A stretch of 64,000 bases of DNA, from the NCBI RefSeq assembly GCF_000194155.1, contig NZ_GL877879.1:328818-392817 (forward strand). Reading direction: 5' to 3'. The number at the start of each line of letters is the position of its first letter. The first letter of the stretch is position 1. The stretch comes from Saccharopolyspora spinosa NRRL 18395 (GTDB taxonomy: Bacteria > Actinomycetota > Actinomycetes > Mycobacteriales > Pseudonocardiaceae). Both the position numbers and the translations under genes were made by a program. The notes below the pieces were generated by a model that was not told the origin of the DNA, did not search any database, and saw nothing but the letters and a program-made list of their open reading frames with translations. Shown in pieces: positions 1-64,000 of this stretch.

Positions 1-54
1 GACCGGCGCGGCGTACAGCAGCGTTGTCGCCCCGTGCAGGCTCAACGTGGTCAT
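1..54 (-). CDS. Start of an unknown element gene, cut by the window edge
   Basis: Only the first 18 codons lie in the window (MTTLSLHGATTLLYAAPV). The ATG shares its A with the TGA of the upstream XRE gene (TGATG), the same coupling used between the two genes before it, so it very likely continues the same leftward operon of the integrative element. Nothing about its function can be read from this piece. Confidence 0.55.
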   Translation of the reverse strand, partial: MTTLSLHGATTLLYAAPV

Positions 55-431
55 CACGCCACCCCGTCCCGGTCGAAGCTCACGCCGAGCTGGCCGCCGA
101 TGACCGGGTCGCGAGGGCTGGGCCCCCTGTTCGGGTGCACACCGCGCCGGATCTCCTCCCACGTCACAATCGGGAAGTTCCGCGACCACACCTCGGCCAG
201 GCCCAGCGCTTCCGGCGTGGTGCCGTAGACCGTGGCCAGCAGGTCCCGGTAGGTCTGCGAGACCGTGAGCTTGCCCTGTTCCCACCCGCAGATCAGGCCC
301 TTGAGCGTGCCCAAAGCACCCAACCGGATGCCCCGCGCCTCCGCCGCCCTGATCACGTGGCTGGCCAGCTCGCCCTGAGTCCACCCGAGCATCTGCCGGA
401 CCTGCCGCAGCTTCGTCACCTTGGCGGCCAT
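54..431 (-). CDS. XRE-type helix-turn-helix protein of the integrative element
   Basis: This 125-residue protein begins MAAKVTKLRQVRQMLGWTQG and contains a Cro/CI-like HTH over about residues 8-65 (LGWTQGELASHVI, then LICGWEQGKLTVS). It is probably a DNA-binding regulator or a small accessory protein of the AICE-type element. The start was chosen because its ATG overlaps the TGA of the upstream gene (TGATG at 429-433), giving tight translational coupling. The C-terminal half has no motif I recognise. HTH proteins of this kind are usual in actinomycete integrative elements; the specific target is unknown. Confidence 0.75.
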   Translation of the reverse strand: MAAKVTKLRQVRQMLGWTQGELASHVIRAAEARGIRLGALGTLKGLICGWEQGKLTVSQTYRDLLATVYGTTPEALGLAEVWSRNFPIVTWEEIRRGVHPNRGPSPRDPVIGGQLGVSFDRDGVA

Positions 432-829
432 CACCGGCTCACCTTCGCCCGCGACCGCTTCCGCTGGGCCGGGGCCGACACCGGGGAGAAGATCTCCGCG
501 ACCCGCGCCCGGATGGCCTGCGCCAACTCGTATTCCTCGGTGCCGGGCTCCAGCTCGGCCATTTCCAGCCTGTTCGACTCGATGTTCTCCGCCGAGTCGT
601 TGAACAGCGTGTCGAACAGCACCTCCCGGGCCCACGCCTCGTCGTCGAGGTCCGACAGCAGCCCGCCACCGTTCATGACCAGGTAGTACACCGCCGCGAT
701 GTCCTCATCCTCCATCGGTACCGTCAGCGTGAGCTGCATGGCGGGCGGGGTGTCGTTGAACTCCCGGTGAGCTGCGGTGAACTCGGTGACCTGCCCGTTG
801 GCCATGCCGTAAGCCTTGTTCTGCGCCAT
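431..829 (-). CDS. Hypothetical element protein, acidic, 132 aa
   Basis: It begins MAQNKAYGMANGQVTEF and ends in a basic tail (QRKRSRAKVSR). The body is acidic and rich in Glu and Asp, with no domain I can name. Its ATG lies one base after the stop of the upstream HTH gene, and its own stop overlaps the start of the downstream XRE gene. It is therefore the second gene of a coupled leftward operon. A longer reading from 847 adds six residues without a better ribosome site. Function unknown. Confidence 0.65.
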   Translation of the reverse strand: MAQNKAYGMANGQVTEFTAAHREFNDTPPAMQLTLTVPMEDEDIAAVYYLVMNGGGLLSDLDDEAWAREVLFDTLFNDSAENIESNRLEMAELEPGTEEYELAQAIRARVAEIFSPVSAPAQRKRSRAKVSR

Positions 830-830
830 C

Positions 831-1097
831 TCAGGCCACCTCCCCAACCTGCGCGTCGTCGGCAGCCTCAGCGGCCAGCTCGTCCCCGGTCACGAACGCC
901 TCGTACGCGGCCTCCGCGCACTTCTCCTTGTAGACACTCAGGGCCGAACCCTCGATGCGGATCGTGCCCTTGCCCGTGCCCAGCTTCAGCGCGGCCAGGT
1001 CGCCGGACTCGATCGCCCGGTAGATCGTGTTCACCGAAACGTCAAACATCTCGGCTACTGCCTTCACCCGGTACATCCCGCTATCCTCGAACTGCAT
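831..1097 (-). CDS. Excisionase/MerR-like small HTH DNA-binding protein
   Basis: An 88-residue protein beginning MQFEDSGMYRVKAVAEMFDV. Residues about 8-55 form a winged-helix domain of the MerR/excisionase type (VKAVAEMFDVSVNTIYRAIE, then GDLAALKLGTGKGTIRIEGS). The C-terminus is Ala- and Glu-rich. I preferred the ATG at 1097 because an AAGGATGG ribosome site precedes it; an upstream ATG at 1211 would put the iterated operator repeats inside the gene. As first gene of the leftward operon and divergent from the GntR gene, it is a plausible recombination directionality factor or transcription factor of the element. Which of the two is inference. Confidence 0.7.
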   Translation of the reverse strand: MQFEDSGMYRVKAVAEMFDVSVNTIYRAIESGDLAALKLGTGKGTIRIEGSALSVYKEKCAEAAYEAFVTGDELAAEAADDAQVGEVA

Positions 1098-1174
1098 CTT
1101 TCGGTCCCATCCTTGAGATGTCCCGCCCCGTTCCGGTGTGCCAGCACCGGGCGGGGCCTTCTTGTGTCTCCAAG

Positions 1175-1219
1175 CACCTGACTTGCCTGTAGTGCCTGTT
1201 GTACCTGTCATATCAGGTG
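1175..1219. promoter_or_regulatory. Iterated 9-nt operator between the HTH operon and the GntR gene
   Basis: Four 9-nt direct repeats with the core (T/C)(A/G)CCTG run head to tail: CACCTGACT, TGCCTGTAG, TGCCTGTTG and TACCTGTCA. They are followed by the inverted half-site CAGGTG. They sit between the divergent HTH operon and the GntR gene. This fits the autoregulated GntR operators of actinomycete integrative plasmids (KorSA type). Binding by the neighbouring GntR protein is inferred. Confidence 0.55.
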
Positions 1220-1284
1220 AGCTCGAATGTAATGACGGGTATGCTCGGTGTCAAGGAGTCCGGCCGGATCACTCGGAGGGACCA

Positions 1285-2043
1285 ATGTCAAGCGGTACGT
1301 TGCACAGTCGCATTAGCGATGACCTGCGGAAACGGATCATCGAGGGGAAGTTGACTCCCGGGCAAAAGCTGCCTTCCGAAGCTGAACTTGGCCGCGAGTA
1401 TGATGTGAGCCGCATCACAGTTCGGCAGGCGCTTCGAACCCTTGAGCAGGAGGGGCTAGTCGCTGCCAGGGCCGGTCTCGGTCGGATCGTTCGCGCTCGA
1501 CGTAACATGGTGTACCGGCCTCAGCAGGAGAAAGAGCCGCGTATCTCGTCCACGATGGACCGGTTCATGGCTGGGCTGGTCCAGGACGGTCGGAAGCCTT
1601 CGCAAAGTATCGAAATTGCGGTTGAGCAAGCGAAGGGTATTGTTGCCGAACGATTCGGTGTCCCGGAGGGAACGCCGGTCGTGGCCAGAAAACGTGTCCG
1701 GTGGATCGATGACGAGCCGTACAACATTAACGACACGTTTTATCTGCACTCTGTAGCCAAGGACACCGCCGTCATGGAACCTGCCGACCTTCCGCAGGGC
1801 TCAAATTCGGTTATCGAAAACATCCTCGGCCGCGAAGTCAAGGCAATTGATGAATTCTACGTTCGTATGCCGACGCCTGAGGAAACGAGTCGCCTAGACC
1901 TTAGTGCCGGTACGCCCGTCGCCGTCCATTACGTGACCGGCTATACGGCTGACGACAAAGTGGTTCGTGTCGAGTACTTCGTGTTGCCGGGAGATCGACA
2001 TGTGATCCTCTTCCAGCGTGATCACCACATGGTGGAGCCATGA
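1285..2043 (+). CDS. GntR-family regulator with UTRA domain (Kor-like)
   Basis: A 252-residue regulator. The N-terminal winged-helix GntR domain (residues about 4-70) shows the family pattern LPSEAELGREYDVSRITVRQ. The C-terminal half (about 90-245) is a UTRA ligand-binding domain, so this is the HutC subfamily. The ATG at 1285 follows GGAGGG at the right distance. GntR proteins of this type control transfer and replication genes of actinomycete integrative elements (for example KorSA of pSAM2). The next gene starts inside its stop codon. Both genes are less GC-biased at third codon positions than the chromosomal genes to the right, consistent with mobile origin. Confidence 0.88.
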   Translation: MSSGTLHSRISDDLRKRIIEGKLTPGQKLPSEAELGREYDVSRITVRQALRTLEQEGLVAARAGLGRIVRARRNMVYRPQQEKEPRISSTMDRFMAGLVQDGRKPSQSIEIAVEQAKGIVAERFGVPEGTPVVARKRVRWIDDEPYNINDTFYLHSVAKDTAVMEPADLPQGSNSVIENILGREVKAIDEFYVRMPTPEETSRLDLSAGTPVAVHYVTGYTADDKVVRVEYFVLPGDRHVILFQRDHHMVEP

Positions 2044-2582
2044 TCGAAGCCGTGTACCTGCGTCGGGCAGAGGTACCCGACATCGATATGATCGCTGCGA
2101 TGTGGACGCGCTCATCACAGTGGTTGGCTAAACATGGATTCGACCAATGGCAATATCCGGTCAAGATGCACAACATTACACGCACAGTTAAGGCCGGAAG
2201 TGTCTGGATCGCAGACGTGGATGGCGGCCGTCCAGCCGGAATGCTTACCGTCGATACGGACGCTGAACCGCGTTATTGGAAGCTCGACAATCCAGCCGAT
2301 GCTCTGTACGCACATCGCATGGTCACCGAAAGATGGGCAAGCGGTTTCGAGCTTGGCAGCGCATTGCTCGATTGGGCTGGACGGCGAGCGGCGGCAGATG
2401 GCCGCTCATGGTTGCGACTTGATGCATGGCGCTCGAATACCTCGCTCCATCATTACTACTTGGCACGTGGATTCGAATTGGTTCGGATCGTTGCTGATGA
2501 TCCAGCGGACCCTTCCGGTGCCTGCTTCCAACGGGGGGCAAAAGTCCAGTCAGAGCTTGGCCCCAAGGTGATCGAGCAGTAA
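2040..2582 (+). CDS. GNAT-family N-acetyltransferase
   Basis: A 180-residue protein with the GNAT fold: an N-terminal strand (VYLRRAEVPDIDMIAAMW), a central FELGSALLDWAGRRAAADGR segment matching the acetyl-CoA pyrophosphate loop and helix, and a C-terminal LHHYYLARGFELVRIV motif (the usual 'YxxxGF'). The ATGA overlap with the GntR gene marks a two-gene operon. GntR-GNAT pairs are common at the ends of Streptomyces-type integrative elements. The acceptor substrate is unknown. Base composition is more AT-rich than the core genome in this window. Confidence 0.85.
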   Translation: MIEAVYLRRAEVPDIDMIAAMWTRSSQWLAKHGFDQWQYPVKMHNITRTVKAGSVWIADVDGGRPAGMLTVDTDAEPRYWKLDNPADALYAHRMVTERWASGFELGSALLDWAGRRAAADGRSWLRLDAWRSNTSLHHYYLARGFELVRIVADDPADPSGACFQRGAKVQSELGPKVIEQ

Positions 2583-2602
2583 CCGGGACAGCGCCCGAAG
2601 AG

Positions 2603-2961
2603 GCTGGAACATTGGGGGATGGACGGGCGGCCGGGACCACCTCTATGCCCTAGCCCGCTGCTCACGGCCCCCGGATCGGTGTATAGCGGCCCATCTAGGC
2701 CTAGGGACTGGGCCCGAGGTGCGCTCAGCAGCCTGTAGGACGTAGATCGGCCAGTGAACCGACTCGGAGCTACCGCGTGAGCTCCGAGTCTCAGCGAGGC
2801 TCTCAAGAGGCTCTGAGATCGCGGTAGACGCCACGAACTCGCCGGGGCTATGTCGCTGGACCCCCCAGCACGAACCCGAGCTCTCAGCCGTCGAGATGAT
2901 CGGCTCGGCTCAGTTTCCGTCTCAGTCCGCACCCGTGCCAACCATCCCCCAATGTTCCAGC
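2603..2961. repeat. Structured non-coding block bounded by a perfect 20-bp inverted repeat
   Basis: GCTGGAACATTGGGGGATGG at 2603-2622 recurs as its exact reverse complement at 2942-2961. Inside are several shorter inverted repeats: GGCCCA/TGGGCC around a CTAGGCCTAG palindrome near 2688-2714, an 11-bp perfect hairpin at 2761-2771/2780-2790, an 8-bp pairing 2770-2777/2820-2827 that would exclude it, and TCTCAG/CTGAGA at 2789-2794/2813-2818. No convincing gene is present. A replication origin (sso or dso), a transfer locus or a regulatory RNA of the element are the likeliest roles. No target-site duplication flanks it, so a MITE is less likely. Confidence 0.6.
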
Positions 2962-3021
2962 AATGACGCTGACCAGCGCAAAGGTACGACTAGGCACCCG
3001 TGTGGACCGACTACCGAAGAT

Positions 3022-3064
3022 CTCGTAATGCGTAGGTCAAGGGTTCGATTCCCTTAGGCGGCTC
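3022..3064 (+). other. attachment site: 3' fragment of tRNA-Thr(CGU)
   Basis: The 43 bases from the anticodon loop to the 3' end match the second half of a bacterial tRNA-Thr(CGU): loop CTCGTAA, 3' anticodon strand TGCGT, variable AGGTC, T-arm AAGGGTTCGATTCCCTT, acceptor strand AGGCGGC, then TCC. The preceding bases cannot pair to form the anticodon, D or 5' acceptor stems, so this is a duplicated att core and not a functional tRNA. It marks the end of the AICE-type element; the intact tRNA should lie to the left outside the window. pSE101 of Sac. erythraea is known to use a tRNA-Thr site (recalled). Confidence 0.8.
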
Positions 3065-3065
3065 C

Positions 3066-3510
3066 GCAGCGGTCAACCCGCTGACCTGCGGCGGGAGAAG
3101 AGATCGATGATCTCGGCTCCCGCCGCAGTGTCGTTTTCGGGGGTGCAAACGGGTTGCAGCGTTCGCGGCAAACTCGTCGGCGACGTCCTGCTCGGAGGAG
3201 GTTGGCTGGGCGTTCTGCGGCTCGCCGAAGGCAGCGCGGACGGCGTCCCACTGGGCGTCGGCAAGGTGGGCTTACTGCTCGGTGGTTTGCACAGAGGCAT
3301 CCCCCGGAAGCTTCGACAGCACCTCGTGCACCCACCCACGACGCGTAGGTGTGCCGGAGATCGTGCGATGTGACGCCTGTCAGGCTGGTGGTAGTGACGG
3401 CCCGCTTGAAGACGTCCCGCTGAAAGTTGCCGTAGTGGAGCACGCCGCCCCTGCTGTTGGGGATTACAAGCCCTAACGAGGGTGACGACTTGGCCGAACG
3501 CCAGCACATC
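3066..3510 (-). pseudogene. Decayed tyrosine-recombinase integrase
   Basis: Reading leftward, one frame gives a good integrase catalytic segment (FPNSRGGVLHYGNFQRDVF-like, then GVTSHDLRHTYASWV, the HxxR box). After a frame change another gives TTEQ-stop-AHLADAQWDAVRAAF, where intact relatives have TTERYAHLAD. The nucleophilic Tyr position is a TAA stop (3272-3274), and the segment between the HxxR box and the Tyr motif is shortened. The gene ends directly against the attachment site, where an element's int gene normally lies. It is best read as the remnant of an older element that used the same tRNA. Confidence 0.75.
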
Positions 3511-4046
3511 GCCGACCGCGCCGTACAGCAGGGACTCGGCGCGGCAGGCATCCAGGACGGCCGAAATCTAAGCCTGCTCGCACGGTTCCCCGACGGAACC
3601 GAATCGACCGGCACCGTGCGGGCCTGCAGCGCCTGCATGCAGTCGCCCCCGACGACGTCGACGGCAACGTGCGCCCGATCCTCGTCACCCTGACGGCCTT
3701 TGCCGCGTGAGTCTGCCGCGAACGCAACCGCACAGGCGAGCCGCCAGAATCGTGGCCATCACGGACAGCGACGATCACCAGCGAAGCCGGATACCTGCGC
3801 GGCCGGATCGACTGGTGCACCCGACAGGTATGGGTTGACGAACTCGCCGCGGACCTCCGCGACCTCCATACCCAAGTCCGGCGCCTGGCCCGGGACATCC
3901 CACCGCAGCCGGTCGCCCCGTGCCCGAGCTGTGACGGCCCGCTGTTCCCGATCGGCGGCACCGACACCGTCGTGGTCCGCTGCGGTGCCTGCCGGGCCAC
4001 ACTCTGCGGCTTCGACCCACTGCGTCTCGGAGCGGCACTTGCGTAG
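3470..4046 (+). pseudogene. Remnant of an element-borne zinc-ribbon protein
   Basis: From about 3624 a frame reads VAPDDVDGNVRPILVTLTAF, meets a TGA at 3708-3710, then continues without interruption to TAG at 4044-4046: TSEAGYLRGRIDWCTRQVWV, DELAADLRDLHTQVRRLARD, then a four-cysteine zinc ribbon (CPSCDGPLFP ... RCGACRATLC). Upstream, a different frame (DLAERQHIADRAVQQGLGAA) looks like the lost N-terminus. One stop and at least one frameshift make it a pseudogene. Proteins with this helical region plus zinc ribbon accompany actinomycete integrative elements; I know no function. Confidence 0.6.
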
Positions 4047-4159
4047 CACGGCGCCGCACTGATGGTCAGTCTCCAGAAGCACCGCGCTAAACGGGTGTGA
4101 TGGCGTCCCGTCTGATTGCCGGAGACCACCACACCCGCGATCACTCATCAGACCAGAGG

Positions 4160-4486
4160 TCACTCACAGAGAACTACGCCTTGAATCGACGGCTCGCCGT
4201 AGTTCCAGTCATTATCCTGATCAACGAATCTGAAGGGATCCACGCGCACACACGCCGTGTCGGGCGCATAGGCAATGTCTAGGCGCACGGTGTACGGCGC
4301 CACACAGCCGTTGTGGATGCGGAAGGTCGTGTAGAGAGGTGGAATCTTTTTGACCACGCGCCACGTCATACAGCCAGGAGCGGGCGGCGAAGCGACATCA
4401 ACGTCGTCGCCTTCTGCGGTCGCTGCCCCAGGAACCCCCAGCAACATCATCGCAACCGCGGTCGCACCTACCAGTGTTCTTCTCAA
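4160..4486 (-). CDS. Small secreted protein of unknown function
   Basis: A 108-residue protein with a clear Sec signal (MRRTLVGATAVAMMLLGVPG, cleavage probably at ATA-EG). The mature part is about 85 residues with four cysteines (CMTWRV, HNGCVAPYTV, DTACVRVD, VVLCE), suggesting two disulphides outside the cell. Its start overlaps the stop of the preceding, IS-disrupted gene, so it was the last gene of a leftward operon. With the IS inserted upstream it may have lost its promoter or use one in the IS. I recognise no family. Confidence 0.65.
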   Translation of the reverse strand: MRRTLVGATAVAMMLLGVPGAATAEGDDVDVASPPAPGCMTWRVVKKIPPLYTTFRIHNGCVAPYTVRLDIAYAPDTACVRVDPFRFVDQDNDWNYGEPSIQGVVLCE

Positions 4487-4706
4487 TTTTCATGCCCCCT
4501 GAATTGACGTGGGTCAGCGCTAGCCAGGTAGCCATATCTCGCACCGACTCGTTGGAGCTGCTCAAACAACGACACCGGGAAGTAATGACCCCAATTGGAC
4601 ATATACCCGGCAGGGTCGGTTTCTTCCTTCCGGAGGAGCTGAAGCTCGCGCGTGACGTTGACGACGAACTGAGAGAACGGAACTCTTGCTTCGACGACAC
4701 AGTGAG
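4483..4706 (-). pseudogene. 3' fragment of a gene split by the IS5-like element
   Basis: Reading leftward from the IS end: CVVEARVPFSQFVVNVTREL, then a segment ending QFRGHEN. Its style (a strand, then FSQFVVNVTRELQLL, then NWGHYFPVSLFEQLQRV) looks like the C-terminal part of a small cytoplasmic hypothetical protein whose N-terminal part lies on the other side of the IS (5728-6069). It overlaps the downstream secreted-protein gene by ATGA. A stray ATG at 4743 inside the IS could give a short fusion product. Confidence 0.6.
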
Positions 4707-5726
4707 CCTTTCCGGGTAACGGTTGGTCGCTGTGGGTGATCATGTTGTGCGGTCGTGTTCGGTGTGAAGGATGACGAGGGCGGCTTTGACGATGGTGCCG
4801 ATTTTCCGGGGGCACAGGCTTATGTTGCGGAGTGCTTTGAAGGTCGTTTTGAGCACGGAGTTTCCGCGTTCCCCGATGGCTCGTTTGCCGTTGTGGGTCT
4901 TGTTGTGGGCTTTCTGGTCGTCGGTGAGTTCGCCGCCTTTCGGTTTCTTGAAGGCGACGGTGATGGTGCCGGATTCGCCTTCGTAGCCTAAATCGCCCAG
5001 GACGGGCAGGTCATCGCTGGTCCAGGCGGTGAGGGCGGGCATGATTTCGGGGTGGGCGCGGAGCGCGGTGGTGTCGTGCTCGCGGCCCGGGCGCACCTGG
5101 GAGGTCCATAGCGGCCAGCCGTCGGGGGCGGTGATGACCTGGATGTTGCCTCCGTGGTTGGAGTGTTTTCCCGACCACCACAGGTCCACGCCACGAGTGG
5201 GGCCGGGTGTACGGACCCGATCGGTTTCGATCAGGGTGCCATCGATGGAGATGTGGCCGTGGCCTGCGATTTTCGCTGCCAGCAGTGCTGATTCCAGTGC
5301 TGGAGCCTGGGCGGCGAGCACTGCGAATCCCTCATGGAGATAGGTGTATGCGGTGGAGGAGCTGATCGTGTGATCGACGGCCAGCTGTTTCACGCGAGTG
5401 CCGTCGAGAAACCAGCGCAGCACCAGGATCGCCTGCTTGTATGTGCTCAGCGATCTCCGGTGCTTGCGGGTGCCGCACCGCAGGCGTTGGGTGTGCAGCA
5501 AGCTCGACAGGTACAGCACGGTCAGGTCGCGTACCGGCAACGTCGCGGTGTATGTCACACTCATCAGGCGCGGAACTCCTATGAAGTTGATCTGTGGTAG
5601 GACCAAATTCATACCCGGGGTTCCGCGCTTTAACTTTGCATCACAACAACTTCGGCGTGTCACCGCCACACGCACCAGCCGCAGCCACGACGACTACCCA
5701 GAGCCACAGATGCTTACCCGGAAAGG
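4707..5726 (-). mobile_element. IS5-like insertion sequence, 1020 bp
   Basis: The ends are perfect 13-bp terminal inverted repeats, CCTTTCCGGGTAA at 4707-4719 and its reverse complement at 5714-5726, enclosing one DDE transposase gene read leftward. Flanking bases GTGAG (left) and GTCAG (right) are a near but imperfect duplication, so the target duplication is uncertain. The element sits inside a hypothetical gene and separates its two halves. Confidence 0.85.
4740..5564 (-). CDS. IS5-family (DDE_Tnp_4-like) transposase
   Basis: The 274-residue product begins MSVTYTATLPVRDLTVLYLS, after an AGGAGT ribosome site. The N-terminal part (about 30-95) is a helix-turn-helix of the type in front of DDE_Tnp_4/HARBI1-like transposases (STYKQAILVLRWFLDG, VDHTISSSTAYTYL). 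Catalytic residues can be picked out: Asp in HISIDGTLIETDR, Asp in VLGDLGYEGE and Glu in RAIGERGNSVLK. No stop or frameshift interrupts it, so it may be active. It catalyses cut-and-paste transposition at the terminal repeats of its IS. Confidence 0.88.
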   Translation of the reverse strand: MSVTYTATLPVRDLTVLYLSSLLHTQRLRCGTRKHRRSLSTYKQAILVLRWFLDGTRVKQLAVDHTISSSTAYTYLHEGFAVLAAQAPALESALLAAKIAGHGHISIDGTLIETDRVRTPGPTRGVDLWWSGKHSNHGGNIQVITAPDGWPLWTSQVRPGREHDTTALRAHPEIMPALTAWTSDDLPVLGDLGYEGESGTITVAFKKPKGGELTDDQKAHNKTHNGKRAIGERGNSVLKTTFKALRNISLCPRKIGTIVKAALVILHTEHDRTT

Positions 5727-5727
5727 G

Positions 5728-6069
5728 TCAGTCCGCTCGACGCGGTGTCCACATGGTCGTTGGCTGGAGCCATTCCCAGCTGGCAAGGCGATGCACGGCG
5801 ACCGCGAGCGTACCCTGCCAATCCAGCGCGAAGTCCAGGAACACACTTCTATCGCTTGGGCCTTCAGTGGCCCACAACACGCAGCCGACATCAGCCCCGT
5901 GCGCGAGTGCAAGCACCACCTCCGCAAGGTTGTTCAGAGAACTCCGCGTAGCGGACGTACTGAAGGTGAACTCCCCAGCGTCCGTCACTGCAAGCATGAC
6001 GCCGCCGCGCTCGCCTGACAGGCGAACCTCGAACGTCTCCGACACCGCGCGCTGCTGATCTTCACTCAT
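5728..6069 (-). pseudogene. 5' fragment of the IS-split hypothetical gene
   Basis: It begins MSEDQQRAVSETFEVRLSGE and gives 113 residues before a stop created at the IS junction. The body (FTFSTSATRSSLNNLAEVVL, VGCVLWATEGPSDRSVFLDF, ALDWQGTLAVAVHRLASWEW) matches the strand-helix-strand style of the fragment beyond the IS, so together they would make a protein of roughly 180-190 residues. Exact removal of the IS plus a 5-bp duplication does not restore the frame, so a further indel or an imprecise junction is needed. There is no signal peptide; function unknown. Confidence 0.6.
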
Positions 6070-6087
6070 GGGCTGTAAAGATCTCGC

Positions 6088-6587
6088 TCATCGAGCGCCA
6101 GCGCAACGTTGCCACTCGTTCCCCGACGCCACGCCCAGGTTGTAGAAGGTGATCCGTTCGCCGTTAGCGCTTTCATACACGAACTCTGCGGCGTCGCCCC
6201 GGCCGGGACCGAACTGCCAGCGCCAGACTGAAAGACTAGGATTCGTGCCGGGACGATCGTACCCGCCAAATTGCATAGTGTCCGACAGGCAGTTCTGGAA
6301 AGCATCGGCGGTCTGTTCCGTAATTTCGTGATCAAGGTCCACATGGACCACGCCCTTGGTGGGGTCACCGCACCGCATCTTCAGGGTTTGCCCTGAAGGG
6401 GAGCCGGACTCGGCGACGATGGAACTTGGGAGGGCAGATCCATAAAAACACGCCCAGGCGCGCACAGCTTTTATATCGACGTCGGCCGAACTCTGCGCCG
6501 CAGCGGCGTTAGCCGAAGCTGGAACCGCCCCAGCAGGAAACCAGCAGCTGCGCAGACAACAGTGCCAGCACGTTGTAGTGATGTCAT
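6088..6587 (-). pseudogene. Secreted hypothetical protein with a frameshift in its signal peptide
   Basis: One frame from ATG at 6587 reads MTSLQRAGTVVCAAAGFLL, a signal-peptide start. A second frame picks up as AVPASANAAAAQSSADVDIK and runs on through VRAWACFYGSALPSS to a stop at 6088, for about 150 residues. Joining them needs a one-base shift near 6530-6545, inside the hydrophobic core. Conserved-looking cysteines (WACFY, MRCGD, QNCLSD, QRCAG) suggest an extracytoplasmic fold. It heads the leftward operon 6587-4160. The shift may be a real mutation or a sequencing error. Confidence 0.55.
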
Positions 6588-6709
6588 GGGGTCCACGCTA
6601 ACCAGATGAGGACCGCGCACCTGCAAAACCCGCTTCAATCACTCGAAAAGAGCACGATGCAAACCATCATCGTGATCTTCCTCTTATTTTCTTAGAATTC
6701 ATACATTAG

Positions 6710-8342
6710 CCCGGATCTTTCGCGCGGTGGGTGGGTTGGCCTGTGCGGGCGTGGGTCGGGTTTTTGATCGTGGTTTCTGGTCGTTGGGTGTGGTCGGTGG
6801 CCCGTTCAGCGGGTGGCTGCTGGGTTCCACGGGCCCGGTGGGGTTTCCTTTCTTTGGTCGTAGGGTCGGGTCGGTGCTGGTCAGCCGGGTTGCAGGCGGG
6901 CCAGCGCGGCGATGATCAGCTCGGTGTAGGGCCAGTGGGCTGCGAATCGGAGGCGGGTTTGCCGGGCGTGGCGGGCCAGTCGGGCTGCGGCGGAAAGCAG
7001 CCGTAGGCGTAGGCGTTTGGGTTCCCAGCGGCGAGCTTGGTGGTCGTGCAGGGCGAGGGTCTGCATCCAGGTGGTGAGTTCTGTTGCCAGGCAGGCGATT
7101 TCGATCCAGATGCGGTTGGCGTCGAAGCCGTGCAGGGGCAGGTTGCGCAGCCCGGTGTCTTTCGCGGCGCGGATGCGGTCCTCGCAGCGGGCGCGGCGGC
7201 GGTGCCGTAGCTCCAGATCTGGCAGCTGGCCGCGAGACGTGTTGGTGGCGAACGCGGTCAGGCGGAGCCCGTCGCGGTCGGTGAATCGCAGCTGCGCGCC
7301 GGGATGGGGGCGTTCCTTCCGGACGATCACGCGCATGCCGGGCGGCCGGTCGGTGAGGTCGATCAGCCCGGTCAGCTCCGCCACCCACGCCCCATCACGG
7401 ACGTCACCATCGCTGTTGTAAGCGGGTGTCCACGCCTGAGCGGGGATGAGATCGACTGCGGTAGCGGTGGTTTCGGTGAGTGTGTAGCCGACCGAGTACT
7501 GCAGCCGCCGGTTTTCGCAGTAGCGCAGGAATTCGTGGGTCCCACCGGCGGAATCGCAACGGATGAGCCCTTTCCGCCCGACCCGGTAACCCGGCTGCCA
7601 CGGTAACTGGGCCAGCGCGTCGGCCAGGACCTGTTTGGGGTCGGCGGCGGTGTTACTGCCGGCACGACCCGGTCGCAGCATGATCGCCAGCGGCTCGCCC
7701 GTACCGGTGGGGCCGTGGTCGGCCCAAGCGCCGAGCGGGTGGTGACCGAAGGTCTTCTTGAACGTCGGCGCGGCGTGTTGTTTGTCCGAATGCGCGGCCA
7801 CCAGGGTGGCATCCAGATCGATGACCAATGGACTATCGGCGTCGATGCCGTGACCGGGCGCGTTGCCACACGGATGGCCGCCACCGCCTTTCCCGCATCA
7901 CCGGCCAGCTCGGTGATCAGCCGGGACACGGTCGGATCCGAGGCCACAGAACCGAACACGCCCGACTCGGCCCGCACCAGTGCGATATCGGCCAGGCAGT
8001 CAGGGCCTCCAGCGACCGCGATCGCGAGATCCAGCACGATCTTGCCTGGATCATGTACCGCGAGAGGTTTCCTCCACGGCGATAACGCTTCGGACAATCC
8101 GCTGGTCACGCTCACTGTTTCGGCTGTGCGTAACAGCAGTACCGCCCCGGCCTGCGACACGACACCCGAACCCGACCCGTCCACGGCCAGCCGCGGGTAC
8201 GGCGAACTACACTGACCCACCTGAATGGTGCTCCTGAATCTGCGACCGATACGACCTTCAGCAAGCCGTATTATCGCAGTTCAGAGCACCATTCTCCGTT
8301 CACGGCACACCGCCGATCCCACACCGCCATGAAAGCCCCGGG
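6710..8342 (-). mobile_element. IS1380-family insertion sequence, 1633 bp, TTAG duplication
   Basis: The ends share an imperfect inverted repeat beginning CCCGG and containing CTTTC (left CCCGGATCTTTC, right reverse complement CCCGGGGCTTTC). TTAG at 6706-6709 and again at 8343-8346 is a perfect 4-bp target duplication, as is usual for this family. The interior is one leftward transposase gene, broken by a frameshift. Confidence 0.85.
6881..8220 (-). pseudogene. IS1380-family transposase, frameshifted
   Basis: The N-terminal part (DPTVSRLITELAGDAGKAVA) is read in one frame from about 8220. Near 7845-7870 the frame changes and the rest reads SPLVIDLDATLVAAHSDKQ, AAPTFKKTFGHHPLGAWADH, then GRKGLIRCDSAGGTHEFLRY and RCEDRIRAAKDTGLRNLP. 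These are the DDE_Tnp_1 blocks of IS1380 transposases: first Asp in VIDLDATL, second in RCDSAG, Glu in RCEDRI. The full protein would be about 445 residues. I see no slippery site that would argue for programmed frameshifting, so it is probably inactive. Confidence 0.8.
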
Positions 8343-8549
8343 TTAGCGCTTCAGTTGAGCAGCCGAAGAAATCTCGCCACATGGCCCGCCCTCCGACCGT
8401 GCGCTACCGCGACGGCGGCGCCCTGGTCGACCGCTTGACGCTGGCGCGGCTGTCCGCCCGCAGCGTGCACACAATCCGGCAGTCCTGCCCCGTCGCCGAC
8501 CGCGATCGCACCGGGCCTCGGCGAGCTCGGCGGTTCGTGCACGCCGTTC

Positions 8550-8740
8550 GGCATCGTGGGCGTAGTAGCGCTGGTGGTGACGGTTGCGCTTGCGGTGCTG
8601 TTGTCGCCGCTGCCCGCGGAGGAACCGATGCGGTTGGGCGTCGTGCCGCAGTTGCTGCGCAGCGCAGCGGTGCGGACCGGGTTGTTCGTCATCTTTCTGC
8701 TGGTGTCCGGGCACGTCGCGGCGTACACCTATGCTGCCCG
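8550..8740 (+). pseudogene. Fragment of an MFS transporter
   Basis: One frame reads GVVALVVTVALAVLLSPLPA, EEPMRLGVVPQLLRSAAVRT, GLFVIFLLVSGHVAAYTYA. This is the loop and helix six to helix seven region of DHA1-type MFS proteins (relatives read LRNRAVLVGLxATFLxxxGQFAAYTY). Nothing upstream or downstream continues it, so it is a deletion remnant between the IS1380 element and the next fragment. Confidence 0.6.
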
Positions 8741-8788
8741 TCCTGAAACAGGTGTCCCTTGTGGACGCCAGCGTGATCAGCGGTCCTC

Positions 8789-9055
8789 TTCGCGGTCCCC
8801 AAGGTCCGGGAGAAAGCGGCCGCATGGAAGGCCGAACGCCAGATCCCGTTCCCCATTCCCACCAGCCGTCGCGGCACCCCGCACGAGATGATCGGCCTGA
8901 GCAGGAAGGTCTTCGGATCGATGCAGCAGTCCGGCAGTGTCCTGATCGACGCCCAGGGCATCATCCGCCACGCTCACGGCGACGCCATGCCCACCAGCAG
9001 CTACGACAAGAAGGGAATCACCGAAGCCATCGCATCCCTCAGTGCCTCGGCTTGA
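8789..9055 (+). pseudogene. C-terminal fragment of a peroxiredoxin-like (AhpC/TSA) protein
   Basis: The frame reads FAVPKVREKAAAWKAERQIP, FPIPTSRRGTPHEMIGLSRK, VFGSMQQSGSVLIDAQGIIR, HAHGDAMPTSSYDKKGITEA and ends at TGA. The block 'GSVLIDAQGIIRHAH' fits the C-terminal strand of AhpC/TSA-like peroxiredoxin-related proteins. The peroxidatic cysteine region is missing, so the piece cannot be functional. It abuts the MFS fragment, marking a deletion junction. Confidence 0.5.
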
Positions 9056-9059
9056 CCCT

Positions 9060-10369
9060 GCGTCCGCCGGGAGCAACGAAACGGGCGACGCCGGTCACCG
9101 CCCTGCGGAGTACCGCACGGCGGAGGGCACTGCGCGGGCGGTGGGGCCTTCGGGTTGCTGTGGCTGCTCGCAGAACCCACGGCCGTTCGTCTCAGGCTGG
9201 AATAGATGTCGCGGTCCAGCCGCAGCGCTCGGGCTTCGAGGTCCGCCGGGTCCTGGCCGGCGAAGCGGTGCGGGCGGAGGCGGTCGAGGTCGGGGAAGCT
9301 CGACGGCTTGTCGCACATGAGCTCCACCAGGCCCCGCGCCGCAGCTCCGGCGCTGGTCACCGAGATCGCCACCGCCGACCAGAGCCTGGTGACGTCCGGG
9401 AACGCGCCGAGGAGCGGGAGGTTGTCGGGCGTCATCGAGAACACCTCGCTGAGCCGTTCGGAGATGGGGAACCGGTGTGCCTCCGGCAGCAGTTCCATCG
9501 CGCGCCCGACGGCGTCGTCGAACAGCTCGCCGGGCCACGATTGTTCCGCGATTCTGCCGAGCTGGTCGAGCGGCACCGGCTGCGGGGTGTGGTCGTAGGT
9601 GCGGAGGCCGATGATGCGATCGTCTTGGTCACGCGCGTAGACGTGCTGCTCGGGCCAGCGTACGAACGGCGTCGGCACCGCGGATCCGCCCGCTTCGGGC
9701 CGTAGACGTAGGGATGCGTGACGGACGTGAGTGGAATCCGCTGATCCACCAGTGACGCCACCACCGGCCCCCAGATGCCGGAGGACACCACGACGTCGTC
9801 CGGCGGGAACGAATCCATCGTCGTCCGCACCGACGCCACGCGGTTGCCGCGGAGCTCGATGCCGACGACCGCGGCGTCGTCGACGAATCGGGCGCGGTTG
9901 CGCTTACGCAGCGCTGCGGTGATGATCCCGGCCCTTGCGGTGCCGTCCTGGGTGTAGTGCAGGCCGCGGCTGCAATTCGCCGGGTCGATCAGTTCGGGTG
10001 CCAGGGCCACCGTCTCGGCCGTGTCGAGCAGCCCGTGCGGAAGTCCTGCCCGCGCCGCGAGTTCCGCTCGTTCTCCCAGCTTGGCAACGATCTCCGGCGT
10101 GCTGGCGACCTCCACGCCGCCGACCCGGTCGAAGCCCCGCACACCGTCCAGTTCGAGGTCGTCGTACAGCTCGGCGCTCGCCCGCGCCAGCTCGGTCGAC
10201 ACCGGAACCTCGTTGAGCGGGCCCACGAAACCGGGCGCGAGCCCGGTCGAACCCTGCAGCCGTCCGGATGCGCCTTGGTCGAGCACCGTCACCGACACGT
10301 CCTCGGGCAGCTGCGCCGCGATCGAAGTCCCGACGATCCCGCGCCGACAACCACGATCTTCCTTGCCAT
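9060..10369 (-). pseudogene. FAD-dependent oxidoreductase (DAO / dimethylglycine oxidase type), broken
   Basis: The ATG at 10369 starts MARKIVVVGAG, the FAD-binding glycine motif. A one-base loss at about 10340 then shifts the frame to GIVGTSIAAQLPEDVSVTVL, QGSTGLAPGFVGPLNEVPVS and on to TSVTHPYVYGPK. A second shift near 9690 leads to VPTPFVRWPEQHVYARDQDD and FSMTPDNLPLLGAFPDVTRL. This is the DAO-family FAD oxidoreductase domain of dimethylglycine or sarcosine oxidases. No GcvT-like folate domain follows, so the 3' end is also lost. Two frameshifts and truncation indicate decay. Confidence 0.75.
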
Positions 10370-10395
10370 GCACGCAAACCTACGGCCCGGCGGCA

Positions 10396-11322
10396 TCAGC
10401 CGACGTCGAGGACGGCCTTGCCGTGGAGGGTCCGGCTGAGGAGCGCTTCGATCGCCTCTGGGGCGCGGTCCCAGGCGTCGCGCCAGGACACCTGCGGGTC
10501 CAGGTCGCCGGCCGCGACGCGGTCGGCCAACCAGGTCAGGTCCGCGGCCAGGCCGGTGCAGCTGAGCAGGAAGAAGGTGACGATCGACCGGTCGTGCCGT
10601 CCCTGGTCGCCGACGAGCGTGCCGAACGGGAAGTTCTCGCCCTCGCCGGTGGCGTGACCGACCGAGACCAGGGTGCCGCCCTCGGCGAGCCGGTCGTAGG
10701 CGGCCACCAGCTGCCCGGCCCCGACCATGTCGATCACACCATCCACTGTGGCCGATGCGGACGGCTCCGGGACGACTTCGTGGGCGCCGATCCCGCGCAG
10801 GCTGGCCCCGTGCGCGGCGGGATCGCCGGTGGACGCGGTGACGTGCGCACCGCCCATCCGCGCGAGCTGCACGGCAAATCGCCCGACACCGCCGGTGGCG
10901 CCGGTGATCAGCACGCGCTTGCCGAGGATCGGACCGAGGCGGTGCAGCGCGCGCAACGCGGTCCCGGCGGCCACCGGGATGGTACTGATCGCGCCGAGGT
11001 CAGCGCCCTGCGGGACGGTGCCGATCAGTTCGGTGTCGACGGCTCGGAGTTCGGCCCACGCACCGTTGAGGCCCAGGGTGACGACCGCAGTGCCTTCGGC
11101 CGGGCCGGAGCCATCGGCGGCCGCGCGTTCGACGATCCCCGCCGCGTCCCAGCCGAGGACGCTGCCTTCCGAGGCGTTCTCGATGCCGAACCGCACTTCG
11201 CCGTAGTTGAGGGAAGTCGCCGTGACCCGCACCAGCGCCTGGTTCGGCGCGGGAACGGGGGCGGGGGCTTGGCCGAGCCGGAGGCCGCCGGGTGCCGAAC
11301 GGTCGACGAGCAGTGCGCGCAT
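10396..11322 (-). CDS. Zinc-free MDR-family NADPH:quinone oxidoreductase
   Basis: A 308-residue medium-chain dehydrogenase/reductase. The N-terminal GroES-like domain lacks the catalytic zinc ligands and has the quinone-reductase LNYGEVRFG segment. The Rossmann domain carries [20 protein letters not shown] for NADPH. Members reduce quinones or enones in the cytosol; the substrate here is unknown. It is divergent from a TetR gene, and the 25-nt operator between them indicates TetR control. The start at 11322 leaves about 90 bp for the shared promoter. Confidence 0.85.
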
Positions 11323-11350
11323 GAATCCTCGCTTGAATTGCGTTCTGGTA

Positions 11351-11375
11351 ACTTATGTTACTAAGTATCATAAGT
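11351..11375. promoter_or_regulatory. Probable TetR operator
   Basis: Inverted half-sites ACTTATG (11351-11357) and CATAAGT (11369-11375) are separated by 11 bp that include TTACTAAGTA. It is centred between the divergent oxidoreductase and TetR genes and is the most AT-rich stretch nearby. Size and symmetry fit a TetR-family operator; binding is inferred. Confidence 0.65.
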
Positions 11376-11412
11376 TTCTGGGTAGTGCTAGTGCTCCGGT
11401 ACTCTGTCCGCG

Positions 11413-12060
11413 ATGAACGTCCAGCCCCGCTCCGTCTCGCTGCGCGAGCGCAAGAAGCTGCGCACCCGGCAAGCGATGATCGACACTGCCCTGGCGAAGT
11501 TCACCGAGCAGGGCTTCGACGCCACCACGGTCGACGCGCTGTGCGGGGCGGTCGAGGTTTCCAAGACCACGTTCTTCCGCTACTTCGGCTGCAAGGAAGA
11601 CGTGGCACTGGCGCCGACGGAGGACCTCTGGACGGCGTTCCTGGCCGACCTCGAAGCCCGCGAACGGGACGACCGGCCGCTGCTGGAGGTGATCCAGGAC
11701 GCCGTGCTCGCGGCGCTGGCGCGGATGCCCGAGGAGGGCTGGGCGGAGCGGGTGCTGGTCAGCAGGCGGCTGGCCGCCGCGACGCCGTCGATGGACGCGC
11801 ACGGCCGGGAGTTCTGTGCCCGGACCACCCGTTCCGCGATCGAGGTCCTGCACCGCCGCTTCGGCCTGCCCGACCAGGCCGACCTGCGCGCCCGCCTGGC
11901 GCTGGACCTCCTGGTCGCGGCGTTCCACTGCGCGCTGGAGGCGTGGCTGGCGCGGGACGAATCGCACACCCTCGACGACCTGGTCGAATGCGTCCGGGGA
12001 GCCTTCGCGGCGATCCCCGGAGCCCTCACCCTGTCCCCGCGCGACTGGGCGGACTCATGA
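11413..12060 (+). CDS. TetR-family transcriptional regulator
   Basis: A 215-residue repressor. The N-terminal HTH (residues about 10-57) reads RKKLRTRQAMIDTALAKFTE, GFDATTVDALCGAVEVSKTT, FFRYFGCKEDV, the canonical TetR_N pattern. The C-terminal part is an all-helical ligand domain resembling that of MftR- or AcrR-like regulators. It probably represses the divergent quinone reductase and itself through the operator at 11351-11375. The inducer is unknown. The ATG at 11413 is the first start after the operator. Confidence 0.88.
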   Translation: MNVQPRSVSLRERKKLRTRQAMIDTALAKFTEQGFDATTVDALCGAVEVSKTTFFRYFGCKEDVALAPTEDLWTAFLADLEARERDDRPLLEVIQDAVLAALARMPEEGWAERVLVSRRLAAATPSMDAHGREFCARTTRSAIEVLHRRFGLPDQADLRARLALDLLVAAFHCALEAWLARDESHTLDDLVECVRGAFAAIPGALTLSPRDWADS

Positions 12061-12063
12061 GCG

Positions 12064-12133
12064 GCGCTTCCGGGGAGAACCGGACTCGACCCGCCACCTG
12101 CGTTGGTGGGCAGCGCTTCCGGTGAGAACCGGA
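12064..12133. repeat. Pair of 21-nt direct repeats between convergent genes
   Basis: A 21-nt unit with core GCGCTTCCGG, GAGAACCGGA occurs at 12064-12084 and 12113-12133, with one mismatch and 49-nt periodicity. Each unit can form a small CCGG/CCGG hairpin. They lie between the convergent TetR and XRE genes, so a bidirectional terminator or a local duplication is possible. Confidence 0.4.
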
Positions 12134-12150
12134 GTGGCCACGCACGACGG

Positions 12151-13008
12151 TCAGCCGGAGACTGCCCGCAGGCCGCCGGGGTGGCGTCCGTCGAGGCGGT
12201 CCAGCGCTGCCGCGGTCGAGTCGTCGGCTGGCAGGTAGACGATCAGGCGCTGGTCGTCGGTGCCCGACACCTCCAGGACCTCGAAACCCAGCCGCAGCTC
12301 GCCGACCTCGGGATGCACCCAGCGCTCCACCCCGGTGCGCTCCGGTACGACCTGCTGCGCCTCGAACCGGCTGGTGAACGGGGCTCCGGCGGCGGCGCTC
12401 AGTTCCTCGACGAGGCCCGCGGAATGCGGGTCGTCGCAGTGGAAACCGAGCTTGAGGAAGTTGACCTGGGCGTCTGCGATGCGTGCCCACTCGGGGTGCG
12501 CGGTGCGGGCGCGGTCGTCGGTGAACACGAAGCGCAACAGGTTGGGCTGCTCGGCGTCCAGGACCCCGACCGGGCCCGCCAATCGCTGGTAGCCGTCCGT
12601 GCTGGCGAGGACGTCGCCAATCCGGTTGACCACCAGCGCCGGACTCGGCTCGAGCCGCTGGAGGATCGCCTGCACACCTTCGCGAACCGTCTGCACCGGC
12701 GGCTCGGCGACCCGCGGGCACAGCGCGCTCGGCTTGTTCGTGCCCAGGATCAGCCACAACTGCGCTCGCTGCTCGGAGGACAGCCGCAGAGCGTCGACGA
12801 GGGCGCCCAGCACCTCGGACGACGGGTGGCGGTCCCGGCCCTGCTCCAGCCGGGTGAGGTATTCGACGCTGATCCCGGCGAGCATCGCCAGCTCCGCGCG
12901 CCGCAGCCCGGGCGTGCGCCGTCGCGGTCCGGTGGGCAGCCCCACCTCGGCGGGGGTGATGGCTTCCCGACGGGCACGCAGGAAAGCCCCGAATTCGTTG
13001 TCGCGCAC
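12151..13008 (-). CDS. XRE regulator with MmyB-like ligand-binding domain
   Basis: 285 residues. The N-terminal Cro/CI HTH (about 5-75) contains RRAELAMLAGISVEYLTRLE. The remainder is the MmyB-like domain (PF17765 type) typical of this large actinobacterial family, with LVVNRIGDVLASTDGYQRLA and the C-terminal HPEVGELRLGFEVLEVSGTD, DQRLIVYLPADD. These proteins usually repress a divergent neighbour, often a short-chain dehydrogenase or transporter, and may bind a small lipid-like ligand. Here the divergent neighbour is the YceI gene about 100 bp away. Confidence 0.88.
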   Translation of the reverse strand: MRDNEFGAFLRARREAITPAEVGLPTGPRRRTPGLRRAELAMLAGISVEYLTRLEQGRDRHPSSEVLGALVDALRLSSEQRAQLWLILGTNKPSALCPRVAEPPVQTVREGVQAILQRLEPSPALVVNRIGDVLASTDGYQRLAGPVGVLDAEQPNLLRFVFTDDRARTAHPEWARIADAQVNFLKLGFHCDDPHSAGLVEELSAAAGAPFTSRFEAQQVVPERTGVERWVHPEVGELRLGFEVLEVSGTDDQRLIVYLPADDSTAAALDRLDGRHPGGLRAVSG

Positions 13009-13109
13009 GACAGGAACCTACCTGCTCGGGGCGCGCTTGTGGGTGGCCCTGCGAGGACCAGCCTCAGCGCGGTCTCCCTCCGGTGCGGCGAAACCGCGAG
13101 ATTGGGGCC

Positions 13110-13652
13110 ATGACTGCTGAAACGACCGCACTCCCGCTGACCGCCGGCCGCTGGGCCCTCGACCCGTTCCACTCCTCGGTCGGCTTCTCGATCCGGCACC
13201 TGGGCGTGTCGAAGGTGCGCGGCCGCTTCGCCGAGCTCGAGGCCGAACTCGTGGTGGGCGAGACCCTCGACGAGAGCACGATCACCGCCACCGTCTCCGT
13301 CGCGTCCATCGACACCGGAAATGCCGACCGCGACGCGCACGTCATCGCCTCCGACCTGCTCGACGTCGAGAAGCGCCCGACCATGACCTTCCGCTCGACC
13401 CGGCTGCGCGGCGAAGGCGAGGACTGGTTTCTCGACGGCGAGCTGACCATCGGGGAGGTGACCAAGCCGATCACCTTCGAGGTCGAGTTCGGCGGGATCG
13501 GGGACGTCTTCGACGGAAGCCGCCACGCCGGCTTCGAGGCGAACGGCGAGATCCGCCGAAGCGATTACGGCATCAACTTCGGCGCGGGCGAAGCTCTGCT
13601 CGGCAACGTGGTGAAGATCCAGCTCGACGTCCAGTTCGTCGAACCGAAGTGA
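13110..13652 (+). CDS. YceI-family lipid-binding-like protein
   Basis: 180 residues beginning MTAETTALPLTAGRWALDPF. The YceI signature is complete: an N-terminal strand with HSSVGFSIRHLGVSKVRGRF, a central DVEKRPTMTFRSTRLRG and a C-terminal RSDYGINFGAGEALLGNVVK. YceI proteins are eight-stranded barrels that bind long polyisoprenoids. This one lacks a signal peptide, as is usual in actinobacteria, so it should be cytosolic. The ATG at 13110 was chosen over an upstream ATG at 13083 because the family starts here. It may be controlled by the divergent XRE gene. Confidence 0.88.
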   Translation: MTAETTALPLTAGRWALDPFHSSVGFSIRHLGVSKVRGRFAELEAELVVGETLDESTITATVSVASIDTGNADRDAHVIASDLLDVEKRPTMTFRSTRLRGEGEDWFLDGELTIGEVTKPITFEVEFGGIGDVFDGSRHAGFEANGEIRRSDYGINFGAGEALLGNVVKIQLDVQFVEPK

Positions 13653-13690
13653 CGAGGTCGCGGGGCCGCGAGCCCTTTGGGTTGCTGTAA

Positions 13691-13941
13691 GAGGCTGTTT
13701 TCCGTCATCGTCCTGCGTGGCGGTGCCGGTGGCGGAACCTCAGGCGGTCTGCGGGGATCCCCGATTTTGTGCATGTCCAGTGCGCGGCTTCGGGGACTGG
13801 CCTCGCCAAGAGCCCTGACGGGGTGGGCACGGTCTGAGAATCCGCGACCGTGCAGGTTGCGATGGCGGGCTAAGCGCCGCCGGCGCTTCAAAGAAAAGCC
13901 CGCCCAACCGCACCCTGGACGATCACTTCGAAAACAGCCTC
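13691..13941. mobile_element. MITE-like element, copy A (251 bp)
   Basis: Perfect 12-bp terminal inverted repeats, GAGGCTGTTTTC at 13691-13702 and GAAAACAGCCTC at 13930-13941, extend imperfectly for about ten more bases (ATCGTCC on each arm). The interior holds no transposase. A shorter relative occurs at 18049-18213 and shares the blocks GGTGGCGGAACCTCA, GGGATCCCCGATTT, GCGGCTTCGGG, AACCGCACC-like and GATCACTTC. No flanking duplication is evident. It occupies the whole gap between the YceI gene and the next pseudogene. Confidence 0.65.
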
Positions 13942-13979
13942 TGCGGCAGCTCGAAAGCGCTCACGGCCCCGTTGCCGCG

Positions 13980-14667
13980 TCAGAGGTTCTTCAGGGCTTG
14001 GGCGAAGTCGGCGATCAGGTCTTCGCGGTTCTCGATGCCCACGCTGACCCGGACCAGGTCGTCGGTGGTGCCCAGGGATTCCCGGTCTGCTCGGCTCATT
14101 CCGGCGTGCGACGTGGCCGCCGGGCGCGTGATCAAGGACTCCACTCCGCCGAGACTTGGTGTGTCGTAGGGGAGTTGCACCGCGTCGATCAGCGCTCGGG
14201 CCACTTCCAGCGCTGATTTCCTTTCGTGCGGCGAGGAATTCGGCCAGCGCCAGCGCGTTTTCGTGCTGCGTCAGGACCTTCAGTGCCAGTGTGTTCACAC
14301 CGCGGGCGAGGACGAAGCCGGCGTGCGGGTCGAGGCTGCCGCCGAAGTGGTTCGAGGTGTTCCGGGCGCGCTCCACGCGTTCCGCCTGGACGACGGTCGC
14401 ACCGGCCACGATGTCCGAGTGGCCGTTGAGGTACTTCGTCGCGCGGTGCCGGGACAGGTCGAACCCCGTTGCCGTCGGCCGGAAGTTCACCGGCGTCGCT
14501 AAGGTGTTGTCGATCAGGCTGACCAGCCCGGAATTAGTCATCAGCGCAGATTCGCGCCTCCCATCCCGGCGAACTTGTCGTGCAAGTACGCCTGCGACGG
14601 GGTCGAGTCCCTTGGGCTTCGTCCGCCGCTCGCCACGGTGCACCGCCACCGTCTCGATCCGAGCCAC
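13980..14667 (-). pseudogene. Decayed Cys/Met-metabolism PLP enzyme (cystathionine gamma-lyase/synthase type)
   Basis: The C-terminal 74 residues are intact in one frame (PYDTPSLGGVESLITRPAAT, SHAGMSRADRESLGTTDDLV, RVSVGIENREDLIADFAQAL), a diagnostic end for this family. Another frame upstream gives LVSLIDNTLATPVNFRPTAT, HRATKYLNGHSDIVAGATVV, with the PLP-lysine motif TKYLNGHSD, and HFGGSLDPHAGFVLARGVNT. The N-terminal domain is mostly deleted after VARIETVAVHRG, and there is a frameshift near 14205-14230. It cannot encode an active enzyme. Confidence 0.8.
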
Positions 14668-14699
14668 CTGGACCTCCCCGGACGCTTTGCGGGCGTTCG

Positions 14700-15214
14700 A
14701 TCCGGCGACTGCGCCGCGCAGCCTCGCCGCCACCCTGAGAACCCTTCCGCCGACTTGTAAGCACTCGATCGATGGATGGTGAGGGCCACCGGTGACTTAG
14801 CAAGAGGGCACGGGTGCACCTCGCTCTTAGTCTGATTGGGTGACTACCGGTCGAGTGGTGTGCGGATCGGGGAGGTGACGTCGGCGGCTCGGCCGCGTCC
14901 GACACCCTCCGTGATGGCTGGAAGGCTCTTCGGGTTCGGCCCGCGCGCGGTTCACCGGGAATCGTGACCACTGTGGACCGTGCGTGTCCGCGGTGATTTC
15001 TTGTGGTGGACCTCCCGACACCTGTGCGCGGGACGCGGCGAATTGTCGGCACGTCATTCCATTGAGCCAATTCCGAAATGCATTTCCGGCGCGGTTCGGA
15101 TGCAATCTTTCCGAACCGCCCGGACGTCGGTTTCGGAATGCCCGGCGTCCGAACGCGGAATTCGGCCCGGCCGTCGCGCGAATAACCGTGGACGGCGGGA
15201 GGAGTGGAAACGCG
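14700..15214. other. Gene-free stretch upstream of the M23 peptidase
   Basis: About 515 bp without a gene I can support on either strand. The part from about 15030 to 15190 is less GC-rich and would form the leader of the peptidase gene. I looked for a ydaO-type c-di-AMP riboswitch, known upstream of actinobacterial cell-wall hydrolases, and did not see its conserved blocks. Confidence 0.4.
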
Positions 15215-15802
15215 ATGGCAATGCGACATAATACGGTGATCGCCGGACTGGTCGGACTGGTCGTGGGCAGCGTGCTCGGCGCCGCTGGTGCCCTGGCGGC
15301 CCCGGCTGTGCAGGATGACCAGCCGAAACGCGCGGCGATCGGCCTGGGATTCGCCGCCGACTTCGCCGCGAAGCTGCCCACTGAGCCCGATCCACCTGCT
15401 GCTCCAGTAGCGGAATGGGTGTCGCCAGCGGACGGCGAGATCAGCAGTCGCTTCGGTGGGCGCTGGGGCGAGATGCACAACGGTGTCGACATCGCCAACG
15501 ACATCGGCACCCCGATCCGCGCGGCGTCGACGGGCATCGTCATCGATTCCGGTCCGGCGAGCGGTTATGGCATGTGGATCAGAATTGCGCACCGCGACGA
15601 CGTCGTTTCGATTTACGGGCACATCGACGAGGACTTCGTCTCGGTCGGACAACGGGTTCAGGCCGGGGAGTTGATCGCGACGATGGGCGATCGCGGCGAA
15701 TCGACCGGGCCGCACCTGCACTTCCAGATCGAGGTGGCCGGGCGGCCGGTGGATCCGGAGGAGTTCTACCGCGACGCGGACGCCGAGTTGACGGGTCGGT
15801 AG
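15215..15802 (+). CDS. Secreted or membrane-anchored M23 peptidase
   Basis: 195 residues. The hydrophobic N-terminus (VIAGLVGLVVGSVLGAAGAL) is a signal peptide or anchor ending near LAAPA. The M23 (LytM-like) domain follows, with zinc ligands in MHNGVDIAND (HxxxD) and HLHF (THGPHLHFQIE-like: GPHLHFQIEV), plus the core EISSRFGGRWG. Members cut peptidoglycan cross-bridges outside the cell, or act as inactive activators; here the metal ligands look complete. The ATG at 15215 follows GGGAGGAG. Confidence 0.88.
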   Translation: MAMRHNTVIAGLVGLVVGSVLGAAGALAAPAVQDDQPKRAAIGLGFAADFAAKLPTEPDPPAAPVAEWVSPADGEISSRFGGRWGEMHNGVDIANDIGTPIRAASTGIVIDSGPASGYGMWIRIAHRDDVVSIYGHIDEDFVSVGQRVQAGELIATMGDRGESTGPHLHFQIEVAGRPVDPEEFYRDADAELTGR

Positions 15803-16102
15803 GCCTTTCGTGTGTTCTCGACGGCGAGTCGACGCCCGATTGGTGGACCCGGTTGACCCGTCCGCGTGCGGCGCTGCCAGAGTGGCGGACCCCGGACACC
15901 GCCAACCGATGTCCGGCGTGCACCACTGGCTGTTATCACTGCCCATTATCGAACTGCGAGCGGCGTGCGAACCCAGCAGTGATCACCCGGTGCATCCGGC
16001 AATGGACCGATCGGCCGAGCAGATCATCACCCTCCCGGCCGATTGTCGTGGTGCGCCGGGAGCTACTTCGATCGCATTAACGCGCCGGAAGGATTCGATG
16101 TG
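15803..16102. other. Intergenic stretch, nothing identified
   Basis: Three hundred bases between the M23 gene and the DUF4231-like gene. I see no gene, strong hairpin or repeat. The last part should carry the promoter of the downstream gene. Confidence 0.35.
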
Positions 16103-16915
16103 ATGGAGCGAGTGGATACGGCCGGAATCGTCGGCGGCGGAGTGCTCGCCGGGGACCGCCAGCCGCCGGACTGGGAACGCCGGATCGCCGAGCGGTCCGA
16201 ACAGCATTACCGCGCCCGGATGGTGCAGCGGCTCCTGCTGGCCTGGGCGGTGCCGGGCAACCTGTTGCTGATCGGCACCGCCGCGATGGCGCTGTCGTTA
16301 TGGGTGTCCGCAATACCGGCGGGGGTGGTTTTCGCGCTGGCCGTGGCCTCGATGGCGGCGTCGGCGAGATTCGTCTACCAGCAGCACTTTAAGGTTCGCG
16401 CGGTGGAGTCAGAACTGCGCGCGCTCGAATACGCGTACCGCGAGAACATGCTGGACGAACTGGGGTCCGGGGATCTGCTGGGTACGCACAGGCGCTACCG
16501 GGCGCAGCTGCCGGATCTCGTCGAGCGCTACCGGGGCGAGGCCCGGCGGGACCGCTCGAAGGACAACGTCCTGCAGGCGGTGGTCATCGGCGGCTCGATC
16601 ATCGCCGCGACGGTGGCGGCGGTATCGGTGTCCGTTGTGGACGCACGGTGGGTCGCGGTGGCGTTGTGCCTGGTCGTCGCGGTGGCCGCGGCATTCGCCG
16701 GGCACGCGAAGTTCCGGGACCGGGCGGTCGCGTGCCAGCAGACCGCCGACGCGTTGGACCGCGAGTACGAGTCGGTCGAGCTGCGGGTCGGTCGGTACCG
16801 CCGGTTCGACAGCGAGCACGAGGCCTATGCGGAATTCGCCGACGCGGTCGAGGCGCTGCGAGCCGAACAGGTGCGCCGGTTGCCCTCAACCGCAGGGGAG
16901 GGGATCGGTCAGTAA
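16103..16915 (+). CDS. DUF4231-like (SLATT-related) membrane protein
   Basis: 270 residues with two pairs of transmembrane helices: LLLAWAVPGNLLLIGTAAMA with AIPAGVVFALAVASMAASAR, then AVVIGGSIIAATVAAVSVSV with WVAVALCLVVAVAAAFAGHA. A long charged helical region lies between the pairs (ESELRALEYAYRENMLDELG to the RYRGEARRDRSKDN segment). The tail ACQQTADALDREYESVELRV and YAEFADAVEALRAEQ matches the end of DUF4231 domains. That family is related to SLATT domains, found in nucleotide-signalling defence systems, but no effector or nucleotidyltransferase lies beside this gene. The assignment is by pattern only. Confidence 0.6.
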   Translation: MERVDTAGIVGGGVLAGDRQPPDWERRIAERSEQHYRARMVQRLLLAWAVPGNLLLIGTAAMALSLWVSAIPAGVVFALAVASMAASARFVYQQHFKVRAVESELRALEYAYRENMLDELGSGDLLGTHRRYRAQLPDLVERYRGEARRDRSKDNVLQAVVIGGSIIAATVAAVSVSVVDARWVAVALCLVVAVAAAFAGHAKFRDRAVACQQTADALDREYESVELRVGRYRRFDSEHEAYAEFADAVEALRAEQVRRLPSTAGEGIGQ

Positions 16916-17079
16916 TCACTCCCATGTCGTGCTCCACGAAAGCGTGGAGAATTAGGCAAATAATGATCACTGGTTGTCTACATTCCCCACTTATGCGATC
17001 GCTGAATGGTGGTGAGTGATCCTTCCGTAATCTCCGGCGCGGCGCACAGGAATCGGCCTGTGCAGAGAGGAGCAATGCG

Positions 17080-17820
17080 ATGAAGCGCACTCTTACCGCA
17101 GCGGCCGCTGTGTTGGTCGGCGGCGCTGGCGCGGTCGGCTTCGCCGCTGCCGCGAACGCGGCCGAGATCCCGCAGCTGCCCGCTGAGCTGCCCACCGACA
17201 GCAACCTCGCGCAGACCACGTACCACGTCGCGGGCACGCTTGCCTCCGCGCAGCAGGCCGTGGGCGACGTCGTCCCGGTCGAGAAGCAGCTCACCGGGCG
17301 CAGCAACGCCGGCGGCCCGCTCGACGGCGTGCTTGGCGGCGTCGGCGTGCTCGGCGACAGCAACCCGGTCACGGGCCTGCTCGGCGGTGTGACCGGCGGC
17401 AAGAGCCTCGACACCGCCGCGCTGCCGGTGGGCGACGTCGTCCCCGCCGTGGCGGTCAGCCCGGTCGCCAGGCACGGCGGCCCGGTCAACGAGCTGCCGG
17501 CCGGCTTGGGCTCGGTGCTGGACAGCACCCAGGTGGGCGCGCCGCAGACCAAGCCCGCGCAGCTGCCGCCCGCGCCGCAGGAGGTCAACCTGGTGGGCGA
17601 GACGGTGCACGGCGTGGTGGCCGGTTCCCCGGTCGCTTCGACGCTGCCGGCGGCGAGGAGCGGCAGCGCTGGACGGTGTGACCGACACCCTCCCGGTCGG
17701 CAAGGTCGCCCCGGACACGACGCTGCGGTCGGCAAGGTCGCCCCGGACACGACGCTGGACAAGGTCAACGACGTGGCCAGCCACGGCCCGCTCGGTGGCG
17801 TCAACCAGCTCGGCGGCTGA
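17080..17820 (+). CDS. Secreted low-complexity protein with a recent internal duplication
   Basis: 246 residues with a signal peptide (MKRTLTAAAAVLVGGAGAVG, cleavage near ANA-AE). The mature part is Gly-, Val-, Leu- and Pro-rich with loose repeats (GVLGGVGVLGDSNPVTGLLG, VGDVVPV), typical of small actinomycete surface or secreted proteins. AGAGGAGC precedes the ATG. Between codons near 17655 and 17757 the frame wanders: a 32-nt tandem duplication is balanced by a one-base shift upstream, giving the unlike segment RCDRHPPGRQGRPGHDA before the original frame returns. No family recognised. Confidence 0.7.
   Translation: MKRTLTAAAAVLVGGAGAVGFAAAANAAEIPQLPAELPTDSNLAQTTYHVAGTLASAQQAVGDVVPVEKQLTGRSNAGGPLDGVLGGVGVLGDSNPVTGLLGGVTGGKSLDTAALPVGDVVPAVAVSPVARHGGPVNELPAGLGSVLDSTQVGAPQTKPAQLPPAPQEVNLVGETVHGVVAGSPVASTLPAARSGSAGRCDRHPPGRQGRPGHDAAVGKVAPDTTLDKVNDVASHGPLGGVNQLGG
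17694..17757 (+). repeat. Perfect 32-nt tandem duplication inside the secreted-protein gene
   Basis: The same 32 bases, beginning CGGTCGGCAAGGTCGCCCCG, occur at 17694-17725 and 17726-17757 without a mismatch. Since 32 is not a multiple of three, the copy shifts the frame; the open frame survives only because of another shift upstream. The identity suggests a recent event or an assembly artefact. Confidence 0.85.
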
Positions 17821-18019
17821 TCGGCCCGGCGGTCCTCCACGCCGAAACAGAACGACACCGGAAGTGACGGCCCGGCAACACGGTCGACCCCAGCGCAGCT
17901 CACCCCGCTGGAACAGCGGGTTTCCCCCGCCGACGGCGCCCCCGAACGGACTCGATGGCCCCCGCCGGAACCGGCAGGGGCCATCACCACGTAGGCCCCC
18001 GGTTGTAGCTGATCAGCCG

Positions 18020-18252
18020 CCGTGAGTGCTTTTCGGTGCTGCAGCGACTGCTTTCACTCTCGTTCTGTGTGGCGCTGCGGGTGGCGGAACCTCAAACGCC
18101 ACCTGGAATGCGGGATCCCCGATTTGCGGGACCAGAATTACGCGGCTTCGGGACTTCAAAGACAAGAGCCCGCACTACCGCACCTTGGTCGATCACTTCC
18201 AAAACGCTCTATGGCCCCAACCGCGCTCACGGGCGTTGACCAGCGGGAACGG
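18020..18252. repeat. Dispersed hairpin repeat, copy 1, interrupted by a MITE-like element
   Basis: The left part reads CCGTGAGTGCTTTTCGGTGC from 18020. The right part resumes at about 18214 with CTCACGGGCGTTGACCAGCG and ends GGGAACGG at 18252. These are the two ends of the repeat seen whole at 28331, 36819 and 53482. The 165 bp between them are the second MITE-like copy, so the MITE inserted into this repeat. Confidence 0.65.
18049..18213. mobile_element. MITE-like element, copy B (about 165 bp), nested
   Basis: It shares the order of blocks with the element at 13691-13941: GGTGGCGGAACCTCA, GGGATCCCCGATTT, GCGGCTTCGGGACT, AGAGCCCGC, ACCGCACC, GATCACTTC. The central part of copy A, about 90 bp, is missing. 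Its ends (CTGCTTTCAC / CCAAAACGCTC) are degenerate versions of copy A's terminal repeats. The boundaries are approximate. Confidence 0.5.
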
Positions 18253-18286
18253 AGCTGCGGGGAGGGGAGGAGCCGCTCCGGGGATG

Positions 18287-18322
18287 GCTGGGTGGCGGTT
18301 TCGCGTGAAATCGCCACCCAGC
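18287..18322. terminator. Strong hairpin, probable terminator of the PEP-utilising gene
   Basis: Arms GCTGGGTGGCGGTTTC (18287-18302) and GAAATCGCCACCCAGC (18307-18322) pair over 16 bases with one G-T and a 4-base loop. It lies about 50 bp beyond the stop of the leftward enzyme gene. The apex TTTC...GAAA links it to the other TTTC/GAAA palindromes in the window. Confidence 0.7.
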
Positions 18323-18369
18323 CCGCGTCCAGCAGTCGATTCCGTGCCCGAGCGGGGCGATCGCCGGGC

Positions 18370-20985
18370 TCACCGGTCTAGTTCGACGGTGCCAGTGGCG
18401 CCGTGGACGGTTATCCGCTGGCCGTCAGTGATTCGGGTCGTGGCTTCCGGAACTCCCACCACGGCGGGGATTCCGTACTCCCGGGCCACCGTCGCGCCGT
18501 GCGAGTTCGGCCCGCCCATCTCCATCACCAGGCCGCCCGCGGTCAGGAACAGCGGCGTCCAGCCGGGATCCGTGGACGGCGCCACCAAGATCTCGCCGAG
18601 GGCGAGCCGCGCGCGGACCGGGTCGCGCACCACTCGTGCCGTCCCGGTCACGGTGCCCGCCGAAGCCGATGTCCCGATCAGCTGACCGTCGACCGCCGGC
18701 GTGGGCAGCGTCGCCTCGGGTTCGGTGCCGTCTGAGAGCAGCACCCGCGGCGGGTGCCGGCGCCGCAGTTCGCGTTCGTGGGTTTCTCGTTGCTGTGCCA
18801 CCAGATTCCGGTGATCGGCGCCCGAGACCGCCTCGGCGAGCTCGTCGTAGTCGAGGAAGAACACGTCCTCCGCGCGCTCCAGGCGACCGGTGGAGGCGAG
18901 TTCCCGGCCGACGGCCAGCAGGTGCTTGCGGGCGTTCGCGATCGCCAGCACGATGCAGTACTTCGGCATTTCGCGGAGCCCGGCGAGCTGCCGCACCCTG
19001 TCCATCGCGAAGCCGACGACCCGAGCCCGCAGCGGGTTCTTGAGCCGGGACACGATCTCGGCGGCCATCCGCTCCGCGTCGGCCACCCCGCGCCGGTACT
19101 GCTCGTCTGCGTCGTGGCCGCTTTCGCCGGTCTGCACGTAGTTCGCGACGAGCCCGAGCACGTGCGCCGGGGCCTCGGACCAGCGCGGAACCCCGATGTC
19201 GATCTCCGCCACTGTCCGATGCCCGTAGCGCTCGAGGAACGCATCGAGTTCATTTTGGACTTCTACCGGCAGCTTCCGGGACTGGTAGTGCTCGGCGAGC
19301 TCGTCGATGGAGGATCCGGCGAACAGCCGGGCGGTTTCGGGATCCCGGCGGGCGAGCTGCGCGATCCCCCAAAGTTCCAGGTCCATCTCGGTGGTGACGT
19401 TGTGCGGGATGCCGCGCAGCACGATCTGCACTTCTTCGGCGGTGGCGGCCTTGCCCGCCAGCTTCGGGAGCAGTCGGCTGAGGACGAGAGCGGGCAGCAT
19501 CCTCGGCGGGATCTGCGCGATTCGCGGGACCGCGATCTCCGTGACGCTCCGCCGCGCCGCGGCCAGCCGCTCCCGAGCGGAGGACGGCTCGGGGCCGGCG
19601 GCCAGCTCCGCCCGGATTTCCCGGACCATGCCGAAGATCCGCTCGCGAGCGCGCTTGGGGTCGCGCAGCGTGCGCATCGCCTCGATCGGCGCCTTGGTGC
19701 GCGCGAAGATCCCGGCGAGCCGGCGCAGCAGCGGCCACGGCACCTTCGGATCCAGCGGCAGGCGCGGGTCGTCGAGCAGCGACTCGAAGACCTTTCCGGT
19801 GCGGGCTTCGGCCATCGCGAACACCTTGGGGGCCACGGCGCGGCCGATCTTGTTCCGGGTCATGCTGGTGATGTCGGCGAACAGCCAACCGTCGGCCTGC
19901 CGCCACAGCTTCGGCCGCGGTCCGTCGGTCGGGATGCCGAGGTTGCGCATGAGGTTGTTGAACGTCAGTGCCAGCGTCGCCGCCCCCATCGGCGTGATCG
20001 GCCGGTAGACGCCCTGCGCGACGTTGATCGACAGGTAGACGTGCAGGCCGTCGTGCGGTTCGGCAGGCAGCGGGAACAGCGTGGTGATCGGCCGAGACTG
20101 GGTCAGCCACGTGGTGCCGTCGCCGTCGATGGCCCACTCGATGTCCTGCGGCCCGCCGCAGTGCCGCGCCACTTCCGAACCCAGCGCGGCGAGCCCGCAG
20201 GCCTGATCATCCGTTATCGAAGGCTGATTTCCCTGCTGCGCAACGGTTTCCGTGCCGCCGCCGGGCTTCGGGTGGACGCTGGTGGGCTTGTCCCCGAGCC
20301 GCCGCGCGGTGATCCGGCCGGACTCCACCGCGAAGTGGTCCGGGGTGACCGCGCCGGACACCACCGATTCGCCGAGTCCGGTGTTCGCGTCGATCACGGT
20401 TTCGGTTCGCCGTCCGGTGACCGGGTTCGCGGTGAACAGCACGCCGGCCGCCGTCGCGTCGACCATGCGCTGCACGACCACCGCCAGCCGCACCGCGCGG
20501 TGGTCGATGTCGTTGGCCGCCCGGTAGGCCACCGCCCGGTCCGTCCACAGTGAACTCCAGCAGCGGCGCACGGCGTCCAGCAGCGCCGCCTCGCCGATGA
20601 CGTTCAGGTAGGTGTCCTGCTGGCCGGCGAAGCTGGCGTGCGGTAGGTCCTCGGCGGTGGCGGACGAACGCACCGCCACCGGCGCGTCCGGGCCGAGTTC
20701 GGCGTAGGCGGCGGTGATCGCGGCGGCCAGCTCGGCGGGGATTTCGGCGTCGGCGAGCCGGTAGCGGATCTCGGCTGCCGACCCGGGCAACCGGTCGATC
20801 AGGTCGCCGGTGAGTTCGCGGCAGACCTCGTCGTAGGCGAGCGTGCTGATGCAGAAGCCGGGTGGCACCCGGAATCCCGCCGCCGACAGCTCGCCCAGGT
20901 TGGCGGCCTTGCCGCCGGCCAGCTCGCCGTCGCTCGCGCCGATCTCGCCGAGGTCGAGCAGGACCCGGGTCTCTAGCGTGCTCAT
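18370..20985 (-). CDS. PEP-synthase-like enzyme, probably rifampicin phosphotransferase
   Basis: 871 residues beginning MSTLETRVLLDLGEIGASDG. Three domains follow in order. The PPDK_N-type ATP-grasp region (about 1-320) has GGKAANLGELSAAGFRVPPG, RSSATAEDLPHASFAGQQDT, GGPQDIEWAIDG and QSRPITTLFP. A large helical middle region follows, then a C-terminal swivelling phospho-histidine domain with GGPNSHGATVAREYGIPAVV. Length and domain order fit rifampicin phosphotransferase (about 865 residues), which transfers the beta-phosphate of ATP to rifamycins, rather than true PEP synthase with its C-terminal PEP barrel. A gene for another substrate of this fold cannot be excluded. It is monocistronic and leftward. 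Confidence 0.75.
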   Translation of the reverse strand: MSTLETRVLLDLGEIGASDGELAGGKAANLGELSAAGFRVPPGFCISTLAYDEVCRELTGDLIDRLPGSAAEIRYRLADAEIPAELAAAITAAYAELGPDAPVAVRSSATAEDLPHASFAGQQDTYLNVIGEAALLDAVRRCWSSLWTDRAVAYRAANDIDHRAVRLAVVVQRMVDATAAGVLFTANPVTGRRTETVIDANTGLGESVVSGAVTPDHFAVESGRITARRLGDKPTSVHPKPGGGTETVAQQGNQPSITDDQACGLAALGSEVARHCGGPQDIEWAIDGDGTTWLTQSRPITTLFPLPAEPHDGLHVYLSINVAQGVYRPITPMGAATLALTFNNLMRNLGIPTDGPRPKLWRQADGWLFADITSMTRNKIGRAVAPKVFAMAEARTGKVFESLLDDPRLPLDPKVPWPLLRRLAGIFARTKAPIEAMRTLRDPKRARERIFGMVREIRAELAAGPEPSSARERLAAARRSVTEIAVPRIAQIPPRMLPALVLSRLLPKLAGKAATAEEVQIVLRGIPHNVTTEMDLELWGIAQLARRDPETARLFAGSSIDELAEHYQSRKLPVEVQNELDAFLERYGHRTVAEIDIGVPRWSEAPAHVLGLVANYVQTGESGHDADEQYRRGVADAERMAAEIVSRLKNPLRARVVGFAMDRVRQLAGLREMPKYCIVLAIANARKHLLAVGRELASTGRLERAEDVFFLDYDELAEAVSGADHRNLVAQQRETHERELRRRHPPRVLLSDGTEPEATLPTPAVDGQLIGTSASAGTVTGTARVVRDPVRARLALGEILVAPSTDPGWTPLFLTAGGLVMEMGGPNSHGATVAREYGIPAVVGVPEATTRITDGQRITVHGATGTVELDR

Positions 20986-21139
20986 GGCCAACCTCCCGCG
21001 CCGTTGCAAGCAAGGTAGCGCGGAGCGGACCAAGAAATCAACGTGCGTTGAATTTATGTTGGACAATTGGGTGATGCTGGCGATCGCCGCATCACGTGCC
21101 GGGCGGAGCGCCATTCCGCTCCCGCGAGGAGGGAGCGGG

Positions 21140-21385
21140 ATGCATTGGTGGATGGTGCCGCTGGCGACGATGTCCGGTCTGGTCGTGCTGGCTCCGGCGA
21201 TCTGCAGGCACCTGCGCCGGCGGTGGGTGGTGGTGGTGCGGGTGTGGGCCGAGCTGGCCTGGTTCTACCAACCGCGATCGCCGCGCGAGCGGTGCGAGCG
21301 GTTCACGCCGGGCAGCGGGAAGCGCGCCTCGACGGTCGTCGTGCTGCGCCGGTCCGGTGGCACTGCCTTGGCGACGCCCAGATAG
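21140..21385 (+). CDS. Small single-pass membrane protein
   Basis: 81 residues beginning MHWWMVPLATMSGLVVLAPA, one transmembrane segment followed by a basic tail (ICRHLRRRWVVVVRVWAELA, WFYQPRSPRERCERF). AGGAGGGAGC in front of the ATG is a strong ribosome site, the main reason for calling it. It lies divergent from the phosphotransferase-like gene and upstream of the MFS gene. No family recognised. Confidence 0.5.
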   Translation: MHWWMVPLATMSGLVVLAPAICRHLRRRWVVVVRVWAELAWFYQPRSPRERCERFTPGSGKRASTVVVLRRSGGTALATPR

Positions 21386-21578
21386 GCGGGTGCGCGTCGG
21401 CGCTGACGTGGCCCAAGGCACAGGAAACGAAGTTGCCTCGTATTTGTTCGCAGGCCATAGTTGATCCCGGCAACTAGTTGAGTGCTGCACGCAAATTCCT
21501 GGGGGTGTTCGTGCCGCAGCGCTCCCGCCGGACTCGCCCGTCGGCGCATCACGAGGAGCACCCCTGAAGGGGAAAACC

Positions 21579-23198
21579 ATGTCGGAAACGGCTGTGCCAA
21601 CTGCGCAGACCGCCGGATCCGCGCTGAGCCACCGCCAGATCCTGACCGTGCTCACCGGCCTGATGCTGGGCATGTTCCTGGGCGCGCTCGACCAGACCAT
21701 CGTCAGCTCGGCGGTCCGCGTTGTCGCCGACCAGCTGCACGGGCAGACCGCGCAAGCCTGGGTCACCACCGCATACCTCATCACGGCGACCATCACCACG
21801 CCGCTGTACGGCAAGCTCTCCGACATCTACGGCCGCAAGCCGCTGTACCTGACCGCGATCTCGCTGTTCCTGGTCGGTTCGCTGCTGTGCGGGATGGCGA
21901 ACTCGATCTACGAGCTCGCCGCGTTCCGCGCCATCCAGGGCCTCGGCGGCGGTGGCCTGATGTCGCTGGCGCTGACGATCATCGCGGACCTGCTCCCCGC
22001 CCGGCAGCGCAGCCGCTACCAGGGCTACTTCATGGCGGTGTTCGGCACCTCCAGCGTGATCGGGCCGGTGATCGGTGGCCTGTTCGCCGGCATGGACAGC
22101 TTCCTAGGCATCGACGGCTGGCGCTGGGTGTTCCTGGTGAACCTGCCGGTCGGGCTGGCCGCGCTGGCCGTCGTCGCGAAGGTGCTCAACGTGGCGACCG
22201 AACGCGTCCGGCACCGGATCGACTACGTGGGCGCGGCGGCGCTGGTCGTGCTGCTGGTGCCGCTGCTGACCGTCGCCGAGCAGGGCCGCGAGTGGGGTTG
22301 GCTGTCGTCGACCTCGCTGGCCATGTACGCCATCGGCGCGGTCGGGCTGCTGCTGTTCGTCGTCGCAGAGCGCCGGATGGGAGCCGAGGCGCTGCTGCCG
22401 CTGCGGATGTTCCGGCAGTCGTCGTTCCGGATGGGCAACCTGCTCAACTTCCTGGTCGGCATCGGCATGTTCGGCGGGCTGAGCTCGGTGCCGCTGTACC
22501 TGCAGATCGTCAAGGGTCTGAGCCCGACCGAGGCGGGGCTGATGCTGCTGCCGATGACCGCCGGGATCATGGTCGCGACCGGCGTCGTCGGCAAGCTGAT
22601 CGCCAAGACGGGCCGGCTGAAGATCTTCCCGATCATCGGTGCCGCTTTCATGGCCACCTCGCTGTTCTTGTTCAGCCTGATCGGGGTGGACACGTCGCTG
22701 GTCCAGGTGGGGCTGACGGCGGTGGTGATGGGCTGCGGGCTGGGCATGCTCATGCAGACCCTGACGCTCGTGGTGCAGACCGGCGCCACCCCGCGCGACA
22801 TGGGCGTGGCGACGGCGTCGGTGAACCTGTTCCGGCAGACCGGCGGCACCGTCGGCGCGACGGCGTTCCTGTCGGTGCTGTTCAGCACGGTCGGCGGCCG
22901 GATCGCGGATGCTACGCAAGCGGCGTTCGCCACGCCGGAGTTCACCGCGGCGCTGCGCGACCCGGAGGTGCTGGCGAACCCGGTGAACCGGTCGTTCGCC
23001 GAAGCTATGCAGCAAGGTGGTGGGGCCGGCCTCGACATCAACGACACGTCGTTCCTGTACGGCCTGGACCCGCGGCTGGCGCGGCCGATCCTGGAGGGCT
23101 TCGCCAGTTCGATGGACACGGTGTTCTTCGTCGGTGGCTGCGTGGTCCTGGTCGCCTTCGCCTTCACCTGGCTGCTCCGCGACATCCGCCTGGACTGA
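21579..23198 (+). CDS. DHA2-family (EmrB/QacA) MFS multidrug exporter
   Basis: 539 residues with about 14 hydrophobic helices. The signature of DHA2 drug:H+ antiporters is clear: GLMLGMFLGALDQTIVSSAV in helix 1 (motif D1), LYGKLSDIYGRKPLYLTAIS (motif A) and GLGGGGLMSLALTIIADLLP, RQRSRYQGYFMAVFGTSSVI (motif C region). Export of a toxic compound or secondary metabolite across the membrane is expected; the substrate is unknown. Only the small membrane protein gene precedes it, and no adjacent regulator is seen. A hairpin terminator separates it from convergent ppa. Confidence 0.9.
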   Translation: MSETAVPTAQTAGSALSHRQILTVLTGLMLGMFLGALDQTIVSSAVRVVADQLHGQTAQAWVTTAYLITATITTPLYGKLSDIYGRKPLYLTAISLFLVGSLLCGMANSIYELAAFRAIQGLGGGGLMSLALTIIADLLPARQRSRYQGYFMAVFGTSSVIGPVIGGLFAGMDSFLGIDGWRWVFLVNLPVGLAALAVVAKVLNVATERVRHRIDYVGAAALVVLLVPLLTVAEQGREWGWLSSTSLAMYAIGAVGLLLFVVAERRMGAEALLPLRMFRQSSFRMGNLLNFLVGIGMFGGLSSVPLYLQIVKGLSPTEAGLMLLPMTAGIMVATGVVGKLIAKTGRLKIFPIIGAAFMATSLFLFSLIGVDTSLVQVGLTAVVMGCGLGMLMQTLTLVVQTGATPRDMGVATASVNLFRQTGGTVGATAFLSVLFSTVGGRIADATQAAFATPEFTAALRDPEVLANPVNRSFAEAMQQGGGAGLDINDTSFLYGLDPRLARPILEGFASSMDTVFFVGGCVVLVAFAFTWLLRDIRLD

Positions 23199-23339
23199 CT
23201 GGAATGATCTGTCCCCAGATTTGTCCACAGAAAGCTCAGTTATCCCCAGGCCTGTGGACAAGTTCACGAAGTGCCTGGTCAGGTCCTGTGAGCGGGGATG
23301 CCCAGAAGCGCTCACGGACTCGGTGCTCCACAAGTGAAA

Positions 23340-23372
23340 GGGCCCTCACCGCATCCAGCGCGGCGAGGGCCC
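23340..23372. terminator. Bidirectional terminator between the MFS gene and ppa
   Basis: GGGCCCTC (23340-23347) and GAGGGCCC (23365-23372) form the stem base, with further GC pairing inside. It sits just beyond the stop of leftward ppa and downstream of the rightward MFS gene. Confidence 0.7.
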
Positions 23373-23383
23373 GGGGCGGTGGT

Positions 23384-23872
23384 TCAGTGCCCCTGTTCCT
23401 TGGCCCGCTCGTACGAGCGCTTGATCTCCGCTTCGGCCTCGGTGCGGCCGACCCACGTCGCGCCCTCCACGCTCTTGCCCGGTTCCAGGTCCTTGTACAC
23501 CTCGAAGAAGTGCTGGATCTCCAGCCTGTAGAACTCGGCGAGGTGGTGGATGTCGCGCAGGTGCTCCTGCCGCGGGTCGTCCGAGGGAACGCAGATGACC
23601 TTGTCGTCGCCGCCCTTCTCGTCGCGCATCCGGAACATGCCGATGGCGCGCGACTTGATCAAGCAGCCGGGGAACGTCGGTTCCTGGACCAGGACCAGCG
23701 CGTCCAACGGGTCGCCGTCCTCGCCGAGGGTGTCCTCGACGAACCCGTAGTCTGCCGGGTACTGGGTGGCGGTGAACAGCGTCCGGTCGAGACGGATTCG
23801 CCCCGTCTCGTGGTCCACCTCGTACTTGTTCCGGTTCCCCTTGGGGATCTCGATCGTGACGTCGAAGTCCAC
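23384..23872 (-). CDS. ppa: Inorganic pyrophosphatase
   Basis: 162 residues, GTG start ([20 protein letters not shown]) preceded by GAGGAA. The family I soluble pyrophosphatase signature is complete: the Lys/Arg pocket [30 protein letters not shown] (metal-binding Asp cluster DGDPLD) and the C-terminal [12 protein letters not shown]. It hydrolyses PPi to phosphate in the cytosol, pulling biosynthetic reactions forward. Longer readings upstream in the frame are not credible because the family begins here. As in mycobacteria it is divergent from the PBP4-type peptidase gene. Confidence 0.95.
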
Positions 23873-24018
23873 GCGGTTCCTCACTCGTCTTGCGTCGGAT
23901 GCAGCCGGCCGCTCGCGCGTGCGACCACGTCTAGTGTGGACCACGGCAGCTCTCCGGGCCCCACCGCAGTGCGGGAGCTCGCAATTTGGAAGTCTGGCGA
24001 ACCGTCGAGGAGGAGCAC

Positions 24019-27000
24019 GTGCCCGAACCCCAGAACAGCGGGGGTGAGGTGTCCGAACCCGACGTCCGTGCGTCAACATCGGATAGCGAGAGCCCGACCC
24101 GAACCGATGCGTCGTCCCCGGACGGCTCGCAGCCGGACCGGCCTGCCGGAGACCAAGCCGCGGAGACGTCGGAGACCACCCCGCCCCGGACCGGAACCAG
24201 CCCGCCGACCGACGCCGTGACTTCGTCGAACGCCGCGGAATCCGAGGTCGCGGAGGCGAGCGGCGCGCCCCGGAAGCCGGCGGCGCGGGCCGATGCCGAT
24301 GAGACCACGGACACAGCCGCTGCGGCCGAGTCGTCGGAGGCAGCGACGGACTCGCCGGGCGAGACCGCCCGGCTGAAGACCGTTGATCGTGCTCCTGGCG
24401 GGGAGCGGGGCCGCGACAGCGCCGATCAGCCGGACGCCGAGGATTCCCCTTCACCGCAGGACGGTGCCGACTCCGAGCAGGCTGCCGTGCAGCAGACCGC
24501 CCGGCCGACGACCGTTGACGCCGAGGCCGACGGCACCGTCGAGGCCAAGGGGGCGGAGAAGGCCGACGCGGTCCAGGCGACCCAGCCGCCTGCAGCCGAC
24601 GGTGTCGGCACTGCGTCCGCGAAGGACGCTGTGGCCAGCGCGTCGAAGCCCGTCGCGGGAAGCCTCGGCGGAGAACCGGCGATGCCGACGTCCGCATCCG
24701 ATGCGGCCGAGGCTGATGGCCCGCCGGCCGAGGACCGGTCCGGACAAGGGGCTGGCGCCGATGACTCCGGAGAAGAGGTTGACGAAGCCGCCTCGAAGGC
24801 GGAGTCCGGCGAGCAGACCGATGGCGAGGTCGATCCCGGCGGCAAGTCCGAAGACAAGGCCGGCAACGCTGGCGAGGAGGCCGACGGCGGCAAGGCCGGC
24901 GCCTTGGCCGACGGCGAGTCCGGCGAGAAGGCCGAGAACCCGGGCACTGCTTCCGCTTCCGGCGCGGAGGCCAGCAGCGCGCCCCGCGGCACGGTCGAGG
25001 CCGCCGGAGCTGCAGCTGCACCCGAACGCGCTGAGAACGCAGCGGCCGTCGAGTCCGACGCCGCTGCCGGAGATTCCGAAGCGACAGCGGTTTCCGGCGC
25101 GGACTCTGGAACGGAAACCGGGGCGGACGCCGGAACGGCGGCTGAGTCCGCAGAGACGACCGCTGCCGCCGAAAGTTCCGACGCGGCAGCGACTTCCGGC
25201 TCCGACACCGAACGGGCCCCAAAAGAGGATTCCGGCGCGGACACCGAACCAGAAGCAGAAACCGGCGCGGAAGTCGAACTTGAAGCGGATTCCGGCGCTG
25301 ACGCGGAGTCCGCAACGGCAGCCGAGTCCACGGTTTCCGGCCCTGACGCAGGATCGGATTCCGGCGCGGACACCGAATCTGGAACGGAAACCGACACGCA
25401 CACCGGCTCCGACGCGCCTGCCGAAACTGGAACTGCTGCCGAAACTGGAACTGCTGCTGGATCTAACGACGCTGCTGGATCTGGGGCTGCTGCTGGATCT
25501 GGGGCGGTAGCCGACGCTGGGACGAAGACTGAACCAGTTCCCGCTGATGGGGCCGAGGGCACTGGTTCCGAGGCGGACGCGGAAGACGCCTCTGGAGCTG
25601 GTGCGGAAGCAGCTGCCGGGCCCACTGTCGATGCTGGTGCCGAGCCGGCGGACGATGCTGGTGCCGAGCCGGCCGACGATGCGGAGGCCAGGACCGAAAC
25701 GGCCGCAGACTCCGGGTCGGCCGGTGCTGGGACCAAGCCGGGAGAAGCTCCCGAGTCAGGAACGCGAACCGACGGCGGTCCTGATTCCCCCAAGGAATCC
25801 GCTGAAGCCGCTGTTGGGCCGAAGACCGCGGGTGCCGAATCCGCAACGTCGGCCGAGCCTGCCGGGGAAGCCACGGCAGGGGCCGGGGATGAAACGAGCA
25901 TTGCCCCGAAAGCTCGTACCGGGGCCAGTACCGGGGCCGCGTCGAGCGAGGAACCCGCTGCTGGGACTTCGCCCGGGGCAGCAGCCGCAGTCGCCGCCGG
26001 TGCGGCGGCAGGGACGACGACCGGGCCGGACGCCGGTCGCAAGCCAGGAACGGCGCGCGGCGAAGAGGAACCGGAGCGGGACGACTGGCCGACTGGTGAC
26101 GAGGTGCCGGATCCGGATGATCGGCCTGGCGACGTAGCGCCGGAGCTGAACGATCGGCCTGCCGGGGGCGAGGAGCCGGAGGCGGATGATCGGCCGACCG
26201 GCGACCAGGAGCGCATCGTCGAGCCGCCGGTCACCGCCGTCGAGCTGACGCAGCGGTTCTCGCCGATCACCGATGCGACGCCGCCGCGCAGCAACGTCGA
26301 GCAGACCCAGCAGATCAGCCGGGTCGAGCTCGCCGGGCCCGTCGAGCCGCCGCGCATCGACGAGACGCAGCAGATCCCGCGAGTCGCCGCCCGGCCCATC
26401 GACTCGACGCAGCAGATCGCGAAGCTCCCGGCGGAGACCGAGGCCGAGAAGACCACTCGGATCGACTTCAAGGACCTCGAAGCGCTGCGCGCCGTGGACC
26501 CGGGGCCTGCGACGCAGCACATCAAGCCCGTGCCGCCGGTCGCTCCCGCCGAGCAGACACAGCAGTTCGCCCGGCCGGACTTCGACGGCCCGCCGCCGCG
26601 CCCCGCGTCCGCCGCGGACTTCGCGGGCCTGACCGCCCCGCACGCCAAGCCGTCCGACGGTTCGCCGCAGGACTCGGCCGGCCTCACCCCGCCTGCTGCC
26701 GCTTCGCCAGCGGACTTCCCTGGCCTGACGCCGCCCCGGGCGCAGCCGCAGCGCATCCCGCCGCAACCCGCTTCGCCGGCGTACTTCGCCGGCCTCGCCG
26801 GGGCGAAGCCCGCTTCGCCGGCGGACTTCGCGGGCCTGACCGGATCGCGGGCGCAGCCGCAGCGCATCCCGCCGAGCGCCGAGCCCGTGCCGCCATTGGG
26901 CGAAGAACCGCCGAAGGCAGCGCCGCTGCATCGCCGTCGCCGGGGGCTGATCGCGGTCGCCGTGATCGTCGTCGTGCTGCTCGGGGCCGGCATCGCGTTC

Positions 27001-28299
27001 GGTCCGACGCTGGTCGACGCGCTGCTGAAAGCGCAGCTCGCCGATCCGCCTGCGCCGGTCCGGCTCAACCCGGCGATCAAGCCGCTCGACCAGAACGCGC
27101 CGCTGCCCACGAAGGCGGGCCTCGACAACGCTCTCGCCGGAGCGCTGAGCAACCCTGGTCTGGGCACCTTCGCCGGTGTGGTGCTGGACGCCCAGACAGG
27201 ACAGGTGCTGCGGCAGCAGAACGCCGGTCAGGTGATGGTCCCGGCGTCTACCGGGAAGCTGCTGGCCATGAGCGCGGCGCTGCTCGTCCTGGACCACGAC
27301 CAGCGGCTCACCACCAAGGTGGTGCGCGGCAGCCAACCGGGCACCGTGGTGCTGGTCGGCGGTGGTGACCTAACGCTGTCCACGCTGCCCGTCGGCAAGG
27401 AGTCGGTCTATCCGGGGGCCGCCCGGTTCGACGACCTGATCGCCCAGGCCCGGGCCGCGGCCGGGGGCGACGTGACGTCTGTGCTGGTGGACACCAGCCG
27501 GTACACCGGACCCGGCCTCGCGCCGGGCTGGCTGCCGCAGGACGTGGCCGGCGGGATGATGGCGCCGATGGAACCGGTGATGTTGGACGGGGGCCGGGAC
27601 GACCCGACCAAGGACTACAGCCCCCGGACCTCGACCCCGGCGATGGAGGCCGCGCAGCGGCTCGCCGCCGGGCTCGGCGCGACGCAGGTGTCGAAGGGCG
27701 TGGCGCCGCCGAACGCGCAGGTCCTCGCCCAGGTGCAGTCGCCGACCGTGCAGGAGATGGTCGACATCGCGATGCAGCACTCGGACAACTTGCTCGCCGA
27801 GGCGCTGGCGCGCGAGGTGGCCATCGCAACCGGCAACGCCCCGTCGTTCGGGGGCTCGGCCAAGGCGGTGCGCGATGTGCTGGCGCAGCACGGCTTCGAC
27901 GTCACCGGCACGACCATGTCCGACGGCAGCGGGTTGTCCCTGGACGATCGGACCACGCCCAAGCTGCTCTCCGCGCTGCTGGCCTCGGCGACCGCCCCGG
28001 CGAGCCCGGAGGGCGGACTGGCACCACAGTCGGCGAAGCTGCGCGGGCTGCTCACCGGGATGCCGATCGCCGGTGGCAGCGGCAGCCTGAGCGACCGTTA
28101 CGGCGGGAGCCCCGGCCAGGGCTGGGTGCGGGCGAAGACCGGCACCCTGAACGGCGTCAACAGCCTGGCCGGCACGGTGGTGACGAAGGACGGCAGGCTG
28201 CTGGTGTTCGCGCTCATGTCCAACGGCACGAGCCCAGCGGTCGCCAGGCCCGCGCTGGACGGCGTGGCCGAAGCCCTGCGCGGCTGCGGCTGCCGCTGA
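24019..28299 (+). CDS. PBP4-type D-Ala-D-Ala carboxypeptidase with a ~970-residue disordered N-terminal extension
   Basis: A 1426-residue product; GTG at 24019 follows GAGGAGGAGC. Residues 1 to about 750 are Ala, Glu, Asp, Gly, Ser and Thr low-complexity ([20 protein letters not shown]). About 750-970 adds spaced TQQI/TQQF motifs ([37 protein letters not shown]) and '[18 protein letters not shown]' repeats. A basic RRRRG precedes one helix, [20 protein letters not shown] (from about 977). The peptidase S13 domain (about 1020-1426) shows SxxK at Ser1077 (ASTGK), SDN at 1255-1257 and KTG at 1373-1375. It should act on peptidoglycan outside the membrane, with the long tail in the cytosol. Mycobacterial counterparts in this position are about 460 residues. 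Confidence 0.85.
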
Positions 28300-28330
28300 C
28301 CGACGCACGGATGTTTTCGCAGGTCAGGCA

Positions 28331-28395
28331 CCGTGAGTGCGCTCGGGCGCGATGGCGCCCACCACCACGCGCGGTCATTGACCAGCAGAAACGGT
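28331..28395. repeat. Dispersed hairpin repeat, copy 2
   Basis: CCGTGAGTGCGCTCGGGCGC begins it and CATTGACCAGCAGAAACGG ends it. Ends and length match the copies at 18020, 36819 and 53482, though its stem is poorer. It follows the stop of the PBP4-type gene by about 30 bp. Confidence 0.6.
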
Positions 28396-28465
28396 GCGTG
28401 GCTCAGCAGATGTGGCCTCGAAAGTGAGGTACCTGCGGGGCTGTGGGCGGGGTACGGTCGGTCGT

Positions 28466-29590
28466 GTGAACGCCCGACCTTCCACCCTGTCCCCGTCCCC
28501 GGACCGGGGCACCACCGGGGAGCATCGGGCGCTGGACTGGAACGTCGCCGTCGCCACCGCGGTCCGGCTGATGAAGCCGGGGCCGGAGGTGCCCCGGTCG
28601 GAAGCCGAGCAGGCGGTGCGCTCGCTGCGGCAGTTCAGCGTCGAAGCCGAATCCCACGTCCGCGAGCTGACCGGCCTGGGCCAGCACCTGCCGATCGCCG
28701 AGGGGGACGTCGTCGACCGGCCCGCCTGGGTGCGCGGCGCCGCGGACGGCCTCGCCGAACTCACCGACGCCGCACTGTCCACAGCGGACTCTCAGGTGCT
28801 GCGGGGCAACGACCTCTTCGGCGGCATCAGCGCGCGCGGCGCGGGGGTGCAGGCCGGGGTGGTGCTCGCCTACCTGGGCGGCAAGGTGCTCGGCCAGTTC
28901 GACCCGTACGGCGAATCCGGCGTCGCCGGGCAGCACGGCCGGCTGCTGCTGGTGGCGCCGAACATTGTCGCGGCGCAGAAGTCCCTCGGGGTGCCCGGCG
29001 ACGACTTCCGGATGTGGGTGTGCCTGCACGAGTCGACGCACCGGCTGCAGTTCAACGCGGTGCCGTGGCTGCGCGAGCACTTCGCGGAAAGCCTGGGCAC
29101 GCTGCTTGCGGAGATGGAGGGCACGACCGGTGAGCTGCTGACCCGGCTGCCTGCGGTGCTGCGGGAAGCCCGCTCGACCCGCTCCAGCAGCGACTCCAGC
29201 CCGGGCATGCTCGGGGTGATCGAGCTGCTGCAGACGCCGAGCCAGCGGGCCGCGCTGGACCGCATCATCGCCATCTCCACGCTGCTGGAAGGCCACGCCG
29301 ACCACGTGATGGACGCGGTGGGTCCGCGGGTGGTGCCCAGCGTGGCCACCATTCGCCAGCGCTTCACGGAGCGCCGGAAGGGCGGCGGCCTCCTCGACCG
29401 GGTGCTGCGCAGCCTGCTCGGGGTGGATGCGAAGATCCGCCAGTACGCGCAGGGCGCGGCGTTCGCCCGGCACGTCGTGGACGCCATCGGGATGGCCGAC
29501 TTCAACGCGATCTGGACGTCCCCGGACCACCTGCCGACCCGCGCCGAGATCAGCGACCCGGCAGCCTGGATCCGCCGGGTCCACGGCTGA
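28466..29590 (+). CDS. DUF2342 zincin-like metallopeptidase (F420-associated family)
   Basis: 374 residues from the GTG at 28466; upstream starts at 28394 exist, so the N-terminus is uncertain. The protein belongs to the actinobacterial DUF2342/zincin family: RALDWNVAVATAVRLMKPGP near the start, the metal site VCLHESTHRLQFNAVPWLRE (HExxH) near the middle and GLLDRVLRSLLGVDAKIRQY, QYAQGAAFARHVVDAIGMAD towards the end. Function is unproven; HExxH argues for a zinc-dependent hydrolase in the cytosol. It keeps the mycobacterial order between the PBP4-like gene and tilS. Confidence 0.85.
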   Translation: MNARPSTLSPSPDRGTTGEHRALDWNVAVATAVRLMKPGPEVPRSEAEQAVRSLRQFSVEAESHVRELTGLGQHLPIAEGDVVDRPAWVRGAADGLAELTDAALSTADSQVLRGNDLFGGISARGAGVQAGVVLAYLGGKVLGQFDPYGESGVAGQHGRLLLVAPNIVAAQKSLGVPGDDFRMWVCLHESTHRLQFNAVPWLREHFAESLGTLLAEMEGTTGELLTRLPAVLREARSTRSSSDSSPGMLGVIELLQTPSQRAALDRIIAISTLLEGHADHVMDAVGPRVVPSVATIRQRFTERRKGGGLLDRVLRSLLGVDAKIRQYAQGAAFARHVVDAIGMADFNAIWTSPDHLPTRAEISDPAAWIRRVHG

Positions 29591-29616
29591 CCCGGGTCCG
29601 CCGGGAGGGTGACTTC

Positions 29617-29656
29617 GATTTCAATGGAAATCAGAGGTGCGATTTCCATTGAAATC
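29617..29656. repeat. Double palindrome, copy 1 (GATTTCAATGGAAATC family)
   Basis: GATTTCAATGGAAATC (29617-29632) and its exact reverse complement (29641-29656) are separated by 8 bp. Each arm is itself nearly palindromic (GATTTC...GAAATC), so the sequence can fold as one long hairpin or as two small ones. It lies between the zincin gene and tilS. Related copies are at 41394-41441 and 41494-41533. Confidence 0.8.
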
Positions 29657-29676
29657 GCACGCGGGAGAATAGCGGC

Positions 29677-30668
29677 GTGCCGCCGCCCGATCCCGCCGTC
29701 AGCGCCGTTCGCGGCGCGCTCCGGCGCCTGCTCGGCTCCGCCGAGGCGGCGCCGTTTCGCGGCGCTCCGCTGGCGGTCGCGTGCTCCGGCGGCGCGGACT
29801 CGCTGGCGCCCGCGCCGCTGCCGCCTCGCACGTCGCTCGCCGCGAGGGCGTCGCGGTGCATGGTCTGGTCGTGGACCACGGGCTCCAGGTCGGCTCCGCC
29901 GACGTCGCCGACCGCGCCGCCGAGCAGCTCCGCGGTCTGGGCTGCTCGGCCCGGGTGATCGAGGTCGAGGTCGGGCGCGGCGGTGGGCTTGAGGCTGCTG
30001 CACGTCGCGCGCGCTACGCGGCGCTGCGCGCGGAGCGCCCGCCGGGTTCGTTGGTGCTGCTCGGACACACCCTCGATGACCAGGCCGAAACCGTGCTGCT
30101 CGGGCTCGGGCGGGGTTCGGGGGCTCGGTCGATCGCCGGGATGCGGCCGGTGGATCCGCCGTGGGCGCGCCCGTTCCTGAGCGTCCGCCGGGCCACGACC
30201 GAGGCCGCCTGCGCGGCGCTCGGCCTGGAGCCGTGGCTGGACCCGCACAACTCCGATGCGCGTTTCACGCGTGTGCGGTTGCGCACAGAAGTCCTTCCGC
30301 TGCTTGAAGATGCATTGCAGGGCGGGGTGCGGGAGGCGCTCGCGCGCACCGCTCGGCAGCTGCGTGAGGACGCCGACGCGCTGGACTCGCTGGCCGCCGA
30401 GGTGCGCGGTCGCGTCGAGGCCGGTGAGGTGCTCGATGCCGTGGCATTGCAGGAAGTTCCGGGCGCGCTGCGGCGCCGGGTGCTGCGGGTGTGGTTACTG
30501 GAGCGCGGGATCCCGGAGATCACCGACGAACACCTGCGCGCGGCGGACGCGTTGGTGTCCGACTGGCGCGGCCAAGGCGGGCCCGCCTTGCCAGGCGACT
30601 TTGTGCTGCGCCGGGCGCATGGCACGCTTTTGGTGGAAGCGGCGGGTTGCAAGCCGCCGAATGGTTGA
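29677..30668 (+). pseudogene. tilS: tRNA(Ile)-lysidine synthase, apparently frameshifted
   Basis: The GTG at 29677 begins VPPPDPAVSAVRGALRRLLG and reaches the PP-loop ATP motif VACSGGADSLA. The frame then changes, and the other frame continues ASHVARREGVAVHGLVVDHG, LVLLGHTLDDQAETVLLGLG and WLDPHNSDARFTRVRLRTEV to a stop at 30668. One inserted or lost base at about 29805-29825 explains it. TilS modifies the wobble C of tRNA-Ile(CAU) to lysidine and is normally essential, so a sequencing or assembly error is more likely than loss. Gene order (tilS-hpt-ftsH) is conserved. The reconstructed length is about 330 residues, normal for actinobacteria. Confidence 0.85.
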
Positions 30669-30757
30669 CGGGACGCCGAGGCGTTCGGTTCGGGCGGCTG
30701 GGTTACCAGCGCCGGGAACCGGTGTCCCGTCGATTCGACAAGAGGGGAAGCCGGGCC

Positions 30758-31312
30758 GTGTACGACGGCGACATCGCTTCTGTGCTCATCACCGAGCAGC
30801 AGATCAACGACAAGGTCACCGAGCTGGCAAAGCAGGTCGACGAGGACTACCAGGACGCGGGTGGTGATTTGCTGCTGGTCGGTGTGCTCAAGGGCGCGGT
30901 CATGTTCATGACCGACTTCGCGCGGGCGCTGCCCCAGCCGGCCCAGCTGGAGTTCATGGCGGTCAGCTCCTACGGCTCGTCCACCTCGTCGTCCGGCGTG
31001 GTGCGCATCCTCAAGGACCTCGACCGGGACATCGCCAACCGGCACGTGCTGATCGTCGAGGACATCATCGACTCCGGGCTGACGCTGTCCTGGCTGTTAA
31101 AGAACCTGAGTTCGCGCAATCCCGCCTCGCTGGAGGTGTGCACCCTGCTGCGCAAGCCCGACGCGGTGCAGGTGGACGTCCCGGTGAAGTACGTGGGCTT
31201 CGACATCCCGAACGAGTTCGTGGTCGGGTACGGGCTGGACTATGCCGAGCGCTACCGTGACCTGCCTTACATCGGCACGCTCGATCCGAAGGTTTACACG
31301 TCCGGCGTGTGA
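30758..31312 (+). CDS. hpt: Hypoxanthine phosphoribosyltransferase
   Basis: 184 residues from GTG at 30758 ([20 protein letters not shown]) after AGAGGGGAAG. The type I PRTase signature is present: the PRPP loop [20 protein letters not shown] (EDIIDSG), an early [18 protein letters not shown] and the C-terminal [33 protein letters not shown]. It salvages hypoxanthine and guanine to IMP and GMP. Longer readings from 30491 add non-family residues. It sits between tilS and ftsH, the usual order in many bacteria. Confidence 0.93.
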
Positions 31313-31538
31313 GCCGGGAGCGGCCGGGCAGGCGTGTCCGGTTCGGCCCTCCCGCCCCATTGCGCCCCGGTGGCCGAGTACGCTGAGCGTCCTGCGTCAG
31401 CTCGGCATGGTCGTGCCCTCGCATCGGCCGGTACGCTGGTCTGAAGGGGTTGACGGCGATGACGAAGTATGTCTACCAACAGCCGTTGCCCGAAGTGACA
31501 GTCAGGGAGGGTCGAGGCCGCCCGACGGCCGCAAGTGA

Positions 31539-33911
31539 ATGGACCGAAAGCGCCTGCTCCGCAACCCGCTGCTGTGGATCCTGACAGCGTTTCTGCTGAT
31601 CTACGCGTTCAGCGTGCTCTTTGACGAGACTCGCTCCTACCGCGAGGTCTCCACCTCGCAGGCCCTGGAACAGATCGCCCAGGGCAAGGTCAAGGAAGCG
31701 ACCATCGAGGACAAGGAGCAGCGGGTTCGGCTGACCCTCAACCCCGGCCAAGGCTTCCAGGGCAGCGAACAGCTGATCGCGCAGTACCCGGCCGGTGCCA
31801 CCGACCAGGTGGTCGCCGAGATCCGCAATGCGCACGTGCCGACGTGGAACACCAAGGTCACCCAGGACTCGTTCTGGGTGCAGATGCTGTTCTACCTCGT
31901 CCCGATCGGCCTGCTCGTGCTGCTGCTGATGTGGATGATGAACAACGTCCAGGGCGGCGGTAACCGCGTCCTGAACTTCGGCAAGTCCAAGGCCAAGCAG
32001 CTCACCAAGGACATGCCCAAGACGATGTTCTCGGACGTCGCGGGTGCCGACGAGGCCGTCGAGGAACTGCACGAGATCAAGGACTTCCTGCAGAACCCCG
32101 GCCGCTACCAGGCCCTCGGTGCCAAGATCCCGAAGGGCGTCCTGCTGTACGGCCCGCCGGGCACCGGTAAGACGCTGCTCGCCCGAGCCGTCGCCGGTGA
32201 GGCCGGTGTGCCGTTCTACTCGATTTCCGGTTCCGACTTCGTCGAGATGTTCGTCGGTGTCGGTGCCTCCCGCGTCCGCGACCTGTTCGAACAGGCCAAG
32301 CAGAACGCGCCGTGCATCATCTTCGTCGACGAGATCGACGCGGTCGGCCGCCAGCGCGGCGCCGGCCTCGGCGGTGGGCACGACGAGCGGGAGCAGACCC
32401 TCAACCAGCTGCTGGTCGAGATGGACGGCTTCGACTCGCGCGGCGGCATCATCCTGATCGCCGCGACGAACCGGCCGGACATCCTGGACCCGGCGCTGCT
32501 GCGCCCGGGCCGCTTCGACCGGCAGATCCCGGTGTCCGCGCCGGACATGCGCGGTCGCCGCGCGATCCTGAACGTGCACTCCAAGGGCAAGCCGTTGGCG
32601 CAGGACGCTGACCTGGACAGCCTGGCCAAGCGCACCGTCGGGTTCTCCGGCGCCGACCTGGAGAACGTGGTCAACGAGGCCGCCCTGCTCACCGCGCGGG
32701 AGAACGGCCAGCTGATCACGGCCGCCGCGCTGGAGGAAGCGGTCGATCGCGTGATCGGCGGCCCGCGCCGGAAGAGCAAGATCATTTCGGAGCGGGACAA
32801 GAAGATCACCGCCTACCACGAGGGTGGGCACGCGCTGGCCGCCTGGGCGATGCCCGACCTCGAGCCGGTGTACAAGCTGACGATCCTGCCGCGCGGTCGC
32901 ACCGGCGGGCACGCCCTCGTCGTCCCCGAAGACGACAAGGACATGATGACCCGCTCGGAGATGATCGCCCGCCTGGTGTTCGCGCTGGGTGGCCGCTCCG
33001 CCGAGGAGCTGGTCTTCCACGAGCCGACCACGGGTGCGTCCAGCGACATCGAGCAGGCCACCAAGATCGCCCGCGCGATGGTCACCGAGTACGGCATGAC
33101 CGCCCGGCTGGGCGCGGTCAAGTACGGCAAGGAAGAGGGTGACCCCTTCCTCGGCCGTACCGCCGGTCAGCAGCCGAACTACTCGCTGGAAGTGGCGCAC
33201 GAGATCGACGAGGAGGTGCGCCGGCTGATCGAGGCCGCGCACACCGAGGCGTGGGAGGTGCTCAACACCTACCGCGACGTGCTCGACGACGTCGTGCTGG
33301 AGCTCATCGACAAGGAGACGCTGAACCGCAAGGACCTGGAGCGGATCTTCGCCCGAGTGCAGAAGCGCCCCAGGATCACCGCGTTCAACGACTTCGGTGG
33401 TCGCACTCCGTCGGACAAGCCGCCGATCAAGACCGCTGGCGAGCTGGCCAAGGAGCGCGGCGAGCCGTGGCCCCCGGTCAAGGAGGAGCCGACTCCGACG
33501 CCGTCCCCGGCGGGTGCAGCGGGCAACCAGAACGGTGCTCCGCCGCACCACGAGCAGCCGACCCCGGCCGGTGCCGGTGCGGGTGCGCACCAGGGCGCGG
33601 TGCAGTTCCAGAACCCGAACCAGGGGCAGCAGCAGTCGGGCCAGCACGGCCAGGTGCCGCAGGCGGTTCCGCCGAACTACGGCGCGCCGCCCGGGTGGAC
33701 CCCGGCGACCAACCCGTCCGGTTCGAGCTACCCCGGTGGGGGCGGCGGCCAGTACAACTGGACCCCGTCCTGGGAGCGCGGGCAGCAGGCTCCGGCCGAG
33801 CACCCGGCACCGCAGCAGGGCGAGCCGAAGGCGGAGGAAGCCCCGCGGCCCAACCCCGAGACGGGCCAGGACTCGGCTCAGGACAACGGCAGCGGCAACT
33901 CCAGCCGCTGA
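31539..33911 (+). CDS. ftsH: ATP-dependent membrane zinc protease FtsH
   Basis: 790 residues. Two helices ([39 protein letters not shown]) flank a short external domain. The AAA+ domain has Walker A GPPGTGKT at about 205-212, Walker [14 protein letters not shown] and the [23 protein letters not shown]. The M41 protease site HEGGH is at 427-431. Residues beyond about 630 form a Pro-, Gln- and Gly-rich tail ([19 protein letters not shown]), common in actinobacterial FtsH and probably disordered. It degrades misassembled membrane proteins and short-lived regulators. It precedes the folate operon, as in mycobacteria. Confidence 0.96.
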
Positions 33912-33966
33912 TCACTCCGGTGCACTCGGCGCCTCCGGGCGCCTCAGCCGGTGGAGGAAAGACAAA

Positions 33967-35577
33967 TTGACCAGCACGGTCGACGAGCCGATCGGGGCGG
34001 GAGGCGACTCCCGTCCCGACGGCTCTTTCCACATTCCCCAGTTCGACCACGCCCGCGCCGAGGCGGCCGTCCGGGAGCTGCTGCTCGCGGCCGGTGAGGA
34101 CCCGGACCGGGAGGGCCTTCGGGACACCCCGGCCCGCGTCGCCCGCGCCTACCACGAGCTGTTCGCGGGGCTGTATACGAACCCCGACGAGGTCCTGGAC
34201 AAGACCTTCGACGAGGCCCACGAGGAACTCGTCCTGGTCCGCGACATCCCGGTGTACTCCCAGTGCGTGCCGAGCAAGCAGACCGTCAACCTGGTCGGTG
34301 GCGCGAAGCCCGCTCGGGACGTCCGGATCGGTGATCGTTTCTGGACCCTCGTCGACGGCAAGGTCGAGCAGACCGAGGTCGTCGAGGTCAGTTCGCACCA
34401 GAAGCGCGAACTCGTCGAGGTCGTCACGGAGAAGGGCCGATTCCAGGTCACTCCTGACCATCCGCTGGCAACGCCGCAGGGGTGGCAGGAAGCCAAGGAT
34501 GTGGCGGGTACCTACATCGAGTGGACGCCGCCGAAGAAGCTGTGCCGCCAGCGCTGGCAGCCGAAGATCGGTTACGAATTCGGTTACGCGCTGGGAGCGT
34601 TGTGCTCGGACGGCACGGTCGGCGACCATTACGTGTCGTTGGTGGTGAACGATCGCGACGTCGCGAAGAACTTCGCCTACGCACTCGACCAGGCCTTCGG
34701 CACAGACGCCGCGATCGAGGAGATCGAGCGGCCGTCCGGCCACCTGCAACGCCAGGTCGAGGGCTTCCGCGTGCGAGTCGTTTCCTCCTACCTGGCTGAC
34801 CTGGTGCGCCAGTACGTCGGAGGGGACGCGCACCACCAGCGGCAGCGGTTCCCGCGAGTCGTGATGTCGAACGAGACCACGTTCAGGGGCTTCCTGGACG
34901 GCTGCGTGGACGGCGACGGGTGCCGAATGAGTAGTCGTCGCTTCCGGGTGATCACAGGACGCAACGTGCCGTTCCTCGATGACATCGCGCGGGTGATCTC
35001 CGCGAGGTTCACGCCAAGTCTGACGCAGGCTTCGGAATTGTACGTTTCGGACGACTGGATTCTCCGCCACGGATTCGCCCAGGAATCGCACCGTACCGAT
35101 CTTATCGAGTCGCAGTGGGTTAAAGTCGAATCGGTTCGTTCGCTGGAAGCGTCTGGAGCAGAGCCGTACACGGTTCATAGTTTTAAATGCGATCCGCATC
35201 CGACATTTCTGATTAATGGACATCTGACCCACAACTGTGAGCATCACCTTTTGCCATTTCATGGAGTTGCTCACATTGGATATATTCCTAATGAAATGGG
35301 TCGGGTGACCGGGCTGTCCAAGCTGGCCAGGCTGGTGGACCTCTACGCCAAGCGCCCGCAGGTGCAGGAGCGGTTGACCTCGCAGGTCGCCGATGCGCTG
35401 GTGCGCAGGTTGGAGCCTCGCGGGGTGATCGTGGTGATCGACGCCGAGCACCTGTGCATGGGCATGCGCGGGGTTCGCAAGGCCGGTTCGACGACCACGA
35501 CCTCCGCGGTGCGCGGTCAGTTCCGCAGCTCGGCTTCCTCGCGCTCCGAGGCGTTGTCGCTGATCAGGGGTCGATGA
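33967..35577 (+). CDS. folE: GTP cyclohydrolase I precursor containing an intein
   Basis: 536 residues from a TTG start ([13 protein letters not shown]) after GGAGGAAAG. The N-extein (1-99) ends [12 protein letters not shown]; the C-extein (424-536) starts [20 protein letters not shown] and ends with [20 protein letters not shown]. After removal of the 324-residue intein the enzyme is 212 residues, normal for the family. The first Cys after the intein, with the following His and the later HLC Cys, binds the catalytic zinc, so enzyme activity depends on splicing. It converts GTP to dihydroneopterin triphosphate, the first step of folate synthesis. folP overlaps its stop. Confidence 0.95.
34264..35235 (+). 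other. Intein with LAGLIDADG homing endonuclease in FolE (324 aa)
   Basis: It starts with Cys ([20 protein letters not shown]) and ends HLTHN, followed by Cys+1 of the extein. N-terminal splicing blocks: the A block from Cys1 and the B block [15 protein letters not shown] (TxxH). The dodecapeptide endonuclease has two motifs, [12 protein letters not shown] and [14 protein letters not shown]-terminal blocks: [20 protein letters not shown] (F block) and THN/C (G block). The penultimate His and Asn are present, so it should splice. The sequence becomes clearly AT-richer from about 34960, towards its 3' end. Confidence 0.92.
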
Positions 35578-36425
35578 TGCATTCGCTGATGCCGCACCCG
35601 CCGCGCTGCGCGGTGATGGGCGTGCTCAACGTGACCCCGGATTCGTTCTCCGACGGCGGGCGCTACCTGGACCGGGCGGCGGCCGTCGCGCACGGCATCG
35701 AGATGCACCGGCTGGGCGCGGACATCATCGACGTGGGCGGTGAGTCGACCCGGCCCGGCTCGGAACGCGTCGACGCCGCCACCGAGATCGAGCGCGTGCT
35801 GCCGGTTGTGCGCGAGCTGGTCGCCGCCGGTGTTCCGGTGAGCGTGGACACCACCCGCGCCAAGGTCGCGGCGGCGACCGCAGAGGCCGGCGCGGCGATG
35901 ATCAACGACGTCTCGGGCGGCCTGGCCGACCCGGACATGGTGCACGTCGCGGCGGACACCGGGCTGCCGTGGGTGCTGATGCACTGGCGCGGCCACAGCA
36001 AGGACATGATCAGCCTCGCGGTGTACCAGGACGTCGTCGCGGAGGTGCGCGATGAGCTGCTGCAGCAGGTCGACGCGGCGCTGACCGCCGGCGTGGCCGA
36101 GGACGCGATCGTGCTGGACCCGGGGCTCGGGTTCGCCAAGAGCGGGGCGCACGACTGGCAGCTGCTGCAGCGGCTCGACGTCTTCGCGGGCCTGGGTTTC
36201 CCGGTGCTGGTCGGGGCCTCGCGCAAGCGGTTCCTCGGGCGACTGCTGGCCGACGCCGACGGCAAGCCGCGGCCGCCCGCCGGGCGGGAGACGGCGACCG
36301 CCGTGGTGTCGGCGCTGGCGGCGGATCGCGGGGCCTGGGGCGTGCGGGTGCACGACGTCCGGCAATCCTTGGATGCCGTCGCGGTGACCGCCGCGTGGCG
36401 CAACGGAGGAGAACTCGGTGGCTGA
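35574..36425 (+). CDS. folP: Dihydropteroate synthase
   Basis: 283 residues; the ATG at 35574 overlaps the folE stop (ATGA), and a second ATG follows directly. Signatures: [40 protein letters not shown] and the C-terminal [18 protein letters not shown]. It joins p-aminobenzoate to dihydropterin pyrophosphate and is the sulphonamide target. It is the second gene of the folE-folP-folB-folK set, with coupling to both neighbours. Confidence 0.95.
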
Positions 36426-36807
36426 CCGGATCACGTTGACCGGCCTGAAGGTGCGGGGCAACCACGGCGTCTTCGATCACGAGAAGCGCGACGGGCAGGA
36501 CTTCTTCGTCGACATCACGGTTTGGATCGACCTCGGGGACGCCGCAACGAGCGACGACCTGGCGAAGACGCTGCACTACGGCGAGCTGGCCGAGCGGGCC
36601 GCGGCGATCGTCGCCGGGCCGCCGAAGGACCTGATCGAGGCGGTGGCCGGCGAGATCGCGGACGACGTCATGTCCGACGAGCGGGTGCACGCCGCCGAGG
36701 TCACCATCCACAAGCCGAGCGCGCCGATCCGGCTGACCTTCGCGGACGTGGCGGTGACCATCCGCCGCTCCCGCCGCGGCGGTCGCGGCAACGTCGTCCC
36801 GGCGTGA
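36418..36807 (+). CDS. folB: Dihydroneopterin aldolase
   Basis: 129 residues from GTG at 36418, overlapping the end of folP by 8 bases. It carries the family pattern: [20 protein letters not shown] (the catalytic region near the Glu/His of GVxxxE), [35 protein letters not shown] and the C-terminal [20 protein letters not shown]. It cleaves dihydroneopterin to 6-hydroxymethyl-dihydropterin and glycolaldehyde. Confidence 0.94.
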
Positions 36808-36818
36808 GCCGTGGGGTT

Positions 36819-36895
36819 CAGTGAGCGCTTTCGGGTGCTACGGCGCCTCTAGCTACGGGGCCGAAAAGCGGTCACGGGTGTTCAGCAAAACGGTG
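36819..36895. repeat. Dispersed hairpin repeat, copy 3, between folB and folK
   Basis: It begins CAGTGAGCGCTTTCGGGTGC and ends with AGCAAAACGG. The arms CGCTTTCGG and CCGAAAAGCG pair, with flanking GTGA/TCAC. It matches copies at 18020, 28331 and 53482 and interrupts an otherwise tight operon. Confidence 0.7.
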
Positions 36896-36929
36896 CCCTT
36901 CGCGGGCCGTGCGATATCGGGAGGTTGCT

Positions 36930-37424
36930 TTGAGCAGGGCGGTGCTTTCGCTCGGGTCGAACCTCGGGGACCGGCTGGCGTACCTCCGGCTCGCCGTCGA
37001 AGGCCTCTCGGACGTGCTGGTCGCGGCGTCCCCGGTGTACGAGACGGCGCCGTGGGGGGTCACCGACCAGCCGGACTTCCTCAACGCGGTGCTCATCGTG
37101 GAATCGCCGGAACTCGACGAGTGGGGCTGGTTGCGCCGGGGCCAGGCGCTGGAGCGGCAGGCCGAACGCCGCCGCGAACAGCGTTGGGGCCCTAGGACTT
37201 TGGACGTCGATGTGGTCACTGTGGACGGTGTCCGCAGCGAGGACCCCGAGCTGCTGCTGCCGCACCCCGGCACGCCGAGCCGCGCCACCGTGCTGATCCC
37301 GTGGCTGGCGATCGAGCCGAACGCCGAACTGCCCGGCCACGGCCGCGTCGCGGACCTCCTAGAAGCCTTGCCCCGCAACGAGATCGACGACGTCCACCGC
37401 CGCGCCGACTTGGCGCTCCGCTGA
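36930..37424 (+). CDS. folK: 6-hydroxymethyl-7,8-dihydropterin pyrophosphokinase
   Basis: 164 residues. A TTG at 36930 follows GGGAGG and gives the family N-terminus LSRAVLSLGSNLGDRLAYLR; an ATG at 36909 would add seven residues. Signatures are ETAPWGVTDQPDFLNAVLIV, LEAIE-like ALERQAERRREQRWGPRTLD (RWGPRTLDVDVV is the HPPK motif) and LLLPHPGTPSRATVLIPWLA. It transfers pyrophosphate from ATP to the pterin ahead of FolP. Confidence 0.93.
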   Translation: MSRAVLSLGSNLGDRLAYLRLAVEGLSDVLVAASPVYETAPWGVTDQPDFLNAVLIVESPELDEWGWLRRGQALERQAERRREQRWGPRTLDVDVVTVDGVRSEDPELLLPHPGTPSRATVLIPWLAIEPNAELPGHGRVADLLEALPRNEIDDVHRRADLALR

Positions 37425-37498
37425 TCGTCCACTGAGGAATCCTGGGTCCGGCGCAGTTTGGCGAGAAGCTGCGCTGTCCCGGGCGATCCCAGTTTCCG

Positions 37499-37540
37499 CC
37501 GGGCAGTGGTCGATTTTCCGCGAAATCGACCACTGCCCGG
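37499..37540. terminator. 18-bp perfect hairpin between convergent folK and MerR genes
   Basis: CCGGGCAGTGGTCGATTT (37499-37516) and its exact reverse complement (37523-37540) enclose the loop TCCGCG. It is placed to terminate transcription from both sides. The apex GATTT...AAATC again resembles the TTTC/GAAA palindromes elsewhere in the window. Confidence 0.75.
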
Positions 37541-37584
37541 ATGCGGCTCCTCGCGAGATCGCGCCCGCCCGGGTGATGCGCCGC

Positions 37585-38526
37585 TTACTCGTTCGACGCG
37601 CGGAGGGCGGCGGCCAGCCATCGGGTGGTGGCCGCCGTGACCGGGTGCTTCGGCCAGTTGTTGATGGTCGCCAGCAGTTCCCAGTAGCGCGACATCCGCT
37701 CGTCGGTGCGGTTCTCGTAGTCTGCCGCGAGCTCGCGGCGGGACGCCGCGGTGTCGGCCCGGCCCCACAGCGCCATCATCCGCTTGGCCAGGGCCTGAGC
37801 CTCGGCGCCCTCCGGTGACGTCCCCGACTCGACGAGCACCCGCGCCTCGTCGGTGACCGCCCACCACTTCTGTGCTTCTTCCTGGTCCGCCACCAGCGTT
37901 TCGCCGGCGTCGCGGCGGTCGGAGTGCTCCTGGTACAGCGCCCGGACGGCGCGCCGGAAGTCGGGTTCCCGCACCAGTTTGGCCAGCTCGATCCAGGCCT
38001 CCAGCTGTTCGGCCGTCGGGTCGGCGGGCAGGTTCGGTTTGGCCTGGCGTAGCCAATCCGTGAATCCCGGGGTGATGTTGAGGTCCGCGCTGACCTCGTC
38101 CCAGAACTCGTCGATCAGCCGGTTGCGCTCCTCGTCGGACATTTGCGCCAGCTTGTGCATGAGTCGTACCTCCTCGGTCGATCGGTCGAGCTTCACGACC
38201 GCCCGCAGCACCGCCCTCCGGGTCTGCAGCACGCGCATCTGCTCCTCCAGCAGCTCCAGGTGCGCCTTGGCCAGGTTCGAGAGCGTGGTCTCGCTGGCGA
38301 GGAACCGCTGCACCTCGTTCAGCCCGGCGCCCAGCTCGCGCAGGGTGCGCACCAGCTCCAGCCGGCTGATGGCCGTCACGTCGTAGCGCCGGTAGCCGGC
38401 TGCGGTTCGGTCGGTGGGCGGCACCACGCCGCTGTCGGAGTAGAACCGGATCGTCTTGACGCTCAGCCCGGTTCGCCGGGCCAGCTCGCCGATCGTGTAG
38501 AGCACGGTGTCGTCCACGGGATTCAC
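37585..38526 (-). CDS. MerR-family transcriptional regulator
   Basis: 313 residues. The N-terminal MerR domain is typical (YTIGELARRTGLSVKTIRFY, SDSGVVPPTDRTAAGYRRYD), followed by a coiled coil (LELLEEQMRVLQTRRAVLRA). The C-terminal half, about 110-313, is helical and long, as in MerR proteins with an effector-binding TipAS-like or unknown domain. The ligand is unknown. It is inverted relative to the surrounding folate genes and separates folK from DUF3180, which adjoin in mycobacteria, so it looks like a lineage-specific insertion. Confidence 0.88.
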   Translation of the reverse strand: MNPVDDTVLYTIGELARRTGLSVKTIRFYSDSGVVPPTDRTAAGYRRYDVTAISRLELVRTLRELGAGLNEVQRFLASETTLSNLAKAHLELLEEQMRVLQTRRAVLRAVVKLDRSTEEVRLMHKLAQMSDEERNRLIDEFWDEVSADLNITPGFTDWLRQAKPNLPADPTAEQLEAWIELAKLVREPDFRRAVRALYQEHSDRRDAGETLVADQEEAQKWWAVTDEARVLVESGTSPEGAEAQALAKRMMALWGRADTAASRRELAADYENRTDERMSRYWELLATINNWPKHPVTAATTRWLAAALRASNE

Positions 38527-38608
38527 CTTCGACCCTCCAGTCGGTGGAGACTCAAGGGCATTTTCGCCCGCGGATGGTCAGGGTGAGGTGAGGTGCCATG
38601 CTGGAACC

Positions 38609-39097
38609 GTGGCACCGCGACACGCAGAGCACCTGACCTTCACCAAGCCCCGGCAGCTCATCGTGGGCGGCTTGGCCGCGGCCGTCGTGGTCTACCTGCT
38701 CTCCAGGCTGGCGTACGGCGAGCTGCCGCCGCTGCCGCTGCTGGCCGGGGCGACGCTGCTGTTGATCGCGCTCATCGACCTGTTCCTGGCGTTGAACATG
38801 CGGCCGCGGGTCAAGCGCAAGCCGGGCACCGAACCGGTCGACGGGCTGACCGCCGCGCGCGCGGTCGCGTTGGCCAAGGCGTCGTCGCTGGCTGGCGCGA
38901 TCATGGCCGGGGCGTGGGTGGGGCTGATCGCTTTCCTGTTGCCGCGGCTCGGCACTGTCGAGGCAGCCCGGGCGGACACCTTCGCCGCGGTGATCGGGGC
39001 GATCAGCGCGGGCGCGTTGATCGCGGCCGGGCTCTGGCTGGAGAACTGCCTGCGTAATCCGGATGAGCCGGAAGAGCCTTACGACGACGAGGAATGA
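38609..39097 (+). CDS. DUF3180 membrane protein
   Basis: 162 residues from GTG at 38609 (VAPRHAEHLTFTKPRQLIVG). Four hydrophobic helices are arranged as LIVGGLAAAVVVYLLSRLAY, PLLAGATLLLIALIDLFLAL, SLAGAIMAGAWVGLIAFLLP and FAAVIGAISAGALIAAGLWL, with an acidic tail (NPDEPEEPYDDEE). This is the DUF3180 pattern, a family nearly always located after folK in actinobacteria. Function unknown. Confidence 0.88.
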   Translation: MAPRHAEHLTFTKPRQLIVGGLAAAVVVYLLSRLAYGELPPLPLLAGATLLLIALIDLFLALNMRPRVKRKPGTEPVDGLTAARAVALAKASSLAGAIMAGAWVGLIAFLLPRLGTVEAARADTFAAVIGAISAGALIAAGLWLENCLRNPDEPEEPYDDEE

Positions 39098-39210
39098 GCC
39101 GACTCGTTCGGCCGTTCGGTCGGCGGTGCGCTGCGCCGCACCGGCCAAAGCGGAGACCGGTCTCTTCCCTAGAGATCTCGAACTGATAACCGCCCGGTAC
39201 CGTAGTGGGC

Positions 39211-40065
39211 ATGTCCGAACGCGGCAGCACCGAATCCGGATCCCGCAGGGGGCGATCGACAGCCTTGTGGATGCTCGTGCTAGTGCTCGCCGCGGCCGCC
39301 ACGGTGGTGCTCGTGCTCACCAACGACGCCCGCCTGCTGCGCCTCGGGCTCGTCGCCGCGCTGTGGTCGGCGCTGATCGGCGCCTTCGCGGTCGCCAAGT
39401 TGCGCAACCGCGTGGTGGAAGGCGAGCAGCACGCGGCGGACAGCCAGCGTATCTACGAACTCGAACTGGAGCGGGAGATCGCGGCCCGCAGGGAGTTCGA
39501 GCTGGAGGCCGAGGCCGAGGCGCGGCGCAAGGCCGCCGACGAGTCGGAGAGCGAATTGCAGGCGCTGCAGGCGGAGCTGCGCCGACTGCGCGAGAGCCTG
39601 GAGAAGGTGCTCGGCGGCGACGTGCTGTTCGAGCGGGTCGCGCTGCGCGCCGAATCCACCCGGGTCCGCTCGCTGCCCGAGCGCGGCAAGGTGGAGGGCC
39701 AGCTCGTCCCGCCGCCAGGGCGCGAACTTCCCGCCGCACCAACGCCTTCCAACGGCGCCCAGCCCACCACCGAGCTGATCACCACGTTGTCCGGGGAGCA
39801 GCCGGAGCGGCGGCCCAAGCAGCGGCAGCGGCCCAAGCCGCAGCCAGCCCAGGTGCACCCGTCCCGCCCCGCCGCGGCCAAGCGCCCGGAGGCATCGCGT
39901 CGCGCCGAGCCGTCGGCGCCGTCGGAGGCCAAGCCCGAACCGGTCGCCCCGCCGCCGGAGCCGGATCCGGCGGGCGCGCACGCCGAGGGGACCTCGGTGA
40001 ACGACTTGCTAGCCGCGTACGGGGGTACCTCCGATGCGCAACGCCGACGCCGCCGACGCGCCTGA
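39211..40065 (+). CDS. Membrane protein with coiled coil and basic Pro-rich tail (DUF6779-like)
   Basis: 284 residues. Two close helices (STALWMLVLVLAAAATVVLV; LVAALWSALIGAFAVAKLRN) are followed by a long heptad-like coiled coil (ELEREIAARREFELEAEAEA, ELQALQAELRRLRESLEKVL), a globular stretch around VLFERVALRAESTRVRSLP, and a disordered Pro-, Arg- and Lys-rich tail ending in RRRRRRA. It is the positional counterpart of the mycobacterial Ala/Arg/Pro-rich membrane protein between DUF3180 and the DUF2520 gene. Function unknown; cytoplasmic scaffolding is a guess. Confidence 0.75.
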   Translation: MSERGSTESGSRRGRSTALWMLVLVLAAAATVVLVLTNDARLLRLGLVAALWSALIGAFAVAKLRNRVVEGEQHAADSQRIYELELEREIAARREFELEAEAEARRKAADESESELQALQAELRRLRESLEKVLGGDVLFERVALRAESTRVRSLPERGKVEGQLVPPPGRELPAAPTPSNGAQPTTELITTLSGEQPERRPKQRQRPKPQPAQVHPSRPAAAKRPEASRRAEPSAPSEAKPEPVAPPPEPDPAGAHAEGTSVNDLLAAYGGTSDAQRRRRRRA

Positions 40066-40115
40066 GACGGTGACTATCCGGGCACCTGTCCGAGCCGTTA
40101 TCTAGGGTTTTGTCC

Positions 40116-41393
40116 GTGTCGAGTCCTGATCTTCAGAGACAGCCTGCCGATCTGTCCGGCGCGCGCAGGCTCCAGAGCCGCAAGCACCACGCCGTCGGAT
40201 GGCCCGTCGCCGGCCTGATCGTGCTCGGAATGTGCGGGTTGGTGATGGCCGGCGTCACCACCTCGAAGGTTGGGGTGGCGCCCGCGCTGGTCGGGGCGGT
40301 GGCCGCCCTGCTGCCGGTGGGCGTGGTGTTCGCCGCGATCATCTGGATCGACCGCTGGGAGCCGGAACCGCCGATGCTGCTGCTCGGCGCGTTCCTGTGG
40401 GGCGCCGGCGGGGCGACCGCGTGTTCGCTGCTGCTCAATGACGCCATCACCGACCTCGGCAACGTCCTGTTCGGCCCGGACAACCGGTTCTTCCTCACGG
40501 CGGTGGCGGGCCCGCTGGTGGAGGAGGCGGCGAAGGCGCTGTTCGTCGTGGCGCTGTGGTTCCGCCGCCGGTCGGAGTTCAACGGGCTGGTCGACGGCAT
40601 CGTCTACGCGTCGCTAACCGCGGCGGGCTTCGCCTTCACCGAGAACATCCTGTACTTCGGCAAGGCTTTCGCCGCCGGCGGGCTGGGCAGCGTCGGTGGC
40701 GGAGTCGTGGCGGTGTTCATCCTGCGCGGGGTGCTCGCGCCGTTCTCGCACCCGCTGTTCAGCTCGATGTTCGGCATCGGCATCGGGTTGGCCTCGCGGA
40801 CCGACAGCAAGCGGCTGCGGCTGCTGTACCTGCTGGTCGGGTTCGCTGGCGCGGTGCTCGTGCACGCGGTGTGGAACACGTCGACGCTGCTCGGTGGCAC
40901 GGAGTTCCTGAACGTCTACTTCCTGATCATGGTGCCGATCTTCCTGGGCACCTTCTGGCTCGTGGTGTGGCAGCGCAAGCGGGAGCAGCGGATCGTCATC
41001 CAGCAGCTGCCGGTGCTGGAACGGGCCGGGCTGATCGTGCGCAGCGAGATGGACATGCTCGCGACGCTCGCGGGTCGGCGCGGCTGGCTGCGCAAGGTGC
41101 GGCGCAGCGCCGGGAACGAGGCGGCGAAGGCGGTGCGGGACTACCAGATCGCGGTCACCGAGCTGGCGTTCCTACAGCACCGGGCCGCGCAGGGGCAGAC
41201 CACCAGCGCGGCGCGCCGGGCTCGTCGCGAGAAGCTGATCGAGGACCTGAAGCACGCGCGACGGTCGGCGGCGGGCACGCAGCAGGCGATCCAGACGGCC
41301 CGCATCAAGCTCACGGAGCTGACCCAGCACAACCTCCGGCGCCCGCCGGGCCCCAGGAACCCGAGGCCCCCGATCCAGCGCTCCCGGGACTGA
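40116..41393 (+). CDS. PrsW-family intramembrane metalloprotease
   Basis: About 425 residues (GTG at 40116; TTG at 40110 also possible) with eight or so helices. PrsW motifs are visible: AGPLVEEAAKALFVVAL (EE), YASLTAAGFAFTENILYFGK (FxxxEN) and ILRGVLAPFSHPLFSSMFGI (the H-containing third motif). PrsW proteases cut anti-sigma factors within the membrane; the substrate here is unknown. The C-terminal 110 residues form a cytosolic helical, Arg-rich tail (RRARREKLIEDLKHARRSAA). Confidence 0.88.
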   Translation: MSSPDLQRQPADLSGARRLQSRKHHAVGWPVAGLIVLGMCGLVMAGVTTSKVGVAPALVGAVAALLPVGVVFAAIIWIDRWEPEPPMLLLGAFLWGAGGATACSLLLNDAITDLGNVLFGPDNRFFLTAVAGPLVEEAAKALFVVALWFRRRSEFNGLVDGIVYASLTAAGFAFTENILYFGKAFAAGGLGSVGGGVVAVFILRGVLAPFSHPLFSSMFGIGIGLASRTDSKRLRLLYLLVGFAGAVLVHAVWNTSTLLGGTEFLNVYFLIMVPIFLGTFWLVVWQRKREQRIVIQQLPVLERAGLIVRSEMDMLATLAGRRGWLRKVRRSAGNEAAKAVRDYQIAVTELAFLQHRAAQGQTTSAARRARREKLIEDLKHARRSAAGTQQAIQTARIKLTELTQHNLRRPPGPRNPRPPIQRSRD

Positions 41394-41441
41394 CCGCGAT
41401 TTCAATGGAAATCGGACCGTCGTTTTCCATTGAAATCGCGG
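41394..41441. repeat. Double palindrome, copy 2
   Basis: Arms CCGCGATTTCAATGGAAA (41394-41411) and its exact reverse complement (41424-41441). The core is the same GATTTCAATGGAAATC unit as at 29617. It starts at the stop codon of the PrsW gene. Confidence 0.8.
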
Positions 41442-41493
41442 ACCTCCGGCGTGTCGGGCCACGACATGCCGGAGGGTGTGGACAACTCCGTGC

Positions 41494-41533
41494 GATTTCA
41501 ATGGAAATCGGATCTTCGATTTCCATTGAAATT
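41494..41533. repeat. Double palindrome, copy 3
   Basis: GATTTCAATGGAAATC (41494-41509) and GATTTCCATTGAAATT (41518-41533) are inverted with one terminal mismatch and an 8-bp spacer. It lies 50 bp after copy 2, so two copies stand side by side between the PrsW and DUF2520 genes. Confidence 0.8.
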
Positions 41534-41672
41534 GCGGACCCACGGGTGTGCGTCAGGACCGGGATTGCGTGGTTCTCGCCACCTGGGGGACACGGCGGCG
41601 GGATCGGCGGGCTACTCTCGCGCTGCTGTCTGGTACCCGGTGGTTGGGACTGGAACGGTAGGGGAGGACGAC

Positions 41673-42578
41673 GTGGTAATGGCTGCTGGTCGCACGGGCC
41701 CTCGGCTGCGGGTCGGAGTCATCTCGGCCGGCCGGGTCGGTGCCGTGCTGGGTGCCGCGCTGCAACGCGCGGGTCACCAGGTCGTCGCGGTCTCCGCCGT
41801 CTCCGAGGCGTCGCTGCGCCGGGCCGAGGAACTGCTCCCCGGGGTCGCCGTGCTGCCGCCCGACGAGGTGGCCCTGCAAGCCGATCTGGTGCTGCTGGCG
41901 GTGCCGGACGACGCCATCGCCGGGCTGGCCCGCGGTCTGGTCGCCACCGGATCCCTGCGCGCCGGGCAGATTCTCGTGCACACCTGCGGCGCGCACGGCG
42001 TGGACGTCCTCGCCCCGGCCGCCGACGTAGGCGTGCTGCCCTTGGCGCTGCACCCGGCCATGACCTTCACCGGCCGCGCGGAAGACGTCGAACGCCTCGC
42101 CAACGCCTGCATGGCCGTCACGGCGTCCGGTGTGGACGACGCGGGTTGGCACGTCGCGGAGGCGTTGGCGCTGGAGCTCGGGATGGAGCCGGTGCGGGTG
42201 CCGGAGGAGTCCCGCCGCCTCTACCACGCCGCGCTCACCCACGGTGCCAACCACCTGATCACCCTGGTCAACGAGTGCGCCGAGCTGCTGCGTGGCGCGG
42301 GTATCGAAATCCCGGACCGGGTCATGGCACCGATCCTGTCCGCCTCGCTGGACAACGCGCTACGCCTCGGCGACCGCGCCATCACCGGTCCGGTGATGCG
42401 CGGCGACGCCGGCACGGTCCGCGCGCACCTGGCCGCACTGGGCGGGGAGAACCCCGAAACCGTGGCCAGCTACCGCGAGCTGGCGAAGCGGACCGCGGAG
42501 CGCGCCGAGCAGGCCGGAATCCTGCGCGCGGACGGGGCCGCGGCGGTCCGCGAAGCGCTGGACGAGGAGCCCTCATGA
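41673..42578 (+). CDS. Rossmann-fold/DUF2520 oxidoreductase-like protein upstream of panC
   Basis: 301 residues from GTG at 41673 after GGGGAGG (an ATG two codons later is also possible). The N-terminal Rossmann domain has VGVISAGRVGAVLGAALQRA (GxGxxG-like). The DUF2520 part contains VLPLALHPAMTFTGRAEDVE, RRLYHAALTHGANHLITLVN and ILSASLDNALRLGDRAITGP. Its fold is that of 6-phosphogluconate dehydrogenase and ketopantoate reductase. Since it is fused by an ATGA overlap to panC, a role in pantoate supply is plausible but unproven. Confidence 0.88.
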   Translation: MVMAAGRTGPRLRVGVISAGRVGAVLGAALQRAGHQVVAVSAVSEASLRRAEELLPGVAVLPPDEVALQADLVLLAVPDDAIAGLARGLVATGSLRAGQILVHTCGAHGVDVLAPAADVGVLPLALHPAMTFTGRAEDVERLANACMAVTASGVDDAGWHVAEALALELGMEPVRVPEESRRLYHAALTHGANHLITLVNECAELLRGAGIEIPDRVMAPILSASLDNALRLGDRAITGPVMRGDAGTVRAHLAALGGENPETVASYRELAKRTAERAEQAGILRADGAAAVREALDEEPS

Positions 42579-43486
42579 GCATTGCAGACACTGGAGTCGT
42601 CATGAGCGAAAGCCCGGGTTTCGCGCGGGGCGAGCTGACCGTGCACCGCGAGCCCGCCGAACTGGCCCGCGTCACCCGCGCCCTGCGGGCCACCGGCCGC
42701 CGGATCCACCTGGTGCCGACGATGGGCGCGCTGCACCGCGGCCACCTGAAGCTGATCCGCCGGGCCCGGGACATCAACGCCGTCACCGTCGTGTCGATCT
42801 TCGTGAACCCGCTGCAGTTCGGACCGAACGAGGACTTCGACCGCTATCCGCGCACCTTTGAGGCCGATCTGGAAGCGTGCCGGGAAGCCGGGGTGGAGCT
42901 GGTCTTCGCGCCGTCGGTCGACACGATGTACGGCCCCGACCCGCAGATCACCGTCCACTCCGGACCGCTGGGCGTGCAGCTGGAGGGCGCCTCCCGGCAG
43001 GGGCACTTCGACGGGATGCTCACAGTGGTCCTGAAGCTGCTCAACGTCGTGCGGCCGGACCTGGCGTTCTTCGGCGAGAAGGACTACCAGCAGCTCGTGC
43101 TGATCCGCCGGATGGCGCGGGAGCTGAACCTGGACGCCCGGATCCAGGGCATCCCCACCGTGCGGGAAGCGGACGGCTTGGCGCTGTCCTCCCGCAACGC
43201 CTACCTCAACGCCGAGCAGCGCGAGGCGGCGCTGGTGCTCTCCGCGTCGTTGACCGCCGCGGCGCACGCCGCGGCGGCGGGAGCGGATGCGGCGCTCAAC
43301 GCCGCCGGTGCCGTGCTGGCCACGGAGCCGTCGGTGGACGTCGACTACCTGGAGCTGCGCGACACCGAGCTGGGCCCGGCCCCAGCAGGTGGCGAGGCGC
43401 GGCTGCTGGTGGCGGCCAAGGTCGGATCGACGAGGTTGATCGACAACGCACTGGTGCTGCTGGGCAGCCCCGGCGTGTCGGAATAG
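42575..43486 (+). CDS. panC: Pantothenate synthetase
   Basis: 303 residues; ATG at 42575 overlaps the previous stop (ATGA). Family motifs: HLVPTMGALHRGHLKLIRRA (the HIGH-type nucleotide site is HRGH), VVSIFVNPLQFGPNEDFDRY, DLAFFGEKDYQQLVLIRRMA and ALSSRNAYLNAEQREAALVL (the KMSKS-equivalent SSRN). It condenses pantoate and beta-alanine with ATP. Beta-alanine is supplied by panD just downstream. Confidence 0.95.
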   Translation: MSIADTGVVMSESPGFARGELTVHREPAELARVTRALRATGRRIHLVPTMGALHRGHLKLIRRARDINAVTVVSIFVNPLQFGPNEDFDRYPRTFEADLEACREAGVELVFAPSVDTMYGPDPQITVHSGPLGVQLEGASRQGHFDGMLTVVLKLLNVVRPDLAFFGEKDYQQLVLIRRMARELNLDARIQGIPTVREADGLALSSRNAYLNAEQREAALVLSASLTAAAHAAAAGADAALNAAGAVLATEPSVDVDYLELRDTELGPAPAGGEARLLVAAKVGSTRLIDNALVLLGSPGVSE

Positions 43487-43582
43487 AGATGAAGCGGCGA
43501 ACGCGCGGGTGCCTGTCGAGACGGATCGGGCGTCGCGCAAGATACGTCGGCAAACCGCGGTATCAGCAGTAGGAGGTCTGCG

Positions 43583-44059
43583 ATGTTCCGCACCATGCTG
43601 AAGTCCAAGATCCACCGCGCCACGGTGACCCAGGCCGATCTGCACTACGTCGGTTCGGTGACCGTCGACGCCAACCTGATGGATGCCGCGGACCTGCTGG
43701 AAGGCGAGCAGGTCGCCATCGTCGACGTCACCAACGGCGCGCGGCTGGAGACCTACGTGATCACCGGCGAGCGCGGCTCGGGGGTGATCGGTATCAACGG
43801 CGCCGCCGCGCACCTGATCGAGCCCGGCGACATCGTGATCCTGCTGTCCTACGGCGTGATGGACGAGATGGAGGCGCGTTCGGTGCGGCCGAAGGTGATC
43901 TTCGTCGACGCGGACAACCGGATCCTGGAGCAGGGCGACGACCCGGGTAGCGCCCCGGAGGGTTCCGGCCTCACCAGCGCGGCGGTGCTCGCCGACCCCA
44001 CGGCCGAGACGGACGACGCCGCGAAGCTCGACGCACTCCTGCAACAGCCGGAGCACTGA
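43583..44059 (+). CDS. panD: Aspartate 1-decarboxylase proenzyme
   Basis: 158 residues with the self-processing site HYVGSVTVD: cleavage between Gly24 and Ser25 makes the pyruvoyl group on the alpha chain. Other family features are the N-terminal [39 protein letters not shown] and [12 protein letters not shown]. The extra 20-25 residues at the C-terminus are typical of actinobacterial PanD. It makes beta-alanine for PanC. Confidence 0.95.
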
Positions 44060-44218
44060 GCTCTGCGCGGCGGGTTCGTGGCCGGTTTGCGCGGCGGTGC
44101 GGGTTGAGTGCGTGGTGAAAGAGGAAGCGGCGTCGCCGCTTGCCTGACGTCAGAGCCCAGCCGAGCGCGGCGGCGCCACCGCCCGCGTGATCGCTGACAA
44201 CCGAAGGGACGAACGACG

Positions 44219-45016
44219 GTGCTGCTCGCCATCGACGTCGGAAACACCAACATCGTGCTCGGCCTCTACGCGGACCGCCCCGAGGTCGCGGACGTCGCCA
44301 CGACGCTGGTGCGGGACTGGCGGGTGCGCACCGAGCCGCGGATGACCGCCGACGAGATGGCGCTGACGATGCGCGGGCTGCTCGGGGACTACGCGGACGA
44401 GATCACCGGCATTGCGGCGCTGTCCACAGTGCCCGCCCTGCTGCGCGAACTCCGCGTCATGCTTGGCCGCTACTGGAGCGACGTGCCGTGCGTGGTCGTC
44501 GAGCCGGGCGTACGCACGGGGGTGCCGCTGCTGGTGGACAACCCGAAGGAGGTCGGCGCGGACCGGGTGATCAACACCCTGGCGGCGCACCACCTGCACG
44601 CGACCAACTGCGCGGTGGTCGACTTCGGCACGTCCACGAACATCGACGTCATCTCGGCCAAGGGCGAGTTCCTGGGCGGGGCGTTCGCCCCGGGCATCGA
44701 GATCTCGCTGGACGCTTTGGCCTCGCGGGCCGCGCAGCTGCGCAAGGTCGAGCTGGTCCGGCCGCGATCGGTGATCGGCAAGAACACCGTGGAGTGCCTG
44801 CAGTCCGGCATCCTGTTCGGCTTCGCGGGTCAGGTCGACGGACTGGTGCGCCGCATCGTCGCGGAGCTGGAGTCCACCCACGGCGGCCCCACCACCGTCA
44901 TCGCCACCGGCGGCCTGGCGCCGCTGGTGGTGACCGAGTCGACGACGATCACCCACCACGTCCCGGACCTGACCCTCCTCGGCCTCCGCCTCGTCTTCGA
45001 CCGGAACTTCCGCTGA
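44219..45016 (+). CDS. coaX: Type III pantothenate kinase
   Basis: 265 residues from GTG at 44219. ASKHA-fold motifs: LLAIDVGNTNIVLGLYADRP (phosphate 1), VVDFGTSTNIDVISAKGEFL (phosphate 2 and catalytic Asp), GGAFAPGIEISLDALASRAA and the late TTVIATGGLAPLV. It phosphorylates pantothenate, the first step from PanC product to coenzyme A, and needs a monovalent cation. It stands in the same order relative to panD and lysS as in mycobacteria. Confidence 0.94.
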   Translation: MLLAIDVGNTNIVLGLYADRPEVADVATTLVRDWRVRTEPRMTADEMALTMRGLLGDYADEITGIAALSTVPALLRELRVMLGRYWSDVPCVVVEPGVRTGVPLLVDNPKEVGADRVINTLAAHHLHATNCAVVDFGTSTNIDVISAKGEFLGGAFAPGIEISLDALASRAAQLRKVELVRPRSVIGKNTVECLQSGILFGFAGQVDGLVRRIVAELESTHGGPTTVIATGGLAPLVVTESTTITHHVPDLTLLGLRLVFDRNFR

Positions 45017-45210
45017 CACCGGAGGTCCCGACTCCTCGGGATCCGAGAGGACTGGTCGTGCGCGTACCGGGGATCCCGGGGTCGGGAAGGCGTCCGAGGT
45101 TCCACCCCTCGCGCCGCAGCGGGGCCGAGCTGGAACAGGATCGTGGTGTCGACCGCTGAAAAGGCTCCTGGTGGTGGGTGGTGGGAGGGCGAAACGTACC
45201 CTTGGAGGCC

Positions 45211-46734
45211 GTGACTGACCAGGACCTTCCCAACCCACCGGCAGCCAGCGCTGACGGCGTCGATGACCTGCCGGAACAGATGCGGATCCGGCGGGAGAAG
45301 CGGGAGCGCCTGCTCGCCGCCGGAGTCGACCCGTACCCGGTGAACCTGCCGATCACGCACAGCCTGTCCCAGGTGCGCGCCACCCACCAGGACCTGGCAC
45401 CCGATACCGCCACCGGCGAGCAGGTCGGCGTCGCGGGCCGCGTGATGTTCCTGCGCAACACCGGAAAGCTATGCTTCGCCACGCTGCGCGGCGGCGACGG
45501 CACCGAGCTGCAGGCGATGCTCAGCCTCAAGCAGGTCGGCGAGGACGCCCTGGCGTCCTGGAAGAGCGATGTGGACCTCGGCGACCACGTCTTCGTGCAC
45601 GGCGAGGTGATCACCTCCCGGCGCGGCGAGCTGTCCGTGATGGCCGACGAGTGGCGGATGGCGGCCAAGACGCTGCGCCCGCTGCCGGTGATGCACAAGG
45701 ACCTCGGCGAGGAGACCCGGGTCCGGCAGCGCTACGTCGACTTGATCGTCCGCAAGCAAGCCGCCGACACGGTTCGTACTCGCGCCGCGGTGCAGAGTTC
45801 GCTGCGCGATTCGTTCAATCGGCGCGGTTTCGTCGAGGTGGAAACACCGATGTTGCAGACGTTGCAAGGCGGTGCCGCCGCGCGTCCGTTCACGACGCAT
45901 TCCAACGCCTTCGACATCGACCTGTTCCTGCGGATCGCGCCGGAGTTGTATCTGAAGCGATGCGTCGTCGGCGGGATCGAGAAGGTTTTCGAGATCAACC
46001 GGAACTTTCGCAACGAGGGTAGTGATTCTTCCCACTCGCCCGAGTTCGCGATGTTGGAGTTCTACCAGGCGTATGCGGATTACGACGACATGGCGACGCT
46101 CACCAGGTCGCTGATCCAGGAAGCGGCCGAAGCGGTCGCGGGTTCGCAGGTGGTCACCTGGTTCGATGGGGCCGAGTACGACTTGTCCGGTGAGTGGGAG
46201 TCGATCAAGATGTACGACTCCTTGTCGGAAGCGCTGGATTCGGAGATCACTCCGGAAACTTCGGTTGAGGCGTTGCGCAAGCACGCGGACTCCTACGGAT
46301 TGCAGACCGATCCCGCGCACGGTCACGGAAAGCTCGTCGAGGAGCTGTGGGAGCACCTGGTCGGCGATCATTTGACCGCGCCCACCTTCGTTCGAGACTT
46401 CCCGTTGGAGACCTCGCCGTTGACCCGGCAACACCGCAGCGAGCCGGGGTTGGCGGAGAAATGGGACCTGTACGTTCGCGGGTTTGAGCTGGCCACCGGA
46501 TACTCCGAACTCGTCGATCCGGTCGTGGAACGCGCCCGGCTCGAGGACCAGGCGGCTCTCGCGGCCGCGGGTGATGACGAGGCCATGCCGATCGACGAGG
46601 ACTTTCTCCGGGCGCTGGAGTATGGAATGCCACCCAGCGGTGGGGTCGGAATGGGTATCGACCGGTTGTTGATGGCGTTGACCGGGCTGGGTATCCGGGA
46701 GACGATCCTCTTCCCACTGGTCCGCCCGGAATGA
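45211..46734 (+). CDS. lysS: Class II lysyl-tRNA synthetase
   Basis: 507 residues from GTG at 45211 ([16 protein letters not shown]) after TTGGAGG. The OB-fold anticodon domain comes first ([20 protein letters not shown]). Class II motifs follow: motif 1 near [20 protein letters not shown], motif 2 [20 protein letters not shown] and motif 3 [16 protein letters not shown]. Codon use changes midway: none of roughly 19 leucines before about 45735 is TTG, while about 15 of 36 after it are. The enzyme itself looks intact. Confidence 0.95.
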
Positions 46735-46920
46735 CCCGATCAGGGCGGACATCGGTGAATTTTCCGGCCCGGGTGAGTGCAATAGGGCAGTTACTGCGCT
46801 AACCTGAGCTCAGAATGTTCCGGTGACGGCTATTGACGTACTCGCAAGGGAGTTGCGCTCCTAGCGGATGGTCGCTGTCCCGCTAATTGACAATTTTTGG
46901 CTCCGGGGAGGACTTCGAAG

Positions 46921-47274
46921 ATGGCGCAGAAGGTTACTGTCACTCTTGTCGACGATCTGGACGGCGGGCAGGCCGACGAAACCGTTGAGTTCGGATTGGA
47001 CGGCGTCGCCTACCAGATCGACCTTTCCGCCGACAATGCCGGCGAGTTGCGGGATGCCCTGGCGAACTACGTCTCCAACGCGCGTCGGGCCGGCGGACGC
47101 AAGAAGCCGGGGCCGCGCCCGGGTGCCACGGCGCGTGCCGCTGGCGGCTCCACGAGTGCCGATCGCGAGCAGAACCAGGCTATTCGGGAATGGGCTCGCA
47201 AGCGCGGCCTGAAGGTGTCGGACCGGGGTCGTATCCCCGCCGACATCGTGGAGCAGTACCACCAGGCGAACTGA
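46921..47274 (+). CDS. lsr2: Lsr2 nucleoid-associated protein
   Basis: 117 residues. The N-terminal dimerisation domain ([40 protein letters not shown]) is joined by a basic linker ([16 protein letters not shown]) to the C-terminal DNA-binding domain with the minor-groove hook RGR ([28 protein letters not shown]). Like H-NS it silences AT-rich, often foreign, DNA. It has its own strong terminator. Given how much AT-richer transferred DNA is at the left of this window, Lsr2 would be the natural silencer. Confidence 0.95.
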
Positions 47275-47283
47275 AGGAACCGT

Positions 47284-47336
47284 CGAGGGGCGTTTGCGCG
47301 GCTCACCAGCCGGCAAACGCCCCTCGTTGCGTTCGG
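47284..47336 (+). terminator. Rho-independent-like terminator of lsr2
   Basis: CGAGGGGCGTTTGC (47284-47297) pairs perfectly with GCAAACGCCCCTCG (47323-47336). It begins about 10 bp after the lsr2 stop and is followed by a short TTGCG run rather than a U-tract, as is usual in high-GC actinobacteria. Confidence 0.8.
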
Positions 47337-47507
47337 ATAACCCTATTCACCGCTTAGCGGGCGGAAAAGCGCGACCGATCATCAACGCGAGGTTCTGTCC
47401 GATTGTCGCCCCAGTCGCCCTTTTTCCGGATGCGCCCGGCGTCGGTCGCCGTCGCCGGGCGCCGATATGTGACATCGGACAATCCACCCACCCCTGTTGA
47501 TTCGGCA

Positions 47508-47526
47508 TTAGGTGGGCCTAACCTAA
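47508..47526. promoter_or_regulatory. IdeR/DmdR iron box upstream of the siderophore importer
   Basis: TTAGGTGGGCCTAACCTAA is, on the reverse strand, TTAGGTTAGGCCCACCTAA, one base from the DtxR/IdeR consensus TTAGGTTAGGCTCACCTAA. It ends 34 bp before the first permease start, where an Fe2+-loaded repressor would block transcription. Confidence 0.85.
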
Positions 47527-47560
47527 GTGCGGTCCGGACGAGTGGCAGAGGGAGTGGGAC

Positions 47561-48643
47561 GTGAGTCGCAGCGTGGCCGTCGGCAGCCCTCGCGCATCCG
47601 GGCACGGTGCGGCGCTCGTGTCCGCTGGCGGCACCCGCCTGCGACAACGCCGGCGCCGCCGGGTCGTCGGCATCGCGGTCCTGCTGGCCGTGCTGGTGGT
47701 CGCCTGCGTGCTCAGCGTGGTGATCGGGGCCAAGACGATCCCGCTGCAGGACGTGTGGGCCGGGCTGTTCGCGCCCACCGGTACCGAGAACGACCTGATC
47801 ATCCGCGAGCTGCGGGTGCCGCGCACGATCGTCGGCGTCCTCGCGGGCGCGGCGCTGGGCCTGGCGGGCGCGCTGATGCAGGGCCACACCCGCAACCCGA
47901 TCGCCGACCCCGGCATCCTCGGCATCACGCAGGGCGCGGCGCTGGCCGTCGTCCTCGCGGTCTACACCTTCGGCGTCACCACGTTGCTCGGCTTCATCTG
48001 GTTCGGCTTCGCCGGCGCGCTGCTGGGCGCGCTCGCGGTGTTCGCGATCGGCTCCCTCGGCCGCGGCGGCCCGACACCGGTGACGCTGGCGCTGGCCGGC
48101 ACCGCGATCAGCCACCTGCTGCAGGCCATCACCTCGGCGCTGGTGATCTCAGACCAGCAGACTATGGACACCTACCGGTTCTGGAAGGTCGGATCCATCG
48201 CGATCACCGACACCGCGGTGATCCCGCAGGTGCTGCCGTTCTTGGTGGTGGGCGTCGTGCTGGCGCTGGCCAACGCGTCCAGCCTCAACGCCCTGTCGCT
48301 GGGCGACGACGTGGCCCGCTCGCTCGGCCACCGCGTCGAGTGGGCGCGCCGGGCGGGCATCGCCGGGATCGCGATCCTGGTGGGCGGGGCGGTCGCGATC
48401 TGCGGGCCGATCGGGTTCGTCGGGCTGATCGTGCCGCACGCGGCCCGCTTCTTCACCGGCGCCGACTACCGCTGGCTGCTCCCGTTCGCCGGGCTGCTGG
48501 GCGCGTCGCTGGTGCTGCTCGCCGACGTCCTCGGCCGGATCGTGGCGCGGCCGTCCGAGGTGCAGGTCGGGGTGATGCTGGCGATGGTCGGCGCACCGTT
48601 TTTCATCGCGCTCGTGCGCCGCCGGAAGTTGGTGCGGTTGTGA
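47561..48643 (+). CDS. Iron-siderophore ABC importer permease (FecCD family), first subunit
   Basis: 360 residues, GTG start (VSRSVAVGSPRASGHGAALV). FecCD/BtuC-type permease with about nine or ten helices. Family stretches include LRVPRTIVGVLAGAALGLAG, ALMQGHTRNPIADPGILGIT (the EAA-like loop) and GPIGFVGLIVPHAARFFTG. It forms a heterodimeric channel with the next gene product, driven by the third gene's ATPase. No substrate-binding lipoprotein is adjacent, so the binding protein must be encoded elsewhere. Expression should be iron-repressed through the box just upstream. Confidence 0.92.
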   Translation: MSRSVAVGSPRASGHGAALVSAGGTRLRQRRRRRVVGIAVLLAVLVVACVLSVVIGAKTIPLQDVWAGLFAPTGTENDLIIRELRVPRTIVGVLAGAALGLAGALMQGHTRNPIADPGILGITQGAALAVVLAVYTFGVTTLLGFIWFGFAGALLGALAVFAIGSLGRGGPTPVTLALAGTAISHLLQAITSALVISDQQTMDTYRFWKVGSIAITDTAVIPQVLPFLVVGVVLALANASSLNALSLGDDVARSLGHRVEWARRAGIAGIAILVGGAVAICGPIGFVGLIVPHAARFFTGADYRWLLPFAGLLGASLVLLADVLGRIVARPSEVQVGVMLAMVGAPFFIALVRRRKLVRL

Positions 48644-49731
48644 CCCGGGTTCTCGACAACGAGCAGTCAGGCGTCGCCGGTCGCCGACCGGTCCGGCTCG
48701 GCCCGTTCTCCGCGGTGCTGCGCTGGCGGCCCCTGGTGGCGCTGCTGGGCGGTTTGGTCGTGCTGCTGGCGGTCTTCGTGCTCAACGTCGGCCTCGGCGA
48801 GTACCAGATCAGCCCGCTGGAGGTGCTCAACACGCTGTTTGGCGGCGGCGATCGGGCGCAGCAGATCATCATCTGGGAATTGCGGTTGCCGAGGTCGCTG
48901 ACCGGTCTGTTGGTCGGCGCCGCGCTCGGCCTCTCCGGAGCGATCATGCAGGCGCTCGCCCGCAACCCGCTGGCCAGCCCGGACATGCTCGGCATCACCT
49001 GGGGCGCGGGCACCGCCGCGACCCTGGTGATTGTGCTCGGCGGCACGGCGGGCAGCCTCGCGGGCGCGCTGGCGAACTACGGCCTGCCGCTGGTGGCGCT
49101 GGCGGGCGGGCTGATCACCGGCATCGCGGTCTACGCGCTGGCCTACCGCCGCGGCGTGGACTCCTTCCGGCTGGTGCTGGTCGGCGTCGGTGTCAGCGCG
49201 CTGGCGGGCAACGCGACCTACTGGCTGCTGACCGTCGGCGACGTCACCGACGCGAGCCGGGCCCTGGTGTGGCTGACGGGCAGCCTCAACGCGCGCGGCT
49301 GGGAGCACGTGATCCCGGTGGCCATCGTCCTCGTCGTGCTGATCCCGCTGACGCTGATCGGCACGCATGTGCTCGGGGCGCTGCAGTTCGACGACGACAT
49401 GGTACGCGGGCTGGGCGTCCGGATGGACTTCTCGCGCGGCGCGCTGCTGCTGGCATCGGTCGCGCTGGCGTCGATCGCCACCGCCGCGGCCGGGCCGATC
49501 CAGTTCGTCGCACTGGCCACCCCGCAGATCGCGCTGCGCGTCGCGCGCACCTCGCGCCCGCCGCTGCTCACCGCGGCGGTGCTGGGTGCCGCGCTGGTCG
49601 TCGGCTCCGACGTGATCTCCCGGACCGCCTTCGGCGGCCTGGAGCTCCCGGTCGGCATCATCACCGCCATCCTCGGCGCTCCGTACCTGATCTACCTGCT
49701 CGTCCGTCGGTACCGGGAGGTCCGCGCATGA
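48640..49731 (+). CDS. Iron-siderophore ABC importer permease (FecCD family), second subunit
   Basis: 363 residues; GTG at 48640 overlaps the previous stop (GTGA). Same fold: LRLPRSLTGLLVGAALGLSG, AIMQALARNPLASPDMLGIT, GSLNARGWEHVIPVAIVLVV, then AGPIQFVALATPQIALRVAR. In this subunit the usual 'VPH' is replaced by ATPQ, as seen in FepG/FhuB-like partners. It pairs with the preceding permease. Confidence 0.92.
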   Translation: MTRVLDNEQSGVAGRRPVRLGPFSAVLRWRPLVALLGGLVVLLAVFVLNVGLGEYQISPLEVLNTLFGGGDRAQQIIIWELRLPRSLTGLLVGAALGLSGAIMQALARNPLASPDMLGITWGAGTAATLVIVLGGTAGSLAGALANYGLPLVALAGGLITGIAVYALAYRRGVDSFRLVLVGVGVSALAGNATYWLLTVGDVTDASRALVWLTGSLNARGWEHVIPVAIVLVVLIPLTLIGTHVLGALQFDDDMVRGLGVRMDFSRGALLLASVALASIATAAAGPIQFVALATPQIALRVARTSRPPLLTAAVLGAALVVGSDVISRTAFGGLELPVGIITAILGAPYLIYLLVRRYREVRA

Positions 49732-50606
49732 CCGCATCCGCCACGTCCAGCGAGAAGGCTGAGGACCAGCGCGCCGTGTCGGCCAATGGGGAACGGCAGC
49801 GGCTGCACGCCAGCGACCTGCAGTTGGCCTACGGCGACCGCGTCATCGTCGACGGCCTGGACTTCGACGTCGTGGACGGCACCATCACCGCGGTGATCGG
49901 CCCGAACGGCTGTGGCAAGTCGACGCTGCTGCGCGCGCTGGGGCGCCTGTTGCACCCGAAGCGCGGCAACGTGCTGCTGGACGGCAAGCAGATCCACAAG
50001 ATGTCCACCAAGGAAGTCGCCAAGGTGCTCGGGGTGCTCCCGCAGTCGCCGGTGGCGCCCGAGGGCCTGACCGTGGCCGACCTGGTCGCCCGCGGTCGGC
50101 ACCCGCACCAGTCCTGGTACCGGCAGTGGTCCTCGGACGACGAGTCGGCGGTGGCCGAGGCGCTGGGCATGACCGGCATCGAGGACCTCGCCGACCGCAC
50201 GCTGGACGAGCTCTCCGGCGGCCAGCGGCAGCGCGCCTGGCTGTCTATGGCGTTGGCGCAGGGCACCGACCTGCTGCTGCTCGACGAGCCGACCACCTAC
50301 CTCGACCTGTCCCACCAGGTGGACGTGCTGGAGCTCGTCGGACGACTGCACGACGAGAGTGGCCGTACCGTCGTGATGGTGCTGCACGACCTGAACCTGG
50401 CCGCCCGCTACGCCGACCGGCTGGTGGCGATGAAGGGCGGCGCGATCGTCGCCGAGGGCGAGCCGGGCGAAGTGCTCACCGAGGAACTGTTGGCCGAGGT
50501 TTTTGAGCTGAACGCGCGGGTGATTGCTGATCCCGTGGCGGGTACCCCGATGGTGGTCCCGATCGGCGGCCGACGTGGTGCGTCCGCCGATCAGTCCAGC
50601 TCGTAG
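49728..50606 (+). CDS. Iron-siderophore ABC importer ATPase (FepC/FecE type)
   Basis: 292 residues; ATG at 49728 overlaps the previous stop (ATGA). Walker A is VIGPNGCGKSTLLRALGRL, the signature is LDELSGGQRQRAWLSMALAQ, Walker B is TDLLLLDEPTTYLDLSHQVD and the H-loop is VMVLHDLNLAARYADRLVAM. It energises import of ferric siderophore by the two upstream permeases. It is the last gene of the iron-box operon. Confidence 0.94.
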   Translation: MTASATSSEKAEDQRAVSANGERQRLHASDLQLAYGDRVIVDGLDFDVVDGTITAVIGPNGCGKSTLLRALGRLLHPKRGNVLLDGKQIHKMSTKEVAKVLGVLPQSPVAPEGLTVADLVARGRHPHQSWYRQWSSDDESAVAEALGMTGIEDLADRTLDELSGGQRQRAWLSMALAQGTDLLLLDEPTTYLDLSHQVDVLELVGRLHDESGRTVVMVLHDLNLAARYADRLVAMKGGAIVAEGEPGEVLTEELLAEVFELNARVIADPVAGTPMVVPIGGRRGASADQSSS

Positions 50607-50610
50607 GGTC

Positions 50611-50629
50611 TGTTCGCGCTGAGCGGACA
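50611..50629. promoter_or_regulatory. Candidate ClgR-type site upstream of clpC
   Basis: TGTTCGCGCTGAGCGGACA is an interrupted inverted repeat (TGTTCGC / GCGGACA) with the CGC-N5-GCG spacing of the ClgR consensus, but the central five bases differ from it. It is about 220 bp upstream of clpC. ClgR is known to activate clpC and clpP in actinobacteria; the match is only partial. Confidence 0.35.
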
Positions 50630-50848
50630 GGGCTATCCGATCGGCCGAAATCCGGAATCCCGCAGGCCAGCGGGTCGTTGGTCAGGGTGCCAGGCAAGAA
50701 TTTGGGCAGTAGGCCGTAGCGGGCACGGACCGCGACCGGGTGGGGCTACTACAGTGGTCCTCAAGAGTGCTGAACCCGTCGTGGGCATCGGCGATGCAGG
50801 AGCCGTGTCCCGGAACGAGACCGCCGGCGCAGCAGTCAGGGAGTGCGA

Positions 50849-53401
50849 ATGTTCGAGAGGTTCACCGACCGCGCGAGGCGGGTGGTCGTCCTGGCCCAAG
50901 AAGAGGCCCGGATGCTCAACCACAACTACATCGGCACCGAGCACATTCTCCTGGGCTTGATCCACGAGGGTGAGGGTGTCGCCGCCAAGGCGTTGGAGTC
51001 GCTGGGTATCGCGCTTGAGGGCGTGCGCCAACAGGTCGAGGAGATCATCGGCCAGGGGCAGCAGGCTCCGAGCGGACACATCCCGTTCACCCCACGGGCG
51101 AAAAAGGTGCTGGAGCTGTCGCTGCGTGAGGCGTTGCAGCTCGGCCACAACTACATCGGTACGGAACACATCCTGCTCGGGTTGATCCGCGAGGGCGAGG
51201 GCGTGGCCGCGCAGGTGCTGGTCAAGCTTGGTGCGGATTTGAACCGGGTGCGCCAGCAGGTGCTGCAGTTGCTGTCGGGTTACCAGGGCAAGGAGCCGGC
51301 CGAGGCTGGTGGCCGCGGTGAAGGCACGCCGTCGTCGTCGCTGGTGCTGGACCAGTTCGGGCGGAACCTGACGCAGAGCGCCCGCGAAGGCAAGCTGGAC
51401 CCGGTGATCGGCCGGGAGAAGGAAATCGAGCGGATCATGCAGGTCCTCTCGCGGCGCACCAAGAACAACCCGGTGCTCATCGGTGAGGCCGGTGTCGGTA
51501 AGACGGCGGTCGTTGAGGGATTGGCGCAGAAGGTCGTCAAGGGCGAGGTGCCTGAGACGCTGAAGGACAAGCAGCTCTACACCCTGGATCTGGGATCGCT
51601 GGTCGCTGGTTCGCGTTACCGCGGTGATTTCGAAGAGCGCTTGAAGAAGGTGCTCAAGGAGATCAAGACCCGCGGCGACATCATCTTGTTCATCGACGAG
51701 ATCCACACTCTGGTGGGTGCGGGTGCCGCCGAGGGCGCGATTGATGCGGCGAGCATCCTCAAGCCGATGCTGGCCCGTGGTGAGTTGCAGACCATTGGTG
51801 CCACCACGCTGGAGGAGTACCGCAAGTACGTGGAGAAGGACCCGGCGTTGGAGCGCCGGTTCCAGCCGATCCAGGTCGGTGAGCCGTCGTTGCAGCACAC
51901 GGTGGAGATCCTCAAGGGCCTGCGGGACCGCTACGAGGCGCACCACCGGGTGTCGATCACGGATTCGGCGCTGGTGGCGGCGGCGAGTCTGGCCGACCGC
52001 TACATCAACGACCGGTTCCTGCCGGACAAGGCGATCGACTTGATCGACGAGGCCGGTGCCCGGATGCGGATCCGCCGGATGACCGCGCCGCCGGACCTGC
52101 GGGAGTTCGACGAGAAGATCGCTGATGTGCGTCGGGAGAAGGAGTCCGCGATCGACGCGCAGGACTTCGAGCGGGCCGCCCGCCTGCGGGACGAGGAGAA
52201 GCAGCTCCTCGGCCAGAAGGAGGAGCGGGAGAAGCAGTGGAAGGCCGGTGACCTGGACGTGGTCGCCGAGGTCGACGACGAGCAGATCGCCGAGGTGCTG
52301 GCGAACTGGACGGGTATCCCGGTGTTCAAGCTCACCGAGGAGGAGACAACCCGGCTGCTGCGCATGGAGGACGAGCTCCACAAGCGCATCATCGGCCAGA
52401 ACGATGCGGTCAAGGCCGTGTCGCAGGCGATCCGCCGCACTCGTGCGGGCCTGAAGGACCCGAAGCGTCCGTCGGGGTCGTTCATCTTCGCTGGCCCCTC
52501 CGGTGTGGGGAAGACAGAGCTGTCGAAGGCGTTGGCGGAGTTCCTCTTCGGTGACGACGACGCGCTGGTGCAGATCGACATGGGCGAGTTCCACGACCGC
52601 TACACCGCGTCGCGGCTCTTCGGTGCCCCGCCCGGGTACGTCGGTTACGAGGAGGGTGGCCAGCTCACCGAGAAGGTGCGGCGCAAGCCGTTCTCGGTGG
52701 TGCTCTTCGACGAGATCGAGAAGGCCCACCAGGAGATCTACAACACGCTGTTGCAGGTGTTGGAGGACGGCCGCCTGACCGATGGTCAGGGCCGGACGGT
52801 GGACTTCAAGAACACGGTGCTGATCTTCACCTCGAACCTCGGTACGCAGGACATCTCCAAGGCTGTTGGTCTGGGCTTCTCCAGTGGTCAGGGCGCCGAT
52901 TCCAACTACGAGCGGATGAAGAACAAGGTCAATGAGGAGATGAAGAAGCATTTCCGGCCGGAGTTCCTCAACCGCATCGATGATGTGATCGTGTTCCACC
53001 AGCTCACGGAGGCCGAGATCATCCAGATGGTTGATCTGCTCGCGGGCCGGGTGGAGAAGGCGCTCAAGGCCAAGGACATGGACCTGGAGCTGACGGACAA
53101 GGCGAAGAAGTTGCTGGCCAAGCGCGGGTTCGACCCGGTGCTGGGTGCGCGGCCGCTGCGCCGGACGATCCAGCGGGAGATCGAGGACAAGCTGTCCGAG
53201 AAGATCCTCTTCGGCGAGGTCCAGCCGGGCCAGATCGTGATCGTCGACGTCGAGGGCTGGGACGGCGAAGGAGCCGACGACAAGGCCCACTTCACCTTCC
53301 GCGGCGAGCAGAAGCCGTCGCTGGTCCCGGACGCCCCGCCGGTCGCGGTCTCGGCGAGCTCCGACGACAAGCAGGAGGACACGGGCACCGAGTCCGCCTG
53401 A
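50849..53401 (+). CDS. clpC: AAA+ protease chaperone ClpC
   Basis: 850 residues beginning [20 protein letters not shown]. Two N-terminal Clp repeats ([20 protein letters not shown] and [20 protein letters not shown]) bind adaptors. AAA1 has [13 protein letters not shown]; the middle region carries a UVR motif ([20 protein letters not shown]); AAA2 has [25 protein letters not shown]-type [10 protein letters not shown] is near the ClpP-docking loop. It unfolds substrates for ClpP1P2. Length matches the mycobacterial ClpC1 (about 848). Confidence 0.96.
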
Positions 53402-53410
53402 CGCACCACC

Positions 53411-53447
53411 AGAAGGCCCCGCGCCCACTAAGGGCGCGGGGCCTTCT
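53411..53447 (+). terminator. Terminator of clpC
   Basis: AGAAGGCCCCGCGCCC (53411-53426) and its perfect complement (53432-53447) form a 16-bp stem with the loop ACTAA, 10 bp after the clpC stop. Confidence 0.88.
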
Positions 53448-53481
53448 GCTGTCGCCGGAGCTGGGTTCGGCCGGTCGGGGT

Positions 53482-53555
53482 CCGTGAGTGCTTTCGGGTG
53501 CTATGGCGTGCTATGGCGGCTGAAAGCACGCACGGGGCTTGAGCAACGGGAACGG
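53482..53555. repeat. Dispersed hairpin repeat, copy 4
   Basis: The best-formed copy: CCGTGAGTGCTTTC at the left pairs with GAAAGCACGCACGG at the right with one mismatch. The loop holds GGGTGCTATGGC followed by a second GTGCTATGGC. The tail GAGCAACGGGAACGG matches the GACCAGCGGGAACGG tail at 18252. Confidence 0.75.
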
Positions 53556-53599
53556 TGGAAGGGGCTGGGTGCGGCCTGAGTTGGCCGATTTTCTCCGGG

Positions 53600-53966
53600 G
53601 TCGACGCGGATTCGCGTCGGGCCTGTCGATGTCGGGCTCGAGGCGCAGAGCGGTCGCGCGGGTGATCAGCCGCGATCCCGCCGCCGTCCGGCTGCCGGAG
53701 CAGGTCGAGATAGTTCGCGGTGATCTGGCCGGACCACCGGCGTCGGTGCTGGACGGGATTTCCAAGGTGTTCCGCTACCCCGATCGCGGCGGAGTGGGCG
53801 GTTTCCTGGACGACGCCCGAGCCGCAGGCGTGGAGCACCTCGTGCTGCTGTCGGCAAACGTCGTCACGGTCCCGGGCGGCTCCGACCTCCGCTGGTCCGG
53901 CTGCACGCGTCGGCCGAGCGGGCAGTGCTCGATTCCGGGCTGGCCTGGGCGTCGGACTTCCGCTGA
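53600..53966 (+). pseudogene. Fragment of an NmrA/atypical SDR NAD(P)-binding protein
   Basis: One frame reads RDPAAVRLPEQVEIVRGDLA, DDARAAGVEHLVLLSANVV, typical of NmrA-like SDRs. After a frame change near 53890 another gives LHASAERAVLDSGLAWASDF and a stop. The N-terminal GxTGxxG region and much of the centre are missing. It is a truncated, frameshifted remnant. Confidence 0.65.
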
Positions 53967-54010
53967 CTTTTCGAGGTGAGGGGCACCCTTGGGCCGGACG
54001 AGTGGTGTGG

Positions 54011-54736
54011 TCAGCGGATGCGGCGGATTTCTTCGGTGGGGGCGTCGGCGCTGACCCGGGCGAGCTGAACGGTGGGGGATTCGGACAGCTGGCGTTCCCG
54101 GCGGTTGTTGCGGACGCGGACCACCACGAACGCCACGACCGTCAGGACCGCCGTGATCAGGACCGCCCGGGAGAGCAGGCCCGCGTACTCCTCGACCAGG
54201 TACCAGTGCTGGCCCAGCAGGTAGCCCGCCAGCACGAAGGCGGTGTTCCAGATCAGGCTGCCGAGCGTGGTGAACAGAACGAACGCGGTCAGGCGCATGC
54301 GCTCGACCCCGGCGGGCAGCGAGACGAAGCTGCGGAACAGCGGGATCATCCGCCCGAAGAACACCGCCTTGACGCCGTGCTTGGCGAACCAGGCCTCGGT
54401 CTTGTCGATGTCGGAGATCTTGACCAGCGGGATCTTCGCGGCGATGGCGCGGGTGCGCTCGCGGCCGAGTGTCGCGCCGAACCCGTAGAGCGCCAGCGCG
54501 CCCACCAGCGAGCCGAGCGTGGTCCAGAAGATCGCGCCGATCACCGACATGCTGCCCTGGCTGGCGGTGAACCCGGCCAGCGGCAGGATCACCTCGCTGG
54601 GCAGCGGCGGGAACAGGTTCTCTAGCGCGATAATCAGCCCGGCGCCGGGACCGCCGAGAGCTTCCATCACCGCGATCACCCAGGCGGTGAAGCCGGTCGG
54701 TTCGGCGGGGGTGGCGGCTAACGTCGTCAGATCCAT
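54011..54736 (-). CDS. DedA-family (SNARE-associated/VTT) membrane protein
   Basis: 241 residues from the ATG at 54736 (MDLTTLAATPAEP), preceded by GGAG; longer readings exist. It shows ENLFPPLPSEVILPLAGFTA (the DedA ExxxPxxPxE motif) and FFGRMIPLFRSFVSLPAG (the GRxxPxxR motif), with four or five helices. DedA proteins are transporters or scramblases of undecaprenyl phosphate or phospholipid; the specific substrate here is unknown. It stands alone between decayed regions. Confidence 0.88.
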   Translation of the reverse strand: MDLTTLAATPAEPTGFTAWVIAVMEALGGPGAGLIIALENLFPPLPSEVILPLAGFTASQGSMSVIGAIFWTTLGSLVGALALYGFGATLGRERTRAIAAKIPLVKISDIDKTEAWFAKHGVKAVFFGRMIPLFRSFVSLPAGVERMRLTAFVLFTTLGSLIWNTAFVLAGYLLGQHWYLVEEYAGLLSRAVLITAVLTVVAFVVVRVRNNRRERQLSESPTVQLARVSADAPTEEIRRIR

Positions 54737-54911
54737 GCGAGCGGCTCCGGGATTGCGCGCCCCGCAGGCGGCCGCGAGCACGCGAGCCGCAACGGCGGAA
54801 CGACTGATCGGCAGAATGTCCGTTTGCTCCATGATTCCAGCCCGCAGCAGCCTTCCCGCCGGCGCGGCGGTGATCTATGCCATATCCGGGCCCGTTGCTC
54901 CGTCCATCGGA

Positions 54912-55042
54912 GCGAACGGCCTGTTCACTTCGTTTGGTGGCGCGAACGGTCCGTTCGCGCCAGGAACCGGATGGAGCGAACGGACCGCTGGTTCCCTCTA
55001 GCGCTGCGGACAGGCCGTTCGCCGCCGGTGGCGGGCGAACGG
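54912..55042. repeat. Cluster of six GCGAACGG/CCGTTCGC elements
   Basis: GCGAACGG occurs at 54912, 54942, 54976 and 55035, and its reverse complement at 54951 and 55015. The pair at 54942-54958 forms a perfect palindrome around T (GCGAACGGTCCGTTCGC). The density is high even for GC-rich DNA. It lies upstream of the leftward DedA gene and next to a regulator remnant. Confidence 0.6.
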
Positions 55043-55129
55043 CCCGCCGAACCCACGGTTGCGGGTGCTGCAACGCCCGCTCGAACCATCTGTCCATTTA
55101 GGACGATTCGTCGATCAGCAGCCAGCCCC

Positions 55130-55560
55130 TGTTTCGCGGCGGAACCGGCGTTGGTGGTGCTGGACAACTGCGAGCACGTGATCGAGGCCGCCGCCGAGTT
55201 CCGTCGCAGGGCGACAGCCCGGCTGCGGGCGATGAGCATCCGCCAGGTCGCCGATCGGCTCGACGACCGATTTCGGTTGCTCACCAACGGGAATCGCACC
55301 TCCATGCCGCGGCACCGGACGCTCAGACCGCCGCAGCCCGGCCTGCACTACTCGGAGCAGGTTGGGTGGCTGAACCGGCTGGACGCCGATCACGACAACA
55401 TCATCGCGGCACTGCACTGGGCGACCGAGGTCGGCGACGCGGACCGGGAATCCGGTTGGGGGCGGCGATGACCTGGTACTGGTCGCTGTCCGCGCAGCAC
55501 GACGAGCTCAAGGCCCAGCTGAAAGCGGTGTCCGCGCTGACTTCCCGGCACGATCGCGGT
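55130..55560 (+). pseudogene. Remnant of an AfsR/LuxR-type ATPase regulator
   Basis: Pieces of a large regulator follow each other: AEPALVVLDNCEHVIEAAAE (the sensor/Walker B region of the NB-ARC ATPase), MSIRQVADRLDDRFRLLTNG, SMPRHRTLR, then EQVGWLNRLDADHDNIIAAL, HWATEVGDAD and MTWYWSLSAQHDELKAQLKA. Intact relatives have hundreds of residues between and around these blocks, so several internal deletions have occurred. Confidence 0.7.
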
Positions 55561-55744
55561 GACCGGCTCCGTGCTGACCCTGTTCGCGGTTTCGATGTAC
55601 CCGCGAAGGGCTTGGGAACGCGATGTTCCACTGGCCGTGATGATCTTCGGATTCGTGGTGTGGGCCGTGCTCGCCTACCGCTACTTCCGCCGCTGGAAAG
55701 CCCAGTACGCCGGTCGCTGCGGCGGGTCGACGTGTCCCGTTTGA
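55559..55744 (+). CDS. Possible small membrane ORF or remnant
   Basis: A 61-residue frame, MTGSVLTLFAVSMYPRRAWE, VPLAVMIFGFVVWAVLAYRY, with two hydrophobic segments and a basic end. There is no good ribosome site and it lies in a decayed area, so it may be a fragment. A hairpin follows at 55799. Confidence 0.25.
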   Translation: MTGSVLTLFAVSMYPRRAWERDVPLAVMIFGFVVWAVLAYRYFRRWKAQYAGRCGGSTCPV

Positions 55745-55798
55745 TCATCTTGTCCGAGGTGCGCCACCTGCGACAGCGGGTTGTGGCAAAACCCTCGA

Positions 55799-55833
55799 TC
55801 GATCCCTCCCGCCCCCGACGCGGGAGGGATCGA
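55799..55833. terminator. Hairpin terminator
   Basis: TCGATCCCTCCCGC (55799-55812) and its perfect complement (55820-55833) with the loop CCCCGAC. It separates the small ORF or remnant on the left from the ABC pseudogene on the right. Confidence 0.7.
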
Positions 55834-55926
55834 CCGTGGGCTGTCGTGAAGATTATTCCGCTTCGGTCGGGGGGGAGATCCCGGGCGACCCACTCATCAG
55901 GCCACCGCCACCGCTTGGTCAGGTCT

Positions 55927-55979
55927 CGTGCGTGCGTTGGGCTTGCTATAGCGGCCCGAAGCTTGCACGCGGCGCTTGA
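55927..55979. repeat. Dispersed hairpin repeat, degenerate copy 5
   Basis: CGTGCGTGCGTTGGGCTTGC at the left and GCTTGCACGCGGCGCTTGA at the right resemble the copy at 53482. It keeps GCTATAGCGGC in the loop. It abuts the stop codon of the decayed ABC permease. Confidence 0.45.
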
Positions 55980-56457
55980 TCACATCCAGCGGCGGTAGGC
56001 CCACATCGCCAGCGGGAAGAACACCGCCATGATCGCCACCGTCCAGATCAGGGTGGCTGTCGGCGGTCCGACGACCGGGCCGCCGATCATCAGGCCGCGC
56101 GGTGTCCGCGAGCTTGGTGACCGGGTTGACGTTCACCCAGGCCTGCAGCCAGCCCGTCAGATCCTCGTCGACCGAGGCGTACTGGCCGGTGAGCCCGATG
56201 CGGCTGCGCACCGCGACCGGCTGGCGGAGCACGTCGTACCCGGCGACGCTGGCCGTTCCGGCATCGGGCCGAAGTAGCGTGGCCAGATGCGGACCCGTTG
56301 TGGTCTTGCCCGCACCGTTGGGGCCGAGCACGCCGAGGATCGTCCCGGCGGGCACGCCGAGGATCGTCCCGGCGGGCACGGCGAGATCGACCCCGGCCAG
56401 CGCGGTGGTGGAGCCGAACCGTTTGACCAGGCCCTTGACGTGGATCGCGAATGACAT
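55980..56457 (-). pseudogene. Decayed DrrA-DrrB type ABC exporter, deletion fusion
   Basis: The ATG at 56457 starts a normal DrrA-like ATPase ([20 protein letters not shown]). A 24-nt duplication then inserts a second GTILGVPA directly before the Walker [12 protein letters not shown]. After [16 protein letters not shown] the sequence jumps to [16 protein letters not shown] and, after a one-base shift, [20 protein letters not shown], the end of the DrrB permease. Most of the ATPase and permease are deleted. Such exporters usually give self-resistance to a natural product. Confidence 0.75.
56329..56376 (-). repeat. 24-nt tandem duplication before the Walker A of the ABC remnant
   Basis: A 24-base unit beginning CACGCCGAGGATCGTCCCGG occurs at 56329-56352 and 56353-56376 without mismatch. 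It is in frame and adds eight residues. Confidence 0.8.
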
Positions 56458-56559
56458 GCAACCTCCTTCGGCTTGCGCCCACCAATGTCGCCGAGGGTCC
56501 TGACAGGCCGCGCACAGCTCGCTGACAGGCTGGGTGAGGCGGACGACAAGGGGAGTCAC

Positions 56560-57561
56560 ATGGATCAGACGTTGCTGGCCGAGCCGGAGCAGGAGCACCG
56601 GCCGCGCCGAAAGCCCGGTGGGCGTGCGATCACGGTGCTGCTGCTGTTGGCCACGTTCGGCTTCCTGGTGTGGGCGGCGCTGCCGCTGGCCGGATTGGAC
56701 GGCGACCGGTACACGGTCGCGCTGGTGGCGCTCACCCAGTACGCGTTGCTGGTCGGCATCGTGCTGGCGTTGCTCGGCTTGGTGCTGCGGCGCTGGTTGA
56801 CCGCGCTCGTCGTCGGCCTGGTCACCGCGGCCCTGGCGCTGTCGGTCGTGCCTAGGGCGATTCCAAACACGACCCCGGCGCAGGGCGTGCCGCTGCGGGT
56901 GCTGTCGCTGAACGCCTACTTCGGCGGCGCGGACGCCGCGCAGGTCGTGAACCTGGTGCGGCAGAACCAGGTCGACGTGCTCAGCCTGCAGGAACTCACG
57001 CCCGAGATGGTGGCCTCGCTGGACGCCGCCGGACTCGCCGAAGTGTTGCCGCACCGGGTGTTCCAACCGGGGCCGAAGGCGGACGGCACCGGGATCGCCT
57101 CCCGCTATCCGCTGCAGGAACTGGCGCTGGTGCCGCAGACGACGCTGGCCCAGCCTTCGGCACGGGTGCAGGTGCCGGGGGCGCGGGACTTCGAGATCGT
57201 GGCGGCGCACCCGCTGTACCCGATGGGCCACGACACCGCCGAGGTCTGGGCCAGCGACCTGCGCGCGTTACCGGGACCGGCCGCCGACGGAACGCCCCGG
57301 ATGCTGGCGGGCGACTTCAACGCGACCCTCGACCACACCCGCCTCAAGTACCTGCTCAACCAGGGCTACACCGACGCCGCCGAGGTCACCGGTGCCGGTC
57401 TGCACCCGACCTGGCCGGGTCCGGGCTCCTGGTTCCCGCCGCCGGTCACGATCGACCACGTGCTCACCAGCAAGGGCATCGCCGCGCAGTCCTACCGGAC
57501 CTTCGACGTGGCGGGCGCCGACCACCGCGCGATCCTCGCCACGCTCGTCCTGACGCGCTGA
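56560..57561 (+). CDS. Membrane-anchored endonuclease/exonuclease/phosphatase family protein
   Basis: 333 residues from the ATG at 56560 after AGGGGAG. Three helices near the N-terminus ([60 protein letters not shown]) are followed by the EEP domain facing outside: [31 protein letters not shown] (metal Glu), [12 protein letters not shown] and [12 protein letters not shown] (catalytic Asp-His). Hydrolysis of a phosphodiester, either nucleic acid or lipid headgroup, is expected; the substrate is unknown. Confidence 0.88.
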
Positions 57562-57655
57562 CACACCCCAGCACGATCAGCGTTCGCCCAGCCCATTGCT
57601 CGGGAGCGCTTCGGGCCGCCAGGGCAGCCCGAAGCAGTCACGAGCCCTGAGCGAG

Positions 57656-57964
57656 TCAGGCACCCGGGTGGGACTCCTGGACGACCTCGAACTCCAGGAG
57701 GCTGGAGCCGGTGGCCACCGGGTTCTTGGCCTCACCCGCGTGCGCCGCCTTGGCCGGGCCGCTGGCCCACGCCTGGAACGCCTCCTCGGACTCCCACTTC
57801 GTGTAGACGAAGTACCGGTCCTCGCCCTTGACCGGGCGCAGCAGCTCGAAGCCGAGGAAGCCGGGAGCGCTGTCCACGGAGCCGTGCCGCGAAGCGAACC
57901 GCTTCTCCAACTCCGGGCCGGAGCCCTCGGGAACCTCGATTGCATTGATCTTCACAACAGCCAT
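57656..57964 (-). CDS. mhuD: MhuD-like haem-degrading monooxygenase
   Basis: 102 residues, MAVVKINAIEVPEGSGPELE, very like mycobacterial MhuD throughout (PGFLGFELLRPVKGEDRYFV, NPVATGSSLLEFEVV). The residues known to matter for haem binding and ring ruffling are at the same positions: Asn7, Trp66 (AFQAW) and His75 (AAHAG). MhuD opens haem to mycobilin and frees iron. The gene keeps its mycobacterial neighbourhood (clpC - mhuD - mutY - disA). I saw no iron box directly upstream. Confidence 0.88.
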   Translation of the reverse strand: MAVVKINAIEVPEGSGPELEKRFASRHGSVDSAPGFLGFELLRPVKGEDRYFVYTKWESEEAFQAWASGPAKAAHAGEAKNPVATGSSLLEFEVVQESHPGA

Positions 57965-58028
57965 GTAGTCAGCCTACGAGCCTGAAGGGGTGACCTGCGA
58001 CCGCGCGGCCGGAGGTCACCGGTGATCG

Positions 58029-59969
58029 TTACAGCTCGAATTGCGGGTGCAGGCGGGCGATCGTCCAGGACCGCTGGCGTTGCACCGCCACCGTGGTGAA
58101 GGCCAGGAAGACCACCAGGAATCCCGTCAGCACCGCGACGTCGCGCAGCAGGTGCTCCGCCATACCGCCGGAGATCGTCACCCGCAGCCCGTCCACCAGG
58201 TAGCTCATCGGCAGGAACGGGTGGATCGCCTGGAACGGCACCGGAGTCGTCTCCATCGGGTACAGGCCGCCCGAGGCGGTGATCTGGATGATCAGCAGCA
58301 CCAGCGACAACAGGCCGCCGACCGCGCCGAGCGCCGTGCGCAGGAAGTGGTCGATCGCCACGAACGCGACGGCGGCCAGGCTGACCAGCCCGATCGTCCA
58401 CCAAACGTGCACCGGGTCGAGCCCGAGCCCGAAGTCGACCACCGTGTACAGCACGAGCCCGCCAAGCACGCCCAGCACCGCCGCGGGCAGGAACCCGGCG
58501 AACGCGATCGTGAACGCCCCGACGCGGTCCGCGAGCGCGCGCAGGTTCACCGGTTTGAGCAGCAGGTACGCGAGCAGGCCGAACACCCAGAGGGCGATCG
58601 CGAAAAAGAACGGCGCCAGCCCCCGCCCGTACACGTTGGCCGGGTTGAGGTTCTCGGTGTGGATCTCGGTCGGCGACCCGAGGACATCCGCGGCGTTAGC
58701 GACCTCAGTGGGGTTCGTCGGCGGGATCTTGTCCAGCGTGTCGTCGACCAGTTTCTGCAGGTTCTTCGCGCCGTCGTTGAGCTGTCCGGTGCCGGTCTCC
58801 AGCACCCCGCTGCTCGCGGCCAGCGTGTTGAGGCCGTTGGTGATGCCGTTGGAACCGCCCGAGAGTTCCGCCGCGCCCGCGCGCAGCGTGTCCGCCGGAG
58901 CGGTGATCGCGCGGATCTGGCTCTGCAGCGGACCGACGTTTTTCTGCAGGGCCAGCGCTTGGCCGTTGGCGTCCTGCGCGGTGGCCAGGGCCTGTTGGGC
59001 GTCCTTGTCGGCGCCGGACGCGGAGTCGGCGAGCTTGCGGGCGTTGTCCAGCGCTCGCTGGTACGCGGAATCCTGTGCGATCTCGGGGTGCTTCTGGCCG
59101 AGTTCCTCGATGGCCGCACGGCCTTCTGCCGCGCGCTGGCCGAGGAAACCGGTGGTGGCCTTGATCGTGCTCAGGCTGTTGACCGCCACGTTGCTCGCGT
59201 TGACCAGTGCGTTGACCGCGTCCGGCAGCCGTTCGGCGGTGAAGTTGTTGATCGTGCGCAGCTGCTGGTCCAACTGCGCGGTGGCGTCGGAGATGCTCTG
59301 CACGCCGCGCGAAACCTCGCCGGTGCCGTCGCGAACCCCGTTGAGGCCCTTGGAAAGCGCGGCGGTGCCCTGCTTGCTCAGATCAGTGCCCTCGACGAGC
59401 TGCTTCGACGCTTCCGAAGCGAGCTGCAGCTTCCCGCGCGCCTGGTCGAGCTCGCCGTAGAGCGCGCGGGCGTAGGTGGCGTGCGCGGCGGCGTTGATCT
59501 GGTTCTGCAGCTCGGTCTGCACCGTGTCGGCCATGATCCCGGCGGTGTAGCCGTTCGCGTCGTTCTTGACGAACTGCAGCGAGGCGCGCTCCGGGTTGTG
59601 GTCGGCCGCGGTCGCCAGCTTCGTGCTGAAGTCCGACGGGACCTCGATCGTGAAGTAGTACCGGCCCTCCTGCAGCCCGTGCCGGGCCTCGGCGGAGTCC
59701 ACGAAGTTCCACTCGAAGATGTCGGTGGCCTTGAGCTGCTGGACGAACTGCTCGCCGGCGTTGATGTGCTCGCCGCGGCTGTCCACCGGCTGGTCCGAGT
59801 TGACCACCGCGACCGGCACCCGGTTCAACCGGCCGTAGGGATCCCAGTTCGACCACAGGTACAGCGACCCGTACAGCAGCGGGACCAGGACCAGCACGAA
59901 CGGCACGAGACGGCGCAGCGGCCCGCGGAAGCGCCGCACCTCCAGCCAGGCCAGCTTGAACGCTTTCAC
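58029..59969 (-). CDS. YhgE/Pip-domain membrane protein
   Basis: 646 residues; GTG at 59969 overlaps the stop of the upstream ATPase gene. One N-terminal helix (LVPFVLVLVPLLYGSLYLWS) leads into a large external domain of about 450 residues, largely coiled (LQLASEASKQLVEGTDLSKQ, GVRDGTGEVSRGVQSISDAT). Five C-terminal helices follow (GLAPFFFAIALWVFGLLAYL, FAGFLPAAVLGVLGGLVLYT, LLSLVLLIIQITASGGLYPM). This is the YhgE/Pip architecture related to ABC-2 permeases and type VII accessory or phage receptor proteins. With the adjacent ATPase it probably forms an exporter. Confidence 0.88.
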   Translation of the reverse strand: MKAFKLAWLEVRRFRGPLRRLVPFVLVLVPLLYGSLYLWSNWDPYGRLNRVPVAVVNSDQPVDSRGEHINAGEQFVQQLKATDIFEWNFVDSAEARHGLQEGRYYFTIEVPSDFSTKLATAADHNPERASLQFVKNDANGYTAGIMADTVQTELQNQINAAAHATYARALYGELDQARGKLQLASEASKQLVEGTDLSKQGTAALSKGLNGVRDGTGEVSRGVQSISDATAQLDQQLRTINNFTAERLPDAVNALVNASNVAVNSLSTIKATTGFLGQRAAEGRAAIEELGQKHPEIAQDSAYQRALDNARKLADSASGADKDAQQALATAQDANGQALALQKNVGPLQSQIRAITAPADTLRAGAAELSGGSNGITNGLNTLAASSGVLETGTGQLNDGAKNLQKLVDDTLDKIPPTNPTEVANAADVLGSPTEIHTENLNPANVYGRGLAPFFFAIALWVFGLLAYLLLKPVNLRALADRVGAFTIAFAGFLPAAVLGVLGGLVLYTVVDFGLGLDPVHVWWTIGLVSLAAVAFVAIDHFLRTALGAVGGLLSLVLLIIQITASGGLYPMETTPVPFQAIHPFLPMSYLVDGLRVTISGGMAEHLLRDVAVLTGFLVVFLAFTTVAVQRQRSWTIARLHPQFEL

Positions 59970-60646
59970 CGGGTGACCTCTTCCTGCAGGTCGAGCACCT
60001 TCGTGGGGCGGTCGGGTTCGCGCGCGGGCAGCGGGATCAGCTCGACGTCACCGGAGGGTGGATCGGTGGCGCTGGCCAGCACCGTCATCCCGGTGCGGGT
60101 CACCTCGCGCAGCCCCGCCCACACCTGCGCCCGTGCGGACATGGGGAGACCGGCGTCCACGTCGTCGACGAGGATCCCGGCGGGCTCGGCGGCGACCGTC
60201 AGCGCCACGGCGAGCAGCAGCCGTTCGGCGGGATGCAGCTCGTCGATCAGCGCGGTGCGGTCCGGGGCGATCCGCACCTTGTCGAGCGCGGCATCGATGG
60301 AACGCTCGGAGACGCCGCTGATCAGGCGGCGTTCCATGATCGCCTCGCGGACCCGGTGCTTGTTCTCCAGCTCGTAGCCCGGGCGCAGCCGGGCTGGGAG
60401 GATCAGCTGGCGCACTGCCTTGGCCTGCGCGGGCAGCACGTGCCCGGAGACGTCCAGGTACCCCGTGATCAGCGGGAGGCGACCGGACAGGGCGAGCAGC
60501 AGCGACGTGCGGCCCGTGCCGGCGGGCCCGGCCACCACGGCGAGCGCGCCGGGTTCGACGCGCAGGTCCAGGTTGGCGAAGACGATGCCCGCGGGGCCCC
60601 TGGCGGCGATTCCGCGGGCGAGGATGGCCACGCCGTCGACGTACAT
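59966..60646 (-). CDS. ABC-type ATPase paired with the YhgE/Pip protein
   Basis: 226 residues from the ATG at 60646 after AGGAGGG. Walker A is VVAGPAGTGRTSLLLALSGR, with Arg in place of the usual Lys (GTGRTS), an odd but recurring feature of this subfamily. The signature region is degenerate (LIDELHPAERLLLAVALTVA), and Walker B is GILVDDVDAG, with Asp where Glu is usual. ATP hydrolysis may be weak. It is coupled to the YhgE/Pip gene by a GTGA overlap. Confidence 0.8.
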   Translation of the reverse strand: MYVDGVAILARGIAARGPAGIVFANLDLRVEPGALAVVAGPAGTGRTSLLLALSGRLPLITGYLDVSGHVLPAQAKAVRQLILPARLRPGYELENKHRVREAIMERRLISGVSERSIDAALDKVRIAPDRTALIDELHPAERLLLAVALTVAAEPAGILVDDVDAGLPMSARAQVWAGLREVTRTGMTVLASATDPPSGDVELIPLPAREPDRPTKVLDLQEEVTR

Positions 60647-60822
60647 TGACCCTCCTGAGCGCACGACTGCGTCCAAAGTGGCTGCTCGCGCGGATCTCGG
60701 CAACTCATGTCCAAAGTGGATTAAGGCCGACGTTCGGCCTCGTGCCAGGTGGGTCGCTCTTGCCGAAATCCGCACCGTCGGCGTGTCCGGTCCGCGGCAG
60801 CGGCGCTGCGTGGAACCCGAGA

Positions 60823-61350
60823 TCAGCGGGTGATGATGGTTTCGGTGTCGCCGGTTCGCGTGTCGACGATGGCGATCTCGCTGATCCCCGCCCGCACCGG
60901 CTCCGGCGGTTGCAGGGCCCGGAAGCCCACTGCCAGCTGGTTGTCGGTGATGCCCTGGGCGAGCGTGCAGTGCGGGATCCAGGCGCCGGGGAAGTAGTAG
61001 GCGGACGGGTGCTGTACGCGCCCGGCCAGCGCGTCGTGCACCGCCGAGTGAACCGCCAGCAGCTCGGTGTCTACGACCGCTCCCAGCAGAAGGACCCGGT
61101 CCTCGCCGGGGAACGTCCCCAGGGTGTGCAGCCAGAGGTCCGGAATGGACAGCAGCTCCAGTTCGGTGCGCAGCGCCTTGCGCGCGGCGGTAGGAATCCC
61201 GGCCGCCGCCGCGAAGGTCACGTGCGGACGGTGCTTGCCGTCGGATCGGGTGGCGATGCTCGGCACCCCGGCGTCGTCCAAGCGGCGCCAGAACGCCCGG
61301 ATCCCGGATTCCGCTGCGTCGTCGAAGAACGACACCAACGCCTGCGCCAT
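60823..61350 (-). CDS. 2'-5' RNA ligase / 2H phosphoesterase family protein
   Basis: 175 residues, MAQALVSFFDDAAESGIRAF. The two HxT/S motifs of the 2H superfamily are HRPHVTFA and IPHCTLAQG. Such enzymes open or form 2',3'-cyclic phosphates or related ADP-ribose derivatives; the true substrate is unknown. Its ATG overlaps the mutY stop (TGATG), so the two are co-translated. Confidence 0.85.
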   Translation of the reverse strand: MAQALVSFFDDAAESGIRAFWRRLDDAGVPSIATRSDGKHRPHVTFAAAAGIPTAARKALRTELELLSIPDLWLHTLGTFPGEDRVLLLGAVVDTELLAVHSAVHDALAGRVQHPSAYYFPGAWIPHCTLAQGITDNQLAVGFRALQPPEPVRAGISEIAIVDTRTGDTETIITR

Positions 61351-62255
61351 CAGTGCTCGCCGGGGAGCGCGAAGCGGCCGTCGTCGGTCTGCTCGACGAG
61401 CCCGTCCACCAGCAGGGAGTCCAGGCACCGGTCCCGCTGCCCGGCGTCCGACCACACGGCGTCCAGCTGCTCGCGCAGCACCGGGCCGGTCGAACCGCGC
61501 AGCACGTCCAGCAGCTTGCCGCGCACTTGGCGATCGGTGCCGGCGAACTTCTGCACCTTCTTCGGCGGCCCGGCGTAGGCCGGTCGGCCAGCGTGCTGCC
61601 ACGCGCAGTCGGGCGCGATCGGGCAGGCCTCGCACCGCGGCGACCGCACGGTGCACACCACCTGGCCGAGCTCCATCAACGCCGCCGACAGCTTCGCGGC
61701 GCTGGCGTCGTCGGCCGGGAGCAGGACGTCGACGTCGTCGAGATCGCGCTTGGTCGACGGCGGACCGGCATCGCCGGCGCCGTGCACGGCGCGCGCTACC
61801 ACCCGCCGGACGTTCGTGTCGACCACCGGCGCCCGCTTGCCGTAGGCGAAGGCTGCCACGGCCCGGGCGGTGTAGGCGCCGATGCCCGGCAGCGCCAGCA
61901 GGGTGTCGACGTCGGACGGGACGACATCGCCGTGCTCGGCGGCGATGGTCGCGGCCGCCTCGTGCAGCCGCAGTGCCCGGCGCGGGTAGCCGAGCTTCCC
62001 CCAGGCGCGCAGCACCTCGCCCTGCGGCTCGGTGGCGAGGTCGGAGGGACGCGGCCAGCGGCGCATCCACTCCTCCCAGATCGGCTGGACCCGGTTGACC
62101 GGGGTCTGCTGCAGCATCGTCTCGCTGACCAGCACGCCCCAACCCGTCGTGCCGGGCGCGCGCCACGGCAGCGGTCGGGCGGTCGCGGCGAACCAATCGA
62201 TCAAGTCGACCGGGTCCAGGGGCGGGACGGTGGGATGTGCGGCGGTGGTCTTCAT
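61350..62255 (-). CDS. mutY: Adenine DNA glycosylase MutY
   Basis: 301 residues from the ATG at 62255. It has the HhH-GPD fold: PLPWRAPGTTGWGVLVSETM, LQQTPVNRVQPIWEEWMRRW, LLALPGIGAYTARAVAAFAY with the catalytic Asp in PVVDTNVRRV. The iron-sulphur cluster is C-x6-C-x2-C-x5-C (CTVRSPRCEACPIAPDC). The short C-terminus lacks the full NUDIX-like 8-oxoG domain, as in other actinobacteria. It removes A opposite 8-oxoG. Confidence 0.94.
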   Translation of the reverse strand: MKTTAAHPTVPPLDPVDLIDWFAATARPLPWRAPGTTGWGVLVSETMLQQTPVNRVQPIWEEWMRRWPRPSDLATEPQGEVLRAWGKLGYPRRALRLHEAAATIAAEHGDVVPSDVDTLLALPGIGAYTARAVAAFAYGKRAPVVDTNVRRVVARAVHGAGDAGPPSTKRDLDDVDVLLPADDASAAKLSAALMELGQVVCTVRSPRCEACPIAPDCAWQHAGRPAYAGPPKKVQKFAGTDRQVRGKLLDVLRGSTGPVLREQLDAVWSDAGQRDRCLDSLLVDGLVEQTDDGRFALPGEH

Positions 62256-62572
62256 GGCACGACCGATCCTGCCAGGTCCCCGAACCCTCGCGGAACCACG
62301 TCCGAGCCTGTCGCCTGGCGCCGCCCCGCCCGCCGCACGGAGTTCCACCCGACTGGAACCGAGACGGCCCTGGCTACCTGCAAAAATGCCCCCCGCGCGC
62401 TTCCGGGGGGCGCGGTTTCGCGAGAAACCGCCGTCCACGCAGGCACCGCGAAACCGCGTGCTCGGGTGCGAGGCCCGGAATCGGGTGCTGTAGCCATGAT
62501 CGAATGCGATACGCCCAATTGGGTGATCAATTGTAATGCCGTTCGGAGTAGTCATCGAGTTACTGTCGTGTC
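62256..62572. other. Promoter region between divergent mutY and the membrane protein gene, with palindrome
   Basis: About 317 bp. GCGGTTTC (62412-62419) and GAAACCGC (62424-62431) form a perfect hairpin with GCGA between, followed by another partial copy (GCACCGCGAAACCGCGTGC). These belong to the TTTC/GAAA palindromes of this window. As the flanking genes diverge, it is not a terminator. No small gene is convincing. Confidence 0.5.
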
Positions 62573-63163
62573 GTGCTTGATCCGACCGGGCCGCTCCCGC
62601 CCGCGGTGTACTGGCGTCGCCGCGCGGTGGCAATTGGTGCGGCCGTACTCGCAGCGGTCCTCATCGGCTGGGGTGCGATCGCCTTGATCGGCGGCACCTC
62701 GGAGCCCCAGGCGGCCCAGGCGAAACCGCCGGGTCCGCCGGTCGCGGTGGCGGCCGACGCCCCGCCGCCGTGCACGGACGAGTCGATGCGTGTCGTCGCC
62801 GAGGTGGCCCGCCCGGAGTTCAAGGTGGGCGAGCGGATCGGCATGAGCATCGTGGTGACCAACGCGGGCGACCGGGCGTGCGTGCGGGACATCAACCGGA
62901 TGCTGCGCGAGCTGACCGTGTCGACCCCGGGCGGCAAGCACGTGTGGTCCAGCAACGACTGCTACTCGGAGTCGACCAACGAGCAGCCGCTGCTGCAGCC
63001 TGGGCAGTCGGTGCGCAACGACGTCCAGTGGTCCGGCCAGATGTCCACAGCGGACTGCCGGGACGAGCCGGGGCGCGCACCGGCGGGCGACTACCAGGTG
63101 GTGGCCAGGGTCGCGGCGCTCAACAGCTCGCCCACCCCGTTCCGCCTGACCGCCGCATCCTGA
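62573..63163 (+). CDS. Membrane-anchored extracytoplasmic protein (Rv3587c-like)
   Basis: 196 residues from GTG at 62573. One N-terminal helix (VAIGAAVLAAVLIGWGAIAL), a Pro-rich linker and an immunoglobulin-like external domain (MRVVAEVARPEFKVGERIGM, SIVVTNAGDRACVRDINRML, KHVWSSNDCYSESTN) with four cysteines (PPPCTD, RACVRD, NDCYSE, TADCRD). It matches the membrane protein found beside disA in mycobacteria. Function unknown. Confidence 0.8.
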   Translation: MLDPTGPLPPAVYWRRRAVAIGAAVLAAVLIGWGAIALIGGTSEPQAAQAKPPGPPVAVAADAPPPCTDESMRVVAEVARPEFKVGERIGMSIVVTNAGDRACVRDINRMLRELTVSTPGGKHVWSSNDCYSESTNEQPLLQPGQSVRNDVQWSGQMSTADCRDEPGRAPAGDYQVVARVAALNSSPTPFRLTAAS

Positions 63164-63209
63164 CCGGCAGAGCACGCAGCCCGGGCGAAATCGGCGAGAC
63201 TGCAGCGGC

Positions 63210-64000
63210 TCAGGGGAACCGGTCCACTATGGATGATTCGGCGAGCCGGGAGAGGCCTTCCCGGACCAGGCTCGCCCGCGTGTCGCCGATCGACTCCACC
63301 GCGCGCAGCTCGTCCACCGTCGCCGCGAGCAGCCGTTGCAGCGAGCCGAAGTGCTCCACCAGCTGCCGGCGGACGGTGGCGGGCAGCCGCGGCACCCTGG
63401 CGAGCAGCCGGTAGCCGCGCGGGGTCAGGTGCTGGTCCAGCGCCTCCGGCGTGTCCGGGTAGCCGAAGGCGCCGGCGATCGCGGTCAGGTCCAGCAGCTC
63501 CGTGCCGTCGAGCTTGCGCAGCGCCGTCTCGACCTGCTCCGACGTAGGCATCGCGCCGCTGGTCGGCAGGTACTCCTGCACGATCAGCTCCCGGTCGAGG
63601 TCGATGCCGTCGCGGGCGTGGCCCCGGCGGTCGCGCGCTTCCCGCGAGGAGCCGATCAGCTCGTCCAGCTGCAGCTCGATGAGCCGGCCGTCCTTGCCCA
63701 GCTCGACGACGTCGCCCTCGATCTCGTCGGCGATCCGCCGCACCATCTCCATCCGTTGCACGACGGTCATCGCGTCGCGCAACGTCACGTAATCCTCGAT
63801 CTCCAGCGCCGACAGCGTCTGCGCGACCTCGGCCAGCCGCGCGGTGTAGCGCTCCAGGGTCGCCAGCGCCTGGTTCGCGCGGGACAGGATCTCCGGCGAG
63901 CCGATCAGCACGTGCCGGTGGCCCTGCGTGTAGACGCTGATGATGCTCATCGACTGGCTGACGGACACCACCGGGTAGCCGGTCTGGATCGCGGTGCGCT
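63210..64000 (-). CDS. disA: DNA integrity scanning protein / diadenylate cyclase DisA (5' part outside window)
   Basis: The C-terminal part, about 263 residues; the gene continues past the right edge. Visible: the end of the DAC domain (QTGYPVVSVSQSMSIISVYT), the central helical spine (LATLERYTARLAEVAQTLSA, RRIADEIEGDVVELGKDGRL) and the C-terminal HhH DNA-binding domain (VEHFGSLQRLLAATVDELRA, VESIGDTRASLVREGLSRLA). DisA makes c-di-AMP from two ATP and pauses at branched DNA. The nucleotide-binding DGA and RHR motifs are off the window. Confidence 0.94.
   Translation of the reverse strand, partial: RTAIQTGYPVVSVSQSMSIISVYTQGHRHVLIGSPEILSRANQALATLERYTARLAEVAQTLSALEIEDYVTLRDAMTVVQRMEMVRRIADEIEGDVVELGKDGRLIELQLDELIGSSREARDRRGHARDGIDLDRELIVQEYLPTSGAMPTSEQVETALRKLDGTELLDLTAIAGAFGYPDTPEALDQHLTPRGYRLLARVPRLPATVRRQLVEHFGSLQRLLAATVDELRAVESIGDTRASLVREGLSRLAESSIVDRFP

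Follow-up and report, generated by a model that had tools for sequence, protein, structure and literature searches.

PonA1, a class A PBP of mycobacteria, resembles the protein described here in that it is a wall enzyme with a long unconserved cytoplasmic tail; it differs in enzyme class and has one known site, and we know of no repeated T-x-[QR]-hydrophobic array in it. Phosphorylation of one Thr of the PonA1 cytoplasmic tail by PknB results in slower elongation (PMC4483258). In the MurJ/MviN-FhaA-CwlM system, phosphothreonine on wall-synthesis proteins is read by an FHA domain: that of FhaA binds CwlM at pT382, with Phe385 at +3, and it also binds MurJ phosphorylated by PknB, the FhaA site of mycobacterial MurJ lying in the C-terminal pseudokinase region (PMC6180346). 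Phospho-regulated tails on wall enzymes are already known from PonA1 and MurJ. SCO4439 of Streptomyces coelicolor likewise has its enzyme outside the membrane, one transmembrane (TM) segment and a poorly conserved cytoplasmic extension, but it is an S11 (COG1686) and not an S13 protein, and its extension has been described as a putative transcriptional regulator (PMC4751497). For complementation of the SCO4439 mutant, the TM segment and the enzyme were enough and the cytoplasmic region could be omitted (PMC4751497). Since that region is dispensable for complementation, large effects of a tail on viability need not be expected.

Mycobacterial DacB (Rv3627c/MSMEG_6113) is also an S13 enzyme, and its gene lies in an operon of the order dacB, zincin-like, tilS, and hpt, which is essential in M. 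smegmatis and the depletion of which lowers bipolar wall synthesis (PMC6435803). In the window, the 64,000-nucleotide stretch of Saccharopolyspora spinosa NRRL 18395 DNA that was analysed, a carboxypeptidase gene is followed by Zincin_2, tilS, hpt, and ftsH, with ppa upstream on the opposite strand, and the run of Zincin_2, tilS, and hpt identifies it as the orthologue in the dacB operon. Its 1426-aa product consists of a 971-aa extension, the sequence RRRR, a single hydrophobic segment, and an S13/PBP4 domain (Table 1). The domain matches Pfam PF02113 at 6.6e-75 (253 bits; curated threshold 22.8) and NCBIfam PBP4 TIGR00666 at 7.4e-61 (206 bits; curated threshold 107.8). The catalytic motifs are complete (S1077TGK at 27247, S1255DN at 27781, and K1373TG at 28135), and SxxK, SxN, and KTG are invariant among 11 species. 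The protein is an S13/PBP4 (DacB) carboxypeptidase with predicted activity, and the single TM segment and complete S13 domain reported in the initial annotation are both borne out. Pfam and NCBIfam searches of the protein gave no match outside S13, and the tail contains no known domain. Among named relatives, the enzyme domain retrieved only Saccharopolyspora apart from one Corynebacterium MAG. Because positive residues (Arg) precede the TM segment, the positive-inside rule predicts the tail to be in the cytoplasm and the enzyme outside. We regard it as somewhat probable that the cytoplasmic tail borne by this Pseudonocardiaceae DD-carboxypeptidase (dacB type, S13) is a phosphothreonine docking tail, which would be written by a kinase and read by an FHA protein.

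Table 1. Features of the carboxypeptidase gene and its surroundings, in coordinates of the window.
Feature	Position	Strand	Basis or remark
PBP4-type DD-carboxypeptidase, 1426 aa, with N-terminal cytoplasmic extension, complete gene	24019..28299	+	dacB/Rv3627c position
Shine-Dalgarno-like GAGGAGGAG ahead of GTG start	24007..24015	+	Sequence; recurs at equal spacing in Saccharopolyspora loci
Conserved N-terminus, 11 residues	24019..24051	+	Kept genus-wide (Saccharopolyspora)
Acidic low-complexity region (Ala/Glu/Asp/Thr/Ser/Gly/Pro), variable length, drifting	24079..26079	+	Composition, tandem repeats, dN/dS, frequent gaps
36-bp degenerate repeats DDWPTGD/DDRPGDV/NDRPAGG/DDRPTGD	26058..26212	+	Repeat analysis
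DDWPTGDE, sole Trp of tail, member of family-wide WPxx[DE] motif	26080..26103	+	
Thr motif array: TQRF 26248; TQQI 26305, 26365, 26407; TTRI 26452; TQHI 26512; TQQF 26557	26248..26568	+	
Membrane-proximal [AS]xxxDFAGL and RAQPQRIPP repeats	26605..26875	+	Essentially genus-level
Single transmembrane segment after RRRR	26944..27006 (approx.)	+	Hydropathy 2.88; positive-inside rule
Peptidase_S13/PBP4 domain	27136..28272	+	Pfam PF02113, TIGR00666, PDB relatives 1w5d, 2ex2, 1w79

The Thr motifs all fall within the membrane-proximal quarter of the tail. The T-x-[QR]-hydrophobic motif was first defined on the S. spinosa gene at 24019, where the proximal 320 residues hold six instances against 0.43 in shuffled sequences and the motifs are thus not chance occurrences, and it was validated on other genera. 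In a set of one locus per genus from 25 genera, with Saccharopolyspora left out, T-x-[QR]-[IVLFM], which clusters in the last ~320 residues of the tail, occurs 52 times where 6.4 are expected, an about 8-fold excess reached in none of 1000 shuffles, whereas the version with Ser occurs twice (6.2 expected); six of these 25 genera have no motif in the proximal 320 residues. Within Saccharopolyspora the counts are 109 against 8.3 for Thr and 4 against 7.7 for Ser, with E/D at -2 in 91 and I/F at +3 in 98 of the 109 motifs and Q at +1. The TQQI/TQQF motifs first proposed are accordingly retained among relatives, as the check suggested with them had called for, but the conserved unit is broader than TQQ. 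The strict form [DE][EQ]TQQ[IF] has four occurrences in the 8.58-Mb genome, three of them in the carboxypeptidase tail, and a tblastn search of the genome for similar motif blocks elsewhere gave no significant match. Closer to the membrane, the SPADFAGLT repeats of the initial annotation were recovered as [AS]xxxDF/YxGL at 26605-26853.

Phosphothreonine, but not phosphoserine, is recognised by FHA domains, whose choice of ligand depends largely on the +3 residue. The motif uses Thr over Ser strictly, as an FHA ligand should, and a preference for FHA domains is deduced from this strictness together with the +3 residue. The surroundings of the Thr, with acidic residues upstream and a hydrophobic residue at +3, are those of a candidate kinase substrate; the Thr sites that depend on PknA in M. 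tuberculosis are preceded by acidic residues and carry L/V at +3 (PMC7164672), and in vivo phosphorylation of S. erythraea GarA takes place at ETTS (PMC12321487).

The motif is shared with other proteins of wall synthesis. Genome-wide, [DE]-x-T-Q-x-[IF] has 35 matches, mostly in folded or out-of-frame contexts; the meaningful ones lie in the carboxypeptidase, MurJ, a PASTA kinase, and one uncharacterised membrane protein. The N-terminal tail of MurJ reads HVAETQPIPVVPPE...EQTQVIRPVSPGK in Saccharopolyspora and HVAETQPIPVVPPEPG...EQTQVIRPVSPGK in the S. spinosa genome, and EQTQ[VI]IRPV is kept in 17 of 18 orthologous Saccharopolyspora loci, with QTEVIRPV in L169; L171 is a more distant copy. 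The N-terminal tail of this MurJ (gene at L119:1039-3012, G000:C3) is of low complexity and carries both ETQPIPVVPP and EQTQVIRPV, which are kept across Saccharopolyspora. The MurJ frame closes soon after the membrane domain and lacks the long C-terminal region of mycobacterial MurJ; in contrast to the mycobacterial protein, the Saccharopolyspora site would be in the N-terminal tail. In a Ser/Thr kinase with four PASTA domains (L129, G000:C1:2567800 region), ERTRQL, PPTEQIP, and HTQEF stand in the juxtamembrane linker, which makes three T-x-[QE]-hydrophobic sites; PPTxQ[I/L/F]P is present in 19/19 loci and TQEF/TQEM in many. Juxtamembrane regions of kinases are known to serve as phosphorylated docking sites (PMC12077195). 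The uncharacterised protein (L149, G000:C6:105500-109500) has N-terminal hydrophobic segments; WPDAEPE and ADATQVIPKV lie in a long region of low complexity, the C-terminus (MIKGHFASRQYHSPESPAYGKIVADVWF...) looks conserved, and the protein has no Pfam match.

Threonine motifs that lie near the membrane, occur family-wide, and recur in MurJ and a wall-sensing kinase probably mark a phosphorylation-controlled docking tail, and the initial suggestion that they resemble FHA-readable sites is stronger with Ser depleted, acidic residues at -2/-3, a hydrophobic +3, and the motif present in MurJ and the PASTA-kinase linker. Alternatively, the motifs could be phospho-independent short linear motifs serving as docking sites for a partner other than an FHA protein, such as a polar-growth or divisome protein, with Thr used for contacts. 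QPQR[I/F] variants, in which Pro replaces Thr, recur in the carboxypeptidase tail, and the juxtamembrane linker of PstP has QPQRFEP, which resembles the RAQPQRIPP repeats of the tail; these variants hint that the reader is not always Thr-dependent. We nevertheless hold phospho-independent docking to be unlikely, as it sits poorly with a strict Thr accompanied by Ser depletion, an acidic -2, and a hydrophobic +3, and the position of the motif in a kinase juxtamembrane linker points to a kinase and an FHA reader.

The remainder of the tail has a different character. Residues 1-971 consist of A (22%), G (11%), P (11%), E (10%), D (9%), S (9%), and T (9%), with about one W and one Y. Disorder was judged from composition and FoldIndex, which is negative for residues 1-860 (-0.03 to -0.20) and slightly positive for residues 861-970; an AlphaFold run with 11 sequences gave a mean pLDDT of 39 and, being poor even in the enzyme domain, carries no weight. 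The tail is about 490-1190 aa long in Saccharopolyspora. Of 27 further Pseudonocardiaceae genera in the sample, 25 have tails of 67 to ~1360 aa. Lengths across the family run from 16 to ~1400 aa, and two genera are without a tail. Other families of the order, unlike the Pseudonocardiaceae, mostly have tails of 3-64 aa, with a few at 116-213, and no motif array, which for the relatives sampled fits the initial statement that mycobacterial orthologues have no such extension. Taken together, these ranges indicate that the long tail is a feature of the Pseudonocardiaceae that has been expanding and shrinking. The extension is real, but the oddity sits at the level of the family and not of this gene. 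Two genera without a tail and six of 25 without a proximal motif imply that the tail is not required everywhere for enzyme function.

A second short motif is found in this drifting sequence. WPxx[DE], for which 4.6 occurrences would be expected, is present 36 times and lies for the most part near the N-terminus; WP is present in 22 of the 25 genera. In the form WP[STA]x[DE] the motif is family-wide among S13 carboxypeptidase tails, frequently not far from the N-terminus. Short motifs are retained while the length of the tail and its low-complexity sequence drift. Composition and net negative charge also persist despite this drift in sequence and length, as would be expected if the tail were mainly an entropic or electrostatic spacer or brush that positions the enzyme through crowding, membrane exclusion, or polar targeting, the motifs being secondary. 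We give this explanation slightly less weight than phospho-independent docking and doubt it, because the Thr array, WPxx[DE], and the sharing of the motif with MurJ and the kinase are left unexplained by it.

Rates of change were compared in close species pairs for the parts of the protein: dN/dS is 0.41-0.79 in the low-complexity part, 0.23-0.51 in the motif block, where it is <1 in all pairs tested, and 0.11-0.54 in the S13 domain. Only the membrane-near block of the tail is well conserved; the acidic part of ~700 residues drifts. At 25219-25818, within the low-complexity part, GC3 drops to 0.5-0.58 and short tandem repeats are present, a pattern expected of recent repeat expansion. The acidic part might accordingly be a near-neutral expansion in a tolerant linker, of which only the proximal block of ~100 residues matters. 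Slippage-type repeats with this GC3 dip, indels, weak constraint (dN/dS to 0.79), and the spread of tail lengths within one family would all suit such an origin. It is nonetheless improbable, since a long tail is present in every Saccharopolyspora examined, dN/dS of the low-complexity part stays <1, and WPxx[DE] recurs across genera, often near the N-terminus.

That the extension is coding follows from its start. The + strand frame is free of stops from 23935 to 28299 (ORF 23986/24019-28299), and GTG 24019, directly 3' of GAGGAGGAG, is the first start with a full Shine-Dalgarno sequence (SD) and was taken as the best one. SD, GTG, and the N-terminus VPEPQNxxGEV form a recurring start in Saccharopolyspora loci, and related genera have VPEPHxPRGE or VSQPHxPRGE. 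The single exception is L009 (S. shandongensis), where the apparent frameshift was rejected because a stretch of N in the assembled sequence breaks the frame. An antisense gene over the tail was also rejected, as the antisense frames are broken in relatives by stops without a conserved pattern. Genus-wide conservation of the SD, the start codon, and the N-terminus shows the extension to be coding, and with dN/dS <1 the ~970 residues (1-971) initially reported are real and translated. Translation from near 26,900 in vivo with a non-coding upstream ORF, which the initial annotation had named as fatal to its proposal, is very improbable even though spurious ORFs are many in high-GC DNA and internal GTGs are present, because the start is conserved, the amino-acid motifs are under selection, and stops in the antisense and other + frames follow no conserved pattern. 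In the first 60 codons (24019-24198) the N-terminal sequence is nearly unchanged in close pairs, and synonymous and non-synonymous change are both low in most of them, which may point to a further constraint acting on the DNA itself, such as a ppa promoter or translation initiation. An Rfam search found no match in the window.

Under the favoured reading of a phosphothreonine docking tail, membrane PASTA Ser/Thr kinases of the PknB/PknL type would phosphorylate the membrane-adjacent T-x-[QR]-[IFVL] sites, and a phosphothreonine-specific FHA protein, for which FhaA is the best candidate, would bind the phosphorylated motifs. This protein would gather the carboxypeptidase, the flippase MurJ, and the kinase through their common motif into one regulated zone of wall synthesis, which may affect the enzyme itself, and PstP would reverse the gathering. 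The long acidic part would act as a disordered spacer, giving the tail greater reach and solubility. The genome encodes FhaA (FhaA_N and FHA), adjoining FhaB and PstP, and FhaA (L152, G000:C3:393500-396500) has a QGY-rich prion-like repeat linker between FhaA_N and FHA; the linker features of FhaA and PstP were seen in a single genome and are suggestive only. More tentatively, and as a possibility that we hold to be less likely than not, one phosphothreonine code, E/D-x-T-x-[QR]-[IFVL], might be used by Pseudonocardiaceae to bring carboxypeptidase, MurJ, and PASTA kinase to an FhaA hub in a kinase-gated multivalent assembly, by which export of the wall would be linked to its trimming. This assembly might be a condensate; the only features visible in this respect are the multivalency of the tail (6-7 motifs) and the QGY-rich FhaA linker.

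These findings bear on how actinobacterial kinases in the cytoplasm, which sense wall fragments, regulate enzymes that act beyond the membrane. A strictly Thr motif on the carboxypeptidase, the MurJ flippase, and the PASTA-kinase linker predicts a common hub, and the locus shows that short motifs can be kept unnoticed within long tails of wall enzymes that pass for 'unconserved'.
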